From positions 1-47,233 of the forward strand of contig JAFUQX010000030.1 in NCBI GenBank assembly GCA_017472145.1: 47,233 nucleotides of DNA, given 5' to 3'. The DNA is from Ruminococcus sp. GTDB taxonomy: Bacteria > Bacillota > Clostridia > Oscillospirales > Ruminococcaceae. The position numbers and the translations under genes are program-made. Positions 1 to 47,233 of the stretch are shown here, one piece after another. The notes under the pieces are model-generated. The model was not told the DNA's origin. It saw nothing but the letters and a program-made list of their open reading frames with translations, and searched no databases. The first letter of the stretch is position 1; every line of letters starts with the position of its first letter.

Positions 1-32
1 ACGAGCAAAGGGGGTAGGGGGTTAGGAAAGAG

Positions 33-181
33 TGATTCCCCGCAGTGCGGGGAAATGTCAGCGAAGCTGACAAAGGGGACGTCGCCGTGGGCGTGCAGAG
101 AGAAAACCTAAGGGGGACAGGGGGAGATGCTCGTTTTTGCCCCGGTTTTCTTTCTCCCCCTGTCCCCCTTGGGTTGTCTCT
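33..181. repeat. Palindromic module plus long inverted repeat at left edge
   Basis: Positions 33-85 hold a short module with a ccccgc/gcgggg palindrome and a gtcagc/gctgac palindrome. Variants of it recur near 3707, 37628, 44090 and 47080. Directly after it, 97-126 and 153-181 form an inverted repeat with arms of about 29 bases and few mismatches (core aagggggacagggggaga against its complement). The transcript would fold into one long GC-rich hairpin. No gene is visible in 1-648; the open frames there are low-complexity or repeat-derived. Confidence 0.7.
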
Positions 182-185
182 TTGC

Positions 186-387
186 AACCCCAACAGCACT
201 TGGAAGGTGAAGCAAACCTTCGATGAAGCGGAGGAAACCTAAAATTCCATCCCCAACAGCACCTGAAAGGTGAAGCAAACCTTCGATGAAGCGAAGGAAA
301 CCTAAAATTCCAACCCCAACAGCACTTGGAAGGTGAAGCAAACCTTCGATGAAGCGCAATAACCCCAAAACCCCATCCCCAACAGCC
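186..387. repeat. 63-bp tandem repeat, three copies plus a partial fourth
   Basis: Units begin at 186, 249, 312 and (partial) 375, an exact 63-base period. Each carries ccccaacagcac, an aaggtgaagcaaacctt dyad and gatgaagcg. Units differ by a few bases. As 63 is a multiple of three, the minus strand stays open across the array as a 21-residue repeat, but no start signal or gene context supports a protein. It lies between the left edge and the dnaA promoter. Confidence 0.85.
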
Positions 388-443
388 ACATAAGCCACCG
401 CATCACTTTTCCACCGAGGTTAAACAGGGAATCAACTATAAAA

Positions 444-481
444 TGTTGAAAACTTACCCCAAACCCCTTGCATTTTCAACA
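444..481. promoter_or_regulatory. Two DnaA-box-like 9-mers overlapping the dnaA promoter
   Basis: TGTTGAAAA at 444-452 is the exact reverse complement of TTTTCAACA at 473-481. The same 9-mer recurs after dnaA (2066-2074) and at the recF/gyrB junction (5396-5404). The second box lies in the spacer of the dnaA promoter, so DnaA binding here could repress its own transcription. The box differs from the classical TTATCCACA, so the assignment is an inference from repetition and position. Confidence 0.6.
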
Positions 482-496
482 GAGATGTGCTATACT
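468..496 (+). promoter_or_regulatory. dnaA promoter, sigma-A type
   Basis: TTGCAT at 468-473 and TATACT at 491-496 are separated by 17 bases. Predicted transcription start is near 503, leaving a leader of about 145 bases before dnaA. Confidence 0.75.
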
Positions 497-508
497 ATTA
501 TTAAGAGT

Positions 509-558
509 AGCTGCATGGCGGAAGAGACGGCAAGTGAGCCGAAGAATGCAGCTTTTTC
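509..558 (+). promoter_or_regulatory. Terminator-like hairpin in the dnaA leader (possible attenuator)
   Basis: AGCTGCAT (509-516) pairs with ATGCAGCT (546-553), which runs straight into a T5 tract. An inner CGGC/GCCG stem (528-531, 538-541) sits in the loop. It lies a few bases after the predicted dnaA transcription start and before the start codon. It could terminate a fraction of transcripts, or it may be a structured leader. No known riboswitch class was recognised. Confidence 0.45.
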
Positions 559-648
559 TGACTCATTACACATCCTTCGGGGCTGTGGAAAGTGCCGGCC
601 CAAGCGATGTTATGATCTCAATTTTTATTGTAAAGGAGACAAAGATCC

Positions 649-2028
649 ATGAATTCATTTGAAGATGTCTTTGCCCGTGTGAAGGAATACTGCCTGACAA
701 CGGGCGGTCTGTCGGATGTAGCAGTCAATCTCTGGATTGCGACCATGAATCCGATCAATCTCAGCGGCTCTGTAGCAGCCTTCACTGTACCGTCAGACTT
801 TCAGCGGAACATCGTCCTGCAAAACTATGAGGAGCTGCTCAAGCAGGCCTTCAAGGATATCCTGGGCTTCCCGGTAGAGCTGGTGATCCAGGTGGTAGAG
901 CCTTCTGACGACTATCCCATGAACGATCAGAGAAGCAGAGGGGCGGCCAATGCCGAGGAGGTAGACAAGCGCCACGCCTCCCTGGAAAAATCTCTTGAGG
1001 GTGCAAACTATGAGTACACCTTCTCCACCTTCATCGTGGGCCGCTCCAATGAGTTTGCCTATGCCGCCTGTACGGCCGTGGCCAAGGAGCCGGGCAAGAA
1101 CTATAATCCGCTGTTTGTATACGGCCCGTCGGGACTGGGCAAGACCCACCTGATGCATGCCATTGCCCATGAGGTAAAGCAGAACCACCCGGACTACAAT
1201 ATTATTTACGTAACCAGCGAGGAATTCGGCAACGACCTGATCAAGGGCATCAACGAAAACAATATGATCAGCTTCCACGAGAAGTACCGCTCTGCGGATG
1301 TCCTGCTGATCGACGATATCCAGTTCTTCAGCAACAAGGATCGTATGCAGGAGGAATTTTTCCATACATTCAACAAGCTCCACGCCGAGGGCAAGCAGAT
1401 CGTCATCACATCGGACAAGCCGCCCAGAGAGCTGAAGACCCTGGAGGACCGGATCCGCACACGATTTGAGTGGGGTCTGATCACGGATATCACCACACCG
1501 GACTTTGAAACGAGAATCGCCATCATCCGCCGGAAGGCCGAGCTTCTGGATCTGGTCATTCCGGATGATGTTTCCGAATTCATTGCAAACCGTCTGAAGT
1601 CCAACATCCGTCAGCTGGAGGGAGCGGTGAAGAAGCTGAAGGCCCTGAAGCATCTTGCAGGCTCTCCGCCCTCCATTTCCATGGCTCAGAGCGTGATCAA
1701 GGATATTCTGAACGATGACCAGCCCATTCCGATCACCGTGGAGAAGATCATCATCGAGGTTGCGGATGTATACGGCGTCACACCGGAGGAAATCCGCAGC
1801 AGCAAGCGCTCCAGCCAGATCTCCACAGCCCGCAAGGTAGCGGTTTACGTAGTCCGTGAGATCACCCAGATGCCGCTCCAGTCCATCGGTACAGAGTTCG
1901 GCGGACGGGATCATTCCACGATCGTCTATGCCATCAACAACATCGAAGCCGGCATGAAGCGGGACAGCAACCTGAATCAGCTGGTCAACGATATCATCAA
2001 AAATATCCGGGATAAGAGCCGGGCCTGA
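649..2028 (+). CDS. dnaA: Chromosomal replication initiator DnaA
   Basis: AAA+ ATPase of 459 aa that binds DnaA boxes, opens the origin and recruits the helicase. The N-terminal domain I (about residues 1-80) and a short variable linker precede the AAA+ core. Walker A is GPSGLGKT (residues 159-166), and LLIDDIQFF is Walker B. The C-terminal helix-turn-helix DNA-binding domain carries the family signature FGGRDHSTIVYA. The start at 649 follows AAAGGAGA (634-641) at normal spacing. The gene has its own promoter with DnaA-box-like sites and a terminator after it, so it looks monocistronic. Length is typical for a Firmicute DnaA. A 569-codon open frame on the opposite strand is a shadow. Confidence 0.98.
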   Translation: MNSFEDVFARVKEYCLTTGGLSDVAVNLWIATMNPINLSGSVAAFTVPSDFQRNIVLQNYEELLKQAFKDILGFPVELVIQVVEPSDDYPMNDQRSRGAANAEEVDKRHASLEKSLEGANYEYTFSTFIVGRSNEFAYAACTAVAKEPGKNYNPLFVYGPSGLGKTHLMHAIAHEVKQNHPDYNIIYVTSEEFGNDLIKGINENNMISFHEKYRSADVLLIDDIQFFSNKDRMQEEFFHTFNKLHAEGKQIVITSDKPPRELKTLEDRIRTRFEWGLITDITTPDFETRIAIIRRKAELLDLVIPDDVSEFIANRLKSNIRQLEGAVKKLKALKHLAGSPPSISMAQSVIKDILNDDQPIPITVEKIIIEVADVYGVTPEEIRSSKRSSQISTARKVAVYVVREITQMPLQSIGTEFGGRDHSTIVYAINNIEAGMKRDSNLNQLVNDIIKNIRDKSRA

Positions 2029-2190
2029 GCCTGTTTCCACAGACTTCCAACCAGTTTCAACACGCTTTTCAACAGACTGTTGAAATCCCGGTTGAAAGAT
2101 TTTCTGAAGCGTTTCCGGGGCGCGGACTGCGGGGGAGTCCTCTCCATGAGACTCATTCCACAGAAACCCGGGATCCGGTTTTCCACTTTT

Positions 2191-2227
2191 CCTGCCGGCC
2201 TTTTCTCCGGCAGGTGCTTTTTTCCAC
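2191..2227 (+). terminator. Rho-independent terminator of dnaA
   Basis: CCTGCCGG (2191-2198) pairs with CCGGCAGG (2207-2214), and T-rich gcttttttt follows. It lies inside the origin, so dnaA transcription should stop before the unwinding region. Confidence 0.8.
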
Positions 2228-2387
2228 CATTTTCCCAACAATCTTTCCCTTTCCACACCACAGTTTCTCAACTTTTCAAAACGAAAAACAGCCTCCAACT
2301 TTCCCACAATTTTCCCACAAAACCCAAAATGAAAACTTTCCGGCGATTCTGCTGGGAATTTCCGGTCTTCCAACACTTCCAACAGAT

Positions 2388-2403
2388 CTACTACTACTAC
2401 TAG
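2388..2403. other. DnaA-trio of the origin unwinding element
   Basis: CTACTACTACTACTAG gives five consecutive TAG triplets on the complementary strand, i.e. repeated 3'-GAT-5'. That is the DnaA-trio pattern that loads DnaA onto single-stranded DNA. Two cttccaaca boxes (2367-2375, 2376-2384) sit immediately upstream and an uninterrupted T8 tract begins just downstream. Orientation matches the Bacillus subtilis element. Confidence 0.85.
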
Positions 2404-2531
2404 CTTTTTTTTCTTCTTTCTATTCTGTCTTTCTGCTTCCTCCGGAAGCAAAAGCAGAACCGGCTGTGGAAAACCCTTCCCGCCCCATCCGCTGCTTTCC
2501 ACTTACCCCTGTTAGAAAGGACTATAGAATT

Positions 2532-3638
2532 ATGATGAAATTCACCTGCGACAAGCAGTCTTTATATGATGCGGTAGCCCATGTATCCAAGGGCATTGCG
2601 CAGCGTTCTACCATTGCCGCTCTGGAAGGGATCAAGGTCCGCCTGAGTCCGGACAATCTGGAGCTGACCGGCTATGATCTGGAGTTCGGCATCCAGAAGA
2701 ATCTGGAGGTTGAAACCGAGGACAGCGGCGAATTTGTACTGAATGCCCGTCTGCTGAGCGAAGCGGTGCGCCGTTTTTCCGGCCAGCAGGTCAGCATTGA
2801 GATCGACGACAGCCTGAATGTCAGCATGTACTGTGAAGCGACGGAGTTTCACATTTCCGGCATGTCTGCGGAGGAATATCCGGCTCTTCCGGATATGAAT
2901 ATGAATGAGGGGCTGCACATTGAGCAGTCGGTGCTCAAGAGCATGATCACCCAGACCAGCTATGCAGCGTCTCTGAACGAGGCCAAACCGGTGCTGACGG
3001 GTGAGCTTTTTGAGGTAAAGGGCGATCAGCTGAGCGTGGTGGCCATTGACGGCTATCGTCTGGCCATCCGGAACGAGGCGGTGACGGCCCGTGAGGAGAT
3101 GCAGTTTGTTGTCCCAAAGCGCACGGTCACCGAGGTTGCGAATATGCTGAAGGATGAGGCCGAGCAGCCCTGTGTGATCTCTGTGAGCCGCAGTCACATC
3201 CTCTTTGAATTTGAGGGATATATTGTGTTCTCCCGTCTGCTGGAGGGCGAGTTCCACAATTACAGAAGCAGCATTCCGGCGGCCTTTGAGACGGAGGTTG
3301 TCGTGAAGGCCAGTGACCTGACCCGTTGTCTGGAGAGATGTGCGCTTCTTATCAATAGTAAGTTCAATGCACCGATCCGCTGTCAGTTCAGCGGCGGCAC
3401 GATGAATGTGCGCTGCAAGACGGGGATCGGTGAGATCAACGATACGATCCCGGTACAGATCAGCGGCCCGGATGTACGGATCGGTCTGAACAATCGTTTT
3501 TTACTCGAGGCGATCCGGGCTACGGATTGTGATCAGGTAAAGATCCAGATGACCGGCGGCAATCGTGTTGTAAAGATGGTACCCATGCAGGGCGATAGCT
3601 TTATCTTCCTGCTGATGCCGATTCAAATTAAACAGTAA
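2532..3638 (+). CDS. dnaN: DNA polymerase III beta subunit (sliding clamp)
   Basis: Ring-shaped processivity clamp of 368 aa, three repeated clamp domains of about 120 residues each. The N-terminus (MKFTCDKQSLYDAVAHVSK) and the C-terminal MPIQIKQ match the family, the latter being the usual MPVR/MPIR-type end. The frame is open far upstream through the origin, but the true start is the ATG at 2532 (or the adjacent ATG at 2535), behind GAAAGGA at 2514-2520. Upstream codons translate origin sequence and are not plausible protein. Directly downstream lies a mosaic of repeats rather than the S4 gene, an unusually long gap for this conserved cluster. Confidence 0.97.
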   Translation: MMKFTCDKQSLYDAVAHVSKGIAQRSTIAALEGIKVRLSPDNLELTGYDLEFGIQKNLEVETEDSGEFVLNARLLSEAVRRFSGQQVSIEIDDSLNVSMYCEATEFHISGMSAEEYPALPDMNMNEGLHIEQSVLKSMITQTSYAASLNEAKPVLTGELFEVKGDQLSVVAIDGYRLAIRNEAVTAREEMQFVVPKRTVTEVANMLKDEAEQPCVISVSRSHILFEFEGYIVFSRLLEGEFHNYRSSIPAAFETEVVVKASDLTRCLERCALLINSKFNAPIRCQFSGGTMNVRCKTGIGEINDTIPVQISGPDVRIGLNNRFLLEAIRATDCDQVKIQMTGGNRVVKMVPMQGDSFIFLLMPIQIKQ

Positions 3639-3651
3639 GTTATAACAGCGA

Positions 3652-3995
3652 ACCAAAAAGGAATTTTTTTCGGTCCAGCAGTTTTTTGCAAAAAAAATGC
3701 TGGCGTAGGGTGACTCCCCGCAGTGCGGGCAATGTCATCCACTTAAGGTGATCGTGAAAGGCTCCCCTTAGTAAGGGGAGCTGTCAGCGGCCGCTGACTG
3801 AGGGGATTGCAAGTAGAACAGCAAGCTGCAAGCTTACTCGCCGCTTACAATCCCTTCCACCGCAGCAAGCTGCGGTCCCCCTCCCCTTGCTAAGGGGAGG
3901 CTTTCAAAGGCTTTTTCAGCATACCTGTTTAAGTGGATGACATTAACGGGATGGGGAGATGTTCGTATAGCTGACAAAAGGGACGGCGGACTGAA
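3652..3995. repeat. Composite of three short repeat families between dnaN and the S4 gene
   Basis: From 3655 the first 55 bases match the left end of the roughly 700-bp element at 34214 and 36970, including the ccagca/tgctgg hairpin. At 3707-3732 this switches to the ccccgcagtgcggg palindromic module. From 3731 a MITE-like unit follows, bounded by a perfect 16-base inverted repeat, aatgtcatccacttaa (3731-3746) and its complement (3929-3944). It contains the ctcccctta...taaggggag palindromes also found at 30989, 44045 and 46934. A decayed module copy follows to about 3990. No gene is present. Confidence 0.8.
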
Positions 3996-4010
3996 AGGAG
4001 ATATCCAAAA

Positions 4011-4229
4011 ATGGAAGAAATTGCAATCAGAACGGAATTTATCAAGCTGGATGCCCTGCTGAAGTTTTCGGCTCTCTGTGAGACCGGCGGCATGGCCAAG
4101 GAGGTCATCCAGCAGGGCGAGGTGGAGGTCAATGGAGAGATCTGCACCATGCGGGGCAAGAAGATCCGTCCGGGAGATGTGGTGACCTTTTCCGGCGAGA
4201 GCATCCGTATCATCGCAGCTGAGACATGA
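4011..4229 (+). CDS. S4 RNA-binding domain protein (YaaA/RlbA-like)
   Basis: Small 72-aa protein made almost wholly of one S4 domain: [34 protein letters not shown] followed by the basic [11 protein letters not shown] strand. Members between dnaN and recF are conserved in Firmicutes and are thought to bind rRNA or ribosomal particles; the exact role here is inferred. AAAGGAGAT at 3996-4004 supports the start. Its TGA overlaps the recF ATG (ATGA at 4226), indicating translational coupling. Repeat elements separate it from dnaN, so its promoter probably lies in or after them. Confidence 0.9.
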
Positions 4230-5401
4230 AACTGACCCATATCTGCATAGACGGCTTCAAGAATCTGCGGGAGGTGGAGCTGACCCCGGATGCGGGGTAT
4301 AACATCATCTCCGGAGAGAACGCCCAGGGCAAGACCAATCTCCTGGAGGCCCTGTGGCTTTTTACCGGCTGCCGGAGCTTCCGGGGGACAAAGGAGCGGG
4401 ACTATCTCAGCTTTGCCGGAAATCCGCTGAAGCTGGAGGTAAAATTCCACGACGGACGGAGAGAGCAGACCCTTGTCTGTGAAATGTCCCAGCAGAGCCG
4501 GGAGAAAAAAATCACCTGCAACGGCGTGCCCATCCGCCAGACCGGGCAGCTCTTTGAGCTGTACCACTGCGTGGCCTTTACGCCGGAGGATATCGAGCTG
4601 ATCACAGGCGGCCCGGAGGTGCGCAGGAGCTTCATTGACCTGTGCTTCTCCCAGCTCCACAAGAGAGGGATGTCCGCTGTACGGAGATATCAGCTCATCC
4701 TCTCTCAGCGCAATGCTATGCTCAAGCAGCACCGGCCTCTCTCCGAGACGGAATATATCCTGGATATCTGGGACAGACAGCTGGCCTCTGTGGGAAGCTA
4801 TATCGCCGTCCGGCGGCAGTCCTATGCCAGAAAGCTGGAGGAGGCGGCCCAGTCCCTCTACAGCCGGATCTCGTCCGGTACGGAGGAGATCACAGCGGCC
4901 TACAAAAGCCAGATTTTCGGCCGGAGACCGGAGCTTCCGCCCATGCCCACGGCCGAGCTGGAGGAGCTGTATTATCAGAAGCTGGTCTCGGCCCGGATGC
5001 AGGACAGTGACCTGGGCTTTACCGCCTGCGGCGTCCACCGGGATGACATCGAGCTGTCCATCAATGGCGTGAGTGCAAGAGAATACGGCTCCCAGGGGCA
5101 GAAAAAAAGCCTGTCCCTGGCGCTGAAGCTGGCGCAGGCTCAGCTCTACAGCAGCGCACGGCGGGAATCTCCTGTGATCCTGCTGGACGATGTCATGGGG
5201 GAGCTGGACAAGAGCCGCCAGGAGGTGGTCTGCACCATCATCCGGGATATGCAGGTATTCATCACCACCTGCCACGATGAGGTGTTGATACCGGAGCTGT
5301 GCGGCAGCCATATCCTGTTGAAACAAGGACGGCTCTACAGGCCATCCATAGAGGAAAATGCTGAAAAATGCGAGAAAACTCAGATTTCCACAGACTGTTG
5401 A
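4226..5401 (+). CDS. recF: DNA repair and gap-loading ATPase RecF
   Basis: SMC-like ABC ATPase of 391 aa that helps load RecA at single-strand gaps with RecO and RecR. Walker A is GENAQGKT (residues 30-37). The signature motif is [18 protein letters not shown] and Walker B is [13 protein letters not shown]. The D-loop follows, then the CHDE motif near the C-terminus. It starts in the ATGA overlap with the S4 gene. Its stop codon lies inside a TGTTGAAAA DnaA-box-like sequence, so the end of the gene also forms part of a regulatory cluster ahead of gyrB. Length is typical. Confidence 0.97.
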
Positions 5402-5437
5402 AAACGGTGTGGAAAGTCTGTATAGAAGTGTTGAGAA
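5384..5437 (+). promoter_or_regulatory. Third DnaA-box-like cluster and possible gyrB promoter
   Basis: Four 9-mers lie within 54 bases across the end of recF: atttccaca 5384, tgttgaaaa 5396, tgtggaaag 5408, tgttgagaa 5429. TTGAAA (5399-5404) and TATAGA (5421-5426), 16 bases apart, could form a gyrB promoter embedded in them. DnaA occupancy might then couple gyrase expression to initiation. This is inference. Confidence 0.5.
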
Positions 5438-5481
5438 CACAGCCGGCAGATTTCTCTGCCGGAAACGGAGGAGGAAAAAAC

Positions 5482-7425
5482 ATGATAGAAGCACAGAAAC
5501 CCATCGCCGAGAACTATGATGAAAGTCAGATTCAGGTTCTCGAGGGGCTGGAAGCAGTCCGGAAGCGACCGGGTATGTATATCGGCTCTACCGGGCCGAA
5601 GGGCCTGCATCATCTTGTATACGAGATCGTAGACAATTCCATCGATGAGGCTCTGGCCGGCTTCTGTACGGAGATCAACGTAGAGATTCTGCCGGAGGAT
5701 GTTGTCCGGGTCTCTGACAACGGCCGCGGCATTCCGGTGGGTATCCATCCCACCGAGGGCATTTCTGCGGCTACGGTCGTATATACGGTTCTCCATGCCG
5801 GCGGTAAGTTCGGCGGCGGCGGATATAAGGTGTCCGGCGGTCTCCACGGCGTAGGTGCATCTGTTGTAAATGCCCTCTCCGAGTGGCTGGAGCTGACGGT
5901 CAAGGACGGGACCAATGTCCATTTCCAGCGGTTCGAGCGGGGCGAATATGCCGAGGAGCTGAAGATCATCGGAGAAACCCATGAGACCGGTACAAGCGTT
6001 ATGTTCAAGGCCGACCCGGAGATCTTCGAGAGTACCATTTATGAATATGAGGTGCTGCTCAAGCGTCTGCGTGAGCAGGCCTTCCTGAATGCGGGGATCA
6101 GGATCATCTTTTCTGACAAGCGCGATCCGGCCGCCATTACTACGGAGGAGCTGTACTATGAGGGCGGTATCCGTCACTTTGTGGAGCATCTTCACAATGT
6201 CCGCGGGGTCGAGCCGCTTTCGGATGAGGTCATCCACTTCTCCGGCACAGAGGGCGATTCCTTCGGTGAGATCGCCATGCAGTACAATGACAGCTACAAC
6301 GAGCTGATCCTGTCCTTTGCCAATAACATCCATACCGGGGACGGAGGCTCTCACGAAGTGGGCTTCAAGAACGCCCTGACCAAGGTCATCAACGAATACG
6401 GCAAGAAGATGAATCTGCTCAAGGACGGTGCCAAGCTTCTGGGCGATGATGTGAGAGAGGGCCTGACGGCGATCATTTCTGTCAAGCTGACGGAATGTGA
6501 GTTTGAGGGTCAGACCAAGGGCCGTCTGGGCAATCCCCATGTAAAGCCCTTCATTGAGAAGCTGGTCACTGAAAAGCTCATGGACTATCTGGATGAAAAT
6601 CCGGCCGTGGCCCGGAGCATTTTTGAAAAGAGCCTGTCCGCTCAGAAGGCCAGAGAGGCCGCCAAGAAGGCCAGAGATCTCACCCGGCGCAAGTCCGCTA
6701 TGGAAAGCGCCAGTCTGCCGGGCAAGCTGGCTGATTGTCAGGAGAAGGGCGTGGACGGCACAGAGATCTATATCGTAGAGGGTGACTCTGCGGGCGGCTC
6801 TGCAAAGGAAGGCCGTGACCGCCGCTATCAGGCCATCCTTCCGCTGTGGGGTAAGATGCTGAATGTAGAAAAGGCACGCATTGACAAGGTCTATGGCAAC
6901 GAGAAGCTCATGCCGGTGGTAACGGCTCTGGGCACATCCATCGGAGAGGACTTTGATCTGAGCAAGCTGCGCTATGGCAAGGTCATTATCATGGCCGATG
7001 CCGATGTGGATGGTTCTCACATCCGCACCCTGCTGCTGACCTTCTTCTTCCGCTTTATGCGCCCTCTGATCACCAACGGAAATATCTATCTGGCCCAGCC
7101 GCCTCTCTTTAAGGTGTCCAAGGGCAAGAAGTTCAGATATGCCTTTGATGAGGCCGAGCGGGATCGGTATATCGCAGAGCTTCAGGCGGCGGACAAGAGC
7201 AGCGCCAAGATCGAGGTGCAGCGCTATAAGGGTCTGGGTGAGATGAGCGCCCAGCAGCTCTGGGAGACTACGATGAATCCGGAGACACGCTCTATGATCC
7301 GTGTCGATCTGGAGGATGCCGAGCGTGCGGATGAGGTGTTTACCATCCTCATGGGCGACAAGGTTGCGCCCCGCCGGGAGTTCATCGAAACCAATGCACG
7401 CTATGTGCAGAATCTGGATATATAA
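5482..7425 (+). CDS. gyrB: DNA gyrase subunit B
   Basis: ATPase subunit of type II topoisomerase (647 aa) that drives negative supercoiling with GyrA. GHKL ATPase motifs run in order: [24 protein letters not shown], and the glycine loop [15 protein letters not shown]. The TOPRIM domain has [15 protein letters not shown] and [21 protein letters not shown]. The C-terminal tail has the usual RRXFIE-like motif ([17 protein letters not shown]). The start at 5482 lies behind GGAGGAGG (5467-5474). The frame is open further upstream, but those codons translate the recF-end box cluster. The YcxB-like gene follows after 24 bases. Confidence 0.98.
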
Positions 7426-7449
7426 GGCTTAGCAAGGAGGCAAGGCGGT

Positions 7450-8223
7450 ATGATAAAAGAGAGAGAGCCGCAGTTTGAAGAAGCATTTCCGTCCGGGGAG
7501 ACGATGCAGGAAGCAGCGCCGCCCCAGGACTTGGACCCGATGGAGCCGTACAGGGAATTTGAGGAGGAGGATGCATACGGGGAGAATGCGCCGTATGCGT
7601 CCGGCCCGGAGCAGGAGGATCATTACGAGCAGCCAGAGAACCTGGAAGCTCCGGAGGGCCTGCTGATTCCGGATACCGCTCCCTTTCAGATTTCCTATGA
7701 TATGTATCAGGAGGCCTACAAGACCTATCAGAAGCGGTTTGTCTATCCGAGAAACCGGCTGTTCCAGCTGATCCTGCTGGTGCTGAGCGCAGATTTTGCC
7801 TACCACGGAGCGATGGATCCGGATCGGCCGATGTATTTTATGCTCCTGCTGGTATGCATCTCGCTGATGATGATCCTCTGGTACAATCCAAGAAAAATGC
7901 GCCGGAACATCATGGATGTGGTGCGTGAGATCGAGGGCGAGGAGCATATATTCAGCATGGATGAGAACAAGATCACCTTCCGGATGGTTCCGTCCGAGCG
8001 GTTGCAGGATGTGCCGGAGGAGGGCCTGCCGGACTATGCTCCTACAGAAATCTACTACACCAAGGAGCTGAGGGTGATCGAAAAGGAGAAGTTCTTCCTC
8101 ATATGCAAGGGAAAGCAGCTCTTTTATGTTCTGCCCAAATATGCGCTGTATGACGATCAGACGATAATCGTGCGGGAGACCTTTGAGGAAAATCTCGGCC
8201 GCCGGTTTCGCAGCAAAATATAA
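7450..8223 (+). CDS. YcxB-like membrane protein between gyrB and gyrA
   Basis: Unassigned membrane protein of 257 aa. Residues 1-75 are acidic and probably disordered. Two hydrophobic segments (about 103-118 and 128-145) form a hairpin. A soluble C-terminal domain of short beta-rich segments follows, with YYTKELRVIEKEKFFLICKGKQ-type sequence, which resembles the YcxB-like family. Function is unknown for the family. AAGGAGG at 7434-7440 supports the start. It is 24 bases after gyrB and 12 bases before gyrA, so it is co-transcribed with both. An extra gene between gyrB and gyrA is uncommon. Confidence 0.75.
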   Translation: MIKEREPQFEEAFPSGETMQEAAPPQDLDPMEPYREFEEEDAYGENAPYASGPEQEDHYEQPENLEAPEGLLIPDTAPFQISYDMYQEAYKTYQKRFVYPRNRLFQLILLVLSADFAYHGAMDPDRPMYFMLLLVCISLMMILWYNPRKMRRNIMDVVREIEGEEHIFSMDENKITFRMVPSERLQDVPEEGLPDYAPTEIYYTKELRVIEKEKFFLICKGKQLFYVLPKYALYDDQTIIVRETFEENLGRRFRSKI

Positions 8224-8235
8224 AGGTGAAAACAC

Positions 8236-10866
8236 ATGAATGAAAATAAGGATAACATGGAAACAAAACTGGAGAACCGGGACGGTAAGATCGTTCCGGT
8301 AGAGATCAGCACAGAGGTGCAGCAGTCCTTCCTGCAATATGCCATGTCGGTTATTGTATCGAGAGCTTTGCCGGATGTGCGGGATGGTCTCAAGCCGGTG
8401 CACCGGCGTATTCTCTATACAATGTATGAAAAGAACCTGACTCCGGACAAGGCCTACCACAAGTGTGCGGATACGGTTGGTTCTGTGCTGGGTAGCTATC
8501 ATCCCCACGGTGATGCGTCGGTATATGATGCACTGGTACGTCTGGCCCAGCCCTTCTCCATGCGTTATATGCTGGTGGATGGTCAGGGTAACTTCGGTTC
8601 TGTAGACGGAGACCCGCCTGCTGCATACCGATATACAGAGGCCAGAATGTCCAAGATCTCTCTGGAGATGCTGACGGATATTCAGAAGGAAACCGTTCCC
8701 TTCATGCCCAACTATGACGAGCGTCTTCAGGAGCCGGTGGTGCTTCCCTCCCGTTACCCGAATCTGCTGGTAAATGGTTCGATCGGTATTGCCGTTGGTA
8801 TGGCCACCAATATTCCGCCCCATAATCTGGGCGAGGTCGTTTCTGGTATTGAGCTGCTCATGGATGAGCCGGACTGCACCATTGAGGAGCTGATGACCCG
8901 GATCAAGGGTCCGGACTTCCCCACCGGCGGCATTATTATGGGCAAGGCCGGTATCCGTGCGGCCTATAACACCGGACGGGGCAAGATCACCCTGCGCAGC
9001 AAGGTGGACTTTGAGAAGATCCGGGGAAGAGATGCCATCGTGGTAACAGAGATCCCCTATATGGTCAACAAGGCCCGTCTGGTAGAGAGCATTGCTCAGC
9101 TGGCCAAGGAGAAGCGTGTAGAGGGCATCGCCCACATTCAGGATGAATCCAGCCGTGAGGGCATGCGGATCGTCATTGAGCTGAAGAAGGATACCAATGC
9201 GGAGATCGTCCTGAATAAGCTCTACAGCTACACGCAGCTTCAGGATACGGTAGGCGTGATCATGCTGGCCCTGGTCAACGGGGAGCCGAAGGTGCTGTCT
9301 CTCAAGCAGATGCTGGAGCATTATCTGAGGTTCCAGGTGGAGGTCATCACCAATCGTACCCGGTATGATCTCAATAAGGCCCGGAAGCGTGCTCACATCC
9401 TCCAGGGCTTTGTGGTGGCCATCGACTATATTGATGAGGTGATTGCGATTCTGAGAAGCAGCAAGACCATTCCGGAGGGCAAGCAGCGCCTGATGGAGCG
9501 GTTTAAGGATACAGATATGTCCGAGCTGCTGGATCGTGCAGAATATGATATGACCGGCTACAGCCTGGAGAGCCAGGTGGGGCTCAGTGAGGAACAGGCT
9601 GATGCCATCGTACAGATGCGTCTGGGAGCCCTGACCGGTATGGAGCGTAAAAAGGTGACCGATGAGCTGTATGAGATCACCAGGAAGATCGCCGAATATC
9701 TGAACATTCTGTCGGATGAAAGGCTGGTGCTGGATATCATCCGTACCGACCTGCGTGAGATCGCCCGTAAGTTCAAGGACGAGCGCCGCACCATGATCGA
9801 AAATGTATGCGGTGAGGTGGAGATCGAGGATCTGATCCCGGTGACGGAATGCGTGGTGACCTACACCAACGGCGGCTATATGAAGCGTATGCCGGTGGAA
9901 TCCTATAAGCTCCAGCGCAGAGGCGGACGCGGTGTAAACGGCATGAAGCAGCGTGAGGAGGACTATGTCAGCGAGATGTTCATCAGCTCCTCTCATGACC
10001 ATATCATGTTCATCAGCAACAAGGGCATTATGTACAAGCTCAAGTGCTATGAGATCCCCGAGGGCGGCAAGACCTCCAAGGGCTTGAATATTGTGAATCT
10101 GATCACCATGGGTGAGGATGAAAAGGTAGCGGCTATGCTCCATGCTTCTGATTTTGAGGATGGCCGGTATGTGAACATCGTTACCAAGCGCGGTAAAATC
10201 AAGAGAACCGAGCTTTCCGCCTACCGGAATGTCCGCAAAAATGGTCTCATTGCCATTGGCCTGGATGAGGGCGATGAGATTGCCGGAGTCGTTCTGACGG
10301 AAGGCGAGGATAATCTCTTTATTGCAACGAAAAACGGCATGATCCTTCGTACCTCTGAGAATAATGTACGCTCCATGAGCCGCAGTGCCCACGGTGTCAG
10401 AGCCATCACACTCCGTGAAGGGGACGAGGTGATCGCAATCGCTCGTGAGCGTGAAAATGCCGACCTGCTGACGATCACCACCCAGGGCTTCGGCCGTCGG
10501 AGTGCAGCGGAGGAATACCGTATTCAGAACCGGGGCGGCTTTGGCCTGACCAACTATAAAACGGACGAGGAGCGCGGTACGGTCTGCGGCATTCGTATGG
10601 TAGAGCCGGAGGAGGATATCATTCTGATTTCCAGCGATGGTGTCATTATCCGTGTGCGCTGTGAGGATATCCGTGTAATGGGACGTACAGCCAAGGGCGT
10701 GCGTACTATGAAGGTGACAAACGGCAATACGGTTGTAGCCTTTACCAGTGCCGAGCATGATGAAACCGCAGAGACAGCAGCTGTCGAGGAGGTTTCCCAG
10801 GAGGCGGAAGAGACCATTCCGGAGGAGGACGGCTCTGAAGCAGAGAGAGCTTCACAGGAAGAATAA
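8236..10866 (+). CDS. gyrA: DNA gyrase subunit A
   Basis: Breakage-reunion subunit of gyrase, 876 aa. The catalytic tyrosine is Y133 in [12 protein letters not shown]. The quinolone-determining region reads [18 protein letters not shown]. Position 94, equivalent to E. coli Ser83, is alanine. The GyrA box QRRGGRG (near residue 555) in the C-terminal beta-pinwheel identifies gyrase rather than topoisomerase IV. The last 40 residues are a highly acidic tail. Weak AAAGGTG precedes the start. It is the last gene of the gyrB operon, followed by a terminator. Confidence 0.98.
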
Positions 10867-10880
10867 GAATTGTACAGAAC

Positions 10881-10921
10881 CGGGTACCGGCCAATTGTTA
10901 CAGGCCGGCAGCCCGTTTTTG
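10881..10921 (+). terminator. Terminator of the gyrB-gyrA operon
   Basis: A GGG-ta-CCGGCC arm pairs with GGCCGG-ca-GCCC around 10881-10915, followed by TTTTT (10916-10920). Confidence 0.75.
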
Positions 10922-10946
10922 TATCATACGAAAGGAGGCAAGAGTA

Positions 10947-11480
10947 ATGCAGCAGGAAAACAGAAGGCTGCGTCCCATTCTGCTGATGATATTCAGCAGT
11001 CTGTTTCTGCACATCCTCCATTGGATCATCTATGAAACCATTGCCTTTTCCTGGCTTATGAGTCTGATCACTCCTCTTGTTCTGTGTCTGTGTTATCATG
11101 GCTTTCAGACGGATTGTGAGAAAACCTTCGGTCTCTCCCGGAAGCGGGTGTTTATCTATGCGGTACTCGTTCCCCTTCTGATCGCACTTGGTGTATCTGT
11201 TCTTGTGTTTATGAATAATCCGCATCTGGGTTTGTATTCAAGAGGCGGACAGCTGACCGGCGGTGCTGTAGAGCAGATCGGTCTCTATGCCGGCCGTACA
11301 GCCATGTCGGGAATTTATGTGCTTATTTTTTCGGCTATAGATATCCCGATCCTTCAATGGCAGGATCACCGGCGGTACGAAAAGGAAAGTGTACGTCTCA
11401 CCGATGCAGATCTGGCCGAGAAGCAGGTATATCAGGCTCCGGACACAATGCAGGAGCATGAGGAGGATCTGTCTGTATGA
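10947..11480 (+). CDS. Hypothetical four-helix membrane protein
   Basis: 177-aa protein not recognised as a named family. Hydrophobic segments at about 9-28, 33-50, 68-89 and 118-137 suggest four membrane helices. A charged cytoplasmic tail (RRYEKESVRLTDADLAEK...) follows. The start lies behind AAAGGAGG (10931-10938). Its stop overlaps the phosphoesterase start (ATGA at 11477), so the two proteins are likely translated together and may act on related envelope substrates. Confidence 0.8.
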   Translation: MQQENRRLRPILLMIFSSLFLHILHWIIYETIAFSWLMSLITPLVLCLCYHGFQTDCEKTFGLSRKRVFIYAVLVPLLIALGVSVLVFMNNPHLGLYSRGGQLTGGAVEQIGLYAGRTAMSGIYVLIFSAIDIPILQWQDHRRYEKESVRLTDADLAEKQVYQAPDTMQEHEEDLSV

Positions 11481-12322
11481 TGACTTTTTTTCTTATAGTC
11501 CTTTGTATCCTGGCTGTTCTGATCGTCTGGTTTTTTATTGAACGATGTATACTCCTGACCAGAAAAAAGGAGATTTTCCTCAGGGCCTGGCCAAAGGAAT
11601 TGAATGGGATGAGGATCCTTCAGATATCCGATCTGCATCACCGGACTTTCGGACGGGATAATATCCGCATTTCAAGACGTGTGCAAAGAATTCAGCCGGA
11701 TATCATTGTGATTACAGGGGATCTGATCTCCCGTGATATGCGGGACTTTACTGCGGTTGGACGCTTTTGCAGAAATCTTGCTGCGATTGCACCTGTATAT
11801 TTTGTGCCGGGCAACCATGAGCTTGATCTGCCTTCCAAGGTAAGAGAGACTTATTATAAGACTTTGCGGGGGGCCAACGGGATCATCCTTGACAATAGGT
11901 CCTGTTCTATCAAAAGCGGAGGTGGTTCTGTTTCTCTTGTCGGGACTACTCTTGATATCAGTATTTATCATGATGGAGATCATAAATATCGGAATCTGAA
12001 TCCCTATTCAAAAGAAGAGCTTATTAAGCAGATCGGTGTACATGATGGGTGTACAATTTTGCTTGCTCATAATCCTTTGATTGCTGAGGCTTATGCGGAT
12101 TGGGGGGCTGACCTGGTTCTTTGCGGGCATGTTCATGGCGGTGTCATGCACCTTCCTTTTATTGGCGGTGTGCTTTCCCCCGAAAGACGATTCTTCCCCC
12201 GATATTCAAAGGGCTTATATAGGATCGGAGATACCTGTATGTATGTTTCCGGAGGTCTTGGGAAGATCCGCCTTTTTAATCCTTCAGAAATCAATCTGAT
12301 CACACTTCGCAATCAGGAATAA
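11477..12322 (+). CDS. Membrane-anchored metallophosphoesterase (YkuE-like)
   Basis: Calcineurin-like phosphoesterase of 281 aa with one N-terminal membrane anchor (residues 3-25). Metal-binding motifs are complete and in order: D52-x-H54 in ISDLHH, G81-D82 in ITGDL, GNHE (112-115), AHNP near 195, and GHVHGG near 214. Relatives include lipid-phosphate hydrolases such as YkuE, and UDP-diacylglucosamine pyrophosphatase-like enzymes, so an envelope lipid substrate is plausible but unproven. It overlaps the preceding gene by ATGA. A weak stem (catttttatc/gataaaaatg, 12331-12356) follows the stop. Confidence 0.88.
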   Translation: MMTFFLIVLCILAVLIVWFFIERCILLTRKKEIFLRAWPKELNGMRILQISDLHHRTFGRDNIRISRRVQRIQPDIIVITGDLISRDMRDFTAVGRFCRNLAAIAPVYFVPGNHELDLPSKVRETYYKTLRGANGIILDNRSCSIKSGGGSVSLVGTTLDISIYHDGDHKYRNLNPYSKEELIKQIGVHDGCTILLAHNPLIAEAYADWGADLVLCGHVHGGVMHLPFIGGVLSPERRFFPRYSKGLYRIGDTCMYVSGGLGKIRLFNPSEINLITLRNQE

Positions 12323-12354
12323 GCTGGAAGCATTTTTATCTTGAATGATAAAAA

Positions 12355-12370
12355 TGTTTCACGTGGAACA
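12355..12370. promoter_or_regulatory. parS: parS site 1
   Basis: TGTTTCACGTGGAACA is a 16-base palindrome within one base of the Bacillus parS consensus. It is bound by ParB and nucleates the segregation complex. It is paired with parS 2, 79 bases away, upstream of mnmG. Confidence 0.93.
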
Positions 12371-12433
12371 TTCTGCTTGATGTTTCAGGTGAAGCACTTT
12401 TATTGCTTTTATATGCGTTTTGGAATTTTGAAT

Positions 12434-12449
12434 TGTTCCACGTGGAACA
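12434..12449. promoter_or_regulatory. parS: parS site 2
   Basis: TGTTCCACGTGGAACA is a perfect 16-base palindrome of parS type. It lies within 60 bases of the mnmG start, so ParB binding may also affect mnmG transcription. Confidence 0.93.
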
Positions 12450-12495
12450 ATTCTTCTATGGATATATATTAACGAATTCAACACGGGAGTTGATG

Positions 12496-14388
12496 ATGAT
12501 GTATCATATGGGTTCATATGATGTTGCTGTTATAGGTGCAGGTCATGCCGGAGTAGAGGCCGCTCTTGCAGCTGCACGGCTTGGATGTAAAACAGTTCTT
12601 TTTACGATCTCTCTGGATCAGATTGCCAATATGCCCTGTAATCCTTCTATCGGAGGCACGGCCAAAGGACATCTTGTAAGAGAAATAGACGCTTTAGGCG
12701 GAGAAATGGGAAAAGCGGCCGATGCATGCTTTATCCAGAGCCGAATGCTGAACCGGGGGAAGGGACCGGCCGTATACAGTCTGCGTATTCAGGCGGATCG
12801 TGTGAAATATCATGCATATATGAAAAGAGTCTGCGAACATACAGATAATTTATATGTAAAGCAGGCAGAAATCGCAGAGATTTTGACTGAATCCGGAAAG
12901 GTTACTGGTGTGGTCACTGCACTTGGCGCAAAATATGATGTCAGAGCTGCAATTATTGCAACAGGAACCTATCTGAATGGTCGGATCCATATAGGAACGG
13001 TTTCTTATGAAAGCGGCCCCGATAGTGCACTTCCCAGCCGTGAACTGGCTCATCACCTTGAAAAAATGGGGCTGCCGCTTAGACGCTTCAAGACAGGGAC
13101 GCCATGCCGTGTACATCGCCGCAGTATTGCTTTTGACCGGATGGAAGAACAGCACGGGGATGATGATATTGTTCCGTTTTCCTTTGATACATCTGCTAAA
13201 GGACTTGAAAATCAGGTGAGCTGTTATATTACATATACGAATGAACGTACGCACGAGATTATCCGGGATAATCTGGATCGTTCCCCTATGTTCACCGGAC
13301 AAATCTCCGGGATAGGCCCTCGGTATTGTCCATCTATTGAGACAAAGATTGTGCGATTCGCGGATAAAGAGCGTCATCAGCTGTTTGTTGAGCCTATGGG
13401 TCTGGATACAGATGAATTTTATCTTCAGGGTATGTCTACCTCGCTTCCGGAGGATGTTCAGCAGGAATTCCTACAGACAATTCCCGGACTGGAAAACGTA
13501 GAAATTATGCGGCCAGCTTATGCCATTGAATATGATTGCGTAGATCCCACATCATTGCGGGTTACATTGGAAACAAAGAAGATCAGCGGGTTATACGGGG
13601 CCGGGCAGTTCAATGGCAGTTCCGGCTATGAGGAAGCAGCCGCTCAGGGACTGGTTGCAGGAATCAATGCGGCCCTCAAGCTTCTTGGACGTGAACCGAT
13701 GATTCTCGATCGGGCCAGCTCTTATATCGGCACCTTGATTGATGATCTTGTTACAAAGGGATGTGAAGACCCCTATCGTATGATGACCTCGCGCAGTGAA
13801 TATCGCTTGATTTTGCGGCAGGATAATGCTGATCAGCGCCTGATGCCGATTGGCAATCAGATTGGTCTGGTATCGGACGAGCGATATAAGACGATGCTTG
13901 AAAAATATGAAGCAGTTGCAGCCGAGCGAAAGCGGGTGGCAAAGAAGAATATGGCTCCCACAGATGAGTTGAATCAATTTCTGATAGCCAAGGGAACATC
14001 TCCCTTGACTACGGGCTGTAAGCTTGCAGATCTGATACGGCGTCCACAATTAAACTATGAGATGTTGAAACCATACGATCCAGAGCGGCCTGAGTTAGAT
14101 CCTGTGATTGGACAGCAGGTTGAAATTCAAATCAAATATGAGGGATATATTGAAAAACAGCTTGAACAAATCGAACGAATGCGCAAGCTGGAGGAAAAGC
14201 TGCTGCCTGATGGAACAGATTATACGCAAATACGTGGGTTACGATTGGAGGCGGCTGAAAAGCTGAATGCATATCAGCCATCCAATATCGGACAGGCCAG
14301 CCGGATCTCCGGCGTATCTCCGGCCGATATTTCTGTTCTCGTAGTATGGAAGCTTTCAAAGGAGGGTGTAACAGACGATGAAAACTGA
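12496..14388 (+). CDS. mnmG: tRNA uridine-5-carboxymethylaminomethyl modification enzyme MnmG
   Basis: FAD-dependent partner of MnmE (GidA); together they modify U34 of certain tRNAs. About 630 aa. The Rossmann motif [17 protein letters not shown] lies at the N-terminus, followed by [21 protein letters not shown] and the conserved [11 protein letters not shown]. The C-terminal helical domain is complete. The frame is open upstream to 12403 but reads through parS 2. Three successive ATGs (12493, 12496, 12499) follow GGGAG, and 12496 gives reasonable spacing. The stop overlaps rsmG. mnmE is not in this window. Confidence 0.95.
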
Positions 14389-15088
14389 TTTTTCAACAAT
14401 TCAGAAGCTCTTTGTGGAAAACGGTTTGCAGCTGACTGAATCACAGTATGACGCTTTTATTGTATACAGCAGATTTCTTGTGGAATATAATCAAAAGGTA
14501 AATCTTACAGCGATAACGGAGCCGGCCGAGATCTGGAAAAAACATTTCCTGGATAGTGTTTACCCGCTGCGTTTCATTCAGCTTCCGGAACAGGCTGCGG
14601 TTATAGATGTGGGCACTGGTGCAGGCTTTCCCAGTGTTCCCATGGCAATCTATCAGAATGATTTGCATATTACAATGCTTGACAGCCTTCAGAAACGTAT
14701 TGTGTTTCTTGAACAGCTGGCTCAAAAAACAGGGCTTTCGCATTGGCGCTGTATTCACGGACGAGCAGAAGATGTAGGAAATCTTCCTGATTATCGGGAG
14801 CAATTTGATGCAGCGGTTGCTCGCGCCGTTGCGGCCTTGCCGATTCTGTGTGAATACTGTCTTCCTTTTGTCAGGATTGGCGGCTGTTTTCTCGCATTAA
14901 AAGGACCGAATGAATCGGCTGCGAATTCTGCATCTGCTGTAACACAGCTTGGTGGGGAGATTGAAAGGGAAATTTCTTACCGCTTGGAAGGCGAAGAACG
15001 AAAGCTGATTGTGATCAGAAAAATATCGCATACTTCGACAAAATTCCCCAGAAAAAGCAGTCGGATTAAGCAAAAGCCGCTCGTTTAA
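14378..15088 (+). CDS. rsmG: 16S rRNA (guanine-527-N7)-methyltransferase RsmG
   Basis: GidB-type SAM-dependent methyltransferase of 236 aa acting on the 16S rRNA 530 loop. The SAM-binding motif is [17 protein letters not shown], and [24 protein letters not shown] upstream is diagnostic. [18 protein letters not shown] is the later substrate-site motif. It begins inside the end of mnmG (11-base overlap) behind GGAGGG. The last 15 residues are basic and variable. Order mnmG-rsmG-noc-parA-parB is conserved in Firmicutes. Confidence 0.96.
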
Positions 15089-15144
15089 TGCCGATATTGG
15101 CATAATATTGTCGAAAATGTGCGGATTCTGCGATAAATTCCCTC

Positions 15145-15173
15145 TGGCCATTATTTCCGTTCCCTGGTATAAT
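15145..15173 (+). promoter_or_regulatory. Putative promoter of the noc-like gene
   Basis: TATAAT at 15168-15173 with TGGCCA 17 bases upstream (15145-15150). The -10 box is perfect but the -35 box is weak. It implies a leader of roughly 80 bases. Confidence 0.5.
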
Positions 15174-15257
15174 AAGAATATGAAAACATGTACTTTTAAG
15201 TGCTTCCATGTTATGCGTTCGGAGCAGGAGAAAGAGAAAAGCTCGGAGGGATGTTTT

Positions 15258-16103
15258 ATGGCAGGTGCAGCTGCATTTATAAGAAAAAAGCCGGTCAGCC
15301 GGATTATTGATGTTGATATATCCGAAATTCGTTTCAATAACCAGTCGGTTTCCCTGAATACTGAATCTGCGGAGATCCATGCTTTAGCAGAAAGCATCGC
15401 TCAGAACGGAATTCTTCAACCATTGCAGGTGCATTTGATTGGTGGAAATTATGAGTTGATAAAGGGGATACATATATTGCATGCCGCGATTTGTGCAGGC
15501 TTGCATTCTGTGCCGTGTATAGTGTCGGATATGAATTGCAGTGCCGGTGATATAAAGGATCTGCTCGATGAAATTCATATGCAGAAGCTGAATTTTTTTC
15601 AGGAAGCAGAAGCAATAGAAAAGCTGATTTCACTGTATGGGATCACTCAAGAGGAAGCGGCTGCACAGCTTGGACGTGCTCAGAGTACCATTGCCAATAA
15701 GCTGCGTCTGCTTCGTTTAACAGAGTCTGAACGTGATTTAATTATTCAGCATCGATTAACGGAACGGCATGCCCGGGCTATACTCAGGCTTGGTGCTCCG
15801 GAAGAACGGCTTATTGTATTAAATCAGGTTATCAAACAGAATCTGAATGTCGAAAAGACCGAAAAAGCTGTAGAGATGAGGCTTGGCCGGCGAAGAAAAC
15901 GCGAGCCTTATCGCAAGCGAAGCCGCTCGATACAAAATATACATTCATTCGTAAAGACAGTGAATAAGGCTGCGGAGACAATGCAGGCCGCTGGAATTGG
16001 GGTACAGATTCAGCAGATACAAAAAGAAGGCTGGGTAGAATTTCAGATCCGAATTCCACAGAAAAAATATACAGAGACTGAAGCAGATATTATCAGATGT
16101 TAA
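15258..16103 (+). CDS. Noc/ParB-like protein with degenerate CTP-binding motif
   Basis: 281-aa ParB-superfamily protein in the position of noc, between rsmG and parA. The ParB N-terminal fold is present: IDVDISEIRFN, then LAESIAQNGILQPLQV. The HTH ITQEEAAAQLGRAQSTIANKLRLLRL follows (about residues 129-154). The GERRWRAA motif of ParB, which contacts CTP, is replaced by KGIHILHAA (residues 69-77). The following ENLQRENLNPIEEA motif is also altered, to HMQKLNFFQEA. The frame is open from 15108, but 15258 follows GGAGGG (15245-15250). Nucleoid occlusion is the inferred role. Confidence 0.8.
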   Translation: MAGAAAFIRKKPVSRIIDVDISEIRFNNQSVSLNTESAEIHALAESIAQNGILQPLQVHLIGGNYELIKGIHILHAAICAGLHSVPCIVSDMNCSAGDIKDLLDEIHMQKLNFFQEAEAIEKLISLYGITQEEAAAQLGRAQSTIANKLRLLRLTESERDLIIQHRLTERHARAILRLGAPEERLIVLNQVIKQNLNVEKTEKAVEMRLGRRRKREPYRKRSRSIQNIHSFVKTVNKAAETMQAAGIGVQIQQIQKEGWVEFQIRIPQKKYTETEADIIRC

Positions 16104-16134
16104 GTTCAGAAGAAATTATTTGTTTTGGTTTATT

Positions 16135-16173
16135 AGAGAGAAAGTCAGAATATGCTGGCTCTCTCTCTTTTTA
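16135..16173 (+). terminator. Terminator after the noc-like gene
   Basis: AGAGAG...AAGTCAG pairs with CTGGCTCTCTCT, followed by TTTTTATTT. It separates the mnmG block from parA-parB, which has its own promoter. Confidence 0.75.
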
Positions 16174-16282
16174 TTTCAGCTCCTTTCCATAATTTGGGAT
16201 ACTTGCAATTTTCTCAATAAAGGAGGCTTTAAGACATACTTTACGAATCGGTTTGATTTCCAAATTTTCAAAATAGAGTGTT

Positions 16283-16298
16283 TGTTCCACGTGGAACA
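16283..16298. promoter_or_regulatory. parS: parS site 3
   Basis: TGTTCCACGTGGAACA is identical to parS 2. It is the first site of a second pair, located upstream of parA. Confidence 0.93.
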
Positions 16299-16351
16299 AA
16301 AAGAGAGCAAGAGGAGATATTTGCGGAAGAAAGAGCAGGAAAGGCGAAAAA

Positions 16352-16367
16352 TGTTCCACGTGAAACA
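16352..16367. promoter_or_regulatory. parS: parS site 4
   Basis: TGTTCCACGTGAAACA is the exact form common in Bacillus. It lies 36 bases upstream of the parA -35 box, so ParB spreading could repress parA-parB. Confidence 0.95.
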
Positions 16368-16402
16368 TTACGTAAAAACCAGACGAGAGCGAATAAAAAA
16401 GC

Positions 16403-16431
16403 TTTACAAATGGCGTGAATCATGCTATAAT
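16403..16431 (+). promoter_or_regulatory. parA-parB promoter
   Basis: TTTACA (16403-16408) and TATAAT (16426-16431) with a 17-base spacer; close to the sigma-A consensus. Confidence 0.85.
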
Positions 16432-16454
16432 ACAATAAGAAAGGGGCGAGGGCA

Positions 16455-17276
16455 ATGATTTATGCTGTAGGCAATCAAAAAGGCGGTGTTGGTAAGACAA
16501 CAACAGTTGTAAATTTGGGCGCATGGTTCGGTTCTCATGGAAAGCGTGTATTATGTGTGGATATTGATCCGCAGGGAAATACAACGACGGGATTTGGAAT
16601 TAAGAAGCGTGAGCTTAAGTATTCCTCCTATGATGTGCTTTCCGGGAAGGTGAAGATTACAGATGCAATAATCGAGACGCCTTTTGAGGGAGTATCCGTG
16701 CTTCCGGCTACAGATGATCTGGCGGGTGCAGAGATTGAACTGAGTCGTGCGGAGCATCGTACGAGCCGGCTGAAAATGCAGCTGTTGACCTGCAAGGACC
16801 AGTACGACATTATCCTGATTGACTGTCCTCCTGCGCTTGGACTGCTGACCCTGAATGGTCTTACAGCGGCTAATGAGCTGATCATACCAATGCTGGCGGA
16901 ATTTTATGCACTGGAAGGACTTTCACAGCTGACGAACACATTGAAGATTGTCAGAAGCAGCTTTAATCCGTCCTTGCAGATAGCGGGTATTCTGTTTGTG
17001 ATGTTTGATCAGAGACTGAATGTTTCCCGTCAGGTGGAGGCTGAGGTTGAGAAGTATTTTCCAGGCAAGGTATTCCGAACAAAAATACCACGGAATGTGC
17101 GATTATCGGAAGCGCCTAGTCATGGAAAACCAGTGTTCTATTATGATAAAGCATCTAAGGGTGCAGAGGCCTACGAGGAGCTTGGTTATGAGCTGCTGAA
17201 GGAGGAACCTCCGAAGAAGGAGAAAAAGGCCTTTTTCTTTGGACGGAAGAAGGACAAAGAAAAGAACGAGAAATAG
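16455..17276 (+). CDS. parA: Chromosome partitioning ATPase ParA (Soj)
   Basis: Deviant-Walker ATPase of 273 aa that moves ParB-parS complexes over the nucleoid and influences DnaA. The deviant Walker A is KGGVGKTT (residues 9-16). DIDPQGN and DIILIDCPPALGLLTLNGL are the later nucleotide-site motifs. The extreme C-terminus is a lysine-rich tail (KKEKKAFFFGRKKDKEKNEK), longer than usual. The start follows AGGGGCGAGGG. It is the first gene of a two-gene operon with parB, 42 bases upstream of the parB start. Confidence 0.96.
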   Translation: MIYAVGNQKGGVGKTTTVVNLGAWFGSHGKRVLCVDIDPQGNTTTGFGIKKRELKYSSYDVLSGKVKITDAIIETPFEGVSVLPATDDLAGAEIELSRAEHRTSRLKMQLLTCKDQYDIILIDCPPALGLLTLNGLTAANELIIPMLAEFYALEGLSQLTNTLKIVRSSFNPSLQIAGILFVMFDQRLNVSRQVEAEVEKYFPGKVFRTKIPRNVRLSEAPSHGKPVFYYDKASKGAEAYEELGYELLKEEPPKKEKKAFFFGRKKDKEKNEK

Positions 17277-17318
17277 AGACAATTAAGTAAAAAAATGGTT
17301 CAGCAGGGAGGTGCTGAG

Positions 17319-18161
17319 ATGGCAAAAGGTGGACTGGGAAGCGGACTGGACTTTTTATTTGATGATAATATTGCTGATGTTCAGGTAAAGAAATCGGTAC
17401 GGCTGAGTGAAATTGAGCCCAACCGTGCACAGCCGAGAAAGAGCTTCAGTGAGGAATCGATTGCGGCGCTGGCAGACTCAATTCAGCAATATGGTATCCT
17501 GCAGCCGATTCTGGTACGGCCCATAGGAGGCAGCTATCAGATCGTAGCGGGTGAACGCCGATGGAGAGCTGCAAGAATGCTGGGAATGGATGAGGTTCCC
17601 GTTATTATCAAGGAGCTGACGGATCTGGAGACCATGCAGATCGCCTTGATAGAAAATTTACAGCGTGAGAATCTGAATCCTATTGAAGAAGCGATGGGAT
17701 ATCATGAGCTGATGGAGCAATATGGCATGACGCAGGAGAGTGTTGCAAAGACAGTCGGCCGATCCAGAAGTGCAGTGGCAAATTCGCTGCGTCTGCTTCA
17801 GCTTTCTGAGAATATTCAGGATATGCTGGAGAAGGGTCAGATTACCGCAGGTCATGCAAAGGCCTTGCTTTCCATCAGCGGAGAGAAGCTGCGTGAAGAG
17901 ACGGCAAAGAAGGCTGCAAAGGGTTTGCTGACGGTCCGTGCAATTGAAAGAATTGCTGCGGAGGAGGCCGAAGTCAAGCCGGAGCCATTTAAAATGGATC
18001 CGGTTACGGATTCTTACTTCAAGGAAATTGAGCTGTGTCTGTCAGAACGCCTGAGCCGGGGTGTTTCTGTGAAGTTTGGTCCCTACAAGGGAACGCTGAC
18101 GCTGGAATTCTACGACAAGGATGATCTGAATGCACTGGCTGAGCAGCTGACATGGCATTAA
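17319..18161 (+). CDS. parB: Chromosome partitioning protein ParB (Spo0J)
   Basis: CTP-dependent DNA clamp of 280 aa that loads at parS. It begins MAKGGLGSGLDFLF, the family's typical N-terminus that stimulates ParA. This, with GGGAGGTG at 17306-17313, selects 17319 over an in-frame ATG at 17295. The CTP-binding GERRWRAA motif (78-85) and ENLQRENLNPIEEA (112-125) are intact. The HTH reads MTQESVAKTVGRSRSAVANSLRLLQL. The C-terminal dimerisation domain is complete. Four parS sites lie within 6 kb upstream. Confidence 0.96.
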   Translation: MAKGGLGSGLDFLFDDNIADVQVKKSVRLSEIEPNRAQPRKSFSEESIAALADSIQQYGILQPILVRPIGGSYQIVAGERRWRAARMLGMDEVPVIIKELTDLETMQIALIENLQRENLNPIEEAMGYHELMEQYGMTQESVAKTVGRSRSAVANSLRLLQLSENIQDMLEKGQITAGHAKALLSISGEKLREETAKKAAKGLLTVRAIERIAAEEAEVKPEPFKMDPVTDSYFKEIELCLSERLSRGVSVKFGPYKGTLTLEFYDKDDLNALAEQLTWH

Positions 18162-18198
18162 AAATCAGAATATACAAAACAGGAAGGACGCATAAGTT

Positions 18199-19482
18199 AT
18201 GATCGATATTAAATGGATTCGCACCAATCCGGAATTGGTAAAGGAAAATATCAAGAAGAAGTTTCAGGATCAGAAGCTGGAGCTGGTAGACAAGGTGGTT
18301 GAGCTGGACAAGCAGTTCAGAGAGACCAAGGTAGCCTGTGATTCTCTGAGGAATCAGAGAAAGGTGATCAGCAAGAAGATCGGAGGTCTGATGGCTCAGG
18401 GCCGGAAGGATGAGGCCGAGGCTGTAAAGGCTGAGGTTGCAGATCTGGGACAGCAGCTGGCGGAGAAGGAAGCACTGGAAACAGAGCTGGAGGCAAAGAT
18501 CAAGGAAATCATGATGGTGATTCCTAACTTTATCGATGATTCTGTACCGATTGGCAAGGATGACAGCGAAAATGTAGAGGTAGAGCGTTTCGGCGAGCCG
18601 GCTGTTCCGGACTATCCTGTACCGTATCACGTAGATATCATGGAGAATCTGGGTGGAATTGACATTGATTCTGCAAGAAAGACAAGCGGTAATGGCTTCT
18701 ATTATCTTTGCGGGGATATAGCCCGTCTGCATTCCTCCATTCTGGCCTATGCCCGGGATTTTATGATTGAAAAGGGCTTTAAGTACTATATTCCGCCGTT
18801 TATGATCCGCAGCAATGTCGTTACAGGTGTAATGAGCTTTGCAGAAATGGAAGGCATGATGTATAAGATCGAGGGGGAGGATCTGTATCTGATCGGTACA
18901 AGTGAGCACTCGATGATCGGCAAGTTCATAGATACCATCGTACCGGAGGAGACGCTGCCGCAGTGTCTGACGAGCTATTCTCCGTGCTTCCGCAAGGAGG
19001 TAGGTGCACACGGTATCGAGGAACGTGGTGTATATCGTATCCATCAGTTTGAGAAGCAGGAAATGATCGTTGTCTGCAAGCCGGAGGAGAGCATGGATTG
19101 GTTCCATAAGATGTATCAGTATACAGTGGAGTTCTTCCGTACACTGGATGTACCGGTTCGTACACTGGAGTGCTGCTCCGGAGATCTTGCGGATCTGAAG
19201 GTAAAGAGCATTGATGTAGAGGCCTGGTCCCCGAGACAGAAGAAGTATTTTGAGGTAGGCAGCTGCTCCAACCTGGGCGATGCACAGGCCAGAAGACTGG
19301 GCATTCGTGTAAAGGGTGCAGATGGAAACAAGTATTATGCACATACGCTGAATAATACGGTAGTAGCACCGCCGAGAATGCTCATTGCATTCCTGGAGAA
19401 TAATCTGAACGAGGACGGCAGCATCCGCATTCCGGAGGCGCTGCAGCGTTATATGTTTACAGATGTGATCAAGAAGGCATAA
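18199..19482 (+). CDS. serS: Seryl-tRNA synthetase
   Basis: Class II aminoacyl-tRNA synthetase, 427 aa, charging tRNA-Ser in the cytosol. The N-terminal coiled-coil arm that grips the tRNA long variable arm covers about residues 25-105. Class II motif 2 is SYSPCFRKEVGAHG...GVYRIHQFEKQEM. Motif 3 reads NTVVAPPRMLIAFLENN, with the arginine present. Length is normal. AGGAAGGA precedes the start. It lies 37 bases after parB and may be read with it. A bidirectional terminator follows. Confidence 0.97.
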   Translation: MIDIKWIRTNPELVKENIKKKFQDQKLELVDKVVELDKQFRETKVACDSLRNQRKVISKKIGGLMAQGRKDEAEAVKAEVADLGQQLAEKEALETELEAKIKEIMMVIPNFIDDSVPIGKDDSENVEVERFGEPAVPDYPVPYHVDIMENLGGIDIDSARKTSGNGFYYLCGDIARLHSSILAYARDFMIEKGFKYYIPPFMIRSNVVTGVMSFAEMEGMMYKIEGEDLYLIGTSEHSMIGKFIDTIVPEETLPQCLTSYSPCFRKEVGAHGIEERGVYRIHQFEKQEMIVVCKPEESMDWFHKMYQYTVEFFRTLDVPVRTLECCSGDLADLKVKSIDVEAWSPRQKKYFEVGSCSNLGDAQARRLGIRVKGADGNKYYAHTLNNTVVAPPRMLIAFLENNLNEDGSIRIPEALQRYMFTDVIKKA

Positions 19483-19512
19483 GGCTGGAATACCATCGAC
19501 ATAGAACATGAG

Positions 19513-19551
19513 AACAGGGCTGAAGCAGTGTATTGCTTCAGCCCTGTTTGT
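19513..19551. terminator. Bidirectional terminator between serS and spoVT
   Basis: AACAGGGCTGAAGCA (19513-19527) pairs perfectly with TGCTTCAGCCCTGTT (19534-19548). It serves serS from the left and spoVT, whose stop is at 19558, from the right. Confidence 0.88.
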
Positions 19552-19557
19552 GCATAT

Positions 19558-20097
19558 TTACAGCTCGATCTGCTTGCCGAGAAATTGTGAGGCGGCCTGA
19601 ATGAGCGTTCGCTGACTTTCATTGAGAGGAGTGCCGTTTCCGTTTTCCAGAAAGGCCACCGCCCCGGTAACATCGCCAGCGGAAATAATGGGCAGGCAGG
19701 CCATTGCACCTTTATCTACACCCTCGGCTGGAATCAGCGTACTTTCCCGTCCGTCAGAAAAATACTGTCTGCGGTTTTCCATCAGCTCCTCCAGCTCCGG
19801 AGAAACTCTCCGGGCATTCCATTCCTTCTTGGCCGCACCGGATATTGAAATCACATGATCCCGGTCAAATACCGCTACCGGACAGCCGGACAGCTTGTGC
19901 ATGATATCTGCAACCTGGGCTGCGTTTTCACTGATCTCTCCGATGGGAGAATATTTTTTGAAAATGACTTCACCGTCATTGCTTGTATAGATTTCAAGGG
20001 GGTCTCCTTCACGAATCCGCATGGTTCTGCGGATCTCCTTTGGGATCACGACACGACCGAGATCATCGATCCGTCTTACGATTCCTGTGGCTTTCAT
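19558..20097 (-). CDS. spoVT: Stage V sporulation regulator SpoVT
   Basis: Transcription factor of 179 aa with an N-terminal AbrB-type swapped-hairpin DNA-binding domain (MKATGIVRRIDDLGRVVIPK; residues 1-50) and a C-terminal GAF-like domain (about 57-178). In Bacillus, SpoVT tunes forespore sigma-G genes. Its presence suggests spore-forming ancestry, although homologues persist in non-sporulating Clostridia. The start lies behind GGAGG on the minus strand. It is divergent from the tiny-ORF array and convergent with serS. Confidence 0.95.
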   Translation of the reverse strand: MKATGIVRRIDDLGRVVIPKEIRRTMRIREGDPLEIYTSNDGEVIFKKYSPIGEISENAAQVADIMHKLSGCPVAVFDRDHVISISGAAKKEWNARRVSPELEELMENRRQYFSDGRESTLIPAEGVDKGAMACLPIISAGDVTGAVAFLENGNGTPLNESQRTLIQAASQFLGKQIEL

Positions 20098-20131
20098 ATC
20101 CTTTACCTCCGTAATTTTCGGTTTGTGGAAA

Positions 20132-20160
20132 TAGTATTTGCAGGCTTTGTCGGTTTATGC
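20132..20160 (-). promoter_or_regulatory. Possible sigma-F/sigma-G promoter of spoVT
   Basis: On the minus strand GCATA (20156-20160) and AATACTA (20132-20138) are 17 bases apart, close to the forespore consensus GHATR-N17/18-CATNHTA. In Bacillus spoVT is sigma-G controlled. Weak evidence taken alone. Confidence 0.4.
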
Positions 20161-20224
20161 GCTGAGTGAAAAGAAGTTTTTTTAAAAAACAGACTGGACG
20201 CTTTGCGATTCCGCACTTTTTGTC

Positions 20225-20253
20225 ATGACAACCGTGCTGTGCTGTGCTATAAT
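20225..20253 (+). promoter_or_regulatory. Promoter 1 of the tiny-ORF array
   Basis: ATGACA (20225-20230), 17-base spacer, TATAAT (20248-20253), then AAGAA. CCGCACTTT lies just upstream at 20211-20219, as at promoter 2. Confidence 0.7.
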
Positions 20254-20307
20254 AAGAACGTACCAAGGGAAACAAAGAGAGCGGCACTGAATTTTGGAGG
20301 TGATTGT

Positions 20308-20358
20308 ATGTTGATGCTGAATCCCGAGTCCCGCTTCGATGTTACGAAGCGCTTCTGA
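20308..20358 (+). CDS. Tiny ORF 1 (16 aa)
   Basis: Candidate peptide MLMLNPESRFDVTKRF behind TTGGAGGTGAT (SD about 8 bases from ATG). Not recognised. Net charge about +1. It is the first of nine ORFs in one direction and lies between promoters 1 and 2. The evidence for translation is the near-complete SD, which extends into the GGTGAT part of the anti-SD complement. It is not similar to ORFs 2-9. Confidence 0.5.
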   Translation: MLMLNPESRFDVTKRF

Positions 20359-20382
20359 TGCTTCTGTATCGGTCCGCACTTT

Positions 20383-20411
20383 CTGACAGGACTTCCATGG
20401 CGTCCTATGAT
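20383..20411 (+). promoter_or_regulatory. Promoter 2 of the tiny-ORF array
   Basis: CTGACA (20383-20388), 17-base spacer, TATGAT (20406-20411), followed by agaataagaag. CCGCACTTT is repeated just upstream (20374-20382), as at promoter 1, which suggests a shared control element. Confidence 0.65.
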
Positions 20412-20440
20412 AGAATAAGAAGTACAAGGAGGTGATTCGT

Positions 20441-20500
20441 ATGGGTGAGCTGATTCTGGAGACTGTTCTGGATATCGTGAAGGCTCTGCTGGAGGATTGA
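20441..20500 (+). CDS. Tiny ORF 2 (19 aa), MGEL...LLED family
   Basis: Peptide MGELILETVLDIVKALLED behind AAGGAGGTGAT, an 11-base match to the 16S rRNA tail. It would form an amphipathic acidic helix (net about -4). It shares the first four and last four residues with ORFs 6 and 7. Size and amphipathicity recall staphylococcal delta-toxin and phenol-soluble modulins, but no homology is claimed. It follows promoter 2 closely. Confidence 0.65.
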   Translation: MGELILETVLDIVKALLED

Positions 20501-20535
20501 CGCAGTTATGAAAATCAGGGGAAGGAGGAGAGTTT

Positions 20536-20616
20536 ATGATACATTCTGTCATTGCACCGAAGCCAGGGACAGAGTCCTGGCTGGAAAAGCTGCTGAAAGA
20601 TCTCATTGTCTACTGA
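20536..20616 (+). CDS. Tiny ORF 3 (26 aa)
   Basis: Starts MIHSVIAPKPGTE and ends with an amphipathic helix SWLEKLLKDLIVY. The SD is GAAGGAGGAGA. It lies 35 bases after ORF 2 and is probably co-transcribed. Net charge near zero. Not recognised; a membrane-active or signalling peptide is possible but unproven. Confidence 0.6.
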   Translation: MIHSVIAPKPGTESWLEKLLKDLIVY

Positions 20617-20672
20617 GATGCGGCTTTTGCAAAGCACTGTGATAAAATAAGAACCACAGGGAGGTGATTTGT

Positions 20673-20741
20673 ATGAGCACCCGTTTCATACTCCGCAGTG
20701 CGGTGACTGCTGTTCGGATCGCAGCCCGTTTTCTCCGATGA
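20673..20741 (+). CDS. Tiny ORF 4 (22 aa), cationic
   Basis: Begins MSTRFILRSAVTAV and ends RIAARFLR. Five arginines spaced every three to seven residues and no acidic residue give an amphipathic helix of about +5, resembling a cationic antimicrobial or toxin-like peptide. The SD is GGGAGGTGAT. A weaker -10-like sequence, gataaaataagaa (20641-20653), lies just upstream. Confidence 0.6.
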   Translation: MSTRFILRSAVTAVRIAARFLR

Positions 20742-20775
20742 ATACATGTCGCATATCATTTGAGGAGGTGATATT

Positions 20776-20865
20776 ATGACTGCAAAGACACTTATTGGTA
20801 TGGCCAGTGCGGTGGTTACATGCGCAGGTGCGATTGCCGACATTCTGCTCGACAGCAAGCGCTGA
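20776..20865 (+). CDS. Tiny ORF 5 (29 aa), hydrophobic
   Basis: Begins MTAKTLIGMASAVVTCAGA and ends IADILLDSKR. The central stretch is hydrophobic and could span or insert in a membrane; it has one cysteine and a basic end. The SD is GAGGAGGTGAT. It is the longest of the array and lies 34 bases after ORF 4. Confidence 0.6.
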   Translation: MTAKTLIGMASAVVTCAGAIADILLDSKR

Positions 20866-20904
20866 GAGTGAGACCGGACTATAATATAAGGAGGTGATTT
20901 TAAT

Positions 20905-20955
20905 ATGGGAGAGCTGCTTGGACTGGCTATTCTGATGTCCCTGCTGGAGGACTGA
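20905..20955 (+). CDS. Tiny ORF 6 (16 aa), MGEL...LLED family
   Basis: Peptide MGELLGLAILMSLLED, acidic ends around a hydrophobic core, behind AAGGAGGTGAT. It differs from ORF 7 by one residue (Ser12 for Ala). Both nucleotide differences inside the two ORFs leave the frame intact: one is silent and one is a Ser/Ala change, consistent with a translated product. Confidence 0.7.
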   Translation: MGELLGLAILMSLLED

Positions 20956-20995
20956 AAGCTTCATTGTGTACGCCATATAAGGAGGTGATTTTAAT

Positions 20996-21046
20996 ATGGG
21001 AGAGCTGCTTGGATTGGCTATTCTGATGGCCCTGCTGGAGGACTGA
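20996..21046 (+). CDS. Tiny ORF 7 (16 aa), MGEL...LLED family
   Basis: Peptide MGELLGLAILMALLED from the second 91-bp unit, with the same SD and spacing as ORF 6. With ORF 2 it defines a three-member family: MGEL, a hydrophobic core, LLED. Confidence 0.7.
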   Translation: MGELLGLAILMALLED

Positions 21047-21084
21047 AAGCTTCATTGTGTACGCCATATAAGGAGGTGATCTGC

Positions 21085-21144
21085 ATGGATCCTCGTACCG
21101 CTTTTTATATCGCAGATGCGATTCTTGCTCTTACCCGCTGCTGA
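21085..21144 (+). CDS. Tiny ORF 8 (19 aa)
   Basis: Peptide MDPRTAFYIADAILALTRC behind AAGGAGGTGAT. The leader is copied from the 91-bp unit but the coding part is unrelated. It ends in a cysteine. Function not recognised. Confidence 0.55.
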   Translation: MDPRTAFYIADAILALTRC

Positions 21145-21199
21145 TGGGTATTTCACCCGTTCCGCTAATATATACTTTAAATATCAGGAGGTGCTGCAT

Positions 21200-21280
21200 A
21201 TGTTCAGAATGGACGTGATCATCAGATATGGAAAAAAATCCGGCCGGCCGGCATTCTATCAGCCTTTTTCATATCCTTGA
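21200..21280 (+). CDS. Tiny ORF 9 (26 aa), basic and aromatic
   Basis: Begins MFRMDVIIRYGKKSG and ends RPAFYQPFSYP. Net charge about +4, with a proline- and tyrosine-rich end unlike the helical ORFs. The SD is AGGAGGTGC. The last 22 bases overlap the 3' end of the convergent WYL gene, so the two transcripts would be complementary. Confidence 0.45.
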   Translation: MFRMDVIIRYGKKSGRPAFYQPFSYP

Positions 21281-22254
21281 GGTACAGAAAAATGCTGATA
21301 TTGTTTCAGATGTGTCTGTACTTCTTCTATGAGTTCTGCCGGTGACAGAACCTCGGCCGAAGGCCCGAAGGAGAGTATGTGACGAAATATTTCCTGCTTG
21401 TCAAATTCATAGTACCGGAGCTGCATCAACCAGTCTCCATTTTCCAGCGGCTTCATCGTGGTATCATACATCGAAAATAGCAGTGCAGCCCGTTCGGGTG
21501 CATTGCGCCTGTTTCGGATTCGCAGGCAGATCGGCTCAGACGCTTGTCTGGAGCTGAGAATCTTATGGATGCTTTCCACTGGCTGTACAGTATCGGTTTC
21601 CGCTGCCTGAACATTGCGCATCCGGCGGAGATTGGCCTTTACTGCACGTCCCTCTGCCGGATTCCACATAGAAATGCGAAAGACCTGATCTGCTGCAGAA
21701 AACTCGATTCGCAAAGGCCGGGAGAGCATTCCCTTAAGCAGCCCCTGCCGTGTCTGATTGTCATATCGGATATAGCGGTTCTCACGGATGGCTTTCTGCA
21801 CCAGCCGGAACTTCTGTATGAACTCTGGTGTAATATCGTCCCCTTTTCGCATAGGACACACGGAAATATAGCGGCTCATGTCCGGCAGCTTTTCTTTCTC
21901 CAGTGCATGGCGAAGCGATTCTATTTCCGACTGATCAAGAAACAGGGGTATGTATTTGCTGTTGAGTATCATTAGAAGATAGAGCTTCTCTCCCCGGGAT
22001 ATCGGGAATTGGATTTTTCCATTCCGTACAGGCTGTACCCTTGTGTTGTCAGAAAAATCAAACAGCAGGCCTGTGTCGGAACGGATATGCTCAAGAAAAT
22101 CAGCCCCGAAGGCAGCGTGTTTTTCTACGCCGGCGGCCTCCTGAATCTCTGCATATATCTCACTCTTTGAAAGTGTTTTACCATTGCTCAGTCTGTTGAG
22201 TACTGCGGAAAGCGCCAGAACATAACGATTCTTGTATTCATTGATCAATTCCAT
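21259..22254 (-). CDS. WYL-domain-like transcriptional regulator, distal gene
   Basis: 331-aa protein with a divergent WYL-like core. An N-terminal helical winged-HTH-like region (about 1-75) precedes IRENRYIRYDNQTRQG and FRISMWNPAEGRAVKANLRRMRNV. A WCX-like C-terminal domain ends with a helix. WYL proteins sense ligands, perhaps nucleic acid, and often control defence loci. The start at 22254 follows GTGGAGGGA on the minus strand; an in-frame ATG at 22287 lacks such a site. It overlaps the upstream WYL gene by 17 bases and is co-transcribed with it. Confidence 0.7.
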   Translation of the reverse strand: MELINEYKNRYVLALSAVLNRLSNGKTLSKSEIYAEIQEAAGVEKHAAFGADFLEHIRSDTGLLFDFSDNTRVQPVRNGKIQFPISRGEKLYLLMILNSKYIPLFLDQSEIESLRHALEKEKLPDMSRYISVCPMRKGDDITPEFIQKFRLVQKAIRENRYIRYDNQTRQGLLKGMLSRPLRIEFSAADQVFRISMWNPAEGRAVKANLRRMRNVQAAETDTVQPVESIHKILSSRQASEPICLRIRNRRNAPERAALLFSMYDTTMKPLENGDWLMQLRYYEFDKQEIFRHILSFGPSAEVLSPAELIEEVQTHLKQYQHFSVPQGYEKG

Positions 22255-23521
22255 ATATTTCCCTCCACTCTCTGATATCCTGTTCAAAATCGGCCAGCAT
22301 ATCCTCCGGGGCTTTCAGAATACGGATTTCTCCAAGATTCCGGAACAGCCAGGGCTTCAGCTCTACAAAATGATTTACAGAAATGCGTATGTGCATCCAA
22401 TCAGGCTCTGCTTCTTCATACTGGGCATTCGAGAAATATTGCAGCACATGAGGATACAGCTCCTTGCGGACAGCAAGGACAACCTCTGTTAGCTTTTCCG
22501 GACGACAGAATACACCGGTAAAGCTATGGGAAAGTGCGGTTTCGTACAGCTGCTGTATTTCCTCAGCATCTGCCGGTTTTTCTGGTTTTCCATTCATTTC
22601 CGGTGTACGGATCTTGTCGATCCGGTAAAGGACAGGTTCACGGCGGTTCTCATAAAGATTGAGACCAAACAGATACTGTCGGCCTGTTTCTTCATTTATT
22701 ATGATTCTACAGGGATAGATATCCTTGATCGTGTGCTCCTTTTTCCCTTTATAAAGAAACGAAACTATTTCCTGGGCATCCATGGCCTGAAGCAGTGTCC
22801 ATAGTACACCATCATCCAGAATCTGTCCCAGATGATAATGTTTGAACAGAAACTGACTCTCATAGGCCGGGGCGGAATTCTCATTCAGCCGGCGCTTTAT
22901 CGAATCCAGCAGATAATGGCCGCAGGTTGCAGGCGGAATCACATTGCAATGGAAATCTGCAGCCGCTGCAAGGGAGAGCAGTATGGATTCCGGAAGCGCT
23001 TTGAGCGGATCGGATGAACGTGTGTAGAATTTTTTATTTCCTTTTCGCTCACATTGCAGAAAGCCATGCTCTGTAAGATGATCTATACAACGCTCAATGG
23101 TGCGATCGGATGGGACCTTATCCTGGGTAAATTCATTCTTGATGTCCGCTGCTGTAAAGCATACCTCCTCTTGGCTGAACATCTGCATGATAGCCAGTGA
23201 TGTGAAAAGATGCTTTGCAGTGAAGCTCTTGATAGAATAAAGCTCAAGCAGGGCCTTGTGGGGTTCTGTGAACATGTCCTTCCGAAAGGCTAAGGCTTTC
23301 TGTCCGCTGCTTAGCTTCACCTCTGTCAGATATTTTCCCATGACGGATTTCAGATTTGCTGTAAGCTGGTAGTAGCGGCTTTTGCTTATACCTTGTTTTT
23401 TGTAATCCTCCTGCGTATAGCAGCCGTAGAAAAATATAATGCGCAGAAATTCCAGAATTTCTGTGAAGTTCTTGATGAAATCACGCTGCTTCTTATTTCT
23501 TTCCATGTCATTTCTTTTCAT
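22238..23521 (-). CDS. WYL-domain transcriptional regulator, promoter-proximal gene
   Basis: 427-aa regulator. N-terminal helices include ISKSRYYQLTANLKS. A winged HTH is suggested by CFTAADIKNEF and SDRTIERCIDHLTEHGFLQCERKGNKKFYT (about 120-175). The WYL core reads AQEIVSFLYKGKKEHTI and then RQYLFGLNLYENRREPVLYR, ending RIDKI. A WCX-like C-terminal region follows. It is divergent from the helicase operon across a 217-base intergenic region with a promoter on each strand, so it is the likely regulator of that operon and of itself. Confidence 0.78.
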   Translation of the reverse strand: MKRNDMERNKKQRDFIKNFTEILEFLRIIFFYGCYTQEDYKKQGISKSRYYQLTANLKSVMGKYLTEVKLSSGQKALAFRKDMFTEPHKALLELYSIKSFTAKHLFTSLAIMQMFSQEEVCFTAADIKNEFTQDKVPSDRTIERCIDHLTEHGFLQCERKGNKKFYTRSSDPLKALPESILLSLAAAADFHCNVIPPATCGHYLLDSIKRRLNENSAPAYESQFLFKHYHLGQILDDGVLWTLLQAMDAQEIVSFLYKGKKEHTIKDIYPCRIIINEETGRQYLFGLNLYENRREPVLYRIDKIRTPEMNGKPEKPADAEEIQQLYETALSHSFTGVFCRPEKLTEVVLAVRKELYPHVLQYFSNAQYEEAEPDWMHIRISVNHFVELKPWLFRNLGEIRILKAPEDMLADFEQDIREWREIYGIDQ

Positions 23522-23555
23522 GATGTGCTACCCTTTTCTGTTTTTTGTTGATTCC

Positions 23556-23584
23556 ATTATATCACATCCGGCTGAGGATGACAA
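23556..23584 (-). promoter_or_regulatory. Promoter of the WYL gene pair
   Basis: On the minus strand TTGTCA (23579-23584), 17-base spacer, TATAAT (23556-23561). Confidence 0.8.
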
Positions 23585-23658
23585 TAGCTTCATGGTACAT
23601 CTGATGATCAATATGCAGGGTGATTGTGCATCTTTTACAAAAAAACATATAATAATCG

Positions 23659-23687
23659 TTGACTTTTTAGTTTATTTATGGTAATAT
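23659..23687 (+). promoter_or_regulatory. Promoter of the helicase operon
   Basis: TTGACT (23659-23664), 17-base spacer, TAATAT (23682-23687). The predicted start near 23694 makes the ATG at 23697 unlikely and favours the one at 23739. Confidence 0.78.
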
Positions 23688-23738
23688 AGTAACAGAATGA
23701 AAAATATCGGATTCTGTAATATAAGAAAGGAGAAGTAT

Positions 23739-26700
23739 ATGAAAAAAGTACAATATGGAATTGTGATAGGAACTCCCAAAAATTCAGTAAATTCAGTTTC
23801 TGTCTGCACAAATGACGGTAAGGAATTGAAATATAATAAATCAGTCAAAGATATTCATTATGGGGATCGTGTGCGAGTCCGATTGAATCAGGATGGACAG
23901 CTTACAGGTATTCAGAAGCAGAAGGATGAAACTGTTCGGGGTCGTGTGATCTGGGTATATCCAGGGGGCGGCGGCCTTGTGCAGACGAAAAGCGGAGAAA
24001 CGCTCTCTTTTACAAGAAACCATATCACAGGTTCATGCACGGATCCTGTGTTGGGACAGAATGTGCGGTGTACTGCGTCTCCTGCACCGCGGGGGGTAAA
24101 AAAACCACTCGGTACAGCGAAAAATCTGAAGCTTTATCCGATTCCAGAGCTGACGGCTGAGTGGCGCAGAAAGGGTGGTCAGGCCCTCAGAAACCGTTTA
24201 GGAGTGGGAGTGAACTCCATTGAAAATGCGCTTAAAGTACTGCGGGAAACAGGGCTTGATCCGGATAAATTTGGGTATACGGATCGATATATGTTTCTTG
24301 AAGCATTTACCGATGTGCTTCGGGTACAGCACGAAAAAAATACAGTGCAGATCTTTGATGCTGCAGAAACAGAGGACTGCTATAGAAGTGTCCTTGCAAT
24401 TGCCAATCGGATCGGCTATGATCATCTCACAGCCTTACAGGAACGGGCTGTCCGAGATCCTGCCTTCTGGTCACAGAATCGTGTGCTGGTGATGGGAACG
24501 ACCTCCGCCGGAAAAACGATGATTCCCATGTTCAAATTTATACATGAGCGTGAAACCACAGAGAAAAGGCTGAAAATGCTGATTGCAGTTCCCTATCGTG
24601 CACTGGCCTGGCAGATGTATCAGAGCTTTTGTGAAAAGTTTGGGGACGATGGACTGGATATCGCCTGCTCTACCAGCGAAAGAACCGACCGGGATGACGA
24701 TATCCTCCATGGGGATGTTGATATTGCCATTATCATTTATGAAAAGCTGTTCCTTTTTCTTTCCGAGAACAGCTGGCTTTTGAATCGTTATGATTACCTG
24801 ACGCTGGATGAGATCGGACTTGTACAGGAAAAGGAACGGGGCGTCAAGACCGAGCTGGTGAATCTCCACGCTTTTTTACGGCCGGATATGCGGATCACCA
24901 TGCTGGCGACTCCCTATTTCAATTGGGAGTCCTATGTCGATCAGTATCAGCTCTATCCTATTAAATGCTTCAGCCGGCCGGTACCGATCCGTGAGTATTT
25001 TCTGATGCCCTGCAAGGAGTATAATGAAACCTCAAGGTGTGAAAATATAAAATATCACCTTTATGACAGTCAGGAGCAGGAGCTTTCACTCGGACACTGT
25101 AAAGGCTTTAAGGATACGTTGTGCTATCTGTGCAGGAATGAGCGTGAGCTTGGCCATAAGGTGATTGCCTTCTGCTTTTCAAAGCGGACTGCACGCAGAC
25201 GGGTTCGGGATATTTACGAATATATGAAGAATGCTCTGTCCTGGACAGAGCCAACTTCGGAGGAACGTGCGGAATTTAAGGAGAGATTCTTCCTGGAATA
25301 TAACCTGACGCCAGAGGAGCTTAAGGGCGTTTTTGATCAGGATATTGAATTTGATGCACTCATGAAGGGCATTACGTTCCATTGTGCGTCCCTGCCTGAG
25401 GCTATGAGAATTGCTATCGAATCAGAGTTTCTGGATACACCACGCGTTATTGAAGGCGGGGTCCGGTTGGTGGTGGCTACTGAAACCCTCGCCTTCGGCC
25501 TGAACAGCAACGTGGATACGATCATCATGACGCATATGAAAAAGGCTCAGATGGGTGGGGAGGAGGAGCCCCTGGAATATAACCTTTACCAGAACTGCAT
25601 CGGACGTGCAGGACGGCTGGGCTATCTGAACTTTGGGACAAGCTATACCTTCATTCCTATCGATATGATTCCGCAAAGCGACTGCAGAGATTCTCCTGTA
25701 AAGCGTTATAGCAGTAAATCTGCACTGGATGTAGGGGAGGTATACAGTCAGCTCGGCGGTTTGCTCAGTGAACCCCAGTGGGAAAATCTGGCTTTCTGTG
25801 TCCTCAATCTGTTCAGGGAAGGGCGTGCTATGACACAAAAGGGCATCTGCGACAGAATTACGCAGGTTCCCGTTACCACTCCTCTGGATAAGGAGAGACT
25901 TCAGGAAGCAATAGATAAGGCTGTGCAGTTTCTGTGTGCGGAAAAGCTTCTGGAGGTGGATGAGAGTGATATTCTGATGGAAGATGAGCAGGACAGCTAC
26001 GTGCTGACTCGGAGGGGATGCAGACTCAGAAGCTATACCATCTCTACGGATAGCTATCGTATCATTCAGGAGGCCATCGACCTGCTGTTTGCGGAGAGCG
26101 GCTGCTGTGTGCTGGATTATTTCCTGAAGCTGTCTCAGTGTGCTGAAATCGGAGATTTCTGCAAAAATATGATGGTTCGTCCGCCGGAGAATGGTGAAGT
26201 GAATGGGAATCAGGAGGAGAATCAGCCGCTGGAGGACCTGATCGCCTTTGTGAAGCTTGCAGAGGGGACGCTTCCCGAGATCCGGAAAAATGGCTATATC
26301 TCAGAGAACCTGTATCATTCCTTTGTTGAGTCGGAGACCTATACGGCTGCCAAGGCCTATGCAGAGGAGGCAGAGCTGCTGGATGAGGAGACGTTCTGTT
26401 CTAAGAGGATCGAGCTTCCCAGTGAGGGCTATGATGAGCTGACGCAATTCAGGGTCGCACTGTATTCTACACTCTGGATCTCTGGTTATAGTCTTGGCCT
26501 TATAAATGATATCGCTGGATGGACCAATGGAAAGGTGGATAATATCAAATCCAAATTCGGCGAAAAGATGAGCTATGTAACCGATGCCGCTGCCGCATCG
26601 GCCAGCCTTAACGGCTTGGATACGGAGCGATCGGAGCTGCTTTTGCAGATCTCTTTTGCTCTCTTTTATGGGATCCGTCTGGAATGGATCCGCAGGGAGG

Positions 26701-26888
26701 AATTGACCAAGCTGAAGCTGGGACCGGAGAAGGCCAGAAGCTACCATATTGCCTCTATCTGGTCCGGACGGGAGGCCTATCTGAAAAAGAACGGAACGCC
26801 GCAGCAGTGGCGGGACTTTGAAGAGGAAGATAAATTCCTCGATGACGAAGTAAAACAGATTTTACAAAAGGAAAGGATGGAAGGATAA
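23739..26888 (+). CDS. Ski2-like helicase with N-terminal cold-shock-like region
   Basis: 1049-aa superfamily 2 helicase. Residues 1-125 look like two OB or cold-shock-type units; the second has GRVIWVYPGGGGLVQTKSGE and a later PAPRGVKK. This predicts RNA or single-strand binding. Walker A is GTTSAGKT (253-260), motif II is DEIG (357-360) and motif VI is IGRAGRLG (near 622). A long helical C-terminus is unassigned. The motif LQ-x2-A-x2-DP-x-FW before Walker A is shared with the next gene, so the two are paralogues. The start at 23739 follows AAAGGAGA. Its stop overlaps the next start by one base (TAATG). Role unknown; defence or RNA processing is inferred. Confidence 0.82.
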   Translation: MKKVQYGIVIGTPKNSVNSVSVCTNDGKELKYNKSVKDIHYGDRVRVRLNQDGQLTGIQKQKDETVRGRVIWVYPGGGGLVQTKSGETLSFTRNHITGSCTDPVLGQNVRCTASPAPRGVKKPLGTAKNLKLYPIPELTAEWRRKGGQALRNRLGVGVNSIENALKVLRETGLDPDKFGYTDRYMFLEAFTDVLRVQHEKNTVQIFDAAETEDCYRSVLAIANRIGYDHLTALQERAVRDPAFWSQNRVLVMGTTSAGKTMIPMFKFIHERETTEKRLKMLIAVPYRALAWQMYQSFCEKFGDDGLDIACSTSERTDRDDDILHGDVDIAIIIYEKLFLFLSENSWLLNRYDYLTLDEIGLVQEKERGVKTELVNLHAFLRPDMRITMLATPYFNWESYVDQYQLYPIKCFSRPVPIREYFLMPCKEYNETSRCENIKYHLYDSQEQELSLGHCKGFKDTLCYLCRNERELGHKVIAFCFSKRTARRRVRDIYEYMKNALSWTEPTSEERAEFKERFFLEYNLTPEELKGVFDQDIEFDALMKGITFHCASLPEAMRIAIESEFLDTPRVIEGGVRLVVATETLAFGLNSNVDTIIMTHMKKAQMGGEEEPLEYNLYQNCIGRAGRLGYLNFGTSYTFIPIDMIPQSDCRDSPVKRYSSKSALDVGEVYSQLGGLLSEPQWENLAFCVLNLFREGRAMTQKGICDRITQVPVTTPLDKERLQEAIDKAVQFLCAEKLLEVDESDILMEDEQDSYVLTRRGCRLRSYTISTDSYRIIQEAIDLLFAESGCCVLDYFLKLSQCAEIGDFCKNMMVRPPENGEVNGNQEENQPLEDLIAFVKLAEGTLPEIRKNGYISENLYHSFVESETYTAAKAYAEEAELLDEETFCSKRIELPSEGYDELTQFRVALYSTLWISGYSLGLINDIAGWTNGKVDNIKSKFGEKMSYVTDAAAASASLNGLDTERSELLLQISFALFYGIRLEWIRREELTKLKLGPEKARSYHIASIWSGREAYLKKNGTPQQWRDFEEEDKFLDDEVKQILQKERMEG

Positions 26889-29800
26889 TGGAGCAGAATA
26901 ACGTATTTTCAAGATTTCAAGAGCTGAGTAAAGGTGTACTGGATTCAGCGGCAGGGGAAGCAATGCAGCCTTTCTTCGAGAAGGTTGGTGAGGAACTGAA
27001 GTCGTTTGAGAATTTCACTGAGCTGCAGCAGGCGGCCCTGAAAGATCCGGACTTCTGGAAGGCAGAAAAGAATATTCTCCTTCAGGGGGCGACCTCTGCC
27101 GGTAAAACCCTGATTGCGGAATGCAGTATGGCCAATCAGATCTATGCACGGAAGAAAAACGTGATCTATCTGGTTCCGCTTAAGGCGCTTACCACTGAAA
27201 AGGAAAGGACATTTAAAGCGCATTTTGAAGGGAAAAAAATCTATTCGTCCTCTGCGGACTATCAGGATCATGACTATGATCTGATTCACGGCAACTATGA
27301 TATCGGCATTCTTGTATATGAGAAATTCTTTGCGCTGATGGCGCAGAATGAGTCGAGCTTCCTGAAGCGCTGCGGACTGGTCGTTGTGGACGAAATGCAT
27401 ATGCTCAGTGACAAGGAGCGTGGTCCGAAGCTGGAATTTGCGATTGAAATGGTGCGCATTCGGTCAAGAAACTCCCTTGCACTCCTGGGTCTCACCACTA
27501 CGGAAAGCGATATGTCTGCGGTGGAAAAGTGGCTTGATACGGAGAGAACAAAGAAAATTATCAATCCCAGCCGGCCGGTTGAGATCGAAGAACGGTTTCT
27601 CTATTGTGACCCGGATTCGGAGGAGCCTGATCTGGAATGCTGGCAGAATGGCGAGCAGCTCCCTGAGCAGGCGGATTTTGTTCTCTACAAGGACATTCCA
27701 AAGAATGATAAGGATAAGCGGTTTTATCCGCTTTTGCAGGTGCTGAAAAATCACAGCGGAGCTGAGGAAAAAATAATCATCTTCTGTAACAGTAAGATGA
27801 GATGTGAGTCACTTATGACCGATATCTGTGATTCCGGTGTGCTGGAAAAGCGAAGCGGAATGGCGTTTACGGATTTTCCGGATCTGATGACCAGTGAAAT
27901 GGAGGAGAAGGACTACAACAAATTGCGCAGGGCTCTTCTGGACTATGGCGTTGTATATCATAATTCCAGGCTCGGCATCAGCATGCGTACCTTTATTGAG
28001 GATACCTTTAAGAAAAGGGATGGCGGTATTCGCATTATCATTTCCACAGAGACCCTGACGATGGGTGTCAATATGCCTGCCGATATCATGGTGCTCTATG
28101 ACCATGAGGTTTATCGTGAGGATGATGAGCGGGATGTAAATGCGCGTCCGCTTGACTATCAGGAATATAAAAATGCGGTGGGACGGGCCGGACGCTATGG
28201 CATTACACGGGGAAACCGTGGTCTGAGCTATGTTCTGAATGCAAATCCAGAGGATATGAAAAAATGCGTCATCACTTATGCGCATAATCAAGAAGAAAAG
28301 AAGATCCTCTCCGGTCTGCGTATCACAGCAGAAGATAGAGAGAAGTACGGAGATAAGGAGGCCTTTGCCAGGGCTGCCGCTTCCTATTACATGAGTGTCC
28401 TGAGTCATACGCTCTTTACAAGAGAAGAACTGAAACAGCTGGTCCAGGGAGGACTTGAACGCAGCGTGGCCGGACTTTCTGAAAGTGAGACTCTTACAGA
28501 TGAAGTGATCGATGTACTTTGCGGGAAAAAGGAAGGTTCGCTGCCTCTTATTGAGGAAAGTGACGATGACGAAGAGGAATTTGATGAAAGCATTAGATAT
28601 GTGGTTAAAAGCTTGGGCAAGGCGTTTTCTCCCTTTGCACTAGGAATTGGTACGTATTTTCGTATGTATAGGCGTTTTCTGGAGAAGGATCAGAAGGATC
28701 CGGTGAAGCCTAAGAAAAATAATCACCACATGCCTGTTTATTCAGAGGAGCATGCATATGATATCAGTCCATGGCCCGAAGAGGGACTGAAGAAAAAAGG
28801 CAAGGAGAAGAACTATTTCTTTGATGTCATGTTCGAAATCTGCCTTATGCCTGAGATCAAGAATAAGCATCAGTATGTAAGATATGATAAGGACAAAGAC
28901 AAAGAAAATGAAATCAAGAAGGCTATTCTGAGATTTTTCCAGAAGCACAATGATCCTTCGCTGTACTGGGACAACTCCGTTTTGCTCAAATACTGCAAGG
29001 ATGATCAGGATGAGGTGCAGGAGAACGTTGTAGAGGCGCTTTATCGCGTGATCGTGCTCTACTACTGGGTACTTGGGAAAAATGTGTGCGAAATCCGTGA
29101 AAAGATGGGACTTCCGGATGACCCAAAATATTATATCTACACCAGTGAGGTACAGAGCCTCGGTGAGCAGTGTGCTCACCAGCTGGAGGCTGTTTCAAAG
29201 GCCTTTGAAAGCAGGCTGAGTTCTGAGAGCACTCCTCTCAGGTATATGTTCTATAGGCTGTCTATTTGTGTGAAATATGGTATGACCGGTGATTCTGCAC
29301 GCATTGCATCCAGGCATATCCGCGGACTGACACGCTCGAAAATACTGCACATGGAACGGGAAAGCAAAAAACTCGGCTATGGCAGTGCTCGGGAATTTCT
29401 GTTTTGTGTCAAGCCGGAAAAAACCAGGGCCTTTCTGACGGCGGAGCAGGATAAAGAGCTGCGCAGGCGTCTGACAGATCCGCTGCAATATGAATTGGAC
29501 AGACTGATGGATATGCTGGAAAAGGATGCTATGGTCGACGACAGCTTTCTTAGGAAGTTTGAAGCCTGTTCCAATTCACGGGATGCCTTTTTTGAGCTTC
29601 TGGAGAGTATGAAGCTGGATCCTGAAAAGGGATCCTCCGGTTCACTTTGTCTCAGGAAGCATGGACTGTGGATCTATATCTGCACAAGTGATAAGAATAT
29701 GGAAAGCAGCAGTGATGTCAAGCGTGAGACGGGATATGAGACGCCTGAGCCCGGTACGGCGGCTTTGATCCTCTATAAAAAGGATACCCTCTCTGATAAG

Positions 29801-30922
29801 GACGAGGACAAAACGTGTATCCTGAAGGATGACATGGATAAAATGATCTTGTACAGTGTCTATGAGGCTGGAGGCCGTCGTAAGGCTGGCCCTTATCTGG
29901 CTGCGCTCCTTCGCCGATATGCGGAGATCGGAAGAAGTCTTTTGCAAAGCGGTCGTATGAAAGAGGAGCTGGATCGGATATCCGAAAGTCTGATAAAAAA
30001 ATCTCTGGCTGAAGCGGAAGCAGAAGCAAGGCTGGCGGCGGACAAGACCGGCGATGCTGCGCACATCTACAATTACAGCAACAATTATTATATTAATGTG
30101 CCGGATGCAAAAGCTGTACAGGTGGCCGGTGCGATCCAGAATAATACGCAGATTCAGATTGCACAGTACATTGCAGATTATAAGCCTTTCCTGGAACGTC
30201 GTGCAAAGGAATGGAAGAAAGTACTGAAAGAGGCTCGGGATCAGCAGAGCGATGCAGGTCTGGAATCAGATGAGGGGAGCGATGCCTTTTTTGCGGATGT
30301 GTCTGAGCGGATCACACTTCCGGCTGAAGTCACTGAGGAAACGCTGGAGCAGGCAGCGAGAGAGATTCTCAAGGGTTATGGCAAAAGCTATGATGAAATA
30401 AAAGCAAAGACCGAGGACGTTGACGGGCTTCCCGCTATGCTGTGGCAGGCGCTTTATGTTGAAAGGGCGATTCAGCAGCTGAAGCTGATGGAGGATTATT
30501 CTCCGGCTCTGACCATGTACAACAAGGCGATTGAATATTGTCTGAGGAAAAGGCTTCGTCCTGTTTTTCTGCGGGATTGTCCGAAGCACAAGATGAATAA
30601 GATAAAGGATAAGAAAAAACTTGACCTTGAAGATGCTCCTGAGAACGATTTTACGATCGGAGCTATGGCCGCAATTTTGAGGAAACAGCATTGTGCGGAA
30701 CCAAAACCTGAAACGCTGACGAGAGAGGTCGATTCGGATGAACGTAAGTATTGGAAAGAACTGAATGAACAGATTGGGGAAGCTACGAAGCTTCGTAATG
30801 ACAGCAGTCATCCTGGAGAAGAAATGCCTGTAGAGTCTGCGGAGAAGATGCGTAAATATGCATTTGACATCATAAGCACAACAGCGGAGCTTCCGCCCAA
30901 AGTACGGGATGCGGCCAGATAA
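26888..30922 (+). CDS. Ski2-like helicase with C-terminal HEPN-like domain
   Basis: 1344-aa helicase coupled to the previous gene. Walker A is GATSAGKT (67-74), motif II is DEMH (168-171), and motif VI is NAVGRAGRYG (glycine 432). Motifs HNSRLG and IIISTETLTMGVNMPADIM belong to the second RecA-like lobe. A long middle region (about 500-1150) has acidic stretches and an Asn/Tyr-rich strand, IYNYSNNYYINV. The last 150 residues look HEPN-like: helix YNKAIEYCLRKRL, then KLRNDSSHPGEE with R1303 and H1308 fitting the RNxxxH RNase signature. An RNA-cleaving effector is inferred. A terminator follows. Confidence 0.82.
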   Translation: MEQNNVFSRFQELSKGVLDSAAGEAMQPFFEKVGEELKSFENFTELQQAALKDPDFWKAEKNILLQGATSAGKTLIAECSMANQIYARKKNVIYLVPLKALTTEKERTFKAHFEGKKIYSSSADYQDHDYDLIHGNYDIGILVYEKFFALMAQNESSFLKRCGLVVVDEMHMLSDKERGPKLEFAIEMVRIRSRNSLALLGLTTTESDMSAVEKWLDTERTKKIINPSRPVEIEERFLYCDPDSEEPDLECWQNGEQLPEQADFVLYKDIPKNDKDKRFYPLLQVLKNHSGAEEKIIIFCNSKMRCESLMTDICDSGVLEKRSGMAFTDFPDLMTSEMEEKDYNKLRRALLDYGVVYHNSRLGISMRTFIEDTFKKRDGGIRIIISTETLTMGVNMPADIMVLYDHEVYREDDERDVNARPLDYQEYKNAVGRAGRYGITRGNRGLSYVLNANPEDMKKCVITYAHNQEEKKILSGLRITAEDREKYGDKEAFARAAASYYMSVLSHTLFTREELKQLVQGGLERSVAGLSESETLTDEVIDVLCGKKEGSLPLIEESDDDEEEFDESIRYVVKSLGKAFSPFALGIGTYFRMYRRFLEKDQKDPVKPKKNNHHMPVYSEEHAYDISPWPEEGLKKKGKEKNYFFDVMFEICLMPEIKNKHQYVRYDKDKDKENEIKKAILRFFQKHNDPSLYWDNSVLLKYCKDDQDEVQENVVEALYRVIVLYYWVLGKNVCEIREKMGLPDDPKYYIYTSEVQSLGEQCAHQLEAVSKAFESRLSSESTPLRYMFYRLSICVKYGMTGDSARIASRHIRGLTRSKILHMERESKKLGYGSAREFLFCVKPEKTRAFLTAEQDKELRRRLTDPLQYELDRLMDMLEKDAMVDDSFLRKFEACSNSRDAFFELLESMKLDPEKGSSGSLCLRKHGLWIYICTSDKNMESSSDVKRETGYETPEPGTAALILYKKDTLSDKDEDKTCILKDDMDKMILYSVYEAGGRRKAGPYLAALLRRYAEIGRSLLQSGRMKEELDRISESLIKKSLAEAEAEARLAADKTGDAAHIYNYSNNYYINVPDAKAVQVAGAIQNNTQIQIAQYIADYKPFLERRAKEWKKVLKEARDQQSDAGLESDEGSDAFFADVSERITLPAEVTEETLEQAAREILKGYGKSYDEIKAKTEDVDGLPAMLWQALYVERAIQQLKLMEDYSPALTMYNKAIEYCLRKRLRPVFLRDCPKHKMNKIKDKKKLDLEDAPENDFTIGAMAAILRKQHCAEPKPETLTREVDSDERKYWKELNEQIGEATKLRNDSSHPGEEMPVESAEKMRKYAFDIISTTAELPPKVRDAAR

Positions 30923-30948
30923 GCTGCTTCAGATACTTTATCAAAAAA

Positions 30949-30982
30949 ACAGACCGGATACTGAAGCCAGCATCCGGTCTGT
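30949..30982. terminator. Terminator hairpin, left copy
   Basis: ACAGACCGGAT pairs with ATCCGGTCTGT (11-bp stem), preceded by A7. On the minus strand it therefore has a T tract. An identical 34-base copy lies at 31183, and the MITE lies between them. Confidence 0.8.
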
Positions 30983-30988
30983 CAGACT

Positions 30989-31177
30989 GTCGAAAAACCT
31001 TTGAAAGCCTCCCCTTAATAAGGGGAGGTGGCACGCCGAAGGCGTGACGGAGGGGATTGTAAGGTATGAGAAAACTTGTAATTTTGCGTACTTTTTCAAT
31101 CCCCTCAGTCGTCACTTCGTGCCGACAGCTCCCCTTGCTAAGGGGAGCCTTGTGCGGAAAATCTGACTTTTTCGACA
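30989..31177. mobile_element. MITE-like element between duplicated terminator hairpins
   Basis: 189-bp unit with terminal inverted repeats (tgtcgaaaaa / tttttcgaca), then agcctccccttaataagggg on the left and a matching palindrome on the right. No coding capacity. Related copies lie at 3731, 44045 and 46934 to the window end. Its internal palindromes (cacgccgaaggcgtg, gtcacttcgtgccgac) match the other copies closely. Confidence 0.85.
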
Positions 31178-31182
31178 AGCTA

Positions 31183-31221
31183 ACAGACCGGATACTGAAG
31201 CCAGCATCCGGTCTGTTTTTC
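31183..31221. terminator. Terminator hairpin, right copy
   Basis: The same 34-base hairpin as 30949-30982, here followed by TTTTT on the plus strand. Together the copies look like one bidirectional terminator split by the MITE, with the hairpin duplicated. Confidence 0.82.
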
Positions 31222-31248
31222 TATTGGATCAAAGGAAATTTGTGTGCA

Positions 31249-31542
31249 TTAGGCTGCGGCCGGGATGAATCCGGCTTTATCAAGACTTCTGTTGCGGAAG
31301 TATACGCAGAGATTGGCCAGGATCATCGCCAGATTGATCAGATAGATCACCAGCACCCAGTTCATCTGTCCGAGCATGATCTTTGCAGAGATTCCAGCTG
31401 TATAGCCTGCGATCAGCAGCAGGATAAAGGGAAGGCTCATGCTCTTGGCGGTACGGCTCTGGTAGTTCTTTACCAGGTTCATCGGCCAGGAAAAGCCAAA
31501 GCAGATCATCATCAAAGCTTCCAGAATCGTTGTCATTGTCAT
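31249..31542 (-). CDS. PQ-loop / SemiSWEET-like small membrane protein
   Basis: 97-aa protein with three predicted membrane helices (about 4-20, 38-57, 64-85). WPMNLVKNYQSRTAKSMS after helix 1 matches the PQ-loop pattern of SemiSWEET sugar transporters, which act as homodimers. Substrate unknown. The start at 31542 follows AAAGAGGAG on the minus strand; the open frame extends to 31620 but lacks a site there. TATAAT at 31597-31602 (minus) is a possible promoter. It lies downstream of the LysR gene on the same strand, so it may be its target. Confidence 0.75.
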   Translation of the reverse strand: MTMTTILEALMMICFGFSWPMNLVKNYQSRTAKSMSLPFILLLIAGYTAGISAKIMLGQMNWVLVIYLINLAMILANLCVYFRNRSLDKAGFIPAAA

Positions 31543-31662
31543 AACGCATTTCTCCTCTTTCTCATTGCATTTCGTTTGTGTTTCTTTACTGGTATTATTA
31601 TAGCACAGAAAACTGCTCACGTCTAATACATATATTCAGGAGAATTAATAACGTTGATGTTA

Positions 31663-32553
31663 TCAATGAGCTGATGTGCGCAGCGCCTGAAAATAATCTC
31701 CGAGAAAATGGAAAAAGGCCTCTGCATCCTGCTGACGGGCGGAACTCTGGGCGTGGAGCTGCACGATGATATCTCTTTTGCAGGAGGGCTTTTCTATGGG
31801 AAGCAGAAGGATCTTCTCCCGATTGTACTGTCCCCATGTGTAATGAGGCCAGAAGCCCACGCCCAGTCCGGCGGCGATCAGGTTCATGACGGCTACGGGG
31901 CTGTCGCTTTCAAAGACGATCTTCGGGGAGAAGCCGGTCTGCCTGCAAAAACGGTCACAGATGCCGCGCAGGGCTCTTGAACCGGCCAGGCTGATGAACT
32001 CCGAATCCCGCAGCTCTTCCAGGCGGATCTTCTTCCGGCTCTGAAATTCCGGGCGGTTGGGTACAGCCAGGAAAATATGCTCCGTAAATACACGGAAGGA
32101 GTCCCGGCTCTGCTCCGGGGGCGTGAACTGCTCGATGGTAGATATGGTCAGATCTGCGTCTGAATCCGGATCCTCTGCGCTCTGCACTACCTGAAAGCGG
32201 ATGTCATCCTGCTGTTTCTGCCAGGCGATCAGGGCCTCCGTGACGATGGTGGAGGCGGCAAACACATTGAGCCGCAGGGTGCGTTTGCGGATCTGTGCCA
32301 TTTCCTGCAGGTGCTCCGGAAGCTGGCTGAGCGATTTCAGAATGGGTCTGAGCTTCCGGTGGAGATATTCTCCGTATTCGGTCAGGGCGATATTTCGTCC
32401 GTTTCGCCGGAACAGCTCCACGCCAAGCTCCTTTTCCAGCCGGTGGATGCTCTGGGTCAGAGCCGGCTGAGCTACGTGAAGCTGCTCGGCCGTTTTGGTT
32501 ACATGGAGATTCTCCGCTACGGCACAGAAATATTGCAGCTGTAAAAGCTCCAC
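31663..32553 (-). CDS. LysR-family transcriptional regulator
   Basis: 296-aa regulator. The N-terminal winged HTH is classical: LLQLQYFCAVAENLHVTKTA, LHVAQPALTQSIHRLEKELG and LFRRNGRNIALTEYG (residues 2-65). A periplasmic-binding-like effector domain follows, with a linker helix between. The start is the GTG at 32553, directly downstream of AAAGGAGG on the minus strand. The frame is open to 32652, but that part spans its promoter. The PQ-loop transporter gene follows on the same strand and the divergent neighbour is the dockerin gene; either may be regulated. Confidence 0.92.
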   Translation of the reverse strand: MELLQLQYFCAVAENLHVTKTAEQLHVAQPALTQSIHRLEKELGVELFRRNGRNIALTEYGEYLHRKLRPILKSLSQLPEHLQEMAQIRKRTLRLNVFAASTIVTEALIAWQKQQDDIRFQVVQSAEDPDSDADLTISTIEQFTPPEQSRDSFRVFTEHIFLAVPNRPEFQSRKKIRLEELRDSEFISLAGSRALRGICDRFCRQTGFSPKIVFESDSPVAVMNLIAAGLGVGFWPHYTWGQYNREKILLLPIEKPSCKRDIIVQLHAQSSARQQDAEAFFHFLGDYFQALRTSAH

Positions 32554-32587
32554 AGCACTTCCTCCTTTGTATGTTTTTTCTGATGAT

Positions 32588-32616
32588 ATTATAACGGATA
32601 TGGAGGGACTTGTCAA
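32588..32616 (-). promoter_or_regulatory. Promoter of the LysR gene
   Basis: Minus strand TTGACA (32611-32616), 17-base spacer, TATAAT (32588-32593): a consensus promoter. Confidence 0.88.
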
Positions 32617-32655
32617 TGCGTCCATGGCTGATTTGCCAAAAGCGGCAGACATGAT

Positions 32656-32684
32656 TTGACATTTCAGGCTGAATGTGATATACT
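32656..32684 (+). promoter_or_regulatory. Promoter of the dockerin gene
   Basis: TTGACA (32656-32661), 17-base spacer, TATACT (32679-32684). Back to back with the LysR promoter, with only 39 bases between the -35 boxes. Confidence 0.85.
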
Positions 32685-32740
32685 ATAATGTTAACCAACA
32701 AATAATGTGCTTTGCACGATTCTGAAAGGAGAAAACAAAA

Positions 32741-34204
32741 ATGAAAAAATGGAAAGCGCTTTGTGCAGGACTCACCTTAGCGGCCGCAGCGGTTTTCTGT
32801 ACCGGAGGAATGCTTGGGCTGTATCACGCTGAGGACACGGAGATCACCGCCAGTGCGGAGACTCTCACTTACACCGAAAGCGGCAGCTGTTCAAACGGAA
32901 ACTATGGCACATGGTACTTTGAGGTGTCCTATAATCTCATTGAGGAGCAGTACTGGGACGACCAGCTGGGTGCGCCTGTATACACAGACCGTTATATCGT
33001 AGTGACGGGTGTCACCATGGATATCGAATGCTACTGCTATACCGGAGACAACTATTATGGAGGAGGACTGTATGATCTGAAGCTGAATATTCCCGCAGAG
33101 ATCGACGGTGTTCCGGTACGGGAGATCGGAAACGTCAGTGTAGACGGTGCAATTGAGGGCTATGCGATGTCATCCGGTACGCTGATGGTCAGACTGAACG
33201 TTCCGGACAGCGTGACAAAGATCGGAAATCTTACTATGGGAGAGGATGTCTCAGGCGACAAGGTTTATCTGTATATTCCATCCTCCGTGACCGAGATCGG
33301 CAGTGTTTCCATGGAGCGCGGTTTCCTTTCTCTCCCGAGTACACTTACGAGTCTGGGCCGTGTTTCTATGGGAAGCCTGAGATCCGACGACGGTCAGATC
33401 CGGTATGGAGGCAGCTTTGCGCAGTTTGCTGAGCTATACCCAAACTTCAGCCCGGAAACAGGATTTTTGAAATGCTCTGACTTTGAATTTTATTCTGTAA
33501 ACTACAATGATATTTTTGAATTCAGCGGGACAAGTGCAGAGTGGCTGGACATCTGTCCGGCGGGTCTGAGTGAGATCGAGGTAATATGCTCGGATGGCCG
33601 GGCCACGGCGATTCCGGACGATGATTCCTATATCTTTGATCTGGAGACAAAGACGGCGGTTTATGTGGGCAATGAGGAAGCGGATGTGACCTATGTGTAC
33701 ATACCGGAGAAGATTTCTGGTTATACGGTTGTAGGAATTGCAGAGGATGCACTGACCGGCTATGCCAGTCTGACACAGGTTGATATTCCTGCAACGGTAA
33801 CGGAGATTGCGGATCATTCTGTGGGGTACTGGAAGAATTCAGACGGGACCTATTCTTTGATGAGCAAGGTTGTGATTTCCTGCGTGGGAGGCAGTGCAGC
33901 GGAAACCTATGCCATTGAAAACGGGCTTTCCTATTATGTTCTGAAGCAGCCGGAGACGACGACTACCACTACGACGACGGTCACCACGACCACAACGACA
34001 AAGGCGGCGGAACAGACGGCCGTGCCGGGCGATCTTAATGGAAACGGGAAGATGAATATGATGGATCTGGTACAGATGTGCAAGTATCTTCTGGGGGAAG
34101 ACACGCTGAGTGCTTCTGGATATGCGGCGGCGGATGTAACGGGGGACAAATTGGTGAATGTGTTTGACCTTGCGCTTATGAAGCGGCTTTTGCTGACGCA
34201 GTGA
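32741..34204 (+). CDS. Secreted protein with LRR-like region and C-terminal type I dockerin
   Basis: 487-aa exported protein. A signal peptide with basic start and hydrophobic core (WKALCAGLTLAAAAVFCTGG) probably ends near ITASA. The middle contains BspA-like leucine-rich segments (VPDSVTKIGNLTMG, IPSSVTEIGSVSM, LPSTLTSLGRVSM). A Thr/Val-rich linker (about 406-424) leads to a dockerin (431-487) with two calcium-binding repeats, DLNGNGKMNMMD and DVTGDKLVNVFD. The dockerin attaches the protein to a cohesin of the cellulosome scaffold. No glycosidase domain was recognised. The start follows GAAAGGAG. Confidence 0.9.
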   Translation: MKKWKALCAGLTLAAAAVFCTGGMLGLYHAEDTEITASAETLTYTESGSCSNGNYGTWYFEVSYNLIEEQYWDDQLGAPVYTDRYIVVTGVTMDIECYCYTGDNYYGGGLYDLKLNIPAEIDGVPVREIGNVSVDGAIEGYAMSSGTLMVRLNVPDSVTKIGNLTMGEDVSGDKVYLYIPSSVTEIGSVSMERGFLSLPSTLTSLGRVSMGSLRSDDGQIRYGGSFAQFAELYPNFSPETGFLKCSDFEFYSVNYNDIFEFSGTSAEWLDICPAGLSEIEVICSDGRATAIPDDDSYIFDLETKTAVYVGNEEADVTYVYIPEKISGYTVVGIAEDALTGYASLTQVDIPATVTEIADHSVGYWKNSDGTYSLMSKVVISCVGGSAAETYAIENGLSYYVLKQPETTTTTTTTVTTTTTTKAAEQTAVPGDLNGNGKMNMMDLVQMCKYLLGEDTLSASGYAAADVTGDKLVNVFDLALMKRLLLTQ

Positions 34205-34213
34205 CGTACTTGC

Positions 34214-34889
34214 GCGCACAGAAAGGAATTTTTTTCGGTCCAGCAGTTTTTTGTAAAAAAAATGCTGGCGTAGGGTCTGGGACGAGGAGTCCCAGATGGC
34301 TGCGGAGCAGCCATGACGAAGCAAGCTGAATATTGAGCCGACTTCAGATCGAACAATCAAGCGCATTCCGCATTATAAAAAGAACCCTTCCCATAATGTC
34401 TGTTACAATAGGAAGGCTGCGCAGTCGTACAGGAAAAGTCAGCATGCGGAATGAGCGTACATAGCAAGAGCGGAACGAAGTGACAAATCTTGCGGCCCGT
34501 TCGAGCCTTGTTTCTCTAAGAGAATATACAAAGAAGTCCGCAGCTCAGTGATGGATGTCGCTTTAAGCTGCGGACTTTATCTTTTTCTCTCAGATAAACA
34601 AAACTCGTACAGGCCGCAAGAATTATTCGCTTCGCTCACTCTCTTGCTATGCTCCAAATTCCGCATCTGATCTTTTCTCCGCACTGTAACAAGGCTTTCT
34701 GAATAAACTTTCATTGAAACGTATGCCTTTTTAGAATGCGGAATTTGGGTTTTGCTCTACATTTGGAAAATGCGTCATTTTAGCTGGTGTGTTTCGCTCT
34801 CTGCGGAGAGCGACCAGGGACGCTGTCCCTGGACCCTGGCAGCATTTTCGAGAAATTGCTGCACCAAAAAGCTTTTCTTTCTGTGCGCT
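34214..34889. mobile_element. Non-autonomous inverted-repeat element, copy A (about 680 bp)
   Basis: The ends form an imperfect inverted repeat of about 60 bases. The left end gcgcacagaaaggaa...ccagcag matches the complement of the right end. Each end holds a ccagca/tgctgg-type hairpin. Internal nested palindromes include cattccgcat/atgcggaatg and aagtccgcagct/agctgcggactt. No credible gene. It begins 10 bases after the dockerin stop. Its left-end hairpin probably serves as that gene's terminator. Confidence 0.85.
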
Positions 34890-34946
34890 CAACAAGAACC
34901 ATTCCACGCAATTTGCTCCCTCCAAAAAAGAAATCCCGCAAAACAC

Positions 34947-34975
34947 GTGACAAACGAAACAAAACATGGTATAAT
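34947..34975 (+). promoter_or_regulatory. metG promoter
   Basis: GTGACA (34947-34952), 17-base spacer, TATAAT (34970-34975). It lies just outside the right end of element copy A. Confidence 0.82.
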
Positions 34976-35025
34976 ATAGGAAAACGTGCAGTGCACAAAA
35001 AAATTCCTGCAAGGAGGATGATCCT

Positions 35026-36969
35026 ATGTGTAAAAAATATTATATCACCACCCCGATCTATTACCCGTCCGGCAATCCCCATATCGGACATTGCTATACC
35101 ACGGTAGCCTGCGACTCCATCGCCCGTTACCGCCGTATGCAGGGCTATGATGTCATGTTCCTCACCGGTACGGACGAGCATGGCCTGAAAATCGAACAGA
35201 AGGCCGCCGAAAAGGGCGTGTCTCCCAAGGCCTATGTTGACGAGATCGTTGCCATCTTCAAAAACCTCTGGCAGTATATGAATATCAGCTATGACCGCTA
35301 TATCCGTACCACCGATGACTATCATATCGAAACCGTGCAGAAGATCTTCAAGGAGCTGTACGACAAGGGCTATATCTACAAGGGTGAATATACCGGCAAA
35401 TACTGCACCCCCTGCGAAAGCTTCTGGACAGACTCCCAGTTGGTGGACGGCAAGTGCCCCGAATGCGGCCGTGATGTTGTAGAAGCCAAGGAGGAGGCCT
35501 ACTTCTTCAAGATGTCTCCCTTTGCAGACCGCATTGAAAAGCTCCTGACCGAGACCGACTACCTCCAGCCGAAGACCCGTGCAACAGAGCTGGTCAACAA
35601 TTTCATCAAGCCCGGCCTGGAAGACCTCTGTGTGTCCAGAACCTCCTTCAAATGGGGCATTCCGGTTACCTTTGACGAAAAGCATGTGGTCTATGTATGG
35701 ATCGATGCGCTTTCCAACTATATCTCCGCTCTGGGCTTCTATAATGAGGCCTATCAGGATTATGAGCGCTTCTGGCCGGCGGATGTGCATATGGTAGCCA
35801 AGGATATCATGCGCTTCCACGCCATTATCTGGCCGGCTATGCTCATGGCTCTGGATCAGCCGCTTCCCAAGCACCTGGCCGTGCATGGCTGGATCACCTT
35901 CAACGGACAGAAGATGAGCAAGTCCCTGGGCAATGTAGTAGACCCGCTGGTGCTGGGTGAGCGCTATGGTGCGGACTCCATCCGTTATCACATTCTGCGT
36001 GAGATGGCACTGGGTGCGGACAGCTCCTTCTCCAATGAGATCATGATCAACCGGATCAACTCCGATCTGGCCAATGGTCTGGGCAATCTGGTATCCCGTA
36101 CGGTTGCGATGGTGGATAAGTATTTCGGCGGCACGCTGCCGATGGAGCGTCAGGCCGGCGAATTTGATGATGATCTGATCGCAATGGCCAGCGGTCTGCG
36201 AGATGCAGTGGATGGCTATATGGATCAGACTCAGCTGAATCTGGCGCTGGCTGAGATTTTCAAGGTGGTATCCCGTGCGAACAAGTATATTGACGAGACG
36301 GCGCCGTGGGTACTGGCGAAGGATGAGGCCAACAAGGTTCGTCTGGCAACGGTGCTGTACAATCTGCTGGAGACCATTCGTATTGTATCGACGCTGCTGT
36401 CGGCCTTCATGCCGAGCACGATGCCGGTGGTATGGGAGCAGATCGGTGCGCTGGAGGAAGACCGGACGTATGAGAATGCGGCAGTATTTGGCGTACTGAG
36501 AAAGAATGTGACCATTCAGAAGGGAGCGATCATCTTCCCGAGAATTGATGTAGAGAAGGAGATCGAGGCGCTGAACGAGATCATCAGCAGCAGTCTGCCG
36601 AAGGAGCCGGAGGAGGAGACCATTGAGGTACAGCCGGCGGCGGAGGAGATCGGGTTTGATGATTTTCTGAAGGTTGATCTGAGAGTGGCGAAGGTGACGG
36701 CCTGTGAGAAGGTGAAGAAGTCGAAGAAGCTGCTGTGTTTGCAGCTGGATGATGGCATGGGAGGTCGTCAGGTTGTGTCTGGCATTGCTCAGTGGTATAC
36801 GCCGGAGGAACTGATTGGGAAGAAGGTTATGGTTGTTGTGAATCTGAAGCCGGCGAAGCTGTGTGGAGTAGAGAGCAATGGTATGATTTGTGCAGCGGAC
36901 GCACCGGATGGCAGTGCGAAGGTAGTATTCCCGGATCAGAGTCTGCCGTGCGGTTCTAAGATTCGCTGA
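35026..36969 (+). CDS. metG: Methionyl-tRNA synthetase
   Basis: Class I synthetase of 647 aa charging initiator and elongator tRNA-Met. HIGH motif at residues 19-22 (PSGNPHIGH). The zinc-knuckle cysteines are C127, C130, C144 and C147. KMSKS lies at 296-300. An anticodon-binding helical domain follows. The last 105 residues form a Trbp111/EMAP II-type tRNA-binding domain (FDDFLKVDLRVAKVTACEKVKKSKKLL). The start follows AAGGAGG. It sits between two copies of the 700-bp repeat; the right copy begins at its stop codon. Confidence 0.97.
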   Translation: MCKKYYITTPIYYPSGNPHIGHCYTTVACDSIARYRRMQGYDVMFLTGTDEHGLKIEQKAAEKGVSPKAYVDEIVAIFKNLWQYMNISYDRYIRTTDDYHIETVQKIFKELYDKGYIYKGEYTGKYCTPCESFWTDSQLVDGKCPECGRDVVEAKEEAYFFKMSPFADRIEKLLTETDYLQPKTRATELVNNFIKPGLEDLCVSRTSFKWGIPVTFDEKHVVYVWIDALSNYISALGFYNEAYQDYERFWPADVHMVAKDIMRFHAIIWPAMLMALDQPLPKHLAVHGWITFNGQKMSKSLGNVVDPLVLGERYGADSIRYHILREMALGADSSFSNEIMINRINSDLANGLGNLVSRTVAMVDKYFGGTLPMERQAGEFDDDLIAMASGLRDAVDGYMDQTQLNLALAEIFKVVSRANKYIDETAPWVLAKDEANKVRLATVLYNLLETIRIVSTLLSAFMPSTMPVVWEQIGALEEDRTYENAAVFGVLRKNVTIQKGAIIFPRIDVEKEIEALNEIISSSLPKEPEEETIEVQPAAEEIGFDDFLKVDLRVAKVTACEKVKKSKKLLCLQLDDGMGGRQVVSGIAQWYTPEELIGKKVMVVVNLKPAKLCGVESNGMICAADAPDGSAKVVFPDQSLPCGSKIR

Positions 36970-37710
36970 AGCAGCGCATAAAAAGGAATTTTTTTCGGTC
37001 CAGCAGTTTTTTGCAAAAAAATGCTGGCGTAGGGTCTGGGACGAGGAGTCCCAGATGGCTGCGGAGCAGCCATGACGAAGCAAGCTGAATATTGAGCCGA
37101 CTTCAGGCCGAACAATCAAGCGCATTCCGCATTATAAAAAGGACTCTCCCTATACTGTCTGTTACAATAGGAAGTCTGCGCAGTCGTACAGGAAAAGTCA
37201 GCATGCGGAATGCGTGCACATAGCAAGAGCGTCAGCGCAGTGACAAATCTTGCGGCTCGTTCGAGCCTTGTTTCTCTAAGAGAATATACAAAAAAGTCCG
37301 CAGCTCAGTGATGGATCTCACTTTGAGCTGCGGACTTTATCTTTATTTCGCTCGGATAAAAAAACTCGTACAGGCCGCAAGAATTATTCGCTTCGCTCAC
37401 TCTCTTGCTATGCTCCAAATTCCGCATCTGATCTTTTCTCCATGCTGTAACAAGGCCTTCTGGATAAACTTTCATTGAAACGTATGCCTTTTTAGAATGC
37501 GGAATTTGGGTTTTGCTCTGTATTTGGAAAATGCGTCATTTTAGCTGGGGTGTTTCGCCGTCAGCGGACGGCGACCAGGGGCTTTGCCCCTGGACCCCAG
37601 CAGCATTTTCGAGAAATTGCTGCACCAACGGTGCCGTCCCCTTTGTCCCTTCGGGACATTTCCCCACCCCGTGGGGAATCACCAAAAAGCTTTTCTTTCT
37701 GTGCGCTGCT
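36970..37710. mobile_element. Non-autonomous inverted-repeat element, copy B (about 740 bp)
   Basis: Largely identical to copy A along its whole length, and in the same orientation. It carries an extra block of about 55 bases (37628-37682), a reverse-oriented palindromic module, inside its right terminal repeat. It fills exactly the gap between the metG stop (36967-36969) and the stop of the convergent LRR gene (37711-37713). It must therefore provide the transcription stop for both. Confidence 0.87.
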
Positions 37711-39351
37711 TTACTTTTCGTTCTCCTCCGGTGCGCTGTGACCTCTTTGATGCAGAATCGATGGCGCTGCTCCTCTGAAACGATTTACCGTGTCATCCTC
37801 CATAGACTCCTCCGGCTCATCCTCGCCCAGTATGCTCTCATAACCATCATCCGGCTCAGTCTCCGCTTCTGCTTCCGCCTCCTCAGCGGCCCGCTTCTGC
37901 TCCTCCTTGGCCTGCCGCAGGGCTTCCTTCTCCTCCGGCGTCATCATGTTCTTCTTTACCAGCTTCACCGCAAAGAATACGATCACGATCAGAACCGCTG
38001 CCGCCAGTACCCAGAATACCACCGTCTTCCACGGAAAATGTCTCGGACTAAAGCCTACACTCAGATCACACTCGCTGATGTAATCCTCCGCAGACGCAAA
38101 GCCCCTCAGCATAAAGCCCTCCACCGCCGTGGGAATCGCATTGCCGCTGCTGTCCTTTACCTCTGTACAGCCAAAGGCATATTCACCGATCTCCGATACA
38201 CGCTTGGGCAGAACGACCTCCATCAGACTGTCACAGGCGTAAAAGGCATGATCCTGAATCACCAGCGCTTCTCCCTCGCCGTCAGTCTCATTTTCCGCTC
38301 CTACAAAGGTCACCCGCTCCAGCGCAGTGCAGTCCGCAAAGGCCGTGCTCATAATGTTCGTCACACTCTCCGGAATCACCACCGCCGTAAGCCCGGAGCA
38401 GTAGTCAAATGCACCTGCACCAATGGTCAGCAGCCCCTCCGGCAGCTCTACATACTGTAAATTCATGCACTGGAAAAATGCACCATCATAAATGTCTATT
38501 ACGCCGGCCGGCACAGTAAAGGTCGTGTCCTCTCTGGACGGCGGATAGAAATACAGGATCGTCTCATCCGTGCTGTAGAGAATGCCATCCACCAGCTTAT
38601 AGGTCGGATGACCCTCCTCTACTGTCAGATCGGTCAGCCCCATACAGCCCAGGAAGGGAGACTCACCCAGATATTCCAGGGTGCTCGGAATGTGGAATTT
38701 CGTCAGACTCACACAGCCTGTGAAGCTGTATGAACCCAGTGCGCTCAGTCCCTCCGGAATATTCACGCTCTCCAGAGAGGAGCACATGTAGTACACAAAA
38801 TCTCCCATATCTGTCAGGGTCTCCGGCAGATCGGCCTCCTTCAGAGCCGTGCAGCTGCGGAAGGCCTCGTCTCCGATGGAGGTCACGCTGTCCCCGAAGG
38901 TCACTTCCTCCAGAGCGGTGCAGTAGGCAAACATACCCACCGGAATCTCTGTGAGACTGTCCGGAAGGGTGATGTGCTTCAGGGAGGTGCACTCTGCAAA
39001 GGTGTATGCGCCTGCGGTCGTAAGCGAACCGTTGTTCGGCAGAGTCACCGACTGAAGGTCTGTACAGCCTGCAAATGCTCCCTCTGCAATGGAGGAGATG
39101 GTGTAGCCGTCCAGCTCCGGCAGAACATTTACGTGAGTCGCTGTGGAAATACAGCTGGTGATCTCTACAAAACGAGAGTCATCGATCACCGTATAGGTCA
39201 GGATGCCATCATCAAAGGTGGTAACATCGCTGTTCTCCGGTGTTATACCCAGTCCATTGTTGCTTGCAAGGGCTGGTACAGCGGCTATATGCACTGCCAG
39301 GAACGCAGTGCCGACACCGGCCAGAAACCGGCGGATTGCATTTTTCTTCAT
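37711..39351 (-). CDS. BspA-type leucine-rich-repeat membrane protein 3
   Basis: 546-aa surface protein. A signal peptide (MKKNAIRRFLAGVGTAFLAV, ending near ALA) is followed by about fifteen LRR_5 repeats of the FAxCTxLExVTLPxSVTxIG kind. One membrane helix lies near 443-466 (WKTVVFWVLAAAVLIVIVFF), and an acidic cytoplasmic tail of about 80 residues follows. Adhesion or protein binding is the usual BspA-type role. The start at 39351 follows AAAGGA at long spacing. It is the last of three paralogues, apparently in one transcript after glmS. Confidence 0.85.
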   Translation of the reverse strand: MKKNAIRRFLAGVGTAFLAVHIAAVPALASNNGLGITPENSDVTTFDDGILTYTVIDDSRFVEITSCISTATHVNVLPELDGYTISSIAEGAFAGCTDLQSVTLPNNGSLTTAGAYTFAECTSLKHITLPDSLTEIPVGMFAYCTALEEVTFGDSVTSIGDEAFRSCTALKEADLPETLTDMGDFVYYMCSSLESVNIPEGLSALGSYSFTGCVSLTKFHIPSTLEYLGESPFLGCMGLTDLTVEEGHPTYKLVDGILYSTDETILYFYPPSREDTTFTVPAGVIDIYDGAFFQCMNLQYVELPEGLLTIGAGAFDYCSGLTAVVIPESVTNIMSTAFADCTALERVTFVGAENETDGEGEALVIQDHAFYACDSLMEVVLPKRVSEIGEYAFGCTEVKDSSGNAIPTAVEGFMLRGFASAEDYISECDLSVGFSPRHFPWKTVVFWVLAAAVLIVIVFFAVKLVKKNMMTPEEKEALRQAKEEQKRAAEEAEAEAETEPDDGYESILGEDEPEESMEDDTVNRFRGAAPSILHQRGHSAPEENEK

Positions 39352-39353
39352 CT

Positions 39354-40829
39354 TTATGATTTTCCTTTCTTGTTGGGGTCGGGACGCTTGGACGCACTGC
39401 CCTGGCGTCCTCCCGGAACCGGTCTGGGCGTATAGGCTCTCTTTCGCAGAATCACGATCAGAGCAATTCCGCCGGCCAGAACCAGTACACCGCCTGCACT
39501 CAGAAGCACCGTCAGCCACGGGAATTCTCCATGGCCTGTGCCGGACAGGTCATACTGCTTTACAAAGTCATATATCACCTGATTGCTGCCGTATTCTACT
39601 GAAAATCCGGAAACCTTCTGAGGCTCTGTGTCCTCGGATTCCGCATAGTACCCCATTGCACCGTCGCCAAGCTCCTCGATGGAATCCGGCAGGTACAGCT
39701 TTTTCATCCCCATACAATTAAAGAAGGCATACGCACCGATGGACGTCGTGCCCTCCGGTATCACAAGCTCCGTCAGACCGGCGCAGGTGTAGAAGGCATA
39801 ATCACTGATCATGGTCAGGCTGGAGGGCAGCGTAACGCTTTTCAGCCCGGAGCAATAGGCCAGCATGGAATCGGAGAGGATCTCTGTGCCCTCCGGGATC
39901 ACCAGGGATTCCAGCCCCGTGCAGCGGAAAAATACATCCCGTCCGAAAACCGTGGCCTGATTCAGGTCAATGCTTTTCAGCTTTACGGCATCCACAAAGC
40001 TGCCGTTGGCGATCTGTGTGCAGCCGTCCGGTACGGTATAGCTTTCCCCGGCCTTATTTTCCGGGTAGCGGACCAGTGTCACACCGTCTGCCGTAAACAG
40101 CACCCCATCCTTATCACAGAACATGGCGTTGCCCTCGTCTACTGTAATCGCTTCCAGTGAGCCGCAGTCCTGAAAGACATATTGTCCCAGATTGACCGTG
40201 GCGGCCGGAAGCTTCAGTTCCGTCAGGGCCTCACAGCCCTGGAAGGCATAGTCCGCAATGGCGTCCGTGCTCTCCGGGAGAGTCAGCTCTGTCAGAGCCG
40301 CACAGTTGTAGAAGGCCTCGGAACCAATGGTTGTAAGCCCCTCCGGCAGTGTGACCTTTGTAAGGGCCGTGCATTCATAAAAGGCCGCCTGCGGAAGCTC
40401 CTCAATACCGCCGGGAAGGGTCACCTCCTCCAGCGCAGAGCAGGCATCAAAAACACCAGCTCCGAATGACGTTACCGTTTCCGGCATGGTGACCTTTTTC
40501 AGGACACTGCATGCAGAAAAGGCCTGCCGTCCGATGGAGGTCACCGAATCTGGGATCACGACCTCCTCCAGAAAATAGCATTCTGAAAAGGCTGAGTCCG
40601 CGATCGCTGTTACAGTGCGCCCGTCAATGCTTTCCGGAATCTCACAGGTAACTGCGTTCTGAAGACAGTTGGTAATGATGATGCTGCCGTCCTCCTGAAA
40701 ATCATAGTTCAGATCCTCATAGAGCATGCTTTCCGGATTCTCCGGATCGGTCGCTGAAACCGGCATTGCGCCTATCAGAGACGCACTCATCACCGCTGCA
40801 CAGAAAAGTGCAAATCCGTTTCTTTTCAT
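39354..40829 (-). CDS. BspA-type leucine-rich-repeat membrane protein 2
   Basis: 491-aa paralogue of its two neighbours. Signal peptide (residues 1-26, ending PVSA), LRR_5 repeats (about 60-400) such as FSACSVLKKVTMPETVTSFG, and a C-terminal membrane helix (WLTVLLSAGGVLVLAGGIAL). The short basic tail RKRAYTPRPVPGGRQG continues to the C-terminus. There is no LPXTG sorting motif and no dockerin, so it is held by the helix. It ends 2 bases before the start of LRR 3, and 6 bases separate it from LRR 1. Confidence 0.87.
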   Translation of the reverse strand: MKRNGFALFCAAVMSASLIGAMPVSATDPENPESMLYEDLNYDFQEDGSIIITNCLQNAVTCEIPESIDGRTVTAIADSAFSECYFLEEVVIPDSVTSIGRQAFSACSVLKKVTMPETVTSFGAGVFDACSALEEVTLPGGIEELPQAAFYECTALTKVTLPEGLTTIGSEAFYNCAALTELTLPESTDAIADYAFQGCEALTELKLPAATVNLGQYVFQDCGSLEAITVDEGNAMFCDKDGVLFTADGVTLVRYPENKAGESYTVPDGCTQIANGSFVDAVKLKSIDLNQATVFGRDVFFRCTGLESLVIPEGTEILSDSMLAYCSGLKSVTLPSSLTMISDYAFYTCAGLTELVIPEGTTSIGAYAFFNCMGMKKLYLPDSIEELGDGAMGYYAESEDTEPQKVSGFSVEYGSNQVIYDFVKQYDLSGTGHGEFPWLTVLLSAGGVLVLAGGIALIVILRKRAYTPRPVPGGRQGSASKRPDPNKKGKS

Positions 40830-40835
40830 AGCGGC

Positions 40836-41996
40836 TCAATCCTTCTTCTTAGAGGAAAGCACAACGGCCGCAATGCCGCCGCACAGAGCCACGCCGCCCA
40901 GCACCATGAGCACGATCTTCATGATCGTTCCGAAGCCCTCGTCCTTTTCCTCCGTCTGAACGACTACATCCACCTGCTCAGCTGCATCCTGGGAGATCTC
41001 CTCACCGCCGGCGGCCAGCTCCTCCTCTGTCCGGGAGACAAAGGTAAAGCTGTTTTCATAGTCATATTCCTCATCGGTATCGGTTGCATAGGTTTCAGCC
41101 GCAGAACCGCTGAGTCCGTAGATGACAAAGCCGCTCTTGGCCTTATCCATATCCGAATTATAGCCCAGTGCACAGTAGCCGATCTCCTCCACGCTGGCCG
41201 GGATCACGATGGACTCCAGTCCGGCTCCGGCAAAAGCGCCCTGCCCGATGGAGAGCAGTGTCTGGGGCAGAGTGATCTCTGTCAGAGAGCCGCAGCCGGC
41301 AAAGGCCGCAGAATCGATAGAGAGCAGATTGTCAGAGAGGGTCACCTCAGTCAGCTGCTGCATATAGGCGCAGGAATAGGCGCTGAGCTGAGTCACATTG
41401 TCCGGAATATCCAGCTTTTTCAGCGGTGTGTAGGCAAAGGCCCATGTATCCAGATAGATCAGGCTGTCCGGCAGGGTCAGCTCATAGAGATTGTCACAGC
41501 TGGCAAAGGAGCCGTGATAGATCTCCTCGACGCCCTCCGGTACGACATAGGAGTCGCCCTCCTTGGCCGGCGGATAGGCTACCAGCGCAATGCCGTCCTT
41601 GGAAAACAGCACGCCGTCCTCCTCCTTGAAGGCCGGGTTGTTTTCATCCACCTCAAATTCCTTGATATTCGTTCCGAAGAATGCGCTTGCGCCGATGTGG
41701 GCCAGGGTCTCCGGAATGGTTACCTTTTCAATGCCGATCTGGTTGTTGAACAGGAAGTTCTCCAGTCCCACAACGGTATTCCCATCGATCTCCTCCGGGA
41801 TGGTGATCTCGGCTTCTTCCGGCTCATAGGCGGAGATCACCGCACCGCCGTATTCCTCGTCAATATAATAGGTATAGGCACCGGAGGTGATCTCCTCCGG
41901 CTCTGAAGTCTCTGTATCTGCATACGCTGTAAATCCGCTTGCACAGCAGAATACGCCGCATACAGTCAGTACGGACAGCTTCCATCTGGAAAGCAT
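40836..41996 (-). CDS. BspA-type leucine-rich-repeat membrane protein 1
   Basis: 386-aa paralogue with signal peptide (MLSRWKLSVLTVCGVFCCAS, cleavage near AYA), about nine LRR_5 repeats (FLFNNQIGIEKVTIPETLAHIG and similar), and a C-terminal hydrophobic helix (IVLMVLGGVALCGGIAAVVL) ending SSKKKD. The ATG at 41996 is better spaced from AGAAAGGA than an in-frame GTG at 42005. It starts 28 bases after the glmS stop on the same strand, so glmS and the three LRR genes may form one operon. Confidence 0.85.
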   Translation of the reverse strand: MLSRWKLSVLTVCGVFCCASGFTAYADTETSEPEEITSGAYTYYIDEEYGGAVISAYEPEEAEITIPEEIDGNTVVGLENFLFNNQIGIEKVTIPETLAHIGASAFFGTNIKEFEVDENNPAFKEEDGVLFSKDGIALVAYPPAKEGDSYVVPEGVEEIYHGSFASCDNLYELTLPDSLIYLDTWAFAYTPLKKLDIPDNVTQLSAYSCAYMQQLTEVTLSDNLLSIDSAAFAGCGSLTEITLPQTLLSIGQGAFAGAGLESIVIPASVEEIGYCALGYNSDMDKAKSGFVIYGLSGSAAETYATDTDEEYDYENSFTFVSRTEEELAAGGEEISQDAAEQVDVVVQTEEKDEGFGTIMKIVLMVLGGVALCGGIAAVVLSSKKKD

Positions 41997-42024
41997 TTCC
42001 GTCACATCCTTTCTTTTTCTTCTT

Positions 42025-43848
42025 TTATTCTACTGTTACGGATTTTGCCAGATTTCTCGGCTTATCCACGTCATTTCCCTTGTGCACGGAGGTATAGTAT
42101 GCAATGAGCTGGAGCGGAACGACGGCCAGCATCGGCATGAGCATGTCGTCAAATTCCGGCAGACCGAATTTCATGTCGGCGGTATTCTGCTCAGGCTGGT
42201 AGGAATCTCTGCAAATGAGAACGACCTTTGCACCACGGGACTTGACCTCCTGGATGTTGCTGACGGTCTTGTCAAACAGCTCCTTCTGGGTGGCTACCGC
42301 AATGACCGGCATGCCGTCGTGGATCAGGGAGATCGTGCCGTGCTTCAGCTCGCCGGCTGCATAGGACTCGGAGTGGATGTAGGAGATTTCCTTCAGCTTC
42401 AGAGAGCCTTCCATGCTCAGGGCGTAGTCCAGACCTCGGCCGATATACAGCAGGCTGTCTGCGGTGATCAGAGAGGATGCGATATACTGGGTCATTTCCT
42501 TTTTCTCCAGCAGCTGCTCGATCATATCCGGTGTTTCCTGAAGGAGGGACACCAGTCTGCGGCACTCAGTCTCATCGATCTTTCCCACAGCCAGAGCCAG
42601 CTCAAAGGCGAACAGATACATCACAGCGATCTGCACCATATAGGCCTTGGTGGAGGCAACAGCGATCTCCGGGCCGGCGTGTGTATAGATCAGCATATCG
42701 GCCTCTCTTGCAATGGAGCTGCCCATTGCATTTACGATTGCCAGGGTCTTTGCGCCCAGCCTCTTGGCCAGATGCATGGCGGCCTTGCTGTCTGCGGTTT
42801 CACCGGACTGGGAGATGATGATGACCAGATCGCCCTCGCCCACGATGGGGTTTCTGTAGCGGAATTCAGAGGCGATATCCACGATTACGGGGACTCTGGC
42901 CAGCTTTTCGATGACATATTTTCCCACCATGCCGGCATGCATAGCCGTACCGCAGGCCACGATGAAGATCTGGCGGAAATTCTTCAGGGTATCCAGGGTA
43001 ATGCCGCACTCCTCCAGGCTGGGGAGACCGTCCTTGATTCTCGGCTGGATGGTGTTGCGGATGGCGGTGGGCTGCTCGTGGATCTCCTTGAGCATAAAGT
43101 GCTCATAGCCGCCCTTGCCGATGGCCTCCACGTCCCAGTCGGCGGTTTTCAGCTCCTTCTGGATCTTTCTTCCGAAGGAATCATAGATCTGAACGCCACT
43201 TTCGGTGAGAACGGCGATCTCCTCATGTTCCAGCAGGTAGTAGTCCTTGGTATAGTCCAGAACCGCAGGAACGTCAGAGGCAATGAAGCTCTCGTTCTGG
43301 CCCACGCCTACGATGAGGGGGCTTTCCTTGCGGACAGCATAGACCATATTGGGATGATCGGCAAAGATAATGCCCAGCGCATAGGAGCCTTCCAGGTCAC
43401 GGATGGTCTCGGTGATGGTCTCGATGGGGCTTCCGTTGTAGTTATAGTCCAGGAGCTTTGCGGCGACCTCGGTATCGGTATCGCTGGCAAAGGACACGCC
43501 CTTATCGGCGAGATAGTCCTTGATCTCCTTATAATTCTCGATGATGCCGTTATGTACGATGGTCACACGGCCGCCGCTGTGGGGATGGGAATTGACATCC
43601 GAGGGTTCGCCGTGGGTGGCCCAGCGGGTGTGGCCGATACCGGCGCAGCCGGTAGGCTTGCCGTCCTGGTTCATCCGGTCGATGAGGTTCTGGAGACGGC
43701 CCTTGGATTTTGCAACATGAATTTTCTGGTTATGATTGAAAACAGCGATACCAGCGGAGTCATATCCACGGTATTCGAGTTTTGACAGTCCATTGATTAA
43801 AACGTCGGTGCAGTCACGATGCCCAACGTATCCGACGATTCCGCACAT
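42025..43848 (-). CDS. glmS: Glutamine-fructose-6-phosphate aminotransferase
   Basis: 607-aa enzyme that makes glucosamine-6-phosphate and glutamate from fructose-6-phosphate and glutamine, the first step to UDP-GlcNAc for the wall. The N-terminal glutaminase starts MCGIVGYVG with catalytic Cys2; the TRWATHG motif follows. Two SIS domains (ISQSGETADS, and IGRGLDYALSMEGSLKLKEISYIHSE) form the isomerase. The C-terminus is PRNLAKSVTVE. AAGGAGG precedes the start. The leader is only about 50 bases, and no glmS ribozyme is visible. Confidence 0.98.
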   Translation of the reverse strand: MCGIVGYVGHRDCTDVLINGLSKLEYRGYDSAGIAVFNHNQKIHVAKSKGRLQNLIDRMNQDGKPTGCAGIGHTRWATHGEPSDVNSHPHSGGRVTIVHNGIIENYKEIKDYLADKGVSFASDTDTEVAAKLLDYNYNGSPIETITETIRDLEGSYALGIIFADHPNMVYAVRKESPLIVGVGQNESFIASDVPAVLDYTKDYYLLEHEEIAVLTESGVQIYDSFGRKIQKELKTADWDVEAIGKGGYEHFMLKEIHEQPTAIRNTIQPRIKDGLPSLEECGITLDTLKNFRQIFIVACGTAMHAGMVGKYVIEKLARVPVIVDIASEFRYRNPIVGEGDLVIIISQSGETADSKAAMHLAKRLGAKTLAIVNAMGSSIAREADMLIYTHAGPEIAVASTKAYMVQIAVMYLFAFELALAVGKIDETECRRLVSLLQETPDMIEQLLEKKEMTQYIASSLITADSLLYIGRGLDYALSMEGSLKLKEISYIHSESYAAGELKHGTISLIHDGMPVIAVATQKELFDKTVSNIQEVKSRGAKVVLICRDSYQPEQNTADMKFGLPEFDDMLMPMLAVVPLQLIAYYTSVHKGNDVDKPRNLAKSVTVE

Positions 43849-43905
43849 AGTTGAGAATCCTCCTTATAATGAAATTCGGTGTACAGTCATAGGTACACAT
43901 CATAT

Positions 43906-43934
43906 ATTATAGCATAGTGCACAAAAAAAAGCAA
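43906..43934 (-). promoter_or_regulatory. Putative glmS promoter
   Basis: Minus strand TATAAT (43906-43911) with TTGCTT (43929-43934) 17 bases upstream. Strong -10, moderate -35. Confidence 0.6.
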
Positions 43935-44008
43935 GACAGAACGGAGAGAGTTCAGAGAAAAATTGGTGACAGACGTCGGAAAATTATGGAATTCACAGGG
44001 TGCAGAAT

Positions 44009-44040
44009 AAAAAAGAGACGACTGTTTCTGCAATCGTCTC
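44009..44040 (-). terminator. Minus-strand terminator beyond the MITE
   Basis: GAGACGA (44015-44021) pairs with TCGTCTC (44034-44040), with T6 after it on the minus strand. It terminates transcripts coming from cellobiose phosphorylase. Confidence 0.75.
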
Positions 44041-44044
44041 GGCT

Positions 44045-44288
44045 TGTCGGAAAAGTCGGATTTTCCGCATAAGGCTCCCCTTAGTAAGGGGTGATCCCCG
44101 CAGTGCGGGGAAATGTCCGAAGGACAAAGGGGACCGGCTCGTGGAGCCTGTCGGCACGAAGTGACGACTGAGGGGATTGAAAAAGTACGCAAAATCGTAA
44201 GTTTTCTCATGCCTTACAATCCCCTCCGTCACGCCTTCGGCGTGCCACCTCCCCTTATTAAGGGGAGGCTTTCAAAGTCTTTTTGACA
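44045..44288. mobile_element. MITE-like element with nested palindromic module
   Basis: 244-bp relative of the element at 30989, with tgtcggaaaa / tttttgaca ends. Compared with that copy it has a block of about 57 bases (44090-44147, ccccgcagtgcgggg...ggaccgg) inserted in one arm. It lies between two hairpins (44015-44040 and 44294-44321). An almost identical stretch of at least 200 bases recurs from 47033. Confidence 0.85.
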
Positions 44289-44293
44289 GACGA

Positions 44294-44321
44294 AAGGCTG
44301 CTGCATTTCTGCAACAGCCTT
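44294..44321 (-). terminator. Hairpin directly after cellobiose phosphorylase
   Basis: AAGGCTG-c-TGCA pairs with TGCA-a-CAGCCTT. On the minus strand only TTTC follows, so termination may be weak here and completed at 44009. Confidence 0.55.
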
Positions 44322-44337
44322 TTCTGATCATTCTGAT

Positions 44338-46746
44338 TTATCCCAGAACGATCTCGATCTCATTTACATCAGCCAGACAGCAGGCGCAGAGCTTGTTGCC
44401 CTCAACCGATTCGCCGTTCAGCGTCATGCTCTTTACACCGCTCTGTACATGCTCCGGATTCTTGATCGTCATGTTCAGAACCTTGCCCCGGAACTTCTTG
44501 GTCATCTTAAAGCCATCCCATGCGGCCGGAATGGACGGGCTGATCACCAGACCATCTGCATCCGGTCTCATACCGCAGATACCCTCCACGCAGCCTACCA
44601 TTACAGTAGAAGCTGTACCAGTCAGCCAGTGTACGTGGCTGCGGCCTGCATAAGGAGAAGCAGTGGACTCGGTAAACTGACCGTGTACATACGGCTCCAG
44701 CACACGGATCTCGGCCTTCTCGTTCATAGCTGCCGGCGAGCTTTCCATGAAGTAACGGAATGCAGCATCACCGTGACCCAGCAGAGACTCGGCCAGGATC
44801 AGCCAGCCCTGGGACTGAGAGAAGATACCGCCGTTTTCCTTGGTATCCGGGTTGAAGATGTGCATCAGCGCACCGTCAAAATAGTGCTCTCTGTACGGCG
44901 GCTCCAGCAGCTTTGCGCCATAGGGGGTATCCAGAATATCGGCAACAGACTGCATGGCCTTGTCTGCCTGCTCCTTGGATGCAAAACCCGAAATAACGCT
45001 CCAGCTCTGGGGATTCAGCCACATGTTGGCCTCCGGATCCTTCTTTGCACCTACGATCACGCCGTCCTCACGGATACCACGGATGAATCGGTCCTCATCC
45101 CAGCACTTTTCAAGCGTCTCGTGAAGCTCTGCCTGTACCTTTTCAATATATGCCACATACTCAGCGTCACCGCGCTTTTCAGCCAGCTCATGGATCATGG
45201 ACATTGCATAGTACAGCTGGAAGGCCACGAAGGTAGATTCGCCCTTCTTGCCCAGTCTCAGGCAGTCGTTCCAGTCTGCATGCAGGCCGGCGGGCATGCT
45301 GTGGTCGCCCAGTCTCTCCATGGAGAAGCGGATGGCATTCTTCAGGTGATCATAAACCGTAGCCTCGCCGCCGTTTGCATATACGATCACCTCATCGTAG
45401 AAGGCTGTATTGCCGCTTTCGCCTACATACTTATAGATCGTCGGGAACAGCCACAGTGCATCGTCTGCACGATAGGACGGGTGGCCGGTCTCCTTTGCAT
45501 ATACGCTGTTTTCGTCGTTTTCATCCGGACAGGTTTCGTGACCTGCATTGTGGTTGAACTTAACCAGAGGCAGACCGCCGCCGTTGTCCACCTGAGCAGA
45601 CAGCATAAAGCGGATCTTGTCCGCAGCCATCTCCGGATCCAGGTGAATGATACCCTGAATATCCTGAACGGTGTCACGGTAGCCGTAGCCGTTTCTCAGG
45701 CCGCAGTAGATGAAGGAAGCCGCTCTGGACCAGATGAAGGTAATAAAGCACTGGTAAGCGTTCCATACGTTGATCATGTTGTTGAATTCCTCCGAGGGAG
45801 TCTCAACGGAGAAGCTTTCCAGCTTGCCGTGCCAGTAATTCTTCAGCTCGGCCACCTCAGCATCCACCTTGCCGGCCTCCTCATAGGACTTGAGGATGGC
45901 GTCGGCCTGTGCGTTGTCCTTCTGACCCAGCACATAGATGATCTCTCTTTCCTCGCCCGGCTGGAGGGTGATCTCAGTCTGGAGCGCACCGCATGCGTTG
46001 GAGTTGTAGTTCATCACGCCGTCGCACCGGCCATTTTCAACAGCGATGGGGTTGGAGTAGGTACGGTAAGAGCCGATGAAGCTGTCCAGATTGCCGTTAT
46101 AGCCGGTGACCGGAGCGCCCACCATACCGAAGAAACGCTCTCTGTGGTTGGAGCCGGTTTCGTCCTTGCCGCTGTTTTCGTTGATGTGCTGGAGGATCTT
46201 GTTGCCCTCGAAGGAGGTGCGTGTAATGAACAGGGTATACTGGAGATTGACCTGATCCTGCTCATAGTTGTTGTCATTTGTAAATTCCACAAAGCCGAAC
46301 AGGGAGAGGTTTCTGGGCTTATCGGAGTCATTCTTCACGACAGCACGCCATACCTCATAGGTTGCGCCTGTGGGAACGTAGTAGGTAACATCAGAGGAGA
46401 TACCGGCATATTCTGCGCTGATCACGGAGTACGCTGTACCGTGGCGGCAGGTGCTCTTGTAGGTATCCAGGGGCTTGCCTACCGGCTGCCAGGATGCAGA
46501 CCAGTAGTCCGCAGTATCGTTGTCACGGATGTAGATATAGCGGCCGGGGAGAGCCATGTTGGAATTAAAGCGGTAACGGGCGATACGTCCGTTTGCGCCG
46601 GACTGAACAAAGCTGTAGCCGCCGGCATTGTTGGAGATGATAGCGCCGTATTCCGGAGAGCCGAGGTAGTTGCACCAGGGGGCCGGGGTGTCGGGCTTGG
46701 TGATCACGTATTCCTTATTTGCGAGATCGAAATAACCGTACTTCAT
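44338..46746 (-). CDS. Cellobiose phosphorylase (GH94)
   Basis: 802-aa enzyme splitting cellobiose with phosphate into alpha-glucose-1-phosphate and glucose, saving ATP after cellulose breakdown. There is no signal peptide, so it is cytosolic. The N-terminal beta-sandwich is followed by an (alpha/alpha)6 barrel. The catalytic acid is D491 in GLHADWNDCL, at the position known for Cellulomonas enzymes. NGYGYRDTVQDIQGIIHLDPE, HPSYRADDALW and a GTASTVMVG glycine motif support GH94. Length and N-terminus (MKYGYFDLANKEYVITKPDT) fit cellobiose rather than cellodextrin phosphorylase, which is longer. Confidence 0.93.
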   Translation of the reverse strand: MKYGYFDLANKEYVITKPDTPAPWCNYLGSPEYGAIISNNAGGYSFVQSGANGRIARYRFNSNMALPGRYIYIRDNDTADYWSASWQPVGKPLDTYKSTCRHGTAYSVISAEYAGISSDVTYYVPTGATYEVWRAVVKNDSDKPRNLSLFGFVEFTNDNNYEQDQVNLQYTLFITRTSFEGNKILQHINENSGKDETGSNHRERFFGMVGAPVTGYNGNLDSFIGSYRTYSNPIAVENGRCDGVMNYNSNACGALQTEITLQPGEEREIIYVLGQKDNAQADAILKSYEEAGKVDAEVAELKNYWHGKLESFSVETPSEEFNNMINVWNAYQCFITFIWSRAASFIYCGLRNGYGYRDTVQDIQGIIHLDPEMAADKIRFMLSAQVDNGGGLPLVKFNHNAGHETCPDENDENSVYAKETGHPSYRADDALWLFPTIYKYVGESGNTAFYDEVIVYANGGEATVYDHLKNAIRFSMERLGDHSMPAGLHADWNDCLRLGKKGESTFVAFQLYYAMSMIHELAEKRGDAEYVAYIEKVQAELHETLEKCWDEDRFIRGIREDGVIVGAKKDPEANMWLNPQSWSVISGFASKEQADKAMQSVADILDTPYGAKLLEPPYREHYFDGALMHIFNPDTKENGGIFSQSQGWLILAESLLGHGDAAFRYFMESSPAAMNEKAEIRVLEPYVHGQFTESTASPYAGRSHVHWLTGTASTVMVGCVEGICGMRPDADGLVISPSIPAAWDGFKMTKKFRGKVLNMTIKNPEHVQSGVKSMTLNGESVEGNKLCACCLADVNEIEIVLG

Positions 46747-46820
46747 AAAAAAGCTCCTTTAATAAAAATAGTGTTAGCGTCTTTTCCTTCATTGGGATGA
46801 TGCCGAAGCATATCGTATTC

Positions 46821-46849
46821 ATCATACCATTTATACAGAGAATTTGCAA
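46821..46849 (-). promoter_or_regulatory. Promoter of cellobiose phosphorylase
   Basis: Minus strand TTGCAA (46844-46849), 17-base spacer, TATGAT (46821-46826). The leader of about 70 bases ends with AAAGGAG before the start. Confidence 0.75.
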
Positions 46850-46933
46850 GGGGTTTTGCGAAAAAAATTATGAAGAACCTGTCTTTGCAGAGTCCGCCGC
46901 TCAGCGGCGTCTGCGGAAGAAGCCGCTGAAAGC

Positions 46934-47233
46934 CGCCCCTTAGCAAGGGCTATGTCATTAACTTGAGCAGGTATAATAAGCTGTTGTGCCGAAAAATCCT
47001 TTGAAAGCCTCCCCTTAGTAAGGGGTGCCCAGCTTGTCGAAAAAGTCAGATTTTCCGCATAAGGCTCCCCTTAGTAAGGGGTGATCCCCGCAGTGCGGGG
47101 AAATGTCCGAAGGACAAAGGGGACCGGCTCGTGGAGCCTGTCGGCACGAAGTGACGACTGAGGGGATGCAAAAAGCACGCAAAATCGTAAGTTTTCTCAT
47201 GCCTTACAATCCCCTCCGTCACGCCTTCGGCGT
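46934..47233. repeat. Nested MITE-like repeats running off the window
   Basis: 46934-47031 is a broken unit with the same tgtcattaactt...gcaggtat end as the element at 3731. At about 47033 a second unit begins (cttgtcgaaaaagtcagatttt). It matches 44041-44240 nearly base for base, including the nested module, and is cut by the window end. No gene is seen between 46747 and 47233. Confidence 0.85.

Follow-up and report, generated by a model that had tools for sequence, protein, structure and literature searches.

Nine tandem micro-ORFs with strong Shine-Dalgarno starts in a Ruminococcus genome: a candidate array of leaderless micropeptides

Nine plus-strand open reading frames (ORFs) of 16-29 codons each are packed into ~1 kb (20308-21280) of a Ruminococcus sp. 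contig stretch of 47,233 nt, referred to here as the window. The array is real and unusual, and its ORFs are very probably coding. What the peptides do is a matter for more cautious argument. The explanation we prefer, with less than even confidence and by analogy with known systems, is a duplicated, lineage-specific operon of nine leaderless micropeptides that would be membrane-active as a cocktail. Genes shorter than ~30 codons are usually missed by annotation. If the preferred reading is true, a Clostridia genome with a leaderless, lineage-specific cocktail would offer a new place to seek membrane-active or competition peptides, and the array would be a clear case of how such tiny genes multiply.

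Layout of the array and its translation starts

The array sits between a divergent SpoVT-type gene (19558-20097, minus strand) and a convergent WYL/WCX gene (21259-22287, minus strand). The start of the SpoVT-type gene, whose product is SpoVT_C/AbrB-like (Pfam SpoVT_C), is 211 nt from the start of ORF1. The divergent intergenic region between them (20098-20307) holds a promoter-like site, ATGACA-17-TATAAT at 20225-20253, inside one copy of a 49-nt repeat (20210-20258); the ~60 nt adjoining spoVT is matched in six congeners and the remainder is unmatched. ORF1 (20308-20358) has 16 codons, a TGA stop, the SD sequence GGAGGTGAT and a synonymous log-odds of +3.2 in frame. The second copy of the 49-nt repeat (20373-20421, plus strand) carries CTGACA-17-TATGAT and precedes ORF2 (20441-20500; 19 codons; SD AAGGAGGTGAT), which encodes an acidic amphipathic peptide of an MGEL...LLED family. 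ORF3 (20536-20616; 26 codons; SD AAGGAGG) and ORF4 (20673-20741; 22 codons; SD GGAGGTGAT), with an amphipathic product of charge +5, are followed by ORF5 (20776-20865; 29 codons; SD AGGAGGTGAT), whose product has a hydrophobic middle. ORF6 (20905-20955) and ORF7 (20996-21046) have 16 codons each and the SD AAGGAGGTGAT; the ORF6 product is hydrophobic with acidic ends, and ORF6 lies in the first copy (20884-20974) of a 91-nt duplicated unit of which ORF7 occupies the second. ORF8 (21085-21144; 19 codons; SD AAGGAGGTGATC) and ORF9 (21200-21280; 26 codons; charge +4; SD AGGAGGTG) complete the row, and the 3' ends of ORF9 and the convergent WYL/WCX gene share 22 nt. All nine ORFs are where the first-pass annotation had placed them, and its report of TGA in all nine stops, with stop-to-next-start gaps of 34-82 nt, was reproduced. 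TGA ends 10 of 27 window genes versus 9/9 array ORFs; an all-TGA array has a chance of ~1e-4 if the stops are independent, or 1e-3 with ORFs 2, 6 and 7 counted once.

The start signals are far stronger than expected by chance. ATG is found in 9/9 ORFs, 7-10 nt from the end of GGAGG, and the SDs match AAAGGAGGTGATCC over 7 contiguous bases in ORF3, 8 in ORF9 and 9-12 in the other seven. In 300 dinucleotide shuffles of the region, ORFs with an SD match of at least 7 bases numbered 0.07 on average and 1 at most, versus nine observed. The corresponding values are eight observed versus 0.01 for matches of at least 8 bases, and nine observed versus a mean of 0.34 (maximum 3) for at least 6. The earlier observation of nine ORFs behind strong SDs holds, with matches of 7-12 bases. 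Of the eight plus-strand copies of GGAGGTGA in the window as a whole (47 kb), seven lie in the array and are followed by ATG after 7-10 nt, and the remaining one lacks an ATG at that distance.

Are such starts associated with highly translated genes? The 11-base SD AAGGAGGTGAT followed by ATG occurs at five sites in the 2.5-Mb genome, four of them in the array. In 15 congeners there are 11 such sites in eight genomes, and 11/11 open ORFs of 57-194 codons. With one mismatch allowed, AGGAGGTGA-N7-ATG has 36 sites in the genome versus 11 for a reversed control pattern. We fetched 20 strong-SD regions of the genome, covering 19 of the 34 non-array AGGAGGTGA sites and one site from the AAGGAGGTGAT search. 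Thirteen of the 20 open an ORF of 35-257 codons that ends inside the fetched stretch, and the other seven gave no ORF in a scan that would miss those of >400 codons or extending past the fetched sequence. Five of the 13 ORFs encode S16, L28, L10, S15 and ferredoxin. Since the same SD class precedes ribosomal-protein and ferredoxin genes in this genome, strong translation of the array ORFs is plausible. Predicted RNA folding gives a start-region unpairedness of 0.29-0.51 (mean 0.43) for the array and 0.41-0.78 (mean 0.51) for 13 window genes, so that array starts are on average somewhat less open, with overlapping ranges; ORF5 (0.29) and ORF8 (0.36) are less open than all 13 genes, and the other seven fall within the gene range.

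The fifth AAGGAGGTGAT-ATG site (L160 302-436, G000:C36) begins a 44-codon ORF whose product is hydrophobic in its N-terminal half and matches nothing in Pfam. This ORF lies directly upstream of a 75-codon ORF that, by eye, resembles a helix-turn-helix regulator.

Coding signal and duplication

The codon usage of the nine ORFs was compared with counts from 27 larger window ORFs, hand-chosen as genes. In frame, the summed log-likelihood is +67.7 bits, against -60.0 and -24.3 bits when the other forward frames are read; of the three reverse frames, two score above zero as well (+40.4 and +17.0 bits). Because composition could drive such a score, tests confined to synonymous choice were run. Synonymous usage of the array ORFs has z=7.2 versus composition. 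With the duplicate ORF7 left out, the remaining eight ORFs score 0.236 bits/codon. A set of 330 spurious window ORFs, 15-30 codons long and starting with ATG, scores -0.113 (P=5e-5), and gene segments of the window score 0.219. Taken singly, 9/9 ORFs have a positive synonymous score in frame, and the true frame is the best forward frame for 8/9, the exception being ORF4 (+0.3 in its own frame versus +5.1 and +3.5 in the others). GC content by codon position is 0.606/0.406/0.561 in the array and 0.562/0.378/0.593 in genes, versus 0.414 in the intergenic parts of the array. The first-pass proposal of a micropeptide locus is thus well supported by codon usage, codon-position GC, SD plus ATG in 9/9 ORFs and a coding-like family of paralogues, and there is little doubt in our minds that the nine ORFs are truly coding. 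The measurable coding signal of the set, together with the strong translation starts, makes them good candidates for peptides that are really made.

The array also carries traces of its own history. ORFs 6 and 7 belong to a tandemly duplicated 91-nt unit, whose copies are 98% identical, and together with ORF2 they make up one duplicated family with common ends, MGEL...LLED; ORF2 differs in length from ORFs 6 and 7 by 9 nt, in frame. Over 14 codons aligned at the two ends, ORF2 and ORF7 have five synonymous and three nonsynonymous differences (P=0.03). ORF2 and ORF6 have four of each over the same 14 codons (P=0.13), a synonymous excess that is not significant. Upstream sequences are repeated as well. 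The two copies of the 49-nt repeat, before ORF1 and ORF2, are 76% identical, and the 39-nt stretch ending at the start codon is 85% alike in ORF4 and ORF2. The most widely repeated part of the array is the SD plus spacer. Such repetition of promoter-like and SD stretches along with ORFs suggests that units were copied together with their start signals. On the sequence evidence, the array grew by tandem duplication, recently for ORFs 6 and 7 and earlier for ORF2, their older paralogue; the other peptides would have diverged beyond recognition or been captured separately.

The first-pass annotation named two promoters with 17-base spacers, and both sites were found (20225-20253 and 20383-20411), each inside a copy of the 49-nt repeat. 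That repeated context supports them, but a count of two is at chance level (shuffle mean 1.8). A single polycistronic transcript is plausible, and since promoter-like segments recur ahead of ORFs 1, 2 and 4, transcription may also start at additional internal points.

Possible functions of the peptides

What kind of peptides would the array produce? Their charges range from -4 (ORF2) to +5 (ORF4), with ORF9 at +4. ORF2 is more amphipathic than 99.7% of its own shuffles and ORF4 than 98.8%, and these are the only two above 95%. ORFs 8 and 9 are less clearly amphipathic, and ORFs 1, 3, 6 and 7 rank no higher than the 40th percentile among shuffled versions of themselves. Tested jointly, the peptides of the array are no more amphipathic than shuffles (P=0.22). 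Some of the first-pass descriptions stand: ORF4 is a cationic helix by charge and amphipathicity, and ORF5 is among the most hydrophobic of the set. The grouping of ORFs 2, 6 and 7 as acidic and amphipathic survives for ORF2 but not for ORFs 6 and 7, whose acidic ends flank hydrophobic sequence with amphipathicity not above shuffles. Family scans covered five peptides: ORFs 2-5 and 9 had no family match in NCBIfam, and ORFs 3-5 and 9 had none in Pfam or PHROGs, with ORF5 giving chance-level profile matches (E 0.18 and 0.15).

Three kinds of known system invite comparison. The psm-alpha operon has four genes, and Pmt-type exporter genes are unlinked to psm genes in Staphylococcus. The cited accounts of these phenol-soluble modulins describe several amphipathic helices of 20-25 residues from one operon, with dedicated ABC export (PMC6428751, PMC12607899). 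In size and amphipathicity, ORFs 2 and 4 match this pattern, and the array shares tandem leaderless ORFs, too short for a leader, although its range of 16-29 codons is wider. It differs in having nine genes, in that most of its peptides are not clearly amphipathic and in that the peptides scanned lack a family match. Multi-peptide leaderless bacteriocins, such as aureocin A70, garvicin KS and the cereucins, consist of three or four peptides of ~30 residues in the account consulted (PMC6131525). The known ones carry positive charge, +2 to +5 among the examples consulted, and their loci adjoin conserved partner genes, whereas the array peptides range from -4 to +5 over 16-29 codons, and no immunity, transport or processing gene was recognised among the seven neighbouring proteins scanned. 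This agrees with the first-pass statement that no transporter, immunity or processing gene is adjacent. The array is filed under neither class, since the scanned peptides gave no family match, the set is not uniformly amphipathic and no partner gene was recognised among the neighbours scanned. Finally, the Ldr toxins, a tandem type I family, are described as 35-aa peptides with RNA antitoxins (PMC8309996); they resemble the array in being short and hydrophobic with repeated loci, but a consensus scan of the array for sigma-70-type sites showed no antisense promoter.

By the preferred reading, the nine peptides would be produced abundantly from a single transcript or a few, initiated at about 20255-20420, and would need no leader cleavage. 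They would act at the membrane as a mixture of acidic amphipathic, cationic amphipathic and short hydrophobic members, in a mode like that of the psm-alpha or the aureocin A70/garvicin KS operons, and would be exported by an unlinked transporter or act inside the producer. The first-pass suggestion of modulin-like or antimicrobial peptides draws support from the clear amphipathicity of ORFs 2 and 4, but not from the set as a whole or from any homology found, and stays an analogy. It is possible, if rather doubtful, that the locus is of an undescribed kind: a diversifying array in which promoter-SD-ORF units duplicate and the peptides diverge while the strong SD and TGA are kept, giving a lineage-specific leaderless cocktail.

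There are several alternatives. First, the products could be small membrane or spore-stage peptides that act inside the producer, perhaps controlled via the divergent SpoVT-type regulator. The 211-nt distance between the two starts, the hydrophobicity of ORFs 5-7 (the highest besides ORF2) and the lack of a recognised exporter among the neighbouring proteins scanned are consistent with this, but spoVT is kept in 15/15 congeners and the array is absent beside it in 13/13 with at least 1 kb upstream to scan. In the other two the contig ends sooner, after 84 nt in G010 (the closest, with SpoVT 96%) and after 333 nt in G007. The conserved spoVT leader ends ~60 nt upstream of spoVT. Since congeners keep spoVT without the array, the array is not part of a conserved spoVT module; no sporulation link of the peptides was found, and we regard this explanation as unlikely.

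Second, the peptides could serve as signals, received either by another cell or by the WYL-type regulators next to the array. Their sizes fit, and WYL/WCX and WYL proteins adjoin the array, convergent with it. Against this, the scan of neighbouring proteins revealed no recognisable receptor, protease or exporter, and a signal made up of nine mostly unlike peptides would be odd. Relatives of the nearer WYL/WCX protein were found in 10 of 59 other genomes, all of them distant (best 1.4e-19), and the loci fetched around them have no row of three tiny strong-SD ORFs. Adjacency being the one argument for the WYL link proposed in the first pass, a signalling role is distinctly improbable.

Third, the ORFs could encode type I toxins arranged in tandem, with an antisense RNA to silence each one. 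Short hydrophobic peptides are present (ORFs 5, 6 and 7), and ORF5 ends in charged residues, as do several type I toxins (PMC8309996). The two least open start regions, of ORFs 5 and 8, also point in this direction, but the other seven are within the range of ordinary genes. In addition, a consensus scan for sigma-70-type sites found no promoter on the minus strand, five of the nine peptides have a mean hydrophobicity of <=0.23 and the window has no Rfam match at gathering scores. These results weaken the earlier type I-like suggestion, and we give it a small chance.

Fourth, the region could be a non-coding or cis-regulatory element in which SD repeats bind a ribosome or protein, or the ORFs could be leader peptides for a downstream gene. 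That the SD plus spacer is the most widely repeated part would fit, but the in-frame codon usage and the ATG at 7-10 nt in 9/9 ORFs argue for coding. The next large downstream gene is convergent, leaving no obvious gene for a leader to control. Either version is very unlikely. Lastly, a wrong-frame reading of SD-like repeats in a glycine-rich or other repeat-coding gene, which by eye seems to lie behind tiny-ORF rows in several other SD-array matches, has next to no chance here: it is contradicted by SD copies in different frames (intervals of 132, 232, 104, 126, 91 and 91 nt), no long plus-strand ORF spans them, and four minus-strand ORFs across the region (20182-20427, 20247-20606, 20610-20858 and 20686-20976) have no strong SD and gave no Pfam family match with an E below 0.07, nor, for three of them, any such match in NCBIfam.

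Distribution and genomic surroundings

As far as the searches reach, the array appears to be lineage-specific. A DNA search of the genome itself and 59 relatives returned the array itself, plus the spoVT leader alone in six congeners, and a search of the array region in phages gave no match. A double-SD signature (two perfect SDs 68-98 nt apart) is confined to this genome among 297 family genomes. In 396 family genomes, an SD followed by an MGEL start occurs at three sites other than those of this genome, where the ORFs run to 276, 313 and 10 codons, and the MGEL...LLED pattern has no occurrence in viral contigs. Protein-level genome searches, which covered ORFs 2-5, found no match for ORFs 5 and 3 in 15 congeners, for ORFs 5 and 4 in phages or for ORF3 in plasmids; ORFs 4 and 5 had none among PDB sequences. 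A literature search of titles and abstract openings, thin on subscription journals, found no description of such an array.

Similar rows of tiny ORFs do occur elsewhere. A triple-SD scan of a GTDB collection gave 35 stretches, seven with at least three tiny strong-SD ORFs in a row (L048, L052, L053, L059, L065, L068 and L072), and three SDs were likewise found in 14 viral contigs, two with rows of at least three tiny ORFs (L031 and L032). By eye, L065 and L072 were taken as true rows of tiny genes; the other five and both viral cases look like short exact repeats or overlapping readings. Three tandem tiny strong-SD ORFs are found in Tumebacillus permanentifrigoris (L065 1716-2000) and five in Streptomyces sp. 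H27-H1 (L072 6611-7020). These resemble the array in layout, but copies are near-identical within each row, whereas the array peptides are mostly unlike one another, and the rows look unrelated to the array by eye. A looser viral SD scan gave at least 120 stretches, with tiny-ORF rows in 8 of the 80 matches listed (L191, L210, L212, L227, L249, L250, L254 and L261). These eight were rejected as peptide arrays, their Val/Leu/Glu/Gln-rich products looking by eye like out-of-frame readings of glycine-rich genes. As a separate observation on small peptides, a congener carries a gene for a SCIFF six-cysteine ranthipeptide (L103 4658-4795; Pfam SCIFF 1.4e-23, TIGR03973).

The flanks of the array encode the SpoVT-type, WYL/WCX and WYL proteins and two helicases. 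The helicases (23697-30922) are adjacent, large and of the DEAD/DEAH type, with partial Hel308 similarity, and are divergent from the two WYL-type regulators. For helicase 1, a search of 391 class genomes gave no match at E<=1e-30 other than in its own genome. Helicase 2 has weak matches only, in 9 of 59 relatives (best 7.6e-8), with no match covering 80% in 117 plasmid records and none in viral contigs. PADLOC HamB matches of the helicases are partial and lie over the helicase regions; the pair is possibly an undescribed defence-like locus. Because the helicase pair is also rare, the 20.2-31.2 kb stretch may have acquired both it and the array recently.

Two further repeats lie downstream. 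One, of ~620 nt, has copies at 34248-34867 and 37007-37628 (93-94% identical in three reported pieces) that flank the gene at 35026-36969, which we take to be metG-like. The other is interspersed, at 30987-31128, 44042-44289 and 47032-47233, where two of the copies are in direct and one is in inverted orientation, at 93-98% identity. The last base of the window falls inside a copy of this interspersed repeat, which may explain the end of the contig.
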